Source: Oidiodendron maius Zn (taxonomy: Eukaryota; Ascomycota; Leotiomycetes; Myxotrichaceae). From it: 64,000 bases of DNA. The position numbers and the translations under genes are program-made. The first letter of the stretch is position 1. Every line of letters starts with the position of its first letter. This document shows positions 1 through 64,000 of this stretch, piece after piece. The notes below the pieces were generated by a model. That model had not been told where the DNA came from. It ran no database searches and saw only the letters and a program-made list of their open reading frames with translations. Location: assembly GCA_000827325.1 (NCBI GenBank), contig KN832885.1, forward strand, positions 62,001 to 126,000. Reading direction: 5' to 3'.

Positions 1-283
1 AGCCGGATGCGGATCCGGATACGGAGGATCAACGGGAAGCTCCCTATCGTGCGCAAGGCTTAATCGTCTATGTCTGAAATATCCTCCTCCGGGCGATTAA
101 AATGTTCCAGCTACTTTATCTGCAGTCGACTTGTAGTTATTACTCGTAGCTATTCCTCTTCGCTGCCTTCGTTGTGCTATCAGAGAATATACCTCAAACC
201 AAAGCTGCTGCCCCCAAAACACCGTCGGCGCCGAACTAGTTACCGATCGAGCTTTGCTAACTCCGGAATCGAGTCAGGTTGGG
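1..283. promoter_or_regulatory. Upstream region of the salicylate hydroxylase-like gene
   Basis: No convincing coding sequence is seen here. The stretch is GC-richer than most spacers in the window and holds two inverted CGG/CCG sites with a 2-nt spacer: CGGATCCG at 11-18 and CGGCGCCG at 226-233. Sites of this shape are typical targets of Zn2Cys6 regulators. That they act here is an inference. Confidence 0.45.
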
Positions 284-1973
284 ATGGGATCTTTACCGGC
301 GTCTAGTTGGAGACGACTTAATGTCGGCATAGTTGGCGGTGGGATTGGCGGCCTGTCGGTTGCCATCGCTCTCCGCCGGGCGGGCCACGACGTTGTGGTT
401 TACGAACGGAACGACTTCGTTGGCGAGGTTGGTGCGTCTGTGTCTTGCGCGGCGAATGGCACTCGCTGGCTTCACGAATGGGGTATTGATGTCTCCAAAG
501 GCGACCCTGTTGTGCTGAAGAAGCTCATCAATCGTGACTGGAAGACGGGCGAGCAAGTAAGCGTGTACGAGCTTGATGACTACGAGGAGCGATGGGGCCA
601 TGTGTATAACATGTTCCATCGGCAAAATATGCACCGCATGTTGAAGGACTGTGCCCTCGATGAGCATGGTGACGGCAAGCCCATTCATCTCCGGGTTAAC
701 TATCAGGTGAGCTCCTATATCTCCCGTCCCTAAACTACAAACCCGCTGCTGACTTTTGACGTGCTGCAATGTTAGTGTACGGATATTGACACTGTGAATG
801 GTGTCGTCTCTTTTGCGAATGGACTCACAGCTCTGCACGATCTGGTAATTGGGGCAGACGGCATTGGTTCGACAGTTAGAAAAATAATCGGCCTCAGCCC
901 CGAGAAACGACCTGCTCCATCTAGCTGTTTACATACCAATGTTTACACAGAAGACGCCGTTAAACACGGCTTACTCGACTACTCGCTGGACAGTGCCCTG
1001 CAATATTGGGGTGGTCAGGAAGACAAATGGGATAAGATTGTGCTTTCTCCCTGCAATGGCGGAAAGCTCTTGTCGTACTATTGCTTCTTCCCTCGGGAGA
1101 TAGGCGACTATGCAAATCAAACATGGGGCGGCGAAGACCGCCCTGTTGAAGAGCTTCTTGCGCCCTATCCTGAGCTTGACCCCAAAGTGAAGGAGCACCT
1201 GGCTATGGGCATTGAGATCAGACCCTGGCGATTGTGGATCCAGTATGTATTCTCAGCCCCCTGATTCACCAGGTCACAGATTCACAGTCTTGAATTCGGT
1301 GATTACTTGAAGCTGACACGGTATCTTCTCAGCGATCCTTATCCGTATATTGCCAAAGGGCGTGTCTGTCTCCTTGGTGATGCGGGTCATCCGGTATGAC
1401 CCATGCAAACGGAAAACTTAAATTCTTAACTCTAATGTAGAACAGATGATGCCACATCAGAGCCAGGGCGCTTGTATGGCCATTGAAGACGCTGCTGCTT
1501 TAGGCATCCTATTCAGTCAAAAATATTTTGATGGCAATGTTAACAAGGCCCTCGCTACATATCAGGATATCCGGCTACCAAGAGTTACGAAAGTCCAAGG
1601 AGCCTCCGCAAAGGCCGCATACAACATCAACGAGCGTATAGGTAAGCTATGTTTCTTCTTGTTTTGTCATTCTCCGGCTGTCTAAAGAGATAAGCAACTG
1701 ATAACCAGAGTAGGATTCTCTAGCAACACAAATATTCTCAAATATAGAGTAGAAGATGAGAAGGCTAAGTTGACCATTGAAGAGATGAATGCGTAAGACT
1801 CCTCCCCCAAGCCTTAAACGGGGGCCATACTAAGCGCTCCCTCCAGCTACGATATGTATAAAGATGTTGAAGAGAAGTTGGCGAAACAGAAAGGCGCCCC
1901 TTTTACGGATAAATATATAAATGGGTTACCTTTTGGCTTGAATCTCTCGAACGGAGTTATTATTGGGGAATAA
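284..1973 (+). CDS. FAD-dependent monooxygenase, salicylate hydroxylase-like
   Basis: Group A flavoprotein monooxygenase of about 451 residues. Family members hydroxylate and decarboxylate salicylate to catechol using NAD(P)H and O2. The N-terminal Rossmann motif GIVGGGIGGLSVAIALRRAG, the GADGIG motif and the second FAD motif LLGDAGHPMMPHQSQGACMA are all visible. Proposed exons are 284-706, 776-1242, 1333-1393, 1446-1641, 1711-1792 and 1847-1973, all with GT-AG introns and consistent phases. The acceptor of intron 2 is ambiguous by 45 nt (1287 or 1332). The later one gives the family-like stretch around WIHDPYPY. The start at 284 puts the FAD motif near residue 15; an in-frame ATG at 254 is possible. 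It is the first gene of a catechol-pathway cluster. The exact substrate (salicylate or another aromatic acid) is inferred from context. Confidence 0.85.
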
Positions 1974-2605
1974 GGTCTCCGCAGGTGGCGTGGTGTTTTC
2001 TCATGATTGCCATCTAAGATCTACCCCAAGCCAATATCCAAATGTCAGTAAATAGCACTCGTGCAGCAAACATGAATTGTTTATATCTGTATATGTCAAT
2101 ATATCTCGTTAGCAATTCATTTCTACTGCTACATTGTATTCATTTAGACATGCCCATTCTACCACCGTACATGCCTTCCCCGCGTGCGAATAATTGATTC
2201 CGTAAACAATAGGCTAGACAGTTTGCACCCTACGTATTTACGGCAACACTTAACAAGAAGATCTTACCAAGTTGGTGTATACTTCACCGTTTGATCTATA
2301 CTGGGTTAAATATTAGTGAGGAAACCGGCGAAGAAGATTAGGAGTGGATCGGGGGGTAGATGACTCTGAGAAACAAACCGCCTCTCTTGTTGAAATTCGG
2401 TCAAGCCAGCGTAGCTATTCAATACTGAATGATATTCCTGATTATTGTAGCTGACAGCATATACTATACCTAACTCTGAACCGATCTAAACCGGGAAGAT
2501 GGGCATACCTGTTCTGCACGCCCGGCATTGCTCTTTACTAGGTAGGTAGGTGTGAATGTATTATACCGTCTAATACCTATATAATAAGCGACTGGGGCCA
2601 TAGTG
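1974..2605. other. Intergenic spacer (632 bp)
   Basis: AT-rich spacer between two plus-strand genes. It serves as the 3' end of the monooxygenase gene and the promoter of the small NTF2-like gene. I see no ORF, repeat or clear motif apart from short GGTAGGTAGG-type runs near 2540. Confidence 0.4.
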
Positions 2606-3091
2606 ATGGCAACACTCGGATGTACAGACTCAAATCTAGATAAGATGGAAGCGAATATACAAGACTGGTTTAAAGCCTTCTATGCGACATCAGATGATGA
2701 AAGCGCTCATGCGAAGTATACGAGTTTTTTTACACCCGATGCGAAACTGATTATGGGGGATAGGACAGCTAAGGGCCAAGCAGGTATAAGCTGCTTTTGT
2801 TTCGTCGCTCGCTGATCTCTTCTTTAATGTATTGTCTCTAACTGCTACGCAGAAATTTTTGAGTTGCGAAAGCGGATGTGGACAGAAGTCTCTAGTAGGA
2901 AGCACACGTACCGATACTATAGCTCGACAGCTTTCACAGATACTTACCTGCTCGAGGGGGAGGTTACGTATACCTTCAAGGCCGGAGGAGACAATTCAAT
3001 CAACTGGGTTGCAAAAGCGGACTTCGAGGGAGAAGGGACAGCGAGAAAGCTGAAGTTCTATCAGGTTTTTCTAAATGTGGGTAGTAAATAA
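2606..3091 (+). CDS. Small NTF2/SnoaL-like protein
   Basis: A 138-residue protein encoded by exons 2606-2783 and 2853-3091 (GT-AG intron, phase 1). The ATG three bases upstream (2603) is equally possible. The pattern is that of the NTF2-like/SnoaL fold: an N-terminal helical part (IQDWFKAFYA), a stretch with FFTPDAKLIMGDR, then strands around WTEVSSRKHTYRY and a C-terminal FYQVFLNVG strand. Such small proteins include isomerases, cyclases and ligand-binding proteins, and sequence alone does not tell which. It lies between the aromatic hydroxylase and the lactone-hydrolase-like gene, so a step on a ring-cleavage product is an attractive but unproven role. A second NTF2-like gene of different sequence lies at 22186-22695. 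Confidence 0.7.
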
Positions 3092-3198
3092 ATGGCTTTA
3101 CAAATCGGATAGCCACCCTCTGATTTGATCGAGTATGGGCAGTCATAGATCCGCTATTTAACATTCATTCAAGTGTTTACTTTTGATCTAAATTATCC

Positions 3199-4115
3199 CT
3201 ACAGCGCTGCTAGAAACTCACAAATCATATCTTGTACTCGCGAATACGCTTCTAGTACGTGCCAGTGGCCAACCCCTTCCAACACCCGTAATTCCTTTAT
3301 TTGACTTCCATATTGGTCTACAATATAAGTAGCATTGTCTATAGGTGCGCTCTTATCTTCTGAGCCCACGATAATAAGTAGCGGTATCTTAATATTGCTG
3401 TATCGAGGTACGGGGGCCTCGGCGATGGCGGTGCAAAGCGAGATGTAGCCGTCAGTCGAAGTTGTTAGGAGTAGGGTGCGAATAAAAGCGTGAACGAGGG
3501 GAGTTGACGCACTGCCAGTGGCAGTGACAGGAATACTAGAAGCGAGAGGTTCCATGCCGCCTAGAAAGTATTTAGTAAACAATATTTTGATGCATTGATA
3601 ACGAGGATAGGTCGCGTGCACAGCAAAGAACGCCGGGAGAGGGGGGCGAGCAGGCGCATACCTTTCTCAACAATACCTATACGGTTTCTGAAAACTTCGG
3701 CAGCATGACGATTTGGGTGCACAGGGCCGATGAGTATGACTGCCTTGAATCGACGAACTGAATCGTGGGCCGCGAGATACGATGCGGCAATGCCTCCCAT
3801 GCTGTGGCCAACGATAACGACATTTTCCGAGATGCCGAGGACATCTAGGACAGAAGCAGCATCTGAGGCGATAGATATAATGCTATTCCCACTACCAGTA
3901 TAAGGTGAGGAGCCGGAGCCGTGCGTATCTATGGCCAGGCACACGTAGCCCAGGGCGGCGAGATGGGGGACGAGAGGAACGTAGAATGACGATGAGGAGC
4001 CGAGGCCATGGATGAAAAGCAGCGTTATTGGTGATGATGACGTGGCTCGTGAAGGAGAAACTGGATGGACGAGGTTGTAAAAAATGGACTTGGAGTTGAC
4101 ATTTGCGTAGGGCAT
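3199..4115 (-). CDS. Alpha/beta hydrolase, 3-oxoadipate enol-lactonase-like
   Basis: A 271-residue alpha/beta hydrolase encoded by exons 4115-3662 and 3560-3199 on the minus strand (intron 101 bp). The oxyanion motif FIHGLGSS, the nucleophile elbow VGHSMGG (Ser), the acid region IIVGSEDKSAP (Asp) and the catalytic His in GVGHWHV are all in order. Length and N-terminus (MPYANVNSKSIFYNLVHP) resemble fungal proteins annotated as 3-oxoadipate enol-lactone hydrolases, which open the lactone in the catechol branch of the beta-ketoadipate pathway. An in-frame ATG at 4289 would add 58 residues, but they look unlike the family. The location between a salicylate hydroxylase-like gene and a dihydroxybenzoate decarboxylase supports the assignment. 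General esterase activity remains possible. Confidence 0.7.
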
Positions 4116-4514
4116 GTTTCCACGGGCAGGGTGGGAACAAGGGGTGTAAAGGATGGTTCTACGCGGTAGAGCAAAGGCCCAGTGATGCTCCATATACCTT
4201 GATAAGGCATTTATGTGTCCCACATCCAGAGAGGCGGCAGATGCGCGGTACATATCCGAATTAAGCGGATGTTCTCTCAAGGCCAACAAAGCCCGCGGAT
4301 AGGATCAGGTGTTGATTTGTTCAATGAGGTTGCTCTAAAATGATGAAAATGTTTTGATTAATTGCTGCTCTTAGGATAAAGGCAGTATTAAAAGGGGTAC
4401 TTCAAACATATACGGAAACATGCTAAGAGCTAGATAAATAGAATCATTTTTAAAGTTTTCTTAATAAACTACATATGTCTACCGTGCTTCGTATTTTTAT
4501 GCGACGATTTGGTT
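4116..4514. other. Spacer between two minus-strand genes
   Basis: About 400 bp holding the promoter of the hydrolase gene and the 3' end of the decarboxylase gene. The part nearest the decarboxylase (4370-4510) is very AT-rich. No further feature is seen. Confidence 0.4.
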
Positions 4515-6239
<1,725 letters not shown>

Positions 6240-8126
6240 CTATTTAGCTTCACTTGCTATAGGGCCTCTTCTAAAATCTCCGTCGGCCCCGAAGTCCCAT
6301 ATAGCCGCGTCTGACCCATTCGGTCTGCTAGCCCTTTGAAACCCGGTCTTGATGCCATCGATATCGACCACTGGGCACACCGAGACGACATCCGCCTTGT
6401 ATGACGCCGAGTACCACGAGTCAAATAAGTCTCCCCTAGAAAATAACTCGGGAAAACTCCGCTTCATACTCTGCAGGGCTGTCCTGCTGATTTGGTCGAC
6501 GCTGTTACTGTGCCTGAGCTTGAGGAACTCTTCTCCTGCCAACTCAATCAATTCGTCTTGGATTTGGCTGGAATACATTCCCGCACGGAAGAGGAGCAAG
6601 TCATAATGGAGCAGAGACGTCTTACCATGCCATGACCCTCCTTGAGTTGTGCGGTGGTATAGGCCTGTGAGGGCTGCTATGGCACCCATGCAGCCAGTCC
6701 CATAGTCGGAGATGGGGAAAGGCGGTACGACAGGCTCAGAAAGCCCCATGAAGTTTCCTTGAGCCCAGGCCACGCCGGAAACCTATTATAGACTCATTAG
6801 TAAAGACAAAGCGTCTTTAGCTATTCGTACGATTTACTCACGCAGTCAGCGATCTGCTGCCAACCTGGTCTATCTGCCCATTCGCCTTGAAACCCAAAAC
6901 AGTTCTCATTTACATACACGATCCCTTTGCCCCTCTTAACTGCCAACTCACTCATAGCTTTGGCGCCGTATCCGACTTTGTCAAATGCGCCAGGACGATA
7001 ACCGTCAACAACAATGTCGACCTCGGCGAGGAGTTTGTCGAATTGGGCCCTACCCTGTGGCGACTTAAGGTCCAGCTCCGCTGCGTGTTTACCCATATTA
7101 CAGTCAACTTGGAAAAAGGGCACGTCGCTAAGTAGAGGGCTCGTAATCTTGAGAACGTCGGCGCCATATTCAGCCAAGATCCGTGTTATGATCGGTCCCG
7201 CGATAATACGGCAGAGCTCTAGAACTTTGATTCCAGCTAACGGCCGGGTATCTCCACTGATAGGCAGAGGTATTGGCGGCGACTTAAACTCGAGAGCTTC
7301 AACAGTCCAAGGGAGTTCTTTCGAGTTTACTTGACCCTTGGAGACTGTCAGCACATGGCGGAACAAGATTAAAACAGGTGATAGGAACAGGCTAGTATAC
7401 GTGTGGTGTTTTGAGAAAGTCATCGTGTTTTAGAGCAGGAATGCCAGCTTGTCGATTTTCTGCATTCAAAACTTCAAGCTCTTCTTGAGTAAATCTACGA
7501 ACCGCCGTTTCAATAGTATTAACAATCTCTTCATGGGTCGTGAGATCTGGCCTAAATGGTTCGAGATCAATCATTCGTAGAGTTGTAGATGCCTCCAAAG
7601 AGCCATGTATATGGTAATACTCGCCAGGGCGTTTCGTTTCGAACAGATTGGCGGACATTCGCCGGTACTGATCTGACTGAGCACAATGGAGATCAGTATC
7701 TGTGGGAAGTTGTCAGGCTATTTCCGCTAACACGCAATATTTAGATGAAGTCGTACCTTTTAGGAAGCTCTTTACTTGTGCATCTAGTTTCCCCCGACCC
7801 CCAACAGTGGCCAGATACGCCTGGAATAAGAAAGCTGTTGTCTTTTCTAAATCTACAGTTACTCCATGTTCACGAATCTGTGCTCCATTTTTCAGGGTGG
7901 CAAGCGCAGCGGCAGTGATTCCTTCGATTCCCTTTAGGGCTGCAGCTGTCTCGGTTTCCTTGAAGGGAATGGGGAAGTATGGAAGGTCTCGTGTCGATTT
8001 AAAATTAACATTCAGTAATTGCTTGTAGACTTGTGGTACGAGTGACTTGGTGTCATTAGGATATAGCTTAACGATCTGGTCAAGGAGCCGTCGCGTCTCT
8101 TCAGTGGAAGAGTACTTTGTTGCCAT
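6240..8126 (-). CDS. Family III CoA-transferase (CaiB/BaiF type)
   Basis: A 568-residue protein from four exons on the minus strand: 8126-7757, 7699-7401, 7336-6842 and 6782-6240. The GT-AG introns are 57, 64 and 59 bp with consistent phases. The first two exons give the long N-terminal extension typical of fungal members (for example YHIHGSLEASTTL). The third gives the Rossmann-like core GIKVLELCRIIAGPIITRIL, AEYGADVLKI and VDIVVDGYRPGAF. The last holds PFPISDYGTGCMGAIAAL, whose Asp is the probable acyl-aspartate nucleophile. Family III enzymes move CoA between carboxylic acids. Fungal 3-oxoadipate activation is normally done by a different (family I) transferase, so this enzyme may activate 3-oxoadipate, salicylate or another acid of the cluster. 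It is divergent with the dioxygenase across a 387-bp shared promoter. Confidence 0.85.
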
Positions 8127-8513
8127 ATCGCTAGTAAAAAAAGGGAGTACTTAGAGTTCAACATTTACCGGCTGAGCACAGGGTCATACGCAAGACGACA
8201 AGGAAGTATTAGTAATAATGCTCTTCGAGTCAATACCGTGATAAATGTCTCTGAGTGTGATGATGGACGCGGTCCGCCCAACGCGGATCCGGGTGGAATT
8301 TCGGCTAGCACCCCAGCGGATATAGGAAGAAGTTACGATATGTTTCGAGTGGGGTAAGGTCTATTTACAGTCATCTAGATTTCCCTCAGCATTTACACTT
8401 TGGCCCTTAAGTATTCTGCTGAATATCCACGACTTCACAAATCGGACCTTCTAGGTATAATTAGCCTAGTGATCCAGTAGCTCCGTACCTAAGAATTCAT
8501 CAACTATCACAGA
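8127..8513. promoter_or_regulatory. Bidirectional promoter, CoA-transferase / catechol dioxygenase
   Basis: A 387-bp divergent promoter. It carries ACGCGGTCCGC at 8267-8277 and, six bases further on, GCGGATCCGG at 8283-8292. The first recurs upstream of the decarboxylase. The second recurs upstream of the hydroxylase at 9-18. The arrangement suggests one regulator controls the whole cluster. Confidence 0.55.
8267..8292. promoter_or_regulatory. Paired putative Zn2Cys6 sites (copy 2)
   Basis: CGG-T-CCG and CGG-AT-CCG lie next to each other in the shared promoter, the only place in the cluster where both forms occur together. The palindromic CGGATCCG is also found at 11-18 and 22931-22938. Confidence 0.45.
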
Positions 8514-9611
8514 ATGTCAATCCAAACCTCTGTTAATGCGGTGGAGAACGGCGTTCCAGTGCCCAAACCCCAATATGACCTTAATTCAATCTTCACAGAT
8601 AGCGTTATCAATGCGTCTGGGCCGAAAACACACCCACGCCTCCGTCAACTAATGGCCAGTCTCATCCGCCATATCCATGACTTTGCACGGGAGAATGATC
8701 TCACTGTGGAAGAGTGGATGAAAGGTGTGGAGATGATCAACTGGGCGGGGCAGATGAGCAACGACCAGCGAAATGAAGGACAGCTGCTCTGCGATGTCAT
8801 CGGACTAGAATCGTGAGTTATTTTTTCCGTCCTATTTACCTAGGGGCATATCTGATATCGTTGCATCGGTCTAATTAGTTTGGTCGACGATATAACAAGT
8901 AAACTGCTCATTGGATCAAACTACGAGGCTACCAAGTCGGCTATCTTGGGACCCTTCTTCCGTAATGATACGCCACCAACAGAAAATGATGCCAGTATTA
9001 TCAAAACAATGCCTTCTGATGGTGAGGTGGTATACATGCATGGCATTGTTCGAGATGCCGCAACGGGAGAGCCAATTGAGGGCGTCATAATCGACATCTG
9101 GCAATGCAGCACCAACGGCTTATATGAGCAGCAAGACCCTGCCCAAGCGGCTTTCAACCTTCGCGGTCATCTCACAACAGACGAATCCGGTTATTACGGC
9201 CTATATTGTCTAAGACCGGTTCCTTATCCAGTGCCGGATGATGGTAACTACATCAGAACCTTCGTTGTGGAAAGCGACCCGGCACTAACGGTACTGCAGG
9301 ACCAGCCGGCAGATTGCTGCAGCTTCTCGATCGCCACCCGTACCGTCCAGCACATATCCACATCATGGTAAACTACTTGGCCGTCTATAGTACTCTCGCA
9401 GGTCAATACTGACAATGCTCTCTAGGCTGGCAAACCCAGATATACGTCATTAACGACTCAGATATTTGACAAAAATAGCAAGTATCTCACTGACGATTCA
9501 GTATTTGCGGTGAAAGAAGACTTGGTTGTAGACTTCAGAAACCTGGAAGGGAACCCTAAGGCAACATTAGAATTGGAATATAATATCAAAATTTCAGAAA
9601 TGAAACCTTAA
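8514..9611 (+). CDS. Catechol 1,2-dioxygenase (intradiol dioxygenase)
   Basis: A 305-residue non-haem Fe(III) intradiol dioxygenase encoded by exons 8514-8812, 8879-9243, 9300-9367 and 9426-9611. The N-terminal helical domain ([18 protein letters not shown]) precedes the catalytic domain. The four iron ligands are visible: Tyr in [10 protein letters not shown], Tyr in [10 protein letters not shown], and both His in [21 protein letters not shown] and DIWQCSTNG are typical landmarks. The enzyme opens catechol to cis,cis-muconate; hydroxyquinol is the main alternative substrate in this family. The third exon is read only after removing a 56-bp intron at 9244-9299. Reading through that intron would lose the His ligands. 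Two cluster enzymes would produce its substrate. Confidence 0.88.
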
Positions 9612-12198
9612 GACAACAGTAGATAGTCGCAAATCTAGGATTCCAATGTATATAGTATTAACTTACGCTTACCTTCGTATTTCAAAGTTGAAAATAATTA
9701 ATTCCAACTAAAATCTTAAAAATTGCATGAACTTTCCGTCTTGTATAAGGAATAAATATGCGGCACATGCTGGCTAATTTATTATTAGATAAAGCACTAA
9801 GGTATAGTCTTCTTTACACTTATAAAACTTAAGGGGCTCGCTTTGTCTAACCTATTTCCTAGCTTAGGTATATATTATAAAAGATGAAGGGAGGTTTGTT
9901 TTTTTTTTTAAAAAAAATTTAGATATCCTCTCGCCTTATATATATTAATATAGCCTAATAACAATACCTCTGAGTTTTGTTTCGTAGAGCACCTTTAATA
10001 AAGCTGGCGGTGACGTTAGCATTGGTTCGTCACATCTTAGTAAAATGTAGCTTGTCCTTGCTATCAATTACTGAGAAGCTTACCTTTTGACTGCAAATGT
10101 ATAGTTTCAAGCCCTTAGGCATGAAAAAGTTGACCTGCCTTCACAGAGAAGTCTGGTAGATGATAACTATCAGGCGGGCGAAATATATCAAACCTTCCCC
10201 ATAGATATTTCACCAAATGTAGTACACTGTGAATTCAGGGAGAGGGCGACAGTAGACACTTCCCTCTCTGGCCTATCCGTAAGATGTGTGTATTATCCTG
10301 CTCATTTCCTCCCGAAAGAGCTCTGCAAGCAATGCAGTGGACGTGGAGAGAAGCTCCCATTGGAGTCTCTCTCCACTAAATAGAAGAATACGGGGAACTG
10401 CATAGCACTGAATGAATAATACTCTACTCTATTTCTTATGAATACTTGAGAAAGTCTCAAACGTTTCTGACATTTTTGAGTCTTGATCGTCACCTGACTA
10501 GCTTCCTTATCGGGGATTTTGAACCTTTTTGTTGCACGTCGCAGCCTAAACTGGGACGCGTAACCACCTGGACATGGTCATGTGACATATCCAGCCTCTT
10601 GGCTTAATAGGTAGGTGTAGTTAACTACCTTAGCTCGAGACATATCAAAGGCAGGTAGTATCTTGTATCCTTAAATCCTACCGTAGAAGTGCCTATGTGT
10701 CTGGCTCAGAAATGAGAGCGCGTGGCTTTCCCTCAGCCTTCACCTGTTCTGACCTAGCTGATATCCTATTACGCGTCTACATCTTGTCATTTTGACTGAA
10801 ATATGAAATATGGGCCGGTTCTACATATTATTAGCAGGCTTAGGCCATAAACAAGTAATACTTATCGAAGTAGTCAATCCCGTGCATCTCCTAGACTACC
10901 GTAGACATCGAATTGGAAACGTCTTTATAGACATCCCGTGTCAAGTCCGTTCGTCGTTTCCCGTCCATATTCAGTCTAATTCAATTCATTAAAGACTGTC
11001 TTAGCATTAGTCGTTCGCGTACGAGTCAGGGTGATATGGCTAGCAATATCATCCGTCTCATTCTCGAATACTTCAGATATTCGACCGATGGATCCGTGAA
11101 ATCTTCCCAATATGGCACGTGCACAGAGGTTTTATAGAGGTGTCACTTGGCCCATCTTTATATAAGAGATGGCTTATGCTGAGAGAGAGCTTCGAGAAGG
11201 GAGATCGGAGCTTGACATAGGAAAGGGGAATGCGCTAGGCAGCGGATCCTCTGTTCTTGCAATCTTGGTTAAACTTAGGTTCTTATAGTTCCTAAGATAC
11301 TAGACTTATTCTTTGTTGGCATATGTTCTACAGAGCCGGAGAAGCTTGGGATACTTTTGTAAAGGTAGGTAATGGAATACTCTCTGAGGTCTCATCATAG
11401 CGCTATAAGTGGTGGCTTCTGCCGACAAAAGTTAAGAAAATCAAGCAACGAAATTCATTTTCTTTAATCAATATCCGACATTGATGCAATCAATGATAAG
11501 CTTCTATCCGCCGTACTAAGCACCTGTCTCTCGCAACAGGGATTTCGATACCTCGACTCTCGGGTAGAGAGTGCAAGCCGTGTTATGTTGGTCGACGGGT
11601 CCAGGTCTTTCCGAATTTTAGCAGTCACCTGTCACACATAGCGACTACTGTTAACTGTCCTACAACAAACTGATATATCGTAAACAAAAGAATGAAGCCT
11701 ACCTCAGGTTGGATTTGCGATACAGCACGTGACATGAAGTACCATTTCAGCCTGGTTTTTGGGCCATTAAAATTAAGTTCTGTGTCTCGGGTAGTCGGCA
11801 CGCGGACTGGATCCAAGCGTATCGGGCTTGGATCTTGGCACTGATTTCCAGAATCTAGCATGGTTGAAGGGCTGATAAAATGGAAGGTCTAGAATCCTGT
11901 TGTACGTAAATGCTTATGAAGAACAGTTAGCTCACTTACATCGGCCGTCCTGCGCCGCATCCGCCTCGGCAATACTCAACCAGCTTCCAGGCCCAAAGTT
12001 ACACGGACAAACAGCGCGTCAAAACCAGCTGCCTATTTAGATGGTAACTTGCATATAATTTGCCCACCGATAAGTACGCGCTAGCCGGCTTGGTATGTTT
12101 CATTTTCTGGATTTGCTGGGTTAAGACTATTTATTCTTCTCTGCTCCGCTGCTATTCTACCCTTTATCTTTTGGGAGTCAATTTCTCACTTCAGTAAA
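9612..12198. other. 2.6 kb stretch without recognised genes
   Basis: The largest gene-poor stretch in the window. It begins very AT-rich, with a T/A homopolymer pair at about 9899-9917. It contains only short unrelated ORFs (for example 10810-10992 +, 11625-11861 -) with no family character and no typical intron structure. No terminal repeats or transposase motifs were found by eye. It separates the catechol cluster from the GST gene. Confidence 0.4.
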
Positions 12199-12966
12199 AT
12201 GGCTGACAATATTCCTACTCTTCACCACCTAAATGTACGACTTCAAATCATTAATCTCTGAACTCTCTGAAGCTGAATATTCTAGAATTCTCAATCACAG
12301 CGCATCTTATGGCTGCTAGAGGAACTCAACATCCCCTACAACCTAGAACTCCACTACCGGAATCCACCTGCACACCCCACAGCCCCCTTTCTCTCTCCCC
12401 CTTCTCTAAAAGCTACGGGACCGTACGGACAAGCTCCACTCCTTATTACTGGCCCTAAGGACGGAAATCGCTATATCCCAGAATCAGCTGCTATAGCAAC
12501 TTATTTGATCCGCACGTTCGACACGACTGACAGATTCGGTTTACGAAATGGTGATTGGATTCGCGATGAAGTATTGCTAAGCCTCAATACGACAAATTTG
12601 GGACGACTAACGAATTTAATGCTGATGCTCGATTTCAATGGCATAGGAATCGGAGCAGGAGAATGGGGGAAGAGATTTGACGGGCCGGCATTAAAGAAGG
12701 TATTAGGAGATCTGGAGAGAGAGTTAAGATCGGGTCCTGACGGCGGCTTCTTTATGGGCGCCCAGCCTGGACGGGCAGATATAATGTTGGAATTCCCTAT
12801 GGCCATGCTTTCACAAAGGAGATGGGTAGATTTGAAGACCGAATTTCCAGAATTAAATGCATGGCTGGAGAGATGCTACGCGAGGGAGGCGTGGAAGAGG
12901 AGTCTGGAGAAGGGAAATGGATATGATTTGACTACGTTCCCACAGTTACCTCACTTGTATTTGTAA
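12199..12966 (+). CDS. Glutathione S-transferase-like protein
   Basis: A 238-residue GST with a tiny first exon (12199-12234, MADNIPTLHHLN) and a second exon at 12286-12966. The 51-bp intron falls within the N-terminal thioredoxin-fold domain. Joined, the exons give HHLNNSQSQRILWLLEEL, where the Ser after Asn-Asn is the likely glutathione-activating residue. PESAAIATYLI corresponds to the conserved glutathione-gamma-Glu binding turn (E-S). The C-terminal helical domain includes FMGAQPGRADIMLEFPMAM. It would conjugate glutathione to electrophiles or act on an aromatic or dicarbonyl product. No substrate can be named. Confidence 0.82.
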
Positions 12967-13525
12967 TTATCATTTGTTTGAGAGGTCTCTGGGGGGTCGA
13001 GTTGAATTGGTCGCGAGATAAGAGATATCTTCACTCCTTTGGGCTGTGGTCTCTATCCTAGCCAAGGTAGCTGAGAAGAAAGTGGCTGTACAAGTAGGAG
13101 CATCGTACATACGCTACTCCAAGACATGTATGTAAAATGTACTCCCCTTAAATCGCTGGATGCCGGCTGGTTCTTAAATTTCTTAAGTTTGGTTATTTGG
13201 TTAAGAAAATAAGCATCTATTTGGAAATTGCAAAGGTCACTAGTGCTTATAGAATATATTTTGTCGTATATCTGATGTGACGCGTCTTTGAATGATATAT
13301 TTTGGTATTTTTGACCACTTCTGCTGATGTTGCCACCAAAATACCACACAGTATATTTTATTTGATGTTATTTTACTGTTAGAGGATTGAGGCTCATCTT
13401 ACTCGGATGATATGAGTTATGGAACAAGTATTAAATGCACTGTATATAGATCCTTAGAGTCGAAATGCTATTTTCGTAACCATTCTAAATTCAATACAAA
13501 AACTATCCCACCTCACTACATTCAT
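12967..13525. other. Convergent intergenic region
   Basis: A 559-bp AT-rich spacer between the 3' ends of the GST (+) and epoxide-hydrolase-like (-) genes. Nothing else is supported. Confidence 0.4.
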
Positions 13526-14576
13526 TTAAAACTTTGCTTGGAGCCATGGTATCACAGTATCCATCCACTCATTCGGCTTCTCCCTCAGCATCCAGTGGCA
13601 ACTGTCTATAATTACGCCAGTGTAGTCATCACACAGAGTTTTGGTGACAAGGTCTCCAAGAGCAGCTGGAGCTGTGGCGTCTCTAGATCCACCGATAAAC
13701 AACACTGGGATTGACAACCTAAAGCTCGCTTTCTCTAGTTTCTGTTCGTGCTCCCAATTAATGTTCTCTGTCATAGCTCGATACCAGCCTAATTTAGCAG
13801 CAAAGCCGTCTGCTTCCCATCTTTCGATCAATGTGGATTTTGTTCTAGTATCAATAAACTGTGCCTCTGGAACTCTTCTATCTGCGTGTAGCCACTCCTC
13901 GAGCTTTCCCGTTGGTGTAAAATTGGTCTACAGACTTGTCAGATATTGACTAACACCTTCCGGCTTAAATATGACTTGTAAATTCAACTTTGAAGGGTTT
14001 TACCTTCCAAATTTCGGCGTCACGTGCGAAAAGAAGAGAAAACAAAGACTCCAAACGACTTTCGAGGAGCTGAGGTGCATCGAGGGAAGAAATCCATTTC
14101 CAGAATCCAAATACTTCGTATCCAAAGGTCTCTTTCAGCTGTGCATTAAGTGCCGCTAAATCTAGCCTAGTTGAAGGGCGGTATGAAACGTTAGTGAGTA
14201 CAAGCCCGGTTATCTTTGCAGGTTGCCAGTTTGCAAAGCGACCAGCTAGATAGCAGCCCCAATCATGACCAATAAATATGGCATTCTCTACTTGCTCAGT
14301 TTTCATGATATCGACAATATCTTGGCTTTGGCCTTCACTGTTGTACGCTTCTGCATCTATGGGCTTGGAAGTTCGACCGTAACCTAAAAGATCCGGGGCA
14401 ATACATGTATAGCCAAGGCGTTCAAAGATTTTGATTTGATCTGCCCACATGTCTGCATATTCTGGAAATCCGTGAAGGAGAATAATCGTACCCTTTTCTC
14501 CTTTTGTTTGCGAAACATAATAGCTATAAGTATACGACCGACGAGTCGTTATCATGTGGTACGAGACTGAATCCAT
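13526..14576 (-). CDS. Alpha/beta hydrolase, epoxide hydrolase-like
   Basis: A 324-residue protein encoded by exons 14576-14004 and 13927-13526 (76-bp intron, phase 0). Motifs in order are the oxyanion HGFPEY, the nucleophile motif GHDWGC (Asp, as in epoxide hydrolases and haloalkane or haloacetate dehalogenases), the acid around GGSRDATAP, and the catalytic His in SCHWMLREKP. The cap region contains FGYEVFGFWKWI. An Asp nucleophile argues against a classical esterase. Hydrolysis of an epoxide to a diol is the usual activity of fungal members. It is one of two such enzymes in tandem orientation (see 15863-16933), but the two are not close copies. Confidence 0.8.
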
Positions 14577-15862
14577 TTGGAAACACCCAGAGCAGTAAGC
14601 CTGCTTGGCAATGGCGGATAATGGGGGCTGAAAATATTTGCTCTCAGGATCATATGCAGGTTAATGATGCTGATGGGTCAACCTTTATATCCAGCACCAT
14701 TATCCATAGCACTGTAGCAATAGGGCATAATTTCGTGTACAGCATTCTGGGTGGCAAAGCACCGGTGTACGGAGATTCTTACACCGCTTCAGATGGGAAT
14801 GCTGATAGGCCCGTTTCGAACAATCTAACTCATATTGGCAGAATTTCGTACAACTAGGAAGCAAATAGTCACTAATTAAGTATGTAGCTAGGCACCTGCT
14901 CTCCTGAAGATGATATCATACATGTGGCCTAAACAGGCAATAACGACTGCGGCTATTACATCCCTGATGACTTTCGGCCCTTTCCGCGCACAGCCTTTTG
15001 GCTAAGACGCACTAGTGAAATCTGATAGCAGTTATATTACTGTAAAGATTAGTGATCATGCGATATTAATAGCCATATCAAGGTTTATTAACGGTTAAGC
15101 TAAAATGGAGCCGTGGAATGCTGGGCAAAGATCTGTGTGAGGTCATGGTCCCTAGCAAAGAGGAAAGACAGTTCTTGATTCAACTGGTTTGCATGATCAT
15201 TATCCACAACATTTTTCTTCAAGACGTTATTATCGGATCTTCGTACAACTTACAAGGTCCTCATCATGCTATGTATGGGGGGTAGGGAAGCTCAACTCGG
15301 TACATGATCAGCTCTCATAGAGGCCCAAAAAATAAGCAAAATTCGTTCCGTTGGTAACTGCGGGATGCATGCATTATCTTGAAGAACCCGAAGAGTATGT
15401 TCTAATGGGTTGGGATAAAGCTAGTAGTTTCTAATTTACTTCGCAACTCAGCACCTCGTGCTCACAAAATAGCATTCCGTTGCTGTGATACTATTTAAGC
15501 ATAAATCAGTGATATAAAGCATGCTTCATAAACATTGTAAACGGACTTCTATTCTGTGTCTGGTCCGGACTTGGTGAATTCTTTTCGATTGACCAAGTTT
15601 TGCGATTATTGTATAATTAGCACTTGTAATACCATCCTAGTTATTTGGGAAGACAGGCAAGAATAAATTTAGCAGGCATTTCATAGTGCGTTTCTCATAC
15701 GAAGACGGCAGTATTCCACAGAGCCTACGCAAGAGCTGGTTACATAGTTTGTATTTCATTCCATGTGGTCAATGAATGTTTCCCATCAAAAGAATACCTA
15801 TTCCTCTGTAATGAATGCCCGGATCCTAGCTTGTATCGCACTTCGCCTTGCTGTCTAGAATT
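14577..15862. other. 1.3 kb spacer without recognised genes
   Basis: It lies between two epoxide-hydrolase-like genes on the minus strand. Only short non-family ORFs are seen (for example 14504-14857 +). No repeats or transposon ends were noticed. Confidence 0.35.
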
Positions 15863-16933
15863 TTACAGCTCCCTAGATAAGGATACAAACGGCCTTCGCC
15901 AGTAACCTGGCCACCAAGCTTGTAGCTTCGTGACAAGCCATCGCGCAATTGCGGCATTAACTTCTTCAGGACGTTCTAGTCCAATCCAGTGGCCTGACTC
16001 AATACTACATTCAGTTAGGTTGTGACAGAATTTCCGCATTGGCTCGGAAAGGAGGGATATAGAAGTATCGCAGACTCGATCGAACCTTGCCTCTATGAAG
16101 AGGGCAGGGACATTCAATACACCATTGTTCACAGAATTCTGAGCGTACTTGTAGTTCACCTCATGATTGAGATAGTAGGCAGTTGGGCCAAAGAAACCGT
16201 TCCGTTTCAGGGAATCCTGCAATGACAGGAACAGAGTCTCATTGAGAACCGTGTTCTCAAGCTCAGCTCCAGGTGCGCGAGATGCTCCTCTGAAGAATCC
16301 ACCGTCGCGAAGAAGAGTGGCTGTGGGTGATGGTAAACCATAAGCTGCTGGCTTCCCAGGAACAAAGGTGAATTTAATGCTGTTTCCAGGATCGGCGTTG
16401 AGAACTTGGATGGCACGCTCGCTGTGTTGTTCATAATATGCTTGATAGTCAAATTGCCCAAAGGGATATTTGTCGATCGGATATATGTCTCGATTCACAT
16501 GATCCACCAAGGTTTCTAAGCCGAGCTCAAGTGTGCGGTATGGGATGCATAAATTGACAACTCCAACACACACTTCTGGGTGATGCGCTGCCAGCGCCCA
16601 AACAATACCACTTCCCCAATCATGCCCAATCCAGACTGCTTCTTTGCGTTTAAGGTGAGTTAAAAGTGCTATCATATCACCAACCAAGCACTCTAGGGAG
16701 TAGTCATGAACATCTGAGCTCACAGTCGAACGGCCGTACCCACGAGTGTCAGGTGCGACAACGCGAAAGCCGAGAGCAGCAAATGCATTCAGTTGGGGCT
16801 GCCAAGTTTTGGCAATGCCTGGCCAGCCGTGAACAAAAATGAGAAGGGGACCTGATTTTGGCCCTGCTGTTAGGTAGGCAGTTGTGTTTCCATTATTCGT
16901 GAATTCGCATTCGGCGATGTGCTGACCTTCCAT
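15863..16933 (-). CDS. Epoxide hydrolase-like alpha/beta hydrolase, single exon
   Basis: A 356-residue intronless alpha/beta hydrolase. It has the oxyanion motif FVHGWPG, the nucleophile motif WIGHDWGSGIVWAL (Asp), a large cap domain with the lid tyrosines expected of soluble epoxide hydrolases (GFFGPTAYYLNHEVNY), an acid in EARFDRVCD, and His in ESGHWIGLERPEEV. These match soluble epoxide hydrolases, which open epoxides to vicinal diols. The C-terminal tail LQAWWPGYWRRPF is unusually aromatic. The gene is divergent with the regulator-like gene starting at 17709. Confidence 0.82.
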   Translation of the reverse strand: MEGQHIAECEFTNNGNTTAYLTAGPKSGPLLIFVHGWPGIAKTWQPQLNAFAALGFRVVAPDTRGYGRSTVSSDVHDYSLECLVGDMIALLTHLKRKEAVWIGHDWGSGIVWALAAHHPEVCVGVVNLCIPYRTLELGLETLVDHVNRDIYPIDKYPFGQFDYQAYYEQHSERAIQVLNADPGNSIKFTFVPGKPAAYGLPSPTATLLRDGGFFRGASRAPGAELENTVLNETLFLSLQDSLKRNGFFGPTAYYLNHEVNYKYAQNSVNNGVLNVPALFIEARFDRVCDTSISLLSEPMRKFCHNLTECSIESGHWIGLERPEEVNAAIARWLVTKLQAWWPGYWRRPFVSLSREL

Positions 16934-17708
16934 GTTCGATGAAAATCGTGCGAACTAGGCTATAACTTTCAAAGGAGGAAATAACATCTCTTTGGTGACG
17001 GCCTGCCCTTTTAAGTGCTTTCCAAGTGAATTCCGGCAAGAGATTTGAGCCGAATGGCTGACCTTCTATACAACTATACTTGGCGTGATGATTATTGATC
17101 AACAACTTTAATGATCCTGGTATAGTACACAAGTTTATCAAGACTTCGTCTGAGCTCTCAAAATTGCGTTTCCAACAACAGTTTGAAATAAATATATACT
17201 TGCAAACGTGGCGAATGTCATTGACACCATGTCGTTAACAGATAAGCCATGTAATTGTCAAACTGGCATGAGAAAGGCATGGCATCTACATCGACGGTGC
17301 GTTTGATGCCGAATGCATTCTACCCCAGCAAGCGCGCGATATACAGTACTTCGCCAGCCACTTTGCCGCCACCACCGTCAGAGCACAGTAGCGCGCATTA
17401 AGACTTGCGCTAGACTAAGAGCTGGATTAGGAAAGTTTCTCTGCCCATGAGGATTGCCGGGGTGTATTAGGGCGGATTAGAATGCACATATCTTAGGTCA
17501 TCAAAGAGTGGTGGCAAAATAGCGCAGGAGATAATTAATTGCACACAATAACACCTGCACATTCGGCTCATTCTACTGAATCTCCGCATATGTATTGTGA
17601 TTGAGAGAAATCGTGAAAGGTCTGGGCAAAGACAGAGATTGATTTTGTGTGTTCGCAGTGCGTAAGCCATTGAAACCCTAAAGTAGTGGAGATCAGTGCG
17701 CCTATATC
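16934..17708. promoter_or_regulatory. Divergent intergenic region (775 bp)
   Basis: It holds the promoters of the epoxide hydrolase-like gene (-) and the transcription-factor-domain gene (+). Short ORFs at 16893-17141 and 17467-17670 on the minus strand have no family character. No specific motif can be assigned. Confidence 0.35.
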
Positions 17709-19875
17709 ATGACGAGTTCGACAGAGCCAATAGCCTCATGTAACTTGCCTCAGCCTACTGAGGAAATGCAGAATGAGCTTGGAATTGGCAGTGCATCGTC
17801 GATAGATCGAAACAGGGTGAAGCCCGATGGCACTCGAAGAGGAAAGGCAAAAGGAAAAACAAGAGCATTCAGGGTCTTCGAGCCATTATCGCGAAGTAAT
17901 AATTTTTTAGACCTACTCCTATAATATTGGACAAAATATTGATAGAGACCTTTGCAGGATTCCTTAACGAAACCGACGCAAGAGAACATCTTCAACAAAC
18001 AACAGATCTTCCACTGAACGCTGGGCAGCTAGATGAGTCAGAATCCAAATTTCCGCAGTATGAGTTTCTAAATCTGCATGGATCGCACTCGTACACCGAG
18101 GCCTCTCGAACCGCTGCACGGGCTCATGTGATGCGACACGTAGTGAAAGAGAAGGAAGCAAGGAAGGCTTTCCTCATGAAGCAACTCATCCCTACCTCTC
18201 AACGTCTAAATTTAAGCAACCATATAGCGGAAGACCTCTACGCCACAAATGTATCGGGCAGTATGATGATGACTGAGTCTAGATCTGAGCCACTAAGGAG
18301 TTTTGCAAAAGCCTCGTCCAATGATACAGGATACTATTATTACCACACATCACGCGAATTAACAACCCCTCACGCAACAGGTCTTACTGGTAATCATATC
18401 GCTTTAGGACACCTGTCCAATGTGGAAATCGCGCCGAAACAAAGTCCATCACCATTATGCACAAGTATTTTGCCCTTCTCGACTCAGAGACGGGAAGTAG
18501 AACTTATACATCATTGTAAGCTCATTCAGATTTGGCATTGTAGTCCGTTCTGGCCAGACTTACATGTGTGTATATTAACTGACATGCTATGCTACAGATA
18601 TACAAGTTTTTGCCAAATCATCGTTGCCTATGAGTTCTTTGGATGAATCTCAATGGTTTAATAAAGCTTTGAATGATGAAGCTTGCTATCATGGAACGCT
18701 TTTTGTCTCCGCCGCTCATCAAGCTCTTTTGGCTGGAGCAGGCAACGACTTACCTCGCGATTGCTATCGTCATAAAGGTGAAGCTATTAGAATCATAAAT
18801 CAACGCCTTGGTGACCCACATCGACGCATCGAAGACGGCACCATAGCTGCTATAGCATGCTTAGCGGCTTATGAGGTAAATAATCTTTCTGCGTTGTGGA
18901 ATTATCATAGCCTAATCTCGTTGCAGAATGTCAATGGCTCATTAGAGACTGCAGAAGTCCATGTTAAGGGCCTAGAGAGCCTAGGAAATCTGCGGGGAGG
19001 ATTTCACAGCGCTGATATGCCTGTATTTCTAGAGCAAATCGTATACTGGTACGTCACATATGGCTTGAAATCTAATATATCGCATTTGAAAGCGAGAATC
19101 AAGATCCGTGCTCACAACATCTCACAACAGGGTAGAACTCTGCAATGCATCTGCTTTAAAACGGAGAGCACGTTTTATCCCCCAAAATCTCTTGAATCTT
19201 ATGGCACCGAATCTTACGGTTCCAGATTCGCCAGTCTTTACGGCCGTCTGGAACCGGCAGTGGGGCTTTTTGGGTCCTGAAATAGTACCTTTCAGGCTCT
19301 ATGATGGAATGAACATACTACGAGCAACCATGTTTCACCGTATCCGCGAGCTCTCTTACATCCGTGCCAAGGTTCAATCAGTTGGAGAGTTAGCCACAGT
19401 CTCTCAGCAACAGTTTACAAATAAAGTTTTACTTATAGAAAGACAAATAAATGCAATTGTTAATCAGCCAGCAGCAGACGGAAAATCCAGTTCAATGCCC
19501 ATGAGATGTATGCCATTCTACTCCTCAACTCTCCTCTTTGTTTATCTTGTCCTCAGGGGAATCCCGACAACCTCATCGATACTGGGCAACTTCATCACAA
19601 GACTAAGGACTGCTCTCAGCTTCTTGAAGAGAGAAAACAATTGGCAAGAGATCCCGCACGGCTTTTTGCTTTGGATGCTATTTATCGGCGGTTGGGCAGC
19701 TGAGGGACGCCAAGACCGTTCATGGTACTCCGATCATATAGCCTGGTTAGGTACACAAATGAAACTGGAATTCTGGGAGCAGGCAAAGAACGTCATATCT
19801 GAATATGCTTATGTTGATAGTATTTGCGAAAGGCCTGGTAGGAAGCTTTGGGGTGAATCAAAGTATAGATCCTAG
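17709..19875 (+). CDS. Fungal-specific transcription factor domain protein without zinc cluster
   Basis: About 629 residues from exons 17709-17895, 17958-18515, 18598-18875, 18927-19048 and 19131-19875, with consistent phases. Typical landmarks of the fungal-specific transcription-factor (PF11951-like) family appear: NLHGSHSYTEASRTAARAHV, FNKALNDEACYHGTLFVSAA, HVKGLESLGNLRGGF and the C-terminal PGRKLWGES. The N-terminus has a short basic patch (TRRGKAKGKTR) but no Cys-rich DNA-binding motif, which is common in this subfamily. The 51-bp intron at 18876-18926 is in frame and could be retained, changing 17 residues. Function is unknown. It may regulate neighbouring genes or have lost DNA binding. 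Confidence 0.72.
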
Positions 19876-20898
19876 ATCCATAATTGATTATCTGGGAAGA
19901 CAGAAAGATCACAAATTAAAACTAATTACATGTGCTTATTTGTTCCGGTTCCCTAGTTTCTCTCTCCTTTCAGCTCCTGCCACATGAATGCGAATAAACG
20001 TCTTCGAACTGAGGAGACTTACGGGCAACAGCAGATATGTTCTTCATAATTCGTGTAAAACGTGGAAGAGCTGACTTTTCGATAATTCAAACTCCATATC
20101 AATTGCCGTACCTGTCATGGGTGTGGATTATTTATACAAGTATCGGGCTTGTAGGCAGTGCCAAGCTCTTAGATCTGGTGTCAGACACAGACGAACGGCA
20201 AGGATATACGCAAGCTCAAGCTGGACGCACGAAGACACGCCAAATAGAGATACTTCCTAATCAAGTCATTAGTCTACCTGCAGCAACCGAAGCGGCGACA
20301 TACCGTCTCTCTAATAGAATCATCCGATCGGGCCTTGTACCAGCTCTGCACTCACGAACCATGCAGTGGCGAACTTAAAATCATAATAATACTGACAACA
20401 TCAAGAAATCGACATTGTAACCTCAGACCATAGTATTCTTTACTAAGTACCCAATGTCGCAGGCTGGCATGCGTTCATGCTGAATAATCTGCCGGCCTCT
20501 GAAATGCTGTTTCGTGGTGATTACTATTCAACAATTGGTGCGACGCTTAGGTAACTAGTAACTGGAGCCTCGGACCAAGTGCTAGCGTCTTGGCGTCCTA
20601 TCTATCAGCCTGATTGACGTAGTCATTCAAGCCTTGGAGGAGAAACACCCCGATTTATAAGTGTTATTTGAAGGCTCATATGAACCAATTAAGATAATGG
20701 CCAGCCACAGTTACTAATTGTTTCTGGCATACTTTCTGTAGGTTCGGGTTATATATAGAATGTCCGACCCACATTTTCGGACGTCTCGCACACTCCTGAA
20801 TCTCCCTAATAACCACGAAGCCTAGTTTACATCCAACTGAGTAATTGTGATCACATACACCTGAATTATTGAACTTCTAACTACGATCAAACTGCATC
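19876..20898. other. Intergenic region (1.0 kb)
   Basis: It holds the 3' end of the regulator-like gene and the promoter of the NmrA-like gene. An ORF at 20037-20378 (+, 113 codons) shows no recognisable motif and is not called. No repeats were seen. Confidence 0.35.
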
Positions 20899-21972
20899 AT
20901 GCCGATTCCAAAGCAAGTAGTGCTGGCTATTGGTGGCACAGGCGCTCAAGGCATGCCAGTTGTGAAGGGTACCTTGATCTAACCATTATATTACCCATAA
21001 TCTTATTAACATATCACAGCTCTTGCTAAAGATAGCAAATACACAATCAAAGTTCTAACCCGCACCGTCACGTCCTCCGCGGCCCTCGAGCTCGCCGCTC
21101 TGCCTGGAGTAACCATCATCTCAGGCGACGGATACGATGAAGCAACACTCCATTCGGCATTTCAAAATATCGATCTTGCATTTGTCAACACTAACGGCTT
21201 TGCCGTTGGAGAAAAAGCCGAAATCTACTGGGGCATCCGCATGTTCGAGATTGCCGCTGAGCACGGAGTAAAGCACTTCGTTTGGGCAAACTTGGACTCG
21301 TCCTACAAGCTGAGCGGGTGGAAGCCGCAGTTTAGGACGGGGCACTTCGACAGTAAAACTAAAGTTGCGGATTGGATAAGTGCGCAAGGGAAAGATGGCC
21401 CAATGAAATGGAGCGTGTTAACGAGTTGTATGTATCTGGAGATGTTCTCTGAACTTCTCGCGCCATTCCAGGAGGTGATAGATGGAGAAAAAGTTTTTGT
21501 TTTTAAGGCCCCTGTTGGGAATGGGACACCTCCTATGATTTACCTGGAAGACTTAGGACGCTATGCCAAGTGGCTGTTCGATCATCCCGACAGGTCCAAT
21601 GGCATTAACTTGAAAATTGCAACTGAGCAGGTAGGATGGGCGGATGTGGCAAAAAGCTTCACCGAGATCACTGGAAAGAAGGCGATATTTAAAGACATTA
21701 CGTTGGAGGAGTATTTTGCACTTCCTCTGTTCCCGAATCCGGACGCAAAGGTTGGCCACTCGGTTGGACACGATGATACGACGCTTCAATCATATCGACA
21801 GAACTTTTCGGGATTCTGGAATACATGGAAGGCAAATGTTTTGGTTAGAGACTATGCATTGTTGGATGAGATTCTGCCAACTAGGGTGAAGAGCGTGGGG
21901 GAATGGATGAAGTTGACTAAGTACTCTGGGGAGAGAGGCTCGGTATTGAAGGATTATCGTGATACAAGATAG
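20899..21972 (+). CDS. NmrA-like NAD(P)-binding protein
   Basis: A 340-residue protein with a short first exon (20899-20968) and a long second exon (21020-21972). The exon junction completes the Rossmann glycine motif VVLAIGGTGAQGMPVVKAL. Downstream features of the NmrA/isoflavone-reductase-like family are KVLTRTVTS (NADP-ribose region), NIDLAFVNTNGF, HFVWANLDS and the MIYLEDLGRYAKWLF stretch. Such proteins bind NAD(P) as redox sensors or act as reductases. There is no SDR-type YxxxK catalytic pair. A degenerate 14-bp tandem repeat begins 47 bp after the stop codon. Confidence 0.82.
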
Positions 21973-22019
21973 TTAATGGCACCTGTAAACTTTGTATCTC
22001 ATCTATTATCATTTTACAG

Positions 22020-22110
22020 TTTCAATGTAGCCGGTTTCAATCTAACAATTTCAATGTAGCGGCTTCAATATAGCAGTTTAAATGTACAAATTTCACTGTA
22101 GCAATTTCTC
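22020..22110. repeat. Degenerate 14-bp tandem repeat
   Basis: About six head-to-tail copies with consensus TTTCAATGTAGCAA. They start at 22020 (15 nt), 22035, 22049, 22063, 22077 and 22091, with a decaying partial copy after 22105. The phase is kept at 14 nt apart from the first copy. The repeat lies between the NmrA-like gene (+) and the convergent NTF2-like gene (-), so it may be transcribed in the 3' untranslated regions of either. Confidence 0.75.
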
Positions 22111-22185
22111 TACGTACAACTCGACTCCTTATTCCAACGTAAGAATTCAGGGAATTTACATTAAGACTTCTGAAAAGCAGCATCT

Positions 22186-22683
22186 TTACTGCTGCTCCCG
22201 CCTCCGTTTGATCTCGTTCGAAAGGAGTGCCGTATCCCAATACAATTTGATATCATAGAATTGCAAGCCATCAAATCCATCCTCCGACACGCTATCTCTG
22301 ATTTCAAATATAAACAACCTCGGCACGAATATTGGCACTGGATCGCCTTTAACAAAAAATTTGACCATCGTTTCAACGGTCGCCGTGTAGAGCGCATTCG
22401 ACTCTGTCGACTCGTCTATGACAATAAAATTCATTCCATCCAACTCCACTTTATCGAAGGGAGAGAACAACTTGAGCATCCATGTTTTTATAGCCGCTGC
22501 TCCCGTATACGTTACATTTTTGGTGTCGAAGAAGACGGCCTCGGGTGCAAAAAATTTGGTGTCTGAATACGGAAGGGAGAGATCAGCGCTGACAGACTTG
22601 ACATATTTGTGTACGAAGCGGAGCGCGCGGTTCCCCTTGGTATGGCTATCGAAATCGCCTTTGTGTTTGAAGATAATGGCCGC
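22186..22683 (-). CDS. NTF2/SnoaL-like protein
   Basis: An intronless 165-residue protein starting at the second of two close Met codons; an ATG at 22695 adds four residues. The pattern fits the SnoaL-like NTF2 fold: YSDTKFFAPEAVFFDTKN, TGAAAIKTWMLKLFSPFDKV, then strands YTATVETMVKFFV and RLFIFEIRDSV. The C-terminal tail is basic (NEIKRRREQQ). It has no catalytic signature that I recognise. It sits back to back (divergently) with the flavin-reductase-like gene and could be involved in the same pathway. Confidence 0.65.
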   Translation of the reverse strand, partial: AAIIFKHKGDFDSHTKGNRALRFVHKYVKSVSADLSLPYSDTKFFAPEAVFFDTKNVTYTGAAAIKTWMLKLFSPFDKVELDGMNFIVIDESTESNALYTATVETMVKFFVKGDPVPIFVPRLFIFEIRDSVSEDGFDGLQFYDIKLYWDTALLSNEIKRRREQQ

Positions 22684-23256
22684 CATCACAGTCAAAGGGG
22701 AGGCGGATTAAATGATGGGGAAATTAATTGACGTTTCAGAATGTATATAAGATGGCTGGGAAAAGACTCTTGTCTCGGAATGTTGTAGCTTAAATATTCT
22801 CCAAGAGATGCATTTTATACTTCTTATAACTCTAAACCGGAGGCAAAATCTCGTCATGACAGCATTGTGCTGTAGAGAGGTATTACTGAAATAGGTAATT
22901 ACCTAGGTGTTCAGTAATCACAAATGTGATCGGATCCGGCGCGGCACATGGAGTAGTCAGCGGCACGCATAGAACGGCATTTCTCGTCCCAGCACACTGC
23001 TGGCACCATTGGCCACCCACTGTTTTTCGAGATAAACACCAATTTCTCTATGAAGTAATATTATAGCTTGAACCGAGGCCGTGAAATGTGCGCTGTCGAC
23101 CGACCGAGGCGCGATTAGATATTTTCATTGATGTTTAAAGTCTATATAAAGAGCTACTACTCCCTCTCCTAGTATCATACATATCTGGTGTCATTGCTCA
23201 ACAGTTACAAACCTCCTCTACACTGCAATATACCTTTGTCTTAATCTATCCTGAAC
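22684..23256. promoter_or_regulatory. Divergent promoter with CGGATCCG site
   Basis: A 573-bp region between the NTF2-like (-) and flavin-reductase-like (+) genes. It contains CGGATCCG at 22931-22938, the same palindrome found in two promoters of the catechol cluster, followed by further CGG triplets. A TATATAAAG-type stretch lies at about 23142-23150, upstream of the + gene. Confidence 0.4.
22931..22938. promoter_or_regulatory. CGGATCCG palindrome, flavin reductase-like promoter
   Basis: Third copy of the 8-bp palindrome also found at 11-18 and 8285-8292, about 320 bp upstream of the flavin-reductase-like start codon. It may be a shared Zn2Cys6 site; chance recurrence of an 8-mer is not excluded. 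Confidence 0.35.
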
Positions 23257-24152
23257 ATGCCTCATCAAGATATATTCTACGAGCCTCCTAAGGGCGAAAA
23301 GTCTGGATTGCCACATGATCCATTTAAAAGCTTTGTTATTCCTCGACCCATCGGATGGATCAGCACCACCAGTGTCGATGGTATTGACAATCTCGGACCG
23401 TTTAGTCAATTTAACAACGTATCATTTGATCCGCCCACGATAATGTTTGTCGGACATCAGTCTGTCTACAAACGCCGAAGTAAAGACTCTGTCGTCAATG
23501 CAAGGGAGACTGGAGAATTTGTTTGGAACATGGCCACGTGCGTAAAATAATGTTCCCTTCCCTCCTGCTTGGTCTAACTGTTATTTAGGTATGACACTAG
23601 GGAAGCGGTGAATATGTCGGCACTAGAGTCGTGGGACGATGAATTCCCAGTGGCCGGAGTGACCAAAGCGCCGAGTCGTGTTGTCAAACCTCCTCGTGTG
23701 GCAGAGTCGCCTGTCCAGTTTGAATGTAAGACTCATTCGGTGATCAGAATTCAGGGCGACTCCCTGGTTGGCCATTCCGATATAGTTATTGGACGTGTAG
23801 TTGCTATCCACGTGAAGGGTGAATACATTACAGGTGATGGGGTACGTACAGCATTGATATAATTCGTTTGTTCCATAACTGATGGCCATAGCTATTCGAT
23901 GTGCTAAAGGCCGCTCCTCTTGCTCGTCTCGGCTACCATCAATACACTGCCATCACTAATGTGTTTGATATGAAGATGCCCTTCATGCCAGATGATAACG
24001 TAAGCGGCAACGTCTTGGGAGGAGAATCTGGTATCTCTGACGAGGAATTATACCGAACAAAAGACCATAGGTCTGAGACAGAGCGAAGAGCTGAGGAACA
24101 GAAACAACGTGCTCTGGTAGTGAGGGAGAACACTAGCGCCTCTGGGAATTAA
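23257..24152 (+). CDS. Flavin reductase-like, FMN-binding protein
   Basis: A 264-residue protein encoded by exons 23257-23537, 23589-23841 and 23892-24152, with GT-AG introns of 51 and 50 bp. It has the split-barrel FMN-binding features of the flavin reductase-like (DIM6/NTAB) family: KSFVIPRPIGWISTTSVDGI, NLGPFSQFNNVSFDPPTIMF, ARETGEFVWNMAT and GHSDIVIGRVVAIHV. The C-terminal AITNVFDMKMPF precedes a charged tail. Members bind FMN and pass reducing power or act as oxygen-independent reductases. No partner monooxygenase is adjacent. Its promoter shares the CGGATCCG palindrome with the aromatic cluster. Confidence 0.8.
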
Positions 24153-24771
24153 AGCATTAAATGGAGTTTAATAGCGGTTTTCATCTAGTCACTTAGACTG
24201 TGTAGAAGTTATTGTTTTTGTATTTCCAGTTTGAGAGCATACCTAAATAGCTAAAGACAATTTGCCATTTTCAGTTCCAATCTTTGTATATTTATAACAG
24301 AAAATAGATATTGTGAAGCCGTCAATAAAAATGCTGCGATATGTGCCGTCTTATCAAGATAAAAAGCCTAGAGTCAATAATAACCGTTTTGGTCGTGAAT
24401 CTTACTTACTGTCGGGATTTCAAGCTCAAGAATAAGAAGCAAAATCGATTCATGACTAGACCATTGTACCATGGAATTCTAAAGAGATGTTGAGGTCTCT
24501 TGCGCTGCATTCTACACTTGTAGCTCTTATTTCCTGCCTCTTAAATTGAATAATGTTGGAAATAGGGTTAAGTTTCCTTTGCACTACATGGAACTAGAGA
24601 CTTTAAAGATCTGAAAATGAGTTGAATGGAGATATGTTGGCAAAAGGACATGCTGGTTCTGTCTTGATAATAGGTGTCGTAACAGTGACACGACTTTTGA
24701 AGATCATCAAGATGTCGTTTCATAGTTGCAATGAATGGGATGTCTTTCTTTAACTCTATTAACGTCTAATT
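24153..24771. other. Convergent intergenic region
   Basis: A 619-bp AT-rich spacer between the 3' ends of the flavin-reductase-like gene (+) and the dehydrogenase gene (-). No feature is supported. Confidence 0.35.
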
Positions 24772-26258
24772 TTAAACATCTACATAGGGCTTCCGAGTAA
24801 GATCCGCTTCATCTACCACTAGGGTTTTAATACTGCCATTGCGAGGATCAGAGCATAGTTGAAGTGCTTGAACTGACTTCTCCAACGGAAAAACGTGCGT
24901 AACCAATTTCTTCAGATCTAGAATACCTCTACTGAGGCAAGTGATAGCAGGCGGCCATGTGTCTCTATACCTGTTTATGAATTTCAAATCGATCTGTAAT
25001 AAGCACACCATCCTAGTCAGCAACTAAACTAATTGAACGTGTTAGATCTACCTACCTCCGAAAGAGATAAATGCATGAACGGAAGATTATTCATTACATC
25101 TTTCCCAACCCCAATAGCTACTATTTTCCCTCCACGTCGAACCGTATATATAGCAGTACACATGCTGCTCTCAGCTCCGGTGCACTCGAGAATTGTATCT
25201 GGAGCAAGATACTCTTCGGTGCCAAATAATTCACGGATAGCTTTGGCATTTTCTTGGACATCCAGGGCAGTATTCACCAGATAGGGAGTACAATCGGGTA
25301 CAAAGTCTCGGGCGAAATTCAACCTGCTTGCCTCTAGATCAGTAATAACAAGAGGATATGCTCCAGACGCTCGGGCAGCAGCGAGAGTGATCAGTCCAAT
25401 AGGTCCCGCACCACAGATAACTACACCTCGGCCTAGACTGAGACCGGCTGCCCTGATGCCACTCATAGCGACAGATAAGGGCTCAAGAAGCGCACCCTCC
25501 TCAAATGTTATATTATCTGGAAGCCTAGAGGAGAAAGAGAGTTAGCCGACTATTTTCAATATTTTCCCTAGTCAATTATTCTTGGCTGAGGAATGAGCAC
25601 GGAAACTCTTAACTTGTGAAGCCACTTAGATGGGTGAACCTTATATCTCTGAAGGGTCCCATCATATGGATAGACTCCAGCAAACTGTACATCTTCGCAA
25701 AGATTATACCGTCCTTCCATACATAGAAAACAGTCTCTGCAGGGAACTCCAGGCTCTACTGCTACTCGATCGCCTGTCGGATATGAGCACGAGTTCATAG
25801 ATTGGCATCAGAAAAATATTCTTGCCTGGCTTTAAATCGCGAACTCCTTCTCCACATTGCAATACTAGCCCTGCCGCTTCATGGCCAATAATACCATCGC
25901 CGCTGAAAATGAGCTCTCCAATGCGCCCAGTTTTCCAAAAATGGATGTCGGACCTGTGAGTTCAATTATGTATCGTCTCACAATTTTCATGAAAGGAGGG
26001 AATCACTTACCCGCATATCCCTGTTGCTTTGATATGCAACAGAACTTCTCCTCGCTTTGGAGTCTTTATCGGTGCTTCTACTAATTTGATCTTGTGATCC
26101 GGCGTCACTTGCAATGACGGATTTGGTAGTGAAAGATTTCGACTATTGCTCGCCACTGGACATGCACTATTCGGATGCGCTGAGCTCTTGGCCCCGTTAA
26201 GGTCGTTAACAGACAGCGAAGGAGTCATTATAAGTCGTGGGGACACGCAATTTGGCAT
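24772..26258 (-). CDS. Zinc-dependent polyol dehydrogenase, L-arabinitol 4-dehydrogenase-like
   Basis: About 408 residues from five exons on the minus strand: 26258-26011, 25953-25826, 25773-25614, 25524-25056 and 24993-24772. The medium-chain dehydrogenase pattern is complete. It has catalytic zinc ligands in KATGICGSD (Cys) and IIGHEAAG (His-Glu), the structural zinc cysteines PCRDCFLCMEGRYNLC, the LLEPLSVAMSG helix, and the NAD fold VICGAGPIGLI followed by VITDLEASRL, whose Asp favours NAD. Overall similarity is to L-arabinitol or xylitol dehydrogenases. Intron 2 (25774-25825) has a GC donor. The first 30-40 residues are longer than usual, so a start at 26228 is possible. It is divergent with the transketolase-like gene. 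Confidence 0.83.
25774..25825 (-). other. GC-AG intron in the polyol dehydrogenase gene
   Basis: The donor reads CCAG|GCAAGA and the acceptor CGACAG|GCGAT on the minus strand. The 52-bp intron is needed to join LKPG to DRVAVEPG in frame. No GT donor nearby gives the same join. GC-AG introns are a known minor class. Confidence 0.8.
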
Positions 26259-26700
26259 CGGGTATCCTGCTCTAATATACCAGCCGATTACTCCTCACTC
26301 ATGTTCACGGGTGGGAAGGATGAAGGCGGATTGGCTTCCTGGCAGTTAATATCAAAACTATGTTGAATCAACGGCGTGAAAAAATTAGAGGAATTATCAT
26401 AAGAATGGCCGTTTGGTTGCTTGCGGGGTCAATGGATTCTCCACACAATCGCTGTATCGGGAATGTAATGCCTCCAATTGCCGAATTGAGCGACAATTCA
26501 GCCACCAATGTAAGAAGTTAGGGATTCCAACTTTGAACCTCGGAAACATGCCGATTTCGAAACTTTTATATTCTGTCATCGTAAAGTAAGCTTCTTTCTA
26601 CTTAAATAAAGTGGTTTTCGCATGTTTTTCTGCCAAGCAAGAGATCTTCCGCCCTTAGCCCTTAGCAGAGACTTACAAAGTCTGATCATCTCGCGCGACA
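26259..26700. promoter_or_regulatory. Divergent promoter, dehydrogenase / transketolase-like
   Basis: A 442-bp shared upstream region. The divergent arrangement suggests joint control of the two sugar-metabolism genes. No specific binding motif can be assigned. Confidence 0.4.
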
Positions 26701-29039
26701 ATGCCGAACACACAGGTCAATGGTAGTAATATTACTGCTCCTGACGATGTAAACCGGACCGGAGAAAACTGCGCGATTCCATTAATGAATAAATTGTCTT
26801 CTAGCCATGACTTGGTAATGAAGACGTTCCGTTTGCTGATCTCAGACCTCTGCCAACAGTTTAATGGCGGTCATCCAGGGTAAAGCTACAAAAGTTGCGT
26901 TGAGTAGGATTGTGCTAAACAGACTTTCAATTATAGAGGAGCCATCGGAATGGCCGCAATCGGGGTAGCTCTATGGAGATATGTGATGCGATATGCGCCT
27001 CATTCTCCAGATTACTTTAATCGCGACCGCTTTGTGTTGTCGAATGGTGAATTATGCCTGCATTCTGTTTAAGGCCCAACTGCTAAATGTTTTTGACTAG
27101 GCCACGCGTGCTTATTTCAGTATACCTTCCTTCACCTCACCGGTTACAAAGCGATGACACTAGATCAGCTGAAGTCGTATCATTCCGACCGGGTGGATAC
27201 ATTGTGTCCAGGCCATCCAGAGATCGAGCACGAGGGAATCGAGGTCACAACTGGCCCACTTGGACAAGGTGTTGCTAATGCAGTTGGTCTTGCAATGGCC
27301 ACCCGACACCTCGCGGCGACCTACAACCGACCTGGATTTGAAGTAGTGTCTAACCACACTTGGTGTATTGTTGGGGACGCATGCTTGCAAGAGGGGGTAG
27401 CACTTGAGGCCATATCTTTGGCAGGGCATCTCAAACTTAACAACCTGACCATTATCTACGACAACAATCAAATTACTTGCGATGGCTCCGTTGACTTGAC
27501 CAATACCGAAGACGTCAACATGAAGCTGCAAGCCTGTGGGTGGAATGTGGTATCGATTGAAGACGGGTCATATGATGTTCAAAGTATCGTTGCGGTTCTG
27601 GAGCAAGCTCGACGATCACAAGAAAAACCAACATTCGTCAACGTTAAGACTATAATCGGCCTCGGTAGCTCAGTTGAGGGCACTGCTGTAGCACATGGGG
27701 TTGCATTTGGGGCCGAGGACGTTGCTGCGCAGAAGAGGGCATATGGCTTTGACCCGGAGAGATCTTTCGTTATCGACAACCGCGTGAGAGCCTTTTTCGG
27801 AGACATTCCTACCCGTGGTGAGGAGCAAGTTCAAAAATGGAATAAGTTAATAGATAAATATTCTGCTCAGTATCCCGTTCTGGGCAGTGAAATTCGACGC
27901 CGAGTTAGAGGAGAGTTACCTCAAGATTGGAAGGCTTTAATCCCTAGCGAATTTCCCGATCGGCCTACAGCCTCAAGAGTGTCCTCCGGGCTGGTGTTTA
28001 ATCCTATAGCCAGATTTATTAATACGTTTATGGTTGGAACGGCGGATCTTTCGCCATCGGTGAATATGATGTGGCCCGACAAAATTGACTTCCAATCCGT
28101 AAGCAATCTGAACTTGCTCCCAGCCATAATTAAAATCCTTAAGCTAATGGCCTCTAGCCTAACTTAAAAACTGCGTGTGGAATAAATGGAAACTACTCAG
28201 GCCGATACATTCACTATGGCGTACGAGAGCATGCCATGTGTGCAATATCTAATGGGCTTGCCGCATTTGCTCCGAACACAATAGTTCCAGTCACATCGTC
28301 ATTCTTTATGTTTTATCTCTATGCAGCACCGGCCGTTAGGATGGGCGCTCTCCAAAAGCTTCAAGTAATCCATGTAGCAACTCATGATTCGATTGGAATG
28401 GGTGAGGATGGACCTACTCATCAGCCAATCGAGCTGGCAGCACTCTTCCGAGCTATGCCCAACCTACTTTACATCAGACCTGCAGATAGTGAAGAGACCG
28501 CTGGAGCATGGATAGCAGCTATCGAAGCAAAGAACACGCCGTCTATTATATCAACATCAAGACATCCTTTGCCTCAGCTAAAGCAAACAAGGCGTGATGG
28601 TGTGATGTCGGGAGCATATATCCTGGAAGAACCAGCTAATGATGTTATTGCTGATATTACGTTAATTGGCACAGGTGCTGAGTTGTCTTTGGCTCTCGCA
28701 GTGGCAGAAAATTTAAGAATAGAGAAGAGCATCAAAACACGAGTGGTTAGCTTTCCGTGCCAACGCCTTTTTGAAAATCAATCTTCCGAATATAAGCGTT
28801 CTACATTGAAACGCCACTTAGGCATTCCTGCTGTGGTTATTGAGCCGTATGCACCGAATGGATGGGAAAGGTATGCTGATGCTGGATTTTGCCTCAATCG
28901 ATTTGGGAAGAGTCTGCCTTGTAAGGAAGCATACAGGTATTTTGGATACGAGACGGCTGGGGTCGCCTCAAAAATATCTGCATATCTCAGTCGTATCCGG
29001 AGCAAAGAACTATTGCGAGGAGAGTATGTTGATCTATAA
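26701..29039 (+). CDS. Transketolase family enzyme, dihydroxyacetone synthase-like
   Basis: A 722-residue thiamine-diphosphate enzyme from exons 26701-26879, 26937-27046, 27101-28098 and 28158-29039. Motifs in order are FNGGHPGGAIGMAAIG, the substrate-site GPLGQGVANAVG, the ThDP motif WCIVGDACLQEG ending in YDNNQITCDG, the glutamate region YGVREHAMCAIS, and HDSIGMGEDGPTHQPIEL. GDACLQEG (not GDGCLMEG) and the REHAMC context are those of dihydroxyacetone synthase rather than housekeeping transketolase. That enzyme transfers a glycolaldehyde unit from xylulose 5-phosphate to formaldehyde. The C-terminus EYVDL is not a standard peroxisomal PTS1, so a cytosolic location is likely. Neighbours supply pentose and polyol redox steps. 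Confidence 0.87.
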
Positions 29040-29211
29040 AGTAAATAGGCCCGTGGTGTGACGCCAAATTGCTGCCATAATTTGGCCATTTGCAGAGTAT
29101 AACGTTTATAGATGGTGGAACCATAGACTATATATTATCAAAGTTCTGGACTATGATTCAAGACCTCCATATTAGATTTATCTTTTCTCTAGCATTTTTC
29201 TTCTAAGGGCT

Positions 29212-30403
29212 TCAACAAAAGATTCGAATTGGGTTATTGATGAGATAGAAACCCGGATCATTGAACCTAAGTCCCTTGTCTAAAGAAGAAATTAAATCCA
29301 GTTCGCTCCCTGTCAAATTAAATGACAGAACGTCCAAATTCTGGGCCAACCGAGAAGGGTTGTTCGATTTTGGGATTACAGCAATATTTCTAGCAGTTAT
29401 TATTAGCATGCAAAACGCGAATTAGGTATTAGTTATATCAATATTTACCGTTGTGTTGCCCATCGTAAGAGTACTTGAGCGGGAGTAACATTGTGAACTC
29501 TCGCAATATGTTTTACAACTTCTACCTCTAACAGAGGCATAATATCTGTTGCCTTTTTAGAGAAATTAGATGGCAGTTCCAAGAACGATTGTGGTCCTAG
29601 CGAGGAGTAGGCCGTGACAACAATATTATTTTCCTGGGCCATGGCTACTAGGTCTTTCTGAACCAAGTAGGGATGATGTTCAATCTGAAGAGAAGATATT
29701 GGATGGCTTGCGTATGACAGAATGTCATATAAGCTCTGGGCTTGGAAGTTACTGACGCCAATGCTCCGGACAACTCCAATATCAACCAGTTCTTCTAGCG
29801 CCTCCCAAGTCTCTCGAATAGGAACTTTGTCAAGCTGAATAGTTCCCGCATCATCCATCCACCAGGACTAAATTGAATAGTTTAGTTAGTTGAATAAGTT
29901 TGATGGCCTTTGAGCACTAACAGGGTATTTGCGAATCTCGGGATCGATATATGTCAAAGCACACGGAAAGTGAATCAGGAGAAGGTCAATATACCCCAGG
30001 CCCCAAGAAACACTCTGCTCCTTTGCCATGATCAACGCATGTTCTTTCTGGTGGTAGTTGTTCCACAATTTGGTTGTGATGAATATTTCCTCGCGCTTTA
30101 CCAGCCCTTCTTGGATGGCTTTAAGAACACCTTGACCGGCCTCCTTCTCATTTTGATAGTCATATGCTCCATCAAATAATCGATATCCAGCTTTAATAGC
30201 CTATGTAGCATAATCACGAGTTAGCAGATCGATGTGTTTGCTGCGAGGGAAGTTTTTCTCTCCACAATAATAGTCAATCATAAGAACAGTATACAAACCT
30301 GATAGACAGTATTGGTAGTATTCTCTTTGGGAACTTTCCAGAGTCCGAAGCCCACCAAGGGCATTTGATGGCCGGAAGCAAGTTTGATTGTGGATCTCGT
30401 CAT
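29212..30403 (-). CDS. Aldo-keto reductase, D-xylose reductase-like
   Basis: A 326-residue AKR from exons 30403-30299, 30200-29922, 29867-29449 and 29389-29212 on the minus strand, all GT-AG. The catalytic tetrad is visible: Asp-Tyr in [13 protein letters not shown], Lys in IFITTKLW, His in LLIHFP. The coenzyme motif [14 protein letters not shown] and GLRFNDPGF near the C-terminus match xylose/aldose reductases, which reduce D-xylose and L-arabinose to their polyols with NADPH or [15 protein letters not shown] and [11 protein letters not shown] are standard family signatures. It converges on the transketolase-like gene. With the polyol dehydrogenase it forms a plausible oxido-reductive pentose or polyol set. 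Confidence 0.87.
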
Positions 30404-32164
30404 AGTTGACACATATAAGGTGGAAACGCGAAAGTAAGATCGGCAGAGAAGATTGAAACTGTCCGTACTATGAAAAGCCTTTGTATCTTAATCTACCCAT
30501 AATATTGGGAAATTTTCCACTTATTTAATTCGAATCGTCTGTACGTGCTTGATTTTGAATACCAGACACTTGCTGAGAAAGTGGTGGTTATAATTGCCAT
30601 TTTGGGAATGGGAAAAAGCGAACGGTACGGTGCTGTCAACCCTGTCAAGAATCTCAAAGCCGCGTCAGGCCAAGCCCCCAATCTAAATCGGTGTCTTCAT
30701 AGCGACGAAACCAGGAGAGCAGGTCAGTCATTCTCGCACCTGCTTTCTTGGTTAGGCACATTCCGGTCATCGGGTAATTCCATCAGATAACTCAATTCTC
30801 ATGCGCGTTTGGGGATGAGGCGCAGAGCTGCGGATCTGATAAGATTCCAACTCTCAATTGGGGAGCAGGCCTGAGTAATCAATTGAAAAGTGGTAAGTTA
30901 GAGGCACCATTGCTGTCCCCTGTCTTGTATGGGCACGGCACTGGGCGTTTACAGCCTGGCCGGACTCACTGGGACGCCCATAACAGGAGCCATGATTGCC
31001 AGATACGGTACATATACGCCAGCGGTGATTTTCGCCGGTATACTGGCGGTAGTGGGAGCAGCTATTATTTTTTCAGCTAGATTTCTCCATGCCGGTATGC
31101 GGCTTATCGCGTGAAGAATTTCCTATCAAGAATCGCCATTTCTCGTATATCATAGTAATTAGCGAAATTAGAAGAGAAAAGTGGTAATTTGGGCTCTTTT
31201 AAAGTTCTATTCTGTACAGTTTATTCCTACCGAGGAATGAGCTCTTTATAAGATTGTATTTAGACACTTCAGGAGGTTCTTTTTATTTTACTGGCTGTTG
31301 GTGTTGTACTGTTAATTTTATTGCAGTGTTCCAAGTCTCCTCATAGATTGTTTCTCACTCTACTATGCCAGATATACCAATAAAATGTTCTACTATGGCG
31401 GTAATTAGCCGTATTTGTTAAAATTACAGTCTTGGGGTTTGAACCCTATAGTATTATACTTGACACATCCAACTTGTGATGATTAATTGCGACTTGCTTA
31501 AACGATAACAAGCTTGGTTGACCTCTGCTTAGGCCCTTGCGACTAGGATATTCGTAACACAACGAATAAATTGCTGTTACACTCTCCGATACCCTCCATG
31601 ACGAAAATATCTTGACCGCCTCCAAGTGGATTGAAAGCCTCCAGACATCCTGTTACTGTCACTCTCCACGTCCGACAACAGGTCATCAAAGAAATATGAA
31701 CAGGTCTGATCTGCACAGCACGATGGATTGATTGATGAATATATCTTGCAGTGTGCAGCTTAAAGTTATAGAATACGGAGGATCTCGCCAAAGTGGATTT
31801 CAGCTAGGATGCATTATAAGATCTGATAATGTATGTTAGAGTGATGTACATCTGCTGAACTGTCCAGACAGAAGCCAGCTTTACCAAAAATCACATAGAA
31901 CTTCTTAACCTAACCTTAATTATATGTTGTGCGCGTTGAAGGAGAGTCTTGAAAGGCACAGTGCCTTTGTGCTTGTTAGTTCCGTAAGTATGATGACAAC
32001 GAAGTAAAGAGCTTGAATACAGAGGATATTAGAAAAGTGAAGAGGTAGCTGATAGTCAACAGCTCCCAATCAGTTCGATTCTCATTTATCCCTACAGACT
32101 TATACTTTATTGATACAAGTTAGATTTAGTGTGTAGATATATCCAGATATATTGAAGGAATTAC
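30404..32164. other. Gene-poor region with MFS relic
   Basis: A 1.8-kb region upstream of the aldo-keto reductase and of the broken MFS gene. Apart from the transporter relic at 30929-31114, no coding family is recognised. ORFs at 30545-30790 (+) and 31543-31791 (-) have no motif. The stretch 31115-31500 is very AT-rich. Confidence 0.4.
30929..31114 (+). pseudogene. Relic of a monocarboxylate-type MFS transporter (C-terminal end only)
   Basis: About 60 codons encode what looks like the final two membrane segments of a monocarboxylate-transporter-like MFS protein: GVYSLAGLTGTPITGAMIAR, a loop YGTYTPA, then a hydrophobic helix ending IIFSARFLHAG. No upstream exons of such a protein can be found in any frame within the preceding kilobase. 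The start codon is fortuitous. I read it as the surviving 3' end of a deleted or eroded transporter gene. It is unrelated in subfamily to the broken MFS gene at 32165. Confidence 0.6.
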
Positions 32165-33856
32165 ATGACAAGCCTGATGGAAAACATACTTATAGATCAA
32201 ATGTCGGGTCGAGACCCAGGACAGATCACTGATTTTAATCACCCACTTGCGCACCTCAAAACTAGCAGCGAACATCTTGTGCAGTTTGAAGGGCCAACAG
32301 ACCCATATCAAGTAATCAATTGGAGTTTCACAAAGAAGACTGTGACTACAATTCTGTACGGTTGCATCACAATGGGTATGCTTTCTTTTTCGGATTTCTG
32401 ACCAATGGAGTGCATTTATTTTTTGACTAATTCTCTCGTTATTAGGATCCTCGTGGGCAAGTTCTGCGTAAGATTTGTGTGCATCAATGCTTCGCTGTCT
32501 CCATGTTAATGCTAAGAGCCGAACAGATACTCCCCGGCCATCTCGAGCATTGATACGCAATATGATATTGGAAACGAAGTCGGAACCCTCGGTATATCAC
32601 TATTCCTATTCGGAATCGGCCTCGGTACCCTACTGTGGGCCCCAATTTCGAAGCTCTACGGACGCAAAATCACTGTTCTCCTTTCGTATTCCGTTGCAGT
32701 GGTCCTGTCGTTTGCCACCGCTGTATCGAAAGACGTGCAATCGATCATGATCACCCGCTTTTTACTGGGTTTTTTGGCTCTGCTCCCATCACAAATGTTG
32801 GTGGTGTACTCAGCGATATCTGGTGCCCAGAGCATCGCGCTGCCGCCGTTACGGTCTATGCCGTCACACTGGTTTCCGGAGCCGTGATTGCCCCCATAGT
32901 AGGCGGTGCTGTTGCAGTCAGCCATCTTGACTGGAGGTGGACAGAATATGTGAGATCTCGTTGCCATGAATACCGTGGGAGCAATCGGCTCTAACTGTTG
33001 AACAGATCACGGGACTCTTGATGGCGCTGTTTCTGATTTTGGGCGTAATCTTTCTGGACGAATGCTACCCACCAGCACTTCTGGTCTACAAAAGCCAACG
33101 ACTGCGGACTCAGACTGGTAATTGGGGCATCCATGCTCAGCATGAAGAATGGGATGCCAGCTTTAGTGAAATGGCAACGAAGTATCTAGTCCGGCCATTT
33201 CAGTTATTGTTGACCCCAATCTGCTTCTTTGTCGCACTGTATGCCTCATTTGTCTATGGGATTCTGTATCTCAGTCTTGCGTCATTTCCCATTCAGTTTC
33301 AGGAGGTCCGAGGCTGGAACCAAGTTGTGGGGGCTTTGCCCTTCTCGCAATATTAGTCGGAATTCTCCTCGGCGCAGTAGTCAATATGCTGAACCAGAGG
33401 TTCTATATTAAGCGTTTCCGCGCGAACAACAACCACCCCGTTCCCGAAGCTCGTCTTCTACCCATGATGGTTGGCTCTATCCTATTTCCTGCCGGCATGT
33501 TTATCCTAGGCTGGACCGGCCGAGAAGACATATTTTGGTTCGGACCAATCTGTGGCGCTGTTTCAATGGGGCTTGGCTTTTTCACCATTTTTCAGGCCGC
33601 ATTGAACTACCTCATTGACACTTTCCCAAAATACTCCGCAAGTGCTGTTGCGGTCAACACATTCCTGCGCAGTATCTTTGCTGGTTGTTTTCCCCTTTTT
33701 GCTAGTGCGATGTTCCATAACCTGGGAGTCGCTTGGGCATCGAGTGTTCTAGGGTTCATCGCAATTGGGCTTATTCCAATTCCTTTCATCTTCCACATCT
33801 TTGGTCCGCGTATCAGAGCAAAGGGAAAGTGGTCCAGAGCATCTATATCTGGATGA
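32165..33856 (+). pseudogene. MFS transporter (DHA1 type) with two single-base frameshifts
   Basis: The gene would encode a 12-helix transporter of the fungal multidrug/polyamine DHA1 type. Exons are 32165-32375, 32446-32467 (only 22 nt), 32527-32949 and 33006-33856. Family landmarks are SSAYSPAISSID, LGTLLWAPISKLYGRK, GGVLSDIWCPEHRAAA, WRWTEY and GLGFFTIFQAALNYLID. The frame breaks twice, each time as if one base were missing: in or near the T run at 32770-32775 (within the RFLLGF helix), and near 33340-33346 (after VVGALPF). After each break the family sequence continues at once in the next frame. Either the gene is a recent pseudogene or the assembly has two indel errors. A transporter here would fit the neighbouring sugar genes only loosely. 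Confidence 0.75.
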
Positions 33857-34655
33857 GTAAATTTTTGACACAGACCGAAAGGGATCAGCTTTGAATGTTG
33901 AAAAAGGTATTTCGTTAGAGATCATGAATTATAGAGAAATAAAAAGCGAGCCCCGTGCCTCTGATCTTCCTTGTGAACTGTGAGACGGTCAGTGGGCTCA
34001 ACGAGGTAAGGGAAGATAAGACAGACCGCTTCGGCCAAACTCGTTGGCCGCGTTATACCGCAGGCTATGCGGGATCGTGGGGTACTCAACCTCAATTTGA
34101 GCTTGCATGTCCCGGGAAGGAGGCTGCTGCGCTAAGGACTTATGACGCGACTTACATATATCCACGATAAATTATTCTGTCCTGCTGCATTTATTTTCAG
34201 TTCGTCTTGGTTTGGTAATCTTCCTTGATTCGTTCATGGGACGAACAACTATGGATTCCTTATATATTGCCGCACTCTAATATCTTGTAACAAACTTCCT
34301 TATATCGCCTTGCGGTGACTCTGTGTGATCACGCTGCGTATTGTAATAAAATTCTTCCCCGAATTATATCTGATTCAAGGTTTCCATTGGGAATTGTTGA
34401 TTCATGACTCTCCCTGGGCCTAGTATCAGTGATTAGGGAGAGATCTAGGCTAAGTCAACAAAGGTGGGGGAAGCGGGGAAATAAAACAACATTTAGTAGC
34501 CGTTCTACCCTTGCTCATCTCCTTTCAACACTCGCTCAGAACGATAGATGCCCGCCTTCACTACTCACATGTTCCTGCATGGCATTATAGGTGGACATGA
34601 TATACTCGGATGAAAATCTTCGCCGCAAATTTGCGACGATTGGTCACAGATCGAA
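33857..34655. other. Intergenic region (0.8 kb)
   Basis: It lies between the broken MFS gene and the Zn2Cys6 regulator, both on the plus strand. It includes the regulator's promoter. No feature is supported; the ORF at 33955-34170 has no motif. Confidence 0.35.
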
Positions 34656-36970
34656 ATGCCATCCCCCCGACTAAGCAAGACGACGAAACCTATCTCGGTG
34701 AGAACTAGGCAAGGATGCTGGACCTGTAGAAGAAGACGGAGGAAATGTAAGTACGATGCATATAAATCTCCGTATTAAATCATGGAAACTTTAATTGGCG
34801 GATTGATCGTGAAGCATCAATGGGCTCATTAGCTAATCATCTTGGAAGCTGCCTTTCCAGCTGTTCGAAACCTGGCCGAACATTTATAGAGTCCAAGGAA
34901 GCTCTTTTGAAACCAACAAGTGCCAAGTGGCGACTGGATAACAAGGCTCTCCGCTTGATTGCAATTTATTATACGTGTTTGTAGAACATAGATCTTTTAC
35001 AGTAACAGCAAAATCTTAGGTGACGAGGCAAAACCAATTTGTCGAAATTGCGTTGAAAAGCGCCTGAATTGCAAATATGGGGTGCGATTAACGTTTCACG
35101 AGGCAAATCTGATTGCCTTAGATCCTTCTGAAGCAAGAGTGCTGAGAGAGAAGGCGCCGGAAGGTTACAGAAACTTAAAAGTACGCTGATTGGTATTCTC
35201 AAAGACTTGTGAGCTGACTTCTACTTAACAGTTTGTTAATGGAATGGAAAGCATCCAAGAAGGCGGGGACAAGTCGCGGGCAGATGAAGATAGAAGCCTG
35301 CCTGCGTCTCCACACTTATCGGGGAGCGGCATGCAGGAGAGTAGAAGCCAAGTCGCAGCTTGTATCAACAATTTGCCCCTCGCAGCTATTCCCCTTGAAA
35401 GCAGTGCAAAGGACAGCCCGAGAGATATATCCGAGTCCTATAATATCAGTCAAATCTCTACAGATGGGTTACCATCAAGTTCGGGTACCGATTTTACTGC
35501 CGTATCCCCTCAGACGGTTTGGGATGAGGATAGCCATAGTGCATCATACTCGCAATCAGCTGGTAGTACACTCATCAGGAGTATTGACGATCCCGTTTTC
35601 TACTCCGCTACTGCTTCTGTTGCCTCTTCTAGTCTTCTCCGCGATTCAAACACATTGAGCGGACAATCGGTACGGGCCACGGTCGAAGCGTCAAGTCCAG
35701 ATGCCCAATTGAGTAATCACAATTCGATAATAGACACCACTACTGCTCAATACTTGTTGAAATTTTTCATGGATAAAGTGGCGCTGTGGGTGGGTTATCA
35801 TCTCTATCCGCTTTCTACAGTTTGCGAGAAACACTGCTAATTTTCCTCAGCTTGACTTGTGCAGCCCCGAGGCCTCATATGCAACTCACATACCTCTCTT
35901 ATCATCTAAATACAGTCCGCTTCGTGAAGCCATCCTAGCACTGGCAGCACATCACATTACGGATGGCGAATATCCTAGACTAGGATCTGCATTTGTAGAA
36001 TCGGCGATTAAAAGACTTGGCCCAGATCTGTACAGTCGACGGGAAGAACCAATTTCCACACGACATCTAATCTACATTGCGCGACTACTGCCACTTCCAG
36101 TCCAAGAGTGGAGAATAGTATTATCGGCTGGATTCTCAAGTTTTCATGAATTGGGTGTTCATGACTTTTTGAGCGGTGTTCGAGGTGCCGGGTTTTGGCT
36201 GATGCTTCGCTTTGGTTAGCACCACTTTGCGCTGATGAAAGCAAACAGTCCAAATTCTAACTTTCTCAATAGATGTAGCAAGCTCAATTTCGTGTCGGTT
36301 GCCACCGATTGCTAATGATAACAGTTGGGTTGGAGCTAGTTCCACTTCATCACCTGTTGTGCAAACTCTGTCGAGCGAAATTGACTATCTTCGAAGTCTG
36401 TTGCTATTTTGCACTCGAGTCACCAGGCTCGTATTCTTGCAATCAAGCAACTATGAAGCAAGATCTGAAGACTGGGCCTGCCTATACGCTCAATTTCAAG
36501 CTTTGCAAACTAACCACGGCTGTCAAGACTTGATTAACCCACTTCTAATATCTCCGATTAACAGTATCTCATCCTCCAAAACTACGCCTTTATTTACTAG
36601 TACACCAAATTCTTTTCCAATTTATATTTACACCAGTCGCCTGTCGTTCTACTGCTCTTTTCTTGAACATCTGATGTGCCTTCTTCTCATTCAGTCAAGA
36701 CCGCGCAAAATTATTCCTAATTCGGCAAAATCGCTTAAAACAGCTCCATGGTATGCTGTGCAGCTGTGTGGTATGAGCTTGAGTAATAATGAGTTATGGA
36801 GCTGGGATCCTGTTATTATATCAGCTCTAGTATTTGCAGGCCCGTTTTTGAGTTATGCAGGACAGCAAACCGAGCTATTGAAGCATCTACGGACATTGGA
36901 AAAGATGACGGGGTGGCTGTTTAAAAAGGAGATTCAAGAGTTAGGAGAGCTTTGGGAAAGTAGCCGCTAG
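34656..36970 (+). CDS. Zn2Cys6 transcription factor, ARCA-like
   Basis: A 623-residue regulator from exons 34656-34746, 35020-35180, 35232-35789, 35851-36214 and 36273-36970. Splicing exon 1 to exon 2 gives a perfect C-x2-C-x6-C-x6-C-x2-C-x6-C cluster: GCWTCRRRRRKC from exon 1, the last Cys codon being split, followed by DEAKPICRNC and VEKRLNCKYG. The intron splitting the cluster is long for this window (273 bp). A Ser-rich linker follows, then the fungal-specific regulatory domain (LDLCSPEASYATHIPLLSSK, YSPLREAILALAAHH). The C-terminus reads LRTLEKMTGWLFKKEIQEL, a usual ending in this family. The target is unknown. It is convergent with a related regulator at 37014. Confidence 0.83.
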
Positions 36971-37013
36971 CAGAAGAAAATAGAATTCCTAGAGACAATA
37001 GGTTGCTGCGACG

Positions 37014-38614
37014 TCACAGTTGTGCGTCACGATCGTATCCCCACACCTCTTTCAAATCTGCAGCCCTCCACTTCCCGGCCCAACCAGTCTTGGCCTCTAT
37101 GGTACAAATTAATTCGACAAGTGCTTTATGTTCAACCGGGTGACTGAGTAATTTTCCAGCTACCCAGAGAGGCTGGATGGCATTGTTCAAGCATCCATGA
37201 TGCTCGTTGGTAACAGATATGCCACATATCCTCTTAGCATGCCATATTTTTGATCCAATTTGACCTAACTCTGTAGGATTAATCGATTGGGGGCATATAT
37301 CAAGAAGAAGCAGGCATGCTGTATGATAGAGCTGGTTTGATGAAATGGCGCATGCAGCAGCATAGAGAATAAACGGGAAAGGACTATTTTGAGAATCATC
37401 TCCTTCTACAAACTGAAGTGGGAGGAGTTCCGGCGGCCTGTTATGACACCAATCTTGAACTTCTGACCACAATTTATGCCAGCTATGGATGAAAGGCTCA
37501 TCGTCGGTATTGTCAAGATATTGTAAAGGTTCGCTGGCGTGTGTCCAGATAAGATTACATACTCGGGCAGCTAGATAGACAGCGTAATTGGCCCACATAT
37601 CTCCTGAAGAGTGAGCGTGAAAGAGGTAGAAGGCATTTTCCGGTCTTTTATCGGGGGGCAGCCAGTTATCGAGCGGCAGAACGACACTCTCCTCTCCCGC
37701 TGATATAATTGCTGCACATAAATCTGTATAAAATAGTAAGCATCTAATATATTGTAAAATTTAAACTCTTGGCTTACCCATCCTTGCATAACACCAGAAG
37801 ACAGCCTGGAGAAGCCCTCCACTAAAGCCATTTATCGAATGGCTTGAGAGTAAAGCAGCACAACCATCTAAATGTCTTCGCCAGTTTGAGGGAGACGCTG
37901 ACATCATTTCCATGACACAGAGTATGACACATGTAGCCATGATATTGGGATCTCGAGTGAGCAGTTGTGGAGTCAGGCTACGAATAGACTCCTGATACAG
38001 TTGTAAACTGTCGTGATCACCATGTAGCTTCTTCTCTCTCTCTATTTGTCTAGCTGAAATAGCTAAAATTGCATAAACGAGTGGAAAAGATGATTGCGCC
38101 AGTATAGGTACTTTAGTCGTGAAGTGCTGCTGCTCATCAAACATGTCAAGCTGTTAAGGTTAGAGACGTACGGTGCTTTATGAAATGAAACGCTACGTAC
38201 CCATGGTGCTACCTCATCAATATACTTTCTCAGCCATATCACTCTCTCTCTAGTTGAGATAATCTGTCTTATTATAGACGCAGCCGGGAGCGTCGCGGGA
38301 AGGGGAGAAGTTGGTGTGCCGGGATTAACTGGGCTGCCAACTCTCGTCGGTGCCAGTGACTGAGCACTGGTGAGAAGAAGATCTCGAAACTCTCTTTGAG
38401 ATTCAAGAAATCGGGGGTCGTCCGAATATTCGTCGTATGCCGAGAAGTTTGGAAATCCTTCGGCACCTAAAATCATTTGGTCTTCATGGCTTTCCGATCT
38501 GCGGCGCCTTGAATTCGCAACATTCATTGCCGCATCTTGCAGGGCCACGGATGCAAATTGCTCGAGGCCGAAAGAACTCCCTAATGAACCCCCTAAGCCG
38601 GCTTGATATTCCAT
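37014..38614 (-). CDS. ARCA-like fungal transcription-factor-domain protein, zinc cluster not found
   Basis: A 498-residue product from exons 38614-38201, 38150-37778 and 37723-37014 on the minus strand, with consistent phases. The regulatory domain resembles the gene at 34656: FTTKVPILAQSSFPLVYAIL, WRRHLDGCAALL, a C-terminal AGKWRAADLKEVWGYD. The N-terminal part starts MEYQAGLGG and has a basic patch SRRRR, but no Cys-rich cluster. Upstream (38700-39164) the minus strand has an open frame containing RRNPLRWTIK. That resembles the segment following the zinc cluster in ARCA-like proteins, so an eroded or undetected N-terminal exon is possible. As it stands it may be a truncated regulator. Confidence 0.68.
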
Positions 38615-39415
38615 AGAAAATTAGATCTAGCCTATGTCTTCGCCCATGCAGTGATCCAGTGTCGAAGGGTGGGGCCACACCCTCTGCAGTCAGCCACACT
38701 TAAAGCCACTCTAGCCCGGAATCAGGAACGAGTTCGGATCCTGATGTGGTAGACGCACAAAAAAACGAAAAACGAGTTGATATGGAGGAATTAGAGGGGG
38801 TGCTTTCAATTCTTGGCAGATGGAAAGTCATCGGCTCCACATTAGGCAATATCTGGAGCGGCTGGTTCTCTCGCTTAACATGCCATAAGCGTTGACCAGG
38901 TTCCTGATTTGGGGCCTGAAGGGCAATAGATTGACACACCACGAGATGCATTAGATATCCACTGGGAATATGATGATAGGGAGGATAAATGTCAAAGCCG
39001 AATAACTTGATAGTCCATCGAAGAGGGTTCCGCCTTTGTTCTTTGTGATGACAGGCCCTTTCGTTTCTAGCGCGAGAGTAGTGGCTACAGTTACCCGAAT
39101 TTGTTAACCACTGGCTGCCTAAAAGGGAAGCCATAGCCGCCAAAGCCAAGATTATGAACAGCATGGGTAATATTCACTCAGAGCTTTAGGGGAGGGCCTG
39201 TTTCAAGGTCATAAATTGCAACTGAGAAGGGGAAGATAAAATGTGATGGTTAGATGTGCATACTCCATCAAAGATTTTCAATAGGCAAAAAAATCGGTAT
39301 GGGCACAGGCTTTGTCCAGCCTTCAACCGATGACACTGCCTACCATCAGAACACGAACGTTATTTTGTTATCTATGCAAGCTTGTGATAATGTGGATATA
39401 ACCTTTTATTATTAA
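38615..39415. other. Upstream region of the ARCA-like gene
   Basis: 800 bp between two minus-strand genes. It contains a 154-codon minus-strand ORF (38700-39164) that I do not call a gene, although it may hold decayed 5' coding sequence of the regulator. Otherwise nothing is recognised. Confidence 0.35.
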
Positions 39416-40222
39416 TTATCTATCTAGAATCCTGCTAATCTCTTGTTCCACAGTTTTCATACTCTCTCTCCACAAACCCGGGCCTATGCTAATTCTCGCA
39501 ACACCTAGGTTACCGATATCTTTCACGCTCAGTGCATCCGGCATGCTCTTTCTGTAGATCACGTTCAGTCGTCCCTCTAATCCTTTGACAAGCTGTGCAA
39601 CCTCTGCATCTCTTAGGCCCCTCTTCATACCACCCCAGACAAATACTGTTGTTGCTCCCGCGTCGAGGTATTTCTTTCCTCTGTCTATTGCCTCGTCTAT
39701 CGTCCCACCGAGTAACACACAGTCAGTCCTCGCATTTACCACAAAGTTTGGGACACCCTTTGCGGCCGCTGTTTTCATAACAATACGGATCTTTTTGACA
39801 TGTTCGTCTGCATCTACAAGCTTCAAGCCTCCTTCACTGCTCGATGAATCCTCGAGATTGATTCCCACCACGCCTATTTCGATCACGGATTCGATACCCT
39901 CTTCTAATCGCGCCCCGTATCCGTCTTGCATGTCCACCGTAAACGGAATGGATGAGGCCTTGCCATCTTTGACTAGCTGCTTTGCGATCTTCCTGATGGT
40001 GCTAAGGTTTTCTTCAAATGTAAGCTCGTCATCTTCCAACCCAGCAACTGCAGCAACTGCAAAAGATGCTGTAGCAATAGCTTTGGTCTCTGGATGGCGT
40101 AATGCTAGAGCCGCAGTTGGGGGGTCCCAAACATTCGTTAACAAGAGTGGGCGGCCCGGCACATGGAGGGCCCGGAAGTCTTCTGCCAATTTTATGGCTA
40201 TTGTAGGATCGAAACCGCTCAT
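39416..40222 (-). CDS. Isocitrate lyase / PEP mutase superfamily protein
   Basis: An intronless 268-residue protein (start 40222, MSGFDPTIAIKLAEDF). An open frame runs up to 40387, but the added residues look unlike the family. The TIM-barrel pattern is clear: GRPLLLTNVWDPPTAAL, the metal-binding PFTVDMQDGYGARLEEG, IGVVGINLEDSS, PNFVVNARTDCVLLGG and GATTVFVWGG. The KKCGH catalytic loop of true isocitrate lyase is absent. It belongs with the PEP-mutase-like or oxaloacetate-hydrolase-like proteins that break or rearrange C-C or C-P bonds in 2-hydroxy acids. The substrate is unknown. It is divergent with a carboxymuconolactone-decarboxylase-like gene. Confidence 0.8.
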   Translation of the reverse strand: MSGFDPTIAIKLAEDFRALHVPGRPLLLTNVWDPPTAALALRHPETKAIATASFAVAAVAGLEDDELTFEENLSTIRKIAKQLVKDGKASSIPFTVDMQDGYGARLEEGIESVIEIGVVGINLEDSSSSEGGLKLVDADEHVKKIRIVMKTAAAKGVPNFVVNARTDCVLLGGTIDEAIDRGKKYLDAGATTVFVWGGMKRGLRDAEVAQLVKGLEGRLNVIYRKSMPDALSVKDIGNLGVARISIGPGLWRESMKTVEQEISRILDR

Positions 40223-40835
40223 AATTTGTTCGTGTGACGTTGCAACTGGCAAATGATTCGGATGCTCGATCTCAGCGTCTAGGAAGGTATATACCAGCTG
40301 TAATTCGGAAACCGGCTGGAGAAAGGCAAGACTACCTCTTTTGAGTACTTTTAATCTTACAACCCTAATCCTGTGCAGAGTGTTCACAGGGAAAGATGTG
40401 GAATCATAATGTCATATCTCTGCACTGTGTTTTAAACGGGTTCTTGCGCTCAAAGTGGCCAGTCGGGTGTTGTTTGTCCTGCGTGCTGACAAGTTACAAG
40501 AAGTGTATGATCTCAAACTGACCAACCAAATACTTTCGGTTCTTACTAATGACTAACCTTGTCCATTGCACCCTGGATTCATCATCAACATCTAGATAGA
40601 CTAGTTCTCAATCGTGAAATTTTCATGCGTATCTATAAAGACGTTGACTCAATTAGCCTTGTTAATATGACAAATGTAATATCCGTTGAATGGCAGACTT
40701 GGTCTATCTGTACTTAAATTCGCGATCTCTCCATCTTCAATCTCAGTACAGCCGAATATTAATAATTGCGTAGCAACAAGAAGATCCCACATAGGGTAAA
40801 GCTCAAGCCATCAGTCTTAAGCAGATTATTTTGCA
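40223..40835. promoter_or_regulatory. Divergent region between ICL-like and CMD-like genes
   Basis: A 613-bp region carrying the promoters of both flanking genes. No specific site can be assigned. Confidence 0.35.
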
Positions 40836-41372
40836 ATGCGTCTACCATACGTTCCAAATCCTCCCCCAACCAGCACACCAGAGGAAGCCGAAATCCTTGC
40901 TCTGGTCCAATCGCGCCGAGCTCCAGGTCCCCTCCAAGCCATCGATCTTACACTTCTTCACGCACCACCTATCGCTTCTGGATGGGCAGCATTTCTGGGG
41001 GCTGTGCGCAACCGATCAACCTTGCCCGCAGATATTCGTGAAATCTCCGTCCTCCGAGTAGCAGTGCTCTGTCAGTCTGAATATGAGATAAACGAGCATA
41101 CTCCATACGCACGGCGAGCCGGGGTTTCAGAGGCGGAAATAACATCAGTGCTGAATGGAAGCAAAGAAGGATTAAATGAGATGCAGTGCGCAGCGGTTGA
41201 ACTTGCTGAAGCCATGACACGAGATGTTAAGGTGCCTAGGCAGATATTTGAGAAGTTGAGAAAGTGGCTGAACGACAGGCAGATGGTCGAGATTACTGCC
41301 ACCGTGGCTGCTTTGAACTGTGCAGCAAGATTTCTAGTGGCACTAGACGTGGGCGAATTTGATTCGGAATAG
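40836..41372 (+). CDS. Carboxymuconolactone decarboxylase family protein
   Basis: An intronless 178-residue protein of the AhpD/CMD fold. The helical core motif is seen in LPADIREISVLRVAVLCQSEYEINEHTPYARRAGVS, where Glu and His of the family's EW..H-type motif correspond to EINEH. The downstream helices include MQCAAVELAEAMT and MVEITATVAALNCAARFLVAL. There is no CxxC pair, so AhpD-like peroxidase activity is unlikely. Members include gamma-carboxymuconolactone decarboxylases and many uncharacterised fungal proteins. It is 31 kb from the catechol cluster, so a pathway link is speculative. Confidence 0.78.
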   Translation: MRLPYVPNPPPTSTPEEAEILALVQSRRAPGPLQAIDLTLLHAPPIASGWAAFLGAVRNRSTLPADIREISVLRVAVLCQSEYEINEHTPYARRAGVSEAEITSVLNGSKEGLNEMQCAAVELAEAMTRDVKVPRQIFEKLRKWLNDRQMVEITATVAALNCAARFLVALDVGEFDSE

Positions 41373-41578
41373 TCAAGAGGACTTGAAACTTGTTAAAAGA
41401 TTAATTTTGCGTGATTTAGCGGCGTCCTGCGCCTGAAGCAATCTAGTCTAGTGATTTTACTGAAGTTTATTTGTACCACAGACTTATGACGCTCTAAGCT
41501 TTCAACGTCTCATGCAGTTTTGATATTTGCTAGGAGTTCCCACTCTCCTCGGCGCTGTTTGTGTCCGACGGTATATGG

Positions 41579-43859
41579 CTATGGCCCAGCATTCCGTAAG
41601 GTTTCCCGCTCTTCAGGAGACATGGGTATTCCTGCATAATCTTTGCGAAACATCTTCCCAGGAGGCAATGTAGGAAGACCAGCTTTTTGAACTAGTTGCT
41701 CGCGCCCTGTCCATTTTAGACCCACTTTCACGATAGGGGGTTCTTTCTCCTTGCCCTTCCCCGAGGAAATTATTTGAAATGGAGCCTCGCATTCATCTGG
41801 GATGCTTATTAGCAAACGCCTTACGAGTATCTGGAGGCATGAAGTTACCATCGTAGCCGTATATCAAACTACGGTTCGCAAAATTTGCCTCGACTCCAGG
41901 GATGAACGAATAGTGAAGGCGGCTTTTACCTAGCTGCGAGTCCATGCCGGCAACGCGATCGTAGATCTCAATATCAATCCACTTAGCCCCTTTTAGCCAT
42001 ATGATAACAAAATTCTTGTTCCACACTGGATTTTGTGATTTAAGTGCGACCTCTGTCTTAAATTCCATGAGTTTGACTAGGCCATCAATTTTATTCTCGC
42101 CGTAGCAGACAACTTTGGCCCATGCCGTAGGTGTTCTGAAGTTTGGCTTAGGAAGCCCCGTGGCAGATATGACCATCAATTCGAGATTGTCCCTTCTATC
42201 ATTAGGCGCGAAAATCCTTTCCGCTTCCTGCCACTCTTTCAAAGCTGTAATTGCCTGGGCCTGGAGACCTCGCTGTACCCGATGCCAGTCTCGGCAGAGG
42301 CGAACTAGGTCCTCGATTTCCCCCCATCCCGCTAACTGCTTTTCAATCCAAGATGTTCGGATGGCCATTCTCTTCCTTCTCCACAGAATTTCAAGCTCCT
42401 TCACTGTGACCGGTGTATAATTTTGACTAGAGAAGATCTGAGAAAGGACTTCTAGCAGTCCCATTATGTATGTTAGAAGCCTGTAACTGGTCTTTTGGGC
42501 AAGCTCAAACTCTTTATGCGGAAAGTCTATGTCATTGTATATCGCCGTGGCTGTACTCTGTTCGAAATCAAGAATATCCAAATCACTGAGGTTCTCGGCC
42601 TTTGGTTTCCAGTCTTCAAACAGGCCGAACTTTCCAGTAGCTGCAGATAAAACCTCTATCGTATGAAATGCCTCAACGATAGGATCACGGCCAGCCGCAC
42701 CTTTCTTATGATCGTAATATATTCGTAATAGAGCAGCCAGCCTTTCAACTTCCTTCCGCAACCTTGGCGCTGTCTCATATGCCATTGTTGAGAATGACGT
42801 TGCGTCTAGAAATGTTATAACGTCGCGCCTGTTCTTGTAGTCTAGTTGGAAAGATTTTGGAAGCCACGAATATCCATGGGGACCGCGGGCCGGGTCTTCT
42901 TCGCGGTCGAGATATCGATAATTTGCTTCCTTTTCGATAGCCCTCTGGATTAATCGAGAAAATTCCTCGTCTACAGCCTGATCATTTCCCTCGTCGAAAG
43001 TATATGGTGGCGGTTCCGTTGATGATGAAGCGCCCACTGACATTATTGGACTATCAATGGCCATGAGCCGTGATGTGTTCTCCAAAGATTGGACCTTCTC
43101 AGCAATGGTCTGACGCTGAGGCCCGGCAGTGTAATCTGGCGGCAGATCTTCTTCCTCTACAGTTATGCATGCGGACTCGGTTTCACTAGGAAGATATTGT
43201 GTCAGCCAATCGTCGATGAAAAATAATTCCTCCTCGACGAGAGTTGTAGCAATTCCGAAATTTTGAAGCTCCCCGCTCAAAATAGCCCACTCTCTAATAC
43301 TGGATTGTTGATCTTTTTCGGATTTAAGCTTGATTATTTGTTCCAGACTGTCCGTTATTCTTTTCTGCGAGTGCCTATTAGATATGAATCAGCACTTCCC
43401 ATAAAAGATTCACTGGACGGTGCCCGAAATGCTGAAAAATGAACAAGGTGTGGTTTACAGAGCAACAAAATCAGCCAAAGGCAGCCATTGCCCTCAGGAG
43501 ACCGAGAGCATTAAAATCAGAATCTCAGGTACGGATATATCCTATTACCAAACTACCCAACCGCGTCACGTCGTCGCAGTTTTGACCGGACGGTTGAAAT
43601 GGCGTGGAAAGGAAAGCTCTTACCTTCGTAGGGTGAGATGAAAGGACTGAAGCTGAGTGACCTGGTCTAATAATTTGCTTTGGATAGATAAAACTCCATC
43701 AATACTATTCTGATGTGATTTAAAATCCGCCAGTGCCTTCTCAATGTCCAGGAGGATCGAGCTACATCCAATTCTCAGCTCGCGGATTGTCCTTTCATCA
43801 TCGGCAGTCAGATCATTGCCCTGCGCATTCTCGTCGATCAGACGCAGCGCTCCAATCAT
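41579..43859 (-). CDS. C2-domain protein with fungal helical N-terminus
   Basis: About 659 residues if translation starts at the ATG at 43859. Exons are 43859-43624, 43374-41849 and 41796-41579 on the minus strand. The first intron is long (249 bp) and ends TCTAATAG. The second is 52 bp with a clear GCTAAT branch site. The N-terminal third is helical and charged (LDIEKALADFKSHQ, RITDSLEQIIKLKSEKDQ). Near residue 440 a C2 domain begins: NLELMVISATGLPKPNF, AWAKVVCYGE, NPVWNKNFVIIWL, KWIDIEIYDRVAG. C2 domains bind phospholipid, often with calcium. In-frame coding continues upstream to about 43922 behind a possible acceptor, so a further 5' exon is likely and the N-terminus is unresolved. Confidence 0.65.
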
Positions 43860-44612
43860 TGAAAGTACCGTATTGCAGACTGAATTTGCCTGTGGAGGCG
43901 CATTGGATAGAACACGGTAGTGCTGGTTTCAGTCAGATCAGTCTCTTTTCTCACGCTACACAAGGGACGCCGTGCCTTCCACGCTCTTTCCGCCAAGTCG
44001 TCCATGTTACTGCGCCACTCAAGAGGTCAAGGTCGATGCGAGTCAGGCAAGTCGATTTGGCCAATCTTGAATGCAAGATCCGAGAATTATTTAGTGGCCC
44101 GATTATACAGAAGCAAATTTTGCATCGTGAGGGGGCTGGGAGTAGACACGAACTGCGCCGCATAGATGACCCGCTTTAGCTCGGATTCTGTGCGCTCCTC
44201 CACTGTTCCGTATAGGGCTCAATGCCTGATACGACCAACAGCACAAGAGATTGGTTGTTAATTACACTGTACCCACTATGGTTACATTACGTATTTCTGT
44301 AGACCTGACCTGAACCATGAGTTGACTTTGGTATTTATAATGGAACATAATAATCTTGGAAAGGAAATATTTCATGCTAGCCCATTGATAGCCCCATATT
44401 CGGCGACGAGCTGGTTGTTTGTCTGTCCAGTTAAAAGGACGCAAAAAGTATATTGTGCTTCCAATGACTCGGGTCCTTAGGCATATATCGCTACATTGTG
44501 AGACAATACAGTACAGCACATCGTACATATTCTCACATATTCCTTCAATCGCAGACCCGAGAACACATTCATTTTCTTCATCCAGTACATTTTCACGTCC
44601 TAGACTAGGGTG
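43860..44612. other. Divergent region; unresolved 5' end of the C2 gene
   Basis: Between the C2-domain gene (-) and the AmpC-like gene (+). The part below about 44160 may hold additional 5' exon sequence of the C2 gene; I could not place it with confidence. The rest is promoter sequence. Confidence 0.3.
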
Positions 44613-46186
44613 ATGGAGCTGCTCTCCTCTCCAAACTTCCATTCTCACGTGGAGGAGCTCATGAAACTACATCATGTGCCCGGCCTCGCCATTGCAATCG
44701 TGAAGGATGGAGTGATAGCATCCACAGGGTACGGGATGGCATCACTAAACCCGCCAGCACCGTGCACTGCAGACACGCTCTTCGATATTGCGTCATCTTC
44801 CAAGTCTCTCACAGCCGCATCTGTTGGCTTACTCGTCAATGACGATGAGAAGTATCCTGATGTTCAGTATGAGGCCACAATGTCGAGTTTATTACCTGAC
44901 GATTTCGTCATGTCGGACGATGGATATACCAAAGCAGTGACTGTTGAAGACATCCTCAGTCATAGATCGGGTATGGCACCGTACGTATCTTAAGCGTGTA
45001 TCTTGGGTCGCAAGTCACTGATAGACATAGCCATGATAACTCCTACTTGAGTCCACGAGCAGCATATCCTGATGATGCGCGCTCCGTCACCAGGAACTTG
45101 CGAAATTTGCCAGTCTGCGCCCCGATCCGGACGAAATACGTTTACTGCAATATAATGTTTACAGTAGCTACTTACCTGGTGGAAAAGAAGAGTGGCATGT
45201 CTTTCTCTGATTTTCTCCACCGCCATTTCTTCCAGCCACTAGGAATGCACGATACAAACCTGCAACCGGAATGCGCTCGGACCAAAGGACTTGGAGACCG
45301 CATTGCTACCGGTTATTCTTGGAACAGAGAGGCAGCAGAATATAGAGAATTTCAGAGTCCTGATTGTCCCGAGGCCCAAGGTGCCGGTTCAATCATTACG
45401 AGTGTGAATGACTATATCAAATGGGTCCAGGCTATGATGAACCACGAAGGGCCTATATCTCCTGAACTGTACAAAGGCTTAGTAAAATCTAGAATCCTAC
45501 AGAATCCGGATGCCATAGACCTACGCCCGTTGTCGTCCCCAACGGCGTGTGCCCTGGGCTGGGAGATCTTCTATTATCGTGGCTATATGGTGGTAAATCA
45601 TGATGGCGAAGTATCTGGCTTCGGCAGCTGCCACTTCTTCCTACCTGAACTCAAATTTGGCGGTGTTATCTTCGCGAACAGTACGGATGGGGGTACGGTG
45701 GCTACCATTTTAGCACGTGAATTGATTGATGAGGCTCTCAAAATACCTGCTGTTGAACGGCCTAACTGGAATGAAATTGAATCCCAATATAGTTTGGATA
45801 ATGGTGAAGAGACGCTGGAAGAACTGATGCAACAGCTATGTCCTGGTATCACAGAACCACAGCCACAGATGATACCGCTCAGCACATACCTCGGCGAGTA
45901 TTGGAATCCGGGCTATCACTCCTTGACAGTCATCGTAAAAAACGATAAGCTGTTCATCGATGCAACAGACCGGTCCTTCGGGTTTTCGCTGGTTTTTCAA
46001 CATGTACATGATCAGACGAAGTACATCGTACATCTAAGTGATTTCTTAGAAGGAGGTGACATCCTTTTTAAGGCGGAGTTCAGGCTTGAGAAGAATAAAG
46101 CTGTTAAGTTAGGTCTGCATATTGAAGCTGAGTTGGAGGAATTGATTTGGTTTGACAGGGTCGAGGGTCATTTTACGGATAAGTGA
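44613..46186 (+). CDS. Beta-lactamase/AmpC-like serine hydrolase
   Basis: A 507-residue protein encoded by exons 44613-44980 and 45031-46186 (50-bp intron, phase 2). The class C beta-lactamase/DD-peptidase fold motifs are in order: SxxK in DIASSSKSLTAA (Ser nucleophile), VEDILSHRSGMAP, YxN in KYVYCNIMFTVATYL, and a His-Asp-Gly triad-like VVNHDGEVSGFGS near residue 330. The C-terminal 120 residues form the extra beta-rich domain seen in fungal members. Such fungal proteins act as esterases, transacylases or beta-lactam hydrolases. The substrate cannot be inferred. The start at 44613 lies just before the conserved NFHSHVEELMKLHHVPGLA. Confidence 0.82.
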
Positions 46187-47246
46187 AAGCTTAGGTCAGA
46201 CTTTAGAGGTTGGTGGATAGTAAAAAGTAATTATAACGCCGTTGAGTTGGTTATGTGTTGGAAATAAACAAGTGATACACATATCTCTTCTCTGATGAGA
46301 TCACCTAAGTTTTATTGCGAATTCCAATTGCACTATCTACTCCAGACGCTTTTAGGGGTAATAAAAGGCAATAGAGAGCTGTGTCATATAGTTATATGCT
46401 GAAATCCCTCTTTCCACAACCGCAATACGTTAACATATATTCATCTAATTCTATATATTCAATAATGTAGTTTTTTCGAGACTCGAATGCAATAGTATTA
46501 GAAGTGCTATGATACTAATGATTATCAATTAATAGCAACGAAGCCAAGCTGACTGCACATATTTACAGTTGTAATCGCAAGGTGATGACTTCAAAAGGCT
46601 TATATGAGATCAATATATTGCCTTCGGTTATGGCAAGCTCTTCTAGATCATCCTGAAGAATACTTGTCTTGAAAACTTTTTAATCAGATAGGGAGCTACG
46701 ACAGGTCAGTAATTTGTAGGGACTCCACTGAGTAAGCTCACGTCTTAATTGTTGCCACAGCAGACCTCCAAGGCCCTCGTAGGTTCTAAGAATGATTGAC
46801 TTCCCGGGCCTGGGCTCGACTTTATAATAGCTATCCAATCCTTCGAGTTCATAGCCTCATAGAAATTGAAATTATTGCATGAAAAGTTTTAGGAGTATGC
46901 AATTATGCAGCCAGCGGGCTGGGCGTTATCGGAGTTTTATTCATCTTCAGCAAGAGTGCCCATGAGAGGGACCGCAGTACTATGGTTCAATTATCATAGA
47001 ACTGTATTCTAGATGGGAAATATCGTCCATCCCGAAAACTAACGGATTTAATAAGGCATAAGCTTGATCAGTAATCGATAACGATGTCTCCGGAGGCAGT
47101 GTAGAAAATGATTAGTGAACAAGTTCAGTACTGGGAGTTGTGATGAGTGATCAGAATCGACTAGTCAGCTGCAGACTACAAGACGTTCTCATCGTCAAGA
47201 ACAGTGCCTTCAGTTCCTTTAAACGCCGTTGCACGGATAATTAGCC
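46187..47246. other. Intergenic region (1.1 kb)
   Basis: AT-rich spacer between the AmpC-like gene and the bZIP gene, both on the plus strand. No ORF with family character, repeat or RNA gene is seen. Confidence 0.35.
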
Positions 47247-48740
47247 ATGTCGTCGTTGTTGGAGAACGAAGAGGTGCAGTGGGAGGATCCACTGACCGAT
47301 ATCTTTAGCCAATCAGCGTGCAGTTTCGATATTCCAAGCCTCCACTGGGACGTGGAGTTGGACGGGCTCGATGGAGACTCCACAATGCATGATACAAGCC
47401 TGGTGAGTGCTGCAATTCAGCCAGACTCGTATGAGATATTGGGTGGCTCTGAAAGCCCGTCTCGAACGTCAGTGCCGGGTCCAAAGCCTAAAGCCAAGAA
47501 AGGCAAAAAGGGAAGGCCGCAGAGTATCTTTGACCATGGCAGTCAATCTGCTGTCGATGTAGGTCGAAAAATTGGTTTCAATAGTGTCTGCAATGCCCCG
47601 TAATATCCCTACCTCCTACTTACTGTTAGACAGAGAAGAAGGACACAAGTACGGCTAGCACAACGAGCTTACAGAAATCGTAAAGAGGCTACGGTAGCAT
47701 CTCTGCGTAATGATGTCGATGATCTCAAAGCTCGACTGATTGGAATGGAGAATACTGCAAATGAACTATTTGATGTTACCGGCTCGCTTTCATATTTGCC
47801 TGAAACTGCGAAATATGCGATCCAAAGTCTTCATAAGAGGTTGGAACAATACCGGCTTCCTCTTCATTTGCGATCCGCAGTACAGACAACAGAAGGAACT
47901 TTGCCATTCTCAGTTTGGAAGGCTACTGACTCTGGTGATGTCCCTATTTCTAAGGATATGCCCATAGAGAACAGTGTCACCCAACTTTCTCCTGCAAGCT
48001 CTGATATAGACCAATCTCCCTATACCTTCGACAGTTTTAAAAATCCTCCAGAACCTCAACCGGACTTCAGATCTTCAATATCGGCATTCGCCAGCTTCAA
48101 CGAGACCCTGCTGAAATTTTCCCTGAGACTAAGACACGAAGCCTTAAGAGGTGCTTACAATTTGGCTAAGAAGCCCGAAACTCCATATAAAGTTCTGTGC
48201 AGGGTATTCCGATACTGCATCTTCTCATGCACGAGAGAGGAGATAATACAACACTTGGACTTCCTGATTCAAGAGTCTGCTAAAACAACATACCAAACAT
48301 TGGCATCGATGGTGCTAAGCGACGCCGACTCTGTCTCAAATAAGTCATTCTCGCGTTCCCCGTTTTATTCGACTATAGAATCTGCGAAAATGGAGACCAA
48401 CGATGCATATATGAGCCCAGAGGGGGTAACCAACTACTTGCAATACAGAGGCTTGGCTATTGATCCCGAGTTAACATCCGTTGAGTTCACAATGACCCCT
48501 GGGAATTTATTCGGCTCAGCTTCTACGCTATTTGATGAGATACGCCAGAAGAAAAAGATCCGCGTCAGTGCGAGCAAGTTACAATATGGTTCGTATGAGT
48601 CAATATCTGAATTTGTTTACATCTGACGTACTTTGCGTCCAGAATTGATGGCTCGAATGGTGTGTTTGGCCGTTGGGCCTGGAATTCGGGCCTCAAAGAT
48701 CGACGAGGCTATCCGATCAACTGTAATAGCAGCGATCTAG
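47247..48740 (+). CDS. bZIP transcription factor
   Basis: A 454-residue regulator from exons 47247-47558, 47634-48588 and 48643-48740. Splicing intron 1 (75 bp, acceptor GACAG) creates the basic region: RRRTQVRLAQRAYRNRKE, followed by a leucine-zipper-like ASLRNDVDDLKARLIGMENT. The Ala-Gln-Arg-Ala-Tyr-Arg pattern is that of fungal AP-1/Yap-like and related bZIPs. Upstream lies a Lys-rich PKPKAKKGKKGRPQS stretch. The last exon is needed for the conserved C-terminal block ELMARMVCLAVGPGIRASKI. Without it the frame ends early at 48626. Its target is unknown; an oxidative or xenobiotic stress role would suit the neighbouring genes. Confidence 0.82.
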
Positions 48741-49027
48741 ACGGTTCACTAACCTAGTTGATAGATTATAGAATAAGCCGGATGTAACGGTTCACTGGAA
48801 ATGGGAATTATAGCTGGCTTCTAATACTTCAATGCATTTTGATAGTGAACTGGAACACTCCACTAAATTCGGCATACGCGAGAAGGGAAATAATAACACG
48901 ATAGCCATAGAATGGGACTCTGGTTGAAACAAATATCAACGTCATTTGAGTGATCAGATATTAACCAAGTCATTTACATCCTTCCACGGCCTACTAAATT
49001 TCACTAGAGGTAACTCGACCATCCTCT

Positions 49028-50636
49028 TCACACCCCAATACAGCTTTCATCTGATCGCACACTACTTGTCTGTGCTGATTGGAAGCTCATGGCACCCGCT
49101 TGGGCGTTGTTACTCATTACATTCCTACATTCAGAGAGGCCGTCGCCAGTTACTCTCCCAAGGCATGACAGCTCCTGTCGAAACCACCGCTGTTGCATGG
49201 TACTGATCCCTTCTACGGTCGATGCGACAAGTAACGGCCATGAAACCAAACGTGCTAGGTACGGCTTGACCTCCTCGTTGAGATTGAGTATGGCAGAAGG
49301 TTGATTGGCGGAAGAATTATCCACTTTGATTCTCTCAAGGCAGAATGGAATACTGCATGCCAGGTTATCTGCCATGGATTCCAAGCGAGCAGTACACTCA
49401 TCCTGCAGCTGCTTGTGACAAAGCCCAATTGCTGGATCCAGTCGACGCAGTTCAATAATTTTGCAACGCACACTGTTGATAACCAAGCACACTGCAAAGT
49501 ACTGGCACCATGCCGAGGCGAAGCCAGGTTTTGGAAAGCTGTAGACCGTTTGAGAGTAAAAATATCTCTGTGGGCGGGGATTAAGATCTGGTATAACGTG
49601 TTGTTTATAAATACATGCCCCGGGGATATTAGTTGACCAAGCTTGTAGCAATTTATCTAGCATTTGTGCTTCGGTATCCAGATGCTCGGCTTCTGAAAAC
49701 AGTTGGCTGTTCTGCCGTTGGAGTATCATCACCGCATAGTGTAAATTGACAACGCGAACCATAATGCGGTCATATTCAGGCTCCAGATCCTGCTCACCAA
49801 ATAGACTGCCATCTTGCATCCAATCTGGCAGAGGAAGATTCCTAACAAGAGAGGTTCTGAGCAACTCTCTTCTCGTTTGCTTTATGATAAAGTTAGGTGC
49901 ATTTTGGGTAAAGTTATCGCGCCAAACTTTTAAAATAGCTTTCACCCCATCATAATGGGACCATCTCGCATCCGATGTGAAAATGTCAGTTGGGTGAGCC
50001 TTATCAGGGGAGAGGGTTGCACCCTCATACCGGCTCATTAAAGAAGCAGCGAGTAAACAGGATTCGATATTCGGTTCATCTAATGTCGGGAAAGAAAGCT
50101 GGGCAATCCGATGCTGTGCAACTCCCAGAAGCCGATAGTAGTTTGAGGAGGCTTCTGTGAGAGCAGGGGGGTGTTGCTGAGTGCGCGAAAATATAACCAG
50201 GGCCAGGGATGCGATTGCGAGGTCTACCATGGGACATAACTTGCCGGAGGCCTTCCATATAGTTATGCATTCAGACAGTCCTCTGGTAAGATTCGGCACA
50301 TCTTGAAGGGCTTGTGAGTGGTATTGCAAATAGTACGCAACTGCCCGAGCCTGGAGATCGAAATGCGGGCTAAGAGTAGCGATGTTGGAGCGAGGGCCTC
50401 TGGGGCGTTTTGCTCTTCCACTTGCAAACGAATTCTCGACATGGATCGCGAAGGACGCCTGTTTTACAATGCTGCTATCAATGCATATGCGCTTCGCCTT
50501 GGTACATCTCTGGCAGATTGGTTTGGTTTCGTCACACTAAACAACGAATCAGTTTCCTGAAAGCCGAGGATTCCGAGCTGCTTGCCTTGACACGCCGAAG
50601 TTTGCACGTCTGGCATCCGACACTTGGATATGGCAT
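49028..50636 (-). CDS. Zn2Cys6 transcription factor
   Basis: A 519-residue regulator from a 17-codon first exon (50636-50586) and a long second exon (50536-49028). The 49-bp intron has a GC donor (AAG|GCAAGC) and splits the zinc cluster: GCQTCKLRRVK joins CDETKPICQRCTKAKRIC to give a perfect C-x2-C-x6-C-x6-C-x2-C-x6-C. Without splicing neither half makes a cluster. The rest has the fungal-specific regulatory domain common to this class (YYLQYHSQALQDVPNL, HYDGVKAILKVW, LLRTSLVRNLPLPDWM). It is divergent with the Ure2p-like GST gene across 568 bp, so control of that GST is a reasonable inference. Confidence 0.82.
50537..50585 (-). other. GC-AG intron inside a Zn2Cys6 cluster
   Basis: The 49-bp intron reads AAG|GCAAGC at the donor and GTTTAG|TGTGAC at the acceptor on the minus strand. 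It rejoins the first two and last four cysteines of the zinc cluster in exact register. No GT donor gives the join. Confidence 0.8.
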
Positions 50637-51204
50637 GACCTTCGACACCCGATTACAGTATTTGAGAATGACAGATATATTAAAAAGCAGATAAAGCTCG
50701 AGGAGATTCTCCACAAGGGGAATGGCTTTCATGATATCCCACACTTGCTCACATCGAGGTTAGTGTGTAAAGGCGGCCCCGGCTGCCGAACAGTTGCCTA
50801 CCACGCTAGTCTGTTTCGGGCGAAACCTCGCGAGATGCTTCAGGACTGGGGGACCCGGAGACTTGCCGCGTTCCTCTGTTGCGGGAGCTGAGTTGTGAAC
50901 ATGAAGCATCTAGTCTTTCATAGGGCACATCCTGCGAGGCGTGCATTTGTAAAAAGCCCCGGTTATTACAAATGCTGTGTAACAGAGGCCGCTTTCTTGG
51001 TAAGAGGCTCTACCGTACAAGTTGGCCTGAACGGGAGATATCTAGCCTTTTGGTTTACAGTATATAATGCCATGCGTTCGACAATGTTCTGCTTCAACGT
51101 CATTAAGAGCTTCCGCTTCCTCCAAAACACAAAGCTTGTTTCCGGAAATCCAAGGCCAGCCGCATAACCTCTCCTGTCTCCGCTTAACTAAGGAAGAGAA
51201 CAAA
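50637..51204. promoter_or_regulatory. Divergent promoter, Zn2Cys6 regulator / GST
   Basis: A 568-bp region with several CGG triplets around 50770-50880 (for example GGCGGCCCCGGCTGCCG and GTTTCGGGCGAAACC, an inverted repeat near 50815-50830). These could be targets of the adjacent Zn2Cys6 protein. Confidence 0.4.
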
Positions 51205-51894
51205 ATGGCATCCCAGCTCGAACCAATTATCCTGTTTGGTGAAGGCGGGCCCAATCCGCCGAAAGTCCGCATCATGCTCGAGGAACTGGGCCTTCCGTAT
51301 AAAAGTACTCCCATCGCCTTCACAGACGTCAAATCTCCTGACTATCTCGCAATCAACCCAAACGGTCGATTGCCATCAATCAAAGACCCAAATACCGGCA
51401 TCACTCTGTGGGAATCCGGAGCGATTATCGAATATCTGATTGAACGGTATGACACAAAACGGCAGCTTAGTTTCGGTCCAGGCACGCCAGAGTCATACCA
51501 CGCGAGACAGTGGCTATTTTTCCAGACCACGGGACAAGGTCCGTACTATGGACAGTACGCATGGTTCAAGAAATTTCATCCTGAGCAGCTTCCGAGCGCC
51601 ATCGAGCGGTATATCAAAGAGATTAACCGGGTGTCAGGAGTACTCGACGGGTGTCTGGCTCAGCAGGAAAAGGAGCATGGTGGCGGAGCTGGCTATAATG
51701 GACCATGGCTGGTAGGCAACAAGCTGTCGTACGCGGATCTCGTTTTCATCTCCTGGCAGAGAATCATACCTTTAATGATCGATAAGGAGGAGTTCGATGA
51801 GAATAACTTTCCGCATTTGAAGAAATGGCTAGACAATATGGCTACTCGTGAGTCCGTCAAGATCTCGCTTCCGAAGCCTCAGCCGCATAAATAA
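51205..51894 (+). CDS. Ure2p-like glutathione S-transferase
   Basis: An intronless 229-residue GST. The N-terminal thioredoxin fold has GEGGPNPPKVRIMLEELGLP with the Asn-Pro site typical of Ure2p-like GSTs, NPNGRLPSIKDP (cis-Pro loop region) and WESGAIIEYLIERYD (Glu-Ser glutathione site). The C-terminal helical domain includes GPWLVGNKLSYADLVFISWQ, the conserved N-capping box. Fungal members conjugate glutathione to electrophiles or reduce peroxides. The start at 51205 precedes the conserved N-terminus; an upstream open frame to 51067 is not coding-like. Confidence 0.87.
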   Translation: MASQLEPIILFGEGGPNPPKVRIMLEELGLPYKSTPIAFTDVKSPDYLAINPNGRLPSIKDPNTGITLWESGAIIEYLIERYDTKRQLSFGPGTPESYHARQWLFFQTTGQGPYYGQYAWFKKFHPEQLPSAIERYIKEINRVSGVLDGCLAQQEKEHGGGAGYNGPWLVGNKLSYADLVFISWQRIIPLMIDKEEFDENNFPHLKKWLDNMATRESVKISLPKPQPHK

Positions 51895-52312
51895 GAGGCT
51901 CTCATAGATAGTCTCTTGCCTAGTGTGCTCTAATATACATTCATATGACATCCTTACTTCTCGATATTCGGGTACTCACAGTATGCAGTCGTTTCTCTTC
52001 CATTCCGGTTGGCGGAAAATTGTCAGGAGGTAGCCCACGTCGGTCTGATTCGCTAATTGGATATACCGCGGCAGCAAAGTTAATTCTCGTAGAGAGGTAT
52101 TGTCATCTTCTATTGCGGTAGCCATCAATTCCAAGTCGGGGTTCAATAATTACCGAAACTACTACCCGATGAAGTGAGAAGACTTGGGTTAAGAAGATCG
52201 GAAGAGATTATAGTGGGCATTAACGTTTTCAGAACATTTCCCTGCAATGATTTGGTTTCTAACAACTCCCTTTCTCTAATACTGTTCTCTCGTCATGCCA
52301 CATTGCATCCTT
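51895..52312. other. Convergent intergenic region
   Basis: A 418-bp spacer between the GST (+) and the membrane protein gene (-). No feature is supported. Confidence 0.35.
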
Positions 52313-53621
52313 CTATTGTCGGATTGTTGCCAGGGGAATCTCATCATCACTGCTCCTATTTTCAATTTCCGTGGTGGTCATAGTTATTCTGTCTCCGTGA
52401 TTTGGCGTTAGGTTATCAATAAACCCATACTTTAAGTCATCGTCCAACTTGTGAAAGTGCTGCGATCTTCGACCTTTTGGATGGTCGCCACCGCCACCTC
52501 CAATTGTGATAATGCCCGCATTATTATCGATACCATTGCTTGCGCTCACCGCAGCTGTTGAGGTGCCCTTGAAGACGCTTCGAACAAGAGGGCCCTCGAG
52601 AGTTGGTTAGCCGAAGCCCAACTGAACGCGGTATGTCTACATACCAGAGTTGGCAGGCATGCTGAGACGATACCACTGCTAAGCTCAATTGTATTCCATG
52701 CACAACCTAAAGCCAATGTATCTGAGATCTTAGTATCGGTCAAAGCTAGGAGAATCCTTTGTTCTTACATGATAGATCGTTTGGGTTGTAACCGATATAG
52801 ACAGTAAAGCGGTAGATACTTGTAAAGACAACAAAGCTACCTAACAGGAAAATAATTGTCAAGAGAATTTTTAGGCGCAGATTAGTCTGAAGCAACCAGA
52901 CATTCGGCAACGGTAATGCCAAGATGGCGATGTCAGTTATGATATTTGGGATCGAGACGGCGAGAAACGTTACTTTCAGGTCAATGCAAGTGCCAGCCGT
53001 CCACGGAGCCCATGCCTTTTTCCTAGGGTTGCATTGGCCTTGACTTACGCCCGTGAGTACAAGCATCCACACGGTAGATATAACCCCCAGAATCAGTGCT
53101 CTAATTTTGACCTTTCGTATAGGAAATATTCGATAGTACATAACGAGCAGCGAGACTTTAATCAAGCTGATACACATGAAATAGAAGGGCTCGTTCACTA
53201 AGAGGATCTAGAAAGATATTAGTTTTAAGTGTAATAGGTTTTAGTTTAGCGCCTCACTAACTTTGCCTAACTTTACTGCTTCGTCTAATGTTAGGGCGCC
53301 TGAGTGAAGCCCAAGTCCGTTGTCAACCACTGCCATCATTAGTATATTAATGGATTACCCTAGCGCGGGCTACAAACTAATGATAATGCAAACTAGATTC
53401 CCGACAAGAAAAAGTAGTGCGGCTACTATTAGCCAGTCGTCTAAGCCATATCCTGCACATTTTCTAAATCTTGCGAGGAATCGAAGTGCCACGAAGACGA
53501 CGGCTATCACAGTGAAGACAATACTAAGGGTACGAGTACTCCCCCTTCGATCTTGAGTTAAGTCTTGTGTTGCTGCAATCTTTTGCGCTGCCTCAAGGTA
53601 TGCGGCCAATGCTGGATCCAT
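52313..53621 (-). CDS. PTH11/rhodopsin-like integral membrane protein
   Basis: A 369-residue seven-helix membrane protein from exons 53621-53378, 53329-53262, 53207-52769, 52721-52645 and 52594-52313 on the minus strand. All introns are 47-54 bp GT-AG. Landmarks of the fungal rhodopsin-domain (SAT4/PTH11-related) family are RFLARFRKCAGYGLDDWLIV, FMCISLIKVSLLVMYYRIFP, GTCIDLKVTF, ITDIAILALPLPNVWLLQ and IELSSGIVSACLPTL. The C-terminal tail is cytoplasmic, Gly/Asp-rich (TIGGGGGDHPKG). The extracellular CFEM domain of some PTH11 proteins is absent. Likely a plasma-membrane sensor or of unknown function. Confidence 0.82.
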
Positions 53622-54684
53622 GTCGAAGGTAAACCTCCTGGCGTGAGCCTAGTTACAGAGAAAGAAGTTGTAAACTAGAACAGTGGTTAAAAAGACACGA
53701 TACAGGTAGAATTATACGGCCTCTTAAGTAAGAGTGAATAATACATTATTATTGTCAATGATGCCCAAGGTTTCTTTGCCTGCCGCCCCTGAAGATCTTG
53801 TTACCCGTGGGAAGAAAAGAGAACCGCGCGTTGCCAGTTTGCACAGACATTTGCCGCTCGACGCGGCCCATAACAGCCGATCGCCATCCATCTACCAGAA
53901 TCGGGGGAATATGTCTGTGCACATTTCATATCCTTCAAGTCGTTCACGAGTCAGTAACCCACCCGCCTTGTACTCCAACCAGCGCCTCCTTCATCCCTCG
54001 GGCCCCTAGCGTGGGTCTAAAAAAGCCACCTCCTGATATCCCTTCTCTTAACTTTCCCTGTGCTGAAACAACATCATGCTAAAGTCGGGGTTAACATACC
54101 TAGACCTTCAGCAAAAACGCCACCGTAAGAAGAATCAACGCGAGCCGACACTAGACAAAGACTAGTGTCATGGATACCCTCTGCGGAGGGGCGGAATCTG
54201 GTTTATGACTGATCATCTGCAATCGCCCTGCACTTCCCCCTCTACGGCACTATACTGCAATTGGTGTTCCAATGGCCCACAGAGTAAGCAGTAACGCCTC
54301 CACATTGTACATACTGTACAATTCTTGCCGTCTTCCCAATACTAGTCTACCAAGTTCCAAGGGTTCCAGTTCGAACCGCTTTTGTTCGCTGTTACTGTAC
54401 TGCGCTCAGCGCCAATCGTGCCATATGCACGGACGGATACGTAAGCCCGCGCGATTCTCTGCAGATGCATAGTTTTATTCAGGCCATGCAAAATTCCAAT
54501 GAGAGAGTCGACTTACCCTTAGTTTGCGAGAAAATATCTCAATTGCACTTAGATCAATATATGCAGACTCGATGCCAATGACTCCTTGAAACCAGACTTT
54601 TTGATGGGCCTACTGCTCCCAGACGGATTACTCGACGAACAATTCATCTTCCTTCCCAGTCGCGTACTACGAAATATTACCACT
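53622..54684. promoter_or_regulatory. Divergent region (1.1 kb)
   Basis: Between the PTH11-like gene (-) and the alpha/beta hydrolase (+). Short plus-strand ORFs at 53734-54009 and 53798-54082 overlap in different frames and have no motifs. Otherwise nothing is seen. Confidence 0.35.
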
Positions 54685-55522
54685 ATGTCGACCAAAAAGC
54701 CCACGATAGTCATTGTTCACGGGGCTTGGCAGTTAGCAGCTGGCTACGAGGCTTTTGCCGAGAAGCTCAAAGCACTTGGCTATCCGACTGAGGTTGTACC
54801 ACTTCCGTCAGTTGGAGGTACAGAAACCCCCCTTCAGGGCCTTCCCGAAGATACTGTAGCAGTACGAAAAGCCTTGACAAGACTTGTCCATGACGGCCTT
54901 GAAGTATTACTTCTCTGCCACTCATACGGGGGAGTAGTAGGGAGCTGTGCCGTCGAAGGATTTGACTTCGGGTCCAGGAAGAAGGAAGGAAAGAGTGGCG
55001 GCGTGATCATGACAGTATATATGTCTGCCTTTGTGATACGCAAAGGAGAGACCTTGTTGGATATGTTTGGAAATCCACTACCATGGATGCATATTAAGGT
55101 GAACATATTCTCTCGATCCTCTTCTCATCATTATTGCTAACCGGAGGATTGATTTGAAGGGGGACAAATGCAGCGCAGTAGCGTCAATGATGCCACAAAT
55201 TGCATTTAATGACCTCCCTACAGAGCAAGCTGCTCTCTATGGCAGCCAAATGAGCCACTCAGCAGCAGTGGTCTTCGCAACCCCATCGACGTATGAACCA
55301 TGGGCGAATGGAGTTCCTTGTGCCTATATCTTCTGCACTGATGACAATGCTGTGCCTTTTCAAATCCAGCAACAAATGGCTAGTCAACTAGGGCCGGAGC
55401 CAACTACCTTCACTCTCAAGGCAGGTCATTGTCCTTTCTTGAGCATTCCGGACAAACTCGCGGAAGTGATTGGCAAAACCGCTGAAGTGGGATTAAACAA
55501 GAGGTTGTTGACAACTCACTAA
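54685..55522 (+). CDS. Alpha/beta hydrolase, Ser nucleophile
   Basis: A 258-residue protein encoded by exons 54685-55098 and 55160-55522 (61-bp intron, phase 0). The pattern is that of small alpha/beta hydrolases related to plant methylesterases and fungal esterases: TIVIVHGAWQLAAGYEAF (oxyanion), LLLCHSYGGVVGSCA (Ser nucleophile), YIFCTDDNAVPF (acid) and LKAGHCPFLSIPDKL (His). An ATG at 54586 would add 33 residues, but the family starts near MSTKKPTIV. Plausible substrates are aryl or alkyl esters. A link to salicylate esters is only a thought, given the distance to the catechol cluster. Confidence 0.8.
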
Positions 55523-56316
55523 CGAGGAGGCGTTGAAATATATTGGAAGAGACCTACAAATTCATACATTGACTGCATTTGCTTGGAGCGATGTAAAATG
55601 CTTCCTAGAGCTGTGGTAGGAGAGCAAAACAATATTTGCAAGTCCTTAATGCCTGGATGAAGGAATCATAGGTGATGAGTTAACGCATCCTGTCTGCTAT
55701 CATCTTCACTTCGGTGCACGAATGGCAGCGTTCGCTTTACTTTCTAGAATTATGGACGGTATTCTCATATCCAATATTAGACATTAGCAGTCAATGGAAC
55801 TTCCATTAGCTCTGACATATTCTACATGCGAGTCGCACACTTCTCACCAACTCGCTCAAATACCTAGCGAATCATGTCTCTATCCTTTTGGTATATCTGT
55901 TCCCAGGCTTGTCCTACTCACTTCCGCAACGCTGAAATAATATCTCTTTTACCACATTCAATTGGGACCGTTGCTGAGTTATATATCATTCGATAAGTCT
56001 CGGTTGCCTCTGCAGGTTGAGCTTTGAGAGATTTTAATGCATCCTGGACTGCTAGATTAATTACATGTCCAACACGCCGTTTCCGAGTAAAAGACTATGG
56101 CGGCTATAAATTCTCTGGTTTCCTATGACGCTGTTGCTGCGGTTGACCGCCTTCTAATTTAGGTAAGGTACTTCGGATTCTGCCTGGTCGCTTCATCTAT
56201 TCTTCATCCCATTTTTTCCATTTCTCGCAAGGTATTAATACGCCATACACTACAGGGATTTCCCTTTCCATAAACCTGCATCAAAACAGACAAAATTGTA
56301 TAACGGGTGCGCGACA
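55523..56316. other. Intergenic region with transposon scrap
   Basis: A 794-bp region between the hydrolase and dihydroorotase genes. It contains the hAT-like fragment at about 55918-56085. No terminal inverted repeats or target-site duplications could be identified by eye. Confidence 0.4.
55918..56085 (-). mobile_element. hAT-type transposase relic (fragment)
   Basis: On the minus strand a short open stretch reads RKRRVGHVINLAVQDALKSL, then KAQPAEATETY, ending at a stop codon. The core GHVINLAVQDAL pattern resembles the conserved His-x-x-Asn-Leu segment of hAT-family transposases. Nothing else of the element is recognisable. I read it as a degraded fragment. Evidence is limited to this one motif. 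Confidence 0.4.
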
Positions 56317-57970
56317 ATGGGTCTGAAAAAGGTTGATAGATTGGAGTTGCCGCCGACGGCGGACATGCACGTCCATCTTAGGCAAGATAAGCTAATGGAA
56401 TTGGTCACGCCTCAAATATCTCATGGGGGAACTGACACAGTGCTCGTGATGGTGAGTATTTTGGGCCTTTGGCCCGGGAGTTTGCGAATTATTCGTGGGC
56501 CAACGTAGCTAACTTGGTGGCTTCCTGTTTTCATCTAGCCCAACTTGCAGCCACCAATTACAACTGTTGCGGCCGCGCTTGAATATTCCTCCAACTTGAA
56601 GTCTATATCTCCAGATGTCAAATTTTTAATGTCTCTCTATCTTCATATAAGTCTCTCAACTCTCTCCCTTATCTATATATGTAATTAACATTGTCTCTAC
56701 TCTTCCATCACGCCTGAGGTGATTGCCGAGGCAGCAGCTGCAGGCATTGCAAACGTGAAGATGTACCCCCAAGGCAAGACTTCTCCCCTGAGCTCCGCAG
56801 AACATAGGATTGACATCTCTTAGGCGTGACCACAAACTCGGCTTCAGGAGTTACTAACCTGGACGATTTCTATCCCGTGTTCGAAGCCATGGAAAAGGCA
56901 AGCCTCCAGATCTAAAGTTACATATTCAAAAGTCATTATGCTAACATCAGCTAAGCACGACATGATGCTTAACCTGCACGGCGAAGTGGCCGACCTAACA
57001 GGCCACGGCGATATTTCACACGAGGAAGCATTTTTGCCATGTCTTAAGGAGCTTAATGAACGCTTCCCTAAACTGCGCCTTGTAAATACGCCTTTTTAAT
57101 TTGTAAAACTTCTCGGAGTCTTACTTCCCTTTTCTGAACAGAACCTGCATGTGTCCGGAAGTTGAGACTTATCTGTGAAGTTATTACTCTGCTAAAGCGT
57201 CTCAACTCCAGCGGATACGAGACACAGCTCCTACTTCATTTTTAAAAGGGCGTATGCTGACTCCGAGATTGATAAGGTACTTGAGCACTGCACGACTGCG
57301 GCAGCACTGGATGCTGTACTTGCTTGCGGCCCAACTGTTGCTGGTATGTGTCCCTTTCCTCCTAACAGATAGATCCCTTGTTAATATACGAGTGATTTGC
57401 AGCCACAATTACAGCGCACCATCTATATTCGACTTTCGCGGACTGCTGCGATCCATTAGCATTCTGCAAGCCTATCCCAAAGAAACCAACAGACAGAGAT
57501 GCGCTTGTTAGAGCTGTAATCAGGGATGAGGATGACGGAAAATTCTTCTTGTAAGGGTTAAAATCGACTGATTTTCAGTGTCCGTTCTAATTCCTCTTTC
57601 CTCCCTTAGCGGGAGTGACAGTGCGCCCCACCTCCTATCGACCAAACACGTTGGACCGGAAGGGAAAGTCCCGGCAGGCGTATATACACAACCATATTGC
57701 ACCCAGCTGGTTCTCCTAGCCTTAGAAGAAGCTGTAGACAGAGGCGTCATCAGCGATGATGATATCACGCAGGAGAAGCTCGAACGATTCTTAAGCAAAT
57801 CAGGGAGACGGTTCTATAAGCTTCCTGAGCCAGCTAAGGGAACAAAGATTATACTGGAGAGAAAAGATGAGATCATTCCCAAGAGTATTAAAAGTACGGA
57901 TGGGAGCGTTGAGGTTGGGAACTCGAGGGCCGGTGCGAAGGTTTGGAGTTTGCGGTGGGAGGGGGTGTAG
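56317..57970 (+). CDS. URA4: Dihydroorotase (pyrimidine biosynthesis) with non-canonical introns
   Basis: A 363-residue dihydroorotase, which closes carbamoyl-aspartate to dihydroorotate. Eight exons: 56317-56451, 56539-56646, 56701-56773, 56824-56897, 56956-57081, 57277-57343, 57403-57550 and 57610-57970. All metal and catalytic residues are present: ADMHVHLR (His-x-His), the carbamylated Lys in NVKMYPQGVTTNS, LNLHGE, VLEHCTTAAALDAV, TITAHHL and GSDSAPH. Four introns are GT-AG; intron 2 is AT-AC and introns 3 and 4 are GC-AG. The non-canonical junctions restore family sequence exactly (LYLH/SSITPEV, MYPQ/GVTTNS, EAMEK/HDMMLNLHGE), so decay is not needed to explain them. Start chosen at 56317, as HVHLR then falls near residue 20. 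A dihydroorotase is normally single-copy housekeeping; whether this is the only copy cannot be judged. Confidence 0.85.
56647..56700 (+). other. AT-AC intron in the dihydroorotase gene
   Basis: A 54-bp intron with ends ATAAGT...CTCTAC and a plausible branch site ATTAAC 12 nt before the 3' end. It joins MSLYLH to SSITPEV with no residue gained or lost relative to the dihydroorotase family. No AG occurs between the donor and the next conserved codons except within CCTGAG of the ITPE motif itself, so a canonical intron would delete conserved residues. The donor looks like GTAAGT with a G-to-A change. Confidence 0.7.
56774..56823 (+). other. GC-AG intron in the dihydroorotase gene (first)
   Basis: A 50-bp intron, CAAG|GCAAGA...CTCTTAG|GCGTG, branch-like TTGAC. 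It splits the conserved MYPQG motif after the first base of the Gly codon. Confidence 0.8.
56898..56955 (+). other. GC-AG intron in the dihydroorotase gene (second)
   Basis: A 58-bp intron, AAAAG|GCAAGC...CAGCTAAG|CACGA, with a CTAAC branch-like site. It joins FEAMEK to HDMMLNLHGE in frame. The alternative upstream AG (CATCAG) would shift the frame. Confidence 0.75.
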
Positions 57971-58670
57971 ATAGACAGGCTAGGCAATGTTTCAACATAT
58001 CGTGGTCTTATGGCTTGAGACAGGCTGTTACCGTCACTTTACCTTCCGTCCTTCGTGAATTCCGGTCAGCCTTTGACCGGTTCTACTGCAGGCGGTATTT
58101 AAGCCTGAACCTTTAGTTGCAAGTTCATGAGGCGCGGGTATCCTAGAGCTGTCATACCTTAGGGAAATGATATTATGAGTTGAAATTGCAATGACAGTTT
58201 ATATCAACCCTTCTTCCATTGAGCTGCGCAGATCGCGGCCGTCGCACCTGAATATCTTTGGCCTAATGAAGTTGTGTGTCCTGGAATTGAGGCGTCAAGC
58301 ACGCCTGTAGGTCATGAACTAGCTTTCAGGCGAGTGGGCATTTCGAGGTATTTCCGATCACCTCAGGTGTAACGGAGGGGTGAAGTTGGGAGGAGGCTAG
58401 ATGGACAGACCACTGTCTAAGTAAAATCCTAGGCTGCACAGGGGACTGACAAAGAGTGACATTAGGAAGTGCAACGCACATCTCGATAGCTTAGCTTAGC
58501 CAGACTGATATAGTATGTACGCAATGAACCCTATAAAATAGCTGAAAGTGCCACTATGAGATCACGTTTACCCATGCCCGCATGGCATACAACTGAGCTG
58601 CGTTTATCTTCATAACTGCTCTTCATCACTATTTCTATGCACTATCAAGACCATAAGCGAACGCAATGAG
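57971..58670. other. Convergent intergenic region
   Basis: A 700-bp spacer between the dihydroorotase (+) and the short-chain dehydrogenase (-). No ORF or repeat is supported. Confidence 0.35.
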
Positions 58671-59825
58671 CTACGTATATGCGGCAACTTCGGTTTCACA
58701 CCAGTCGTAGAATCTCTTTGCAACTCCTGTTCCCCCTTCATTTTGCGACCGAGTTGCCTCTTCTATATCAGACTGCAGCTTCGCCTCTCGTCCCCAAGGG
58801 ATGATGTATGACCCGTTTAAATCGCCAGTGATAGAAGGGGATAGACCGGCAAAGAGCTCAGTATAAGCCCCGAAAATGGCGGGAAAGAGAAGAATTTTCT
58901 GTCCTTTGGAATTAGGTTTCGATTTCTCTAAGTTAGAGCATAAATATATGACCATACCTGGAGTATACCAGCCATAAAGCCGGTATGTCTTTGGAGCCCG
59001 GATTTGAGATTACCTGGATTCAGTGACTGCAAGTGGGTTAGATACGAGAGCTATAATCTATTAGCCTTGTTGCAAAGCATCTAACTCACTAAATTCAAGA
59101 CTCCACTGCTACTGTCTCTTTTAGAGAACTCTGAGGCAAGAAGAATATTGGCTGCCTTGCTTTGGCCATACTTCTGTCGCTGAGAGCCTCCTTTCTCAAA
59201 ATTAATATCATCAAAATTGATGACTCCTTGGGGCGTAGCGAGCTCAGCTACGAGTGAGCCAGTCCAACAGACGCGTACAGAATTTGGAGGCGAAGAAGTC
59301 GCTGTTTGAACCAGAACCGGGTAGAGTAGCTTGGTAAATAAGAAATGCGCTATACAGTTGGCACCCAGCTGCATCTCGTAGCCTTGAGCGGTCTTCGAAC
59401 CTTGTGGAGGGACCATGACTCCAGCGTTATTCCACAGTATGTCTAGTCTCTTCTCCTGTGATCTAAATTCGTCGACGGCAGGTTTTATGGTGTTGAGATC
59501 GTTCAGATCAAGGAAGAGATATTCTAACCTGCCATTAGACGTAGGGGAGGAATCTCGTATACGCTTCATGGCCACTTCGGCCTTTGCTTTAGAACGGCCA
59601 GCAATGTAGACGACAGCATTCTTTCCATACAATAAGTTGGCTAGTTCCAGGCCCACACCAGAATAGCCACCGGTGATCATGAAAACCTATGATATATTAG
59701 ATTGCGCACAGGTAGGTTCGAATATTTTTGAGGGTCCATTCCTTTTCTGTCTGATCTGGGCATTCTCTTTCGGTAAAATCGGGTGCTGGAGGCCAGAACT
59801 GACTCAAAGTTTGAAGTCGAGACAT
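58671..59825 (-). CDS. Short-chain dehydrogenase/reductase, retinol dehydrogenase-like
   Basis: A 325-residue SDR from exons 59825-59742, 59686-59090, 59026-58958 and 58898-58671 on the minus strand. It shows the Rossmann motif MITGGYSGVGLELA, the arginine-type NADP region YIAGRSKAKAE, LDLNDL, the structural WNNAGVM, and the catalytic pair Y-x-x-x-K in QKYGQSKAANILLA. SLNPGNLKSGLQRH follows. The C-terminal block includes NGSYIIPWGR, typical of fungal retinol-dehydrogenase/WW-domain oxidoreductase-like SDRs. The first intron has a GA donor (AAG|GAATGG), see 59687-59741. Without exon 1 the protein would start at MITGG, lacking the conserved FWPPAPDFTE lead. The substrate is unknown. Confidence 0.8.
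59687..59741 (-). other. Candidate GA-AG intron in the SDR gene
   Basis: A 55-bp segment, AAG|GAATGG...ATCATAG|GTTTTC on the minus strand, with a TCTAAT branch-like site 15 nt from the acceptor AG. Removing it joins PDQTEK to VFMITGG, the expected SDR N-terminus, in frame. It looks like a GTATGG donor with a T-to-A change. A real GA-AG intron would be very rare; a base error or a damaged donor is the alternative. Confidence 0.5.
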
Positions 59826-60399
59826 ATTAATATTTAATAGAAAGTTAAGAGTTAGGGTGTGTGTATATGTGGGATGGAACTCCTGGCTAATCGTAATATA
59901 GTGGCCATGCCGAATACTATATATCTATCACCCGGACGCCATGGCCGAGGACATAAACCCGACAATCAGCTTGCATAGGAAATGTGAGCGGTACAGAGAG
60001 CTAGTGGAACAATCGTTTGATAATTTCCTTCCTCATACTCGTAATGTACTCTACCTATTCCCTGCATTCGGCGTTTTGGCCGCTAGGTATTAAGGACATG
60101 CCGGAAAAGCTGCGGCTATAGCGCCGCAAATCAGCCACCGGAATCAAAGCTTGGAAGCCTACGGTAGGTTGACTAGAATGTAAGGAGCATAGCGCCATGT
60201 TCAAACTACAATCCCAATCCTAGATTCGTAACTCGCCGCCTACTGTAAAGCTTGTGCATGCGGCCCTGGTGACCGCACGTCAGCGGCCTGACTAAGCGAG
60301 ATCTATCGATGTCGAGATGACATTCCCCGTTCAGCACGGCATTGCGGCTCCCTCGGCCGCCTGTCTCTATTTCTATCTCCATCATTTGGTACTGTAGCT
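59826..60399. promoter_or_regulatory. Divergent region, SDR / Zn2Cys6 regulator
   Basis: A 574-bp region carrying the promoters of both genes. CGG and CCG triplets are scattered (for example near 60130-60140 and 60345-60360), but no symmetrical pair stands out. Confidence 0.35.
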
Positions 60400-62312
60400 A
60401 TGGACAGCGATAATACGCTCCCTCTTGAAGCGGCCCCTCATAACTGCATCCCATGCAAAAAGAACAAACGTCGCTGTGACAAGAAAATTCCCAGCTGCTC
60501 GTTATGTATTCGGTATGTCTGCCGACTATCCCCTGACTTAGCAATGGAAGGCCTCATATTCATAAAATCAGGATGCGTCGCGTTTGCGACTACCCGGAAG
60601 CTCTAGAACCAATCAACCAGGAAGAGGTTGCAAGGCTCCAATCCCGAATAGTCGACCTTGAAGCTCTTGTTAGCCGCCTCTCTGGGTATAATGCTCAGAA
60701 TTCGTCTGTTTTAATACATGGTGGAGAGAGACCAATCTCTAACAACTCTCCAAATCCGTCTTCAGAATATCTTTTGCAGACTTTTTTCCTTGATTCGGAT
60801 ATCCTCAAGAGCGGCAAATTTTCTGCTCCAACAGTCAACGTGCTAGTCTCAGATGAAATTCAAGAAGTTCTTGGAGACAGATCTGCCATTGCATATACCA
60901 CTTCTCGTTACTTTCAGTGCATTAATCCCTGGATGCCCATTATTAGTAAAATTAAGCTTAATCGACTTATCGAAACACCAACGATCGAATTGGCAGCAGA
61001 CCTTGCCCTGTTATTGCTGGGCATGATGCTCCTTTTGGAGCTTCCGGTCGACAAGCGGCCTTCCCAATCTACGATATATAATCTAGCCAGACAATTTCGC
61101 TTCGCATTGGATATGGCAGGACTGCACTCCCTAATGACACTCCAAGCTGGCTTGCTTATCTCTGTTTATGAACTCGGGCATGCTATATTGCCTGCTGCGT
61201 ATCTATCCATTGCCAACTGTGCAAGGGAGGGTATCGCTCTTGGCATTCATCATCGAGATGCACCGCAGATGCTCCATCGACCATCAAATTGGATAAGCTG
61301 GGAAGAGAGACAGAGAGTTTGGTGGCTCGTCCTTATTCTTGATAGGTCTGCAGTAGATTTTCTTCTGGTTATTGCAAGAGGCTAACGTTTTGTAGATTCG
61401 TTACTGTTGGGAGCGACGATAGACCGTTGTGTACTGATGATCCTGGTAACGACATGTTAATTCCAGCAGATGACGAGGCTTGGGAGCGAGGGGTAAGCTC
61501 ACATCTTTATTCTTTTCAGCAAATCAATATTCCAACTGCTACTCGTTTGCTCAATTCTAGGAGATGGTCCCGCCAGAGCATGTACATGTGTCAGCGCCTC
61601 CAAGTGTTACAGTTAGCCCTTTCGCCCGGCTTTCCCAAGCCTGCAACTTGTTAGGCCGTGTAATTCGACACTGCAACGACGCAAATCTTGAGCCAAAATA
61701 TGCTCTCGACGACATGATGTTGCTCTATAACACCACGGCATCTTTACTTGATCTTTTGCCAGTAGATGATATATCTGGAGCGTATTTAAATCCTGCTGCC
61801 GTCTGCTATAGGTAATACCTACTTTCCTGTTGAGTGCCTATCCATTTATTAATTAAGTGCAGCGCAATTATGAAACTTGGTGAAAATCATTCTTGTGATT
61901 CCCATACTACGAACTCGCGACCTATCGATTTGGAGGCGGTATCTCTTGCACGAGAGTGCGTAGAGCGATCCCTACAAATACTCAAGGACATCTCTGTCAA
62001 GATTACAACTTTTGCTGAGAGAGTACAGCGTCATCTGTCACTCTCGGGCGCGGAGAAAATATCACCACTTGTGCTGCATTGTATCTATCGTGCTGCAATA
62101 ACCATGTCATGGCTCAGCTCTGAGACTGGTGATGAGAAATATCGGATTAGAAAGAATATTTGCGAGAAGCTTCTTCAGACAATAGATATCAGGTGGAAGA
62201 CGGCTGGTAAATTATTTCTAACTCTGCCAGATTAAAGGTTGACGTCCACGTAGGTGTATATTTGGAAATACTCGCAATTGCGGACAACGAGCTTTCACGA
62301 TCCAGGCAGTAA
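60400..62312 (+). CDS. Zn2Cys6 transcription factor
   Basis: A 545-residue regulator from exons 60400-60512, 60572-61345, 61396-61492, 61561-61811, 61863-62206 and 62254-62312, all GT-AG with consistent phases. The zinc cluster reads NCIPCKKNKRRCDKKIPSC then SLC, and its final Cys (RMRRVC) comes from exon 2: C-x2-C-x6-C-x6-C-x2-C-x7-C. A short coiled-coil-like segment (VARLQSRIVDLEALVSRL) follows. The fungal-specific regulatory domain has YFQCINPWMPIISK, SWEERQRVWWLVLILDR and, after intron 2, FVTVGSDDRPLCTDD. The last exon supplies the usual ending RWKTAGVYLEILA; without it the frame ends at 62235. Divergent with the SDR gene, which may be its target. Confidence 0.83.
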
Positions 62313-63290
62313 CCTACCAATTGGAGAAGGTATCGCTGGAAGTGCCATATATTCAAGATGACTGTCTTTTATTCTCCAAACTGTGAATCTATCTTGTGTG
62401 GAAAATTGGGCTTCCTGATTTATATGCGTTAAAGTATCAGAATCTCTCCATAACCTGCAATTTTCGTACATTTTATCTTTGTAGCGTACTCATATGTACA
62501 AGTATGTGCAAAATATTCCATCCGTATTGAAATGTAGAAATATGGAGATGGAGCAGGACTAGTATGCCTTGCTATCATGACCAATCATTACAGCCCTAGA
62601 TATGACACCTTCCACTCCCTGAAAAGGGCCATCCGCCCAATTTCAAGCGGTTGAAAAGTTTTGTGCTCATAGGGATATTGACATCATAATTAGTAAACGT
62701 ACGAAGGTTTCGCAGAGATCCTCAGACCGAAGAAGAGAAAGACTACAGGTTAATAATGCGGCGACAACACTATGCGGCGCACGCAGCATGAGAAACTTCT
62801 ATCGAAGAAGAGATGCTTGCTACACTACATATACTCCTCGATAGAAGGACTGACACGTAGAAGAGGCTGATATCATCAGGCAGGACGAATTATACTATGG
62901 CTTCAAGATTCGTGGGCAAGTTTCAAGAGGCATGTACATCCCTACGTCTCTGCAGCTCTATATTTAATACATTTCTACTCCATGTACATCTCTCACCCCA
63001 AAGTCATCAAGTACTAGTTCGGATGCAAACTGAAATTGGAGACTTTTACTGTGTCTATTATCTGACTGACTCATGCTAGTTTACCCAAACTAGAGGCGGA
63101 TGTAAAGAAGCAAAGAAAGTCCCAAAACACTTAGCGCCCTGCTCACACCAGATTCCATAACACACTTTAGCCCGAAAACTCCCGTGAATCCCATCACATC
63201 TATAGGCCAATAACTCGTGCTAACGCAATTGAAAATCGGGAAGGTGGCAGCTATGGCAAGCACACATCCATCTAGCCGTGAATATATCCA
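62313..63290. other. Convergent intergenic region (1.0 kb)
   Basis: Between the regulator (+) and the phosphofructokinase-2-like gene (-). An ORF at 62897-63079 has no motif. No repeats or RNA genes are recognised. Confidence 0.35.
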
Positions 63291-64000
63291 CTAGTCCCTT
63301 GTAGCGGGGGAGGCGAGACCAGAGCCAGGCATAGGGCTGACGACTCCACTTGCCGGGACTGGGATCTTAATGTCTTCGGGAGAGCCTGGGATGATATCTA
63401 GAGAGAGACCAGGTATGTAGATGCGCTTGGCTTCATTTTGATAAGACTTGGGGATAACCTTTGGAGAGTTAGTTAGATGCATTGAAGAGGAGAGCTGAAA
63501 TACCAACCTCAATAATCTCATTGCGTGGAAACTTTAAGGTAGGAATATTCATAGCATCGCATGCCATGAGATAACCGTAGAGAACTCGCAGCACAGACTC
63601 ATGAGCAATTATTAACAGGTCGTTCTGCTCGCGCTCAAGTTCGAGGATCATGGGTTCAAGGCGAACCGCAAGATCATGATACGACTGAATATGTTAACAT
63701 TAACCTGAATGGGGGACTAAACGACATACCTCAGCCCTAGGGTAGCGATGATGATACGGATCCTTCTCATGCTTCTCTACCTCTTCCGGATATATTCGAC
63801 GAATGGCCCGCTCAGATAGCTTTTCGCACACCCCAGGATTGAGCTGGCTCATTTGAGAACGCTGTCGAACGGGATATCCAAGGCTCTTCAGATAGTCGGC
63901 AGTTTCTACTGTCCTCTTCCGCGTGGACGTCCAGATGGTCAGTGGCCTAAGCGGTATATTCGGTCCACCCTTGGCGATCAGTGCAAGACGCTCTTTCTCC
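63291..64000 (-). CDS. 6-phosphofructo-2-kinase/fructose-2,6-bisphosphatase, C-terminal part (runs off the edge)
   Basis: The 3' part of a minus-strand gene cut by the right end of the window. Visible exons are 64000-63730, 63684-63508 and 63458-63291. The bisphosphatase domain is recognised from RTVETADYLKSLGYPVRQRS, the QLNPGVCEKLSE loop, DPYHHRYPRAESYHDLAVRL and ELEREQNDLLIIAHESVLRV, whose His is a catalytic residue of the phosphoglycerate-mutase-like fold. The kinase domain lies outside. The enzyme sets the level of fructose 2,6-bisphosphate, the regulator of glycolysis and gluconeogenesis. The C-terminal tail is Pro/Gly/Ser-rich, as in several fungal isoforms. Confidence 0.82.

Follow-up and report, generated by a model that had tools for sequence, protein, structure and literature searches.

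The dihydroorotase gene and its introns

The window analysed here, a stretch of 64,000 nucleotides, carries on its forward strand a dihydroorotase gene of the yeast URA4 type, whose eight exons join into a single frame of 363 residues with no internal stops (Table 1). All exons are open and conserved, and the seven introns between them were placed by frame and homology. The assignment to the dihydroorotases, which had been made in a sequence-only reading of the stretch, agrees with matches of the joined protein to the Pfam families Amidohydro_1 and Amidohydro_2 and with its closest solved relative, the yeast dihydroorotase 6l0a (phmmer E-value 4.7e-77, 263.2 bits). The alignment with the latter is colinear and full-length, running from residue 6 to 361 of 363 in the query against 2-362 in the yeast protein. 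A search of the 45.9-Mb genome with TIGR00856 recovered four matches at E <= 0.001, every one of them an exon of this gene; none exceeded the whole-protein cut-off, as is expected for a search made exon by exon. A DNA search of the genome returned the same locus only. The gene appears to be single-copy and is treated as such, on the understanding that a strongly fragmented paralogue could escape these searches. Given that this is the only dihydroorotase locus found, a working enzyme should need the removal of the second intron. Potential relatives of the gene were represented by 43 stretches on genome contigs and five on viral contigs that matched the search pattern, none of which was confirmed.

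The putative branch sites of the seven introns are GCTAAC, ATTAAC, ATTGAC, GCTAAC, GCTGAC, GTTAAT and TCTAAT, the last two being weak, and the distance from the branch adenine to the 3' end ranges from 10 to 26 nt. The AT-AC intron directly precedes two consecutive GC-AG introns of the same gene.

Table 1. Coordinates of the dihydroorotase gene, its introns and splicing signals (window positions), and of two candidate AT-AC introns elsewhere in the genome
Feature	Position	Strand	Description
Dihydroorotase (URA4-like) coding region	56317..57970	+	8 exons joined, 363 aa + stop; Pfam, yeast 6l0a
Intron 1	56452..56538	+	GT-AG, 87 nt
Intron 2	56647..56700	+	AT-AC, 54 nt, phase 0
Intron 3	56774..56823	+	GC-AG (GCAAGA...CTTAG), 50 nt; interval without any GT
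Intron 4	56898..56955	+	GC-AG (GCAAGC...CTAAG), 58 nt
Intron 5	57082..57276	+	GT-AG, 195 nt
Intron 6	57344..57402	+	GT-AG, 59 nt
Intron 7	57551..57609	+	GT-AG, 59 nt
5' splice site of intron 2	56647..56652	+	ATAAGT (GTAAGT with G1 changed to A); from sequence; pairing with the 5' end of the genome's U1 at 7 of 10 positions
Branch-site-like motif of intron 2	56684..56689	+	ATTAAC; branch adenine presumed at 56688, 12 nt before the intron's final base
In-frame TAA if intron 2 is retained	56686..56688	+	from sequence; stop in the retention test
3' splice site of intron 2	56698..56700	+	TAC; from sequence
Candidate AT-AC intron, CDC20/Fizzy-like WD40 gene (L095)	G000:C5:508166-508212	-	47 nt, frame-shifting
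Candidate AT-AC intron, histidine-phosphatase gene (L077)	G000:C3:613584-613634		51 nt; preceded by a 9-nt microexon

Fit of the AT-AC interval to the protein family

The second intron, ATAAGTCT...AATTAACATTGTCTCTAC, follows codon 81 and reads CTTCAT/ATAAGTCTCTC...AATTAACATTGTCTCTAC/TCTTCC with its flanks, so that the excised interval has AT at its 5' end and AC at its 3' end. The TTAAC at 56685-56689 furnishes its branch-like site, and no AG intervenes between the presumed branch adenine and the end of the intron. Excision joins FLMSLYLH to SSITPEV, and the resulting FLMSLYLHSSITPEVIAEAA aligns with FLMSFYLSKDLTPDLIHEAA of 6l0a without any gap, restoring the length typical of the family. The sequence-only reading had described a 54-nt interval beginning ATAAGT and ending CTAC, with a branch-like TTAAC 12 nt from its end, lying between two conserved dihydroorotase blocks and removable with frame and length kept; these particulars proved exact.

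The combination of signals is unusual within the window. Its two strands offer 127,800 intervals of 54 nt, of which 566 have AT...AC ends, while the further presence of AAGT at +3 to +6 and YTRAC near the end leaves a single one, namely 56647-56700. When a 54-nt cut was slid through 16 placements, with starts from 56641 to 56656, recognised intron ends arose only at 56647. Counts of the motifs in the window showed no enrichment, those for GT-AG introns included, and hence the case for the AT-AC intron rests on homology and not on the motif alone.

Splicing signals and spliceosomal RNAs

Two U1 loci were detected in the genome (E-values 1.7e-10 and 1.8e-9, both below the Rfam gathering score), and the RNA from either would start ATACTTACCT. 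The donor of the AT-AC intron, which has G at +5, pairs with this sequence at +2 to +6 and at +8. Two U6 loci exceeding the gathering score are also present. In a comparison made by eye, an NmrA-like gene in the window was found to contain a GT-AG intron (20969-21019) with a branch-like TTATTAACAT and the tail ...TTATTAACATATCACAG; its ATTAAC-like branch site resembles that of the AT-AC intron, and its ending ...CTTATTAACATATCACAG is close to AATTAACATTGTCTCTAC. The U2 type, which had been proposed because the donor is GTAAGT with its first base changed, holds as far as sequence can tell, given the U1 pairing and the NmrA-like branch site. At least 150 HET domains score over the cut-off in this genome (150 of 481 candidates were scored, and all 150 exceeded it), an abundance that we take to be a mark of Pezizomycotina.

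Other introns and genes in the window

Altogether 14 introns were placed in the window, comprising 10 GT-AG, 2 GC-AG and 1 AT-AC intron and 1 GA-AG candidate. They belong to the dihydroorotase (7), transketolase (3), NmrA (1), alpha/beta-hydrolase (1) and short-chain dehydrogenase (2) genes. Set against the 1.3% of non-GT-AG introns in fungal annotations (PMC7072748), the 4 of 14 seen here are a lead and not a result, as the sample is small, was chosen around the AT-AC finding and was placed by eye, with the hydrolase intron placed by frame only.

The GA-AG candidate lies at 59741-59687 on the reverse strand, in the short-chain dehydrogenase gene that starts from 59825, and reads GAATGG...CTAATATATCATAG over 55 nt. 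Its removal restores DQTEK-VFMITGGYSG, giving an N-terminus that is gap-free against 3rd5, and raises the Pfam adh_short score from 57.7 to 63.8 bits; the only alternative listed, a 100-nt GC-AG cut, is weak and loses 15 residues. Elsewhere in the window, at 17903-19872 on the forward strand, three overlapping open reading frames lie in different frames, two of which carry successive parts of Fungal_trans_2. Judged by these frames, the region is a putative transcription-factor gene that is either intron-containing or damaged.

Further AT-AC candidates in the genome

Three versions of the motif were searched for in the whole genome, each with a reversed control: ATAAGT..YTAAC..CTAC gave 43 matches against 91 in the control, ATAAGT..CTAAC..YAC gave 153 against 384, and ATAAGT..GCTRAC..YAC gave 65 against 113. 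None of the patterns is enriched over its control, and hence a motif match alone proves nothing. Individual sites were assessed from the frames flanking them, which had to be open, and from membership of recognisable families, a procedure that could miss introns in unfamiliar genes or beside very short exons. In this manner 109 distinct sites were examined, namely 40 of 40 from the first pattern and 79 of the 94 distinct sites among the 100 matches listed for the second, with 10 shared. Beyond the dihydroorotase intron, two candidates hold up among these sites, one in a CDC20/Fizzy-like gene and the other in a histidine-phosphatase gene. The three AT-AC introns have in common the donor ATAAGT, a YTAAC with its adenine 10-12 nt from the end and no AG thereafter, and a length of 47-54 nt.

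The CDC20/Fizzy-like candidate, ATAAGTACCCCCTTCCTTTGGGGAAATAAATTTCTAACGCTGCTCAC, has a length that is not a multiple of three. Its excision yields RTLPISPF-KVLDAPNLRDDFY, which is gap-free against RKISKIPFKVLDAPELQDDFY of the human Fizzy-related protein; at the junction itself, RTLPISPF-KVLDAPNLRDDFYC, a lysine codon is split by the intron, and the human protein has RKISKIPFKVLDAPELQDDFYL. Enumeration of other cuts found no frame-keeping GT-AG pair, whereas the frame is kept, and the motif spoiled, by one GC-AG cut of 41 nt and by three further cuts with AT-AC ends. The Pfam scores of 186.4 bits for the spliced and 186.9 bits for the read-through product do not discriminate between the two, and the domain starts after the junction. 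The upstream exon is short, with 19 residues to the preceding stop.

In the histidine-phosphatase gene the order of elements is MAPTVILIRHAQALH, a GT-AG intron of 51 nt, the microexon ACGTCAATC, the candidate AT-AC intron ATAAGTCTCTCACATCTCTCAGATGAGTGACCTTAAGCTAACATATCATAC (51 nt) and GCGACTATC..., which on joining would yield RHAQALHNVNRDYHIHDPGLTELG. Inclusion of the microexon raises the His_Phos_1 score of Pfam to 58.1 bits from 52.2 bits without it, and no working GT-AG or GC-AG combination was found by enumeration. A rival arrangement exists in the form of a single GT-AC cut of 102 nt, which gives HNIIRDYH with the same length, and we rate the AT-AC reading here as less certain than that of the CDC20/Fizzy-like gene. 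The 9-nt microexon between the GT-AG and AT-AC introns (G000:C3:613575-613634, in the region 981-1051 of the locus) encodes most of an HNVN stretch.

Several other leads were discarded. A kinase candidate (L023) reads through, two candidates (L079 and L081) are overlapped by ordinary GT-AG introns, and three more (L066, L018 and L021) were likewise rejected. A codon log-odds filter built from 26 long open reading frames of the window (7,462 codons) was dropped owing to poor discrimination and replaced by lists of open frames inspected by eye, the second exon of the dihydroorotase gene itself scoring -0.2. The dihydroorotase and phosphatase introns share the 12-nt start ATAAGTCTCTCA, and its origin from a repeated element was considered and set aside: it has eight exact sites in the genome against four in the reversed control, and the other six sites, when read, are not intron-like. 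Telomerase RNA was considered as a source of ATAAGT..GCTAAC, but scanning 19 loci and the window against Rfam gave nothing at gathering scores, and a screen for Sm-like motifs gave two unconvincing sites. Among the matches to ATAAGT..GCTRAC..YAC, those at G000:C15:703755-703810, C8:515711-515775 and C2:680658-680704 look intron-like.

Alternative explanations

The short distance of 12 nt between branch adenine and 3' end would be in keeping with a U12 intron. This distance, along with the AT-AC ends and the likeness of TTAAC to the final part of the branch consensus of U12 introns, could be taken to mean that the intron is of the U12 type and is removed by the minor spliceosome. However, the donor is ATAAGT and not ATATCC, with ATAAGTCT departing from the quoted rule RTATCCTT (PMC2846911), and the branch context TAATTAAC departs from the quoted consensus CCTTAAC (PMC3033335). 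The distance itself is not diagnostic, for it falls within the 10-26 nt spanned by the gene's own GT-AG and GC-AG introns. Searches of the genome with the U12 and U6atac models, and for the PDCD7 protein family, produced no match, the control genomes being equally without matches, whereas U1 and U6 were recovered. A pan-eukaryotic survey finds convincing minor introns to be absent from Ascomycota and Basidiomycota (PMC10639083), and an earlier study takes the same view of Ascomycota (PMC2846911). Removal by a minor spliceosome is accordingly highly improbable.

It might also be supposed that splicing proceeds through a canonical GT-AG cut or some other one, either alone or in a mixture of cuts, and that the protein goes without 13-16 residues. 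Enumeration of cuts with starts from 56590 to 56669 and ends up to 56761 indeed found six frame-keeping GT-AG alternatives, namely 56617-56718, -56730 and -56760 (102, 114 and 144 nt) and 56651-56734, -56737 and -56743 (84, 87 and 93 nt), together with ten other AT-AC cuts and no GC-AG cut. With each of these alternatives the protein would lose or gain residues in comparison with the dihydroorotase family. The GT-AG cuts would rely on the donors GTCAAA or GTCTCT, every one of them removes conserved residues, and the two products that were compared with 6l0a score 233.3 and 237.3 bits, or 26-30 bits less than the AT-AC product, making their use very unlikely. An assembly error or allelic variant concealing a true GTAAGT...CTAG, or a pseudogene copy, is a scarcely plausible source of the AT-AC ends. 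The presence of two successive GC-AG introns might be taken as a sign of decay, but eight open and conserved exons and the failure to find a second dihydroorotase locus speak against a pseudogene, while an error would have to strike twice, independently, exactly at the first and last bases of the intron and in such a way as to produce the only compensating pair known. Moreover, the two other AT-AC candidates carry an identical donor.

Our preferred reading, to which we give a probability of about 0.9, is that 56647-56700 is a spliceosomal AT-AC intron of the U2 type within the dihydroorotase gene. This reading is favoured by the gap-free family alignment, the restored length, the in-frame stop upon retention and the lower-scoring GT-AG alternatives, by the recovery of U1 and U6 with no recovery of U12, U6atac and PDCD7 in the same genome searches, and by the two further AT-AC candidates in the genome.

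Relation to known AT-AC introns

As the sequence-only reading had noted, U2-type AT-AC introns are known but rare. The AT-AC share is 0.019% among introns in fungal annotations (PMC7072748, Table 1), 0.03% in SnowyOwl models of A. niger and others (PMC4084796), and 0.09-5.19% in human fungal pathogens (PMC6176087), while Trichoderma longibrachiatum has 69 such junctions out of 14,305 (PMC4324775). These surveys give counts; our literature search found no account of an individual dihydroorotase case, and no paper in which dihydroorotase, intron and AT-AC occur together. The kind of intron is known.

One of the closest parallels is intron 21 of human SCN4A, a type II AT-AC intron which shares with the dihydroorotase intron the AT-AC ends, a U2-like donor with G at +5 and the lack of a U12 donor, and which belongs to a type that needs the major spliceosome (PMC2831892). 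The sodium-channel introns belong to a vertebrate or animal family, whereas the intron described here is a fungal one of 54 nt and lies in a metabolic gene. Lin and colleagues proposed that the sodium-channel U2-type AT-AC introns were derived from the U12 type and then trapped (PMC2831892). The fungal ones may have had such an origin or may stem from GT-AG introns through two changes. Within ascomycetes, the protointron of yeast SUT635 is comparable in being an instance of AT-AC splicing in the absence of a minor spliceosome (PMC6726248); however, it lies in a non-coding RNA as an alternative to GT-AG splicing, whereas the dihydroorotase intron interrupts a coding gene of an essential pathway.

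A further parallel is provided by the 3' end of Aspergillus telomerase RNA, which is formed at an AUAAGU or AUACGU donor with a GCUAAC branch site (PMC3603654, PMC4299874). It resembles the dihydroorotase intron in the AUAAGU donor, the YTAAC-type branch site, the setting in a filamentous ascomycete and the U2-type spliceosome (PMC3603654, PMC4299874). The S. pombe spliceosome cleaves at the AUAAGU of the Aspergillus niger RNA and, once A1 is changed to G, yields spliced RNA instead (PMC4299874). In the telomerase RNA the A1 arrests splicing at the end of its first step, with release of the RNA (PMC4299874), whereas the dihydroorotase intron has C as its last base, and its second step is predicted to proceed. 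We did not find this contrast drawn in those portions of the literature that were examined.

Proposed splicing pathway and implications

The ordinary splicing machinery can probably remove this intron. U1 and then U6 would recognise AUAAGU in much the same way as GUAAGU, with the pairing differing at position 1; U2 would select the UUAAC branch site, and the lariat would form on A1 rather than on G1. In step two the altered first base, A1, would find its counterpart in the C that has replaced the usual last base, the pair replacing the usual G1-G contact, and exons 2 and 3 would be joined to give ...SLYLH-SSITPE.... For the second step the first base of an intron must normally touch its last base, and an A1 combined with a final G blocks it (PMC4299874). 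Among end pairs tried in a mutated yeast intron, AT-AC ranked second in efficiency, behind GT-AG (PMC6726248, citing Parker and Siliciano 1993), and this efficiency, together with the C at the end of the intron, leads to the prediction that an A1-C pair lets step two finish. In this scheme we infer transcription and excision of the intron, its branch position, its use of snRNPs and the A1-C contact.

A broader proposal is that the major spliceosome of this fungus tolerates changed first and second donor bases unusually often and retains a set of AT-AC introns of the U2 type within conserved genes (dihydroorotase, CDC20/Fizzy-like and histidine phosphatase), in a clade where the AUAAGU of telomerase RNA has the opposite effect. 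We offer it tentatively, as a possibility of rather low probability.

Genuine U2-type AT-AC introns are rare in fungi, and gene finders limited to GT-AG and GC-AG introns would break the dihydroorotase gene. Owing to its last base C, the intron is predicted to complete splicing, as opposed to the arrest after step one of the same AUAAGU donor in Aspergillus telomerase RNA, and it would thus constitute a natural test of the rule that relates the first and last intron bases in the second step of splicing.
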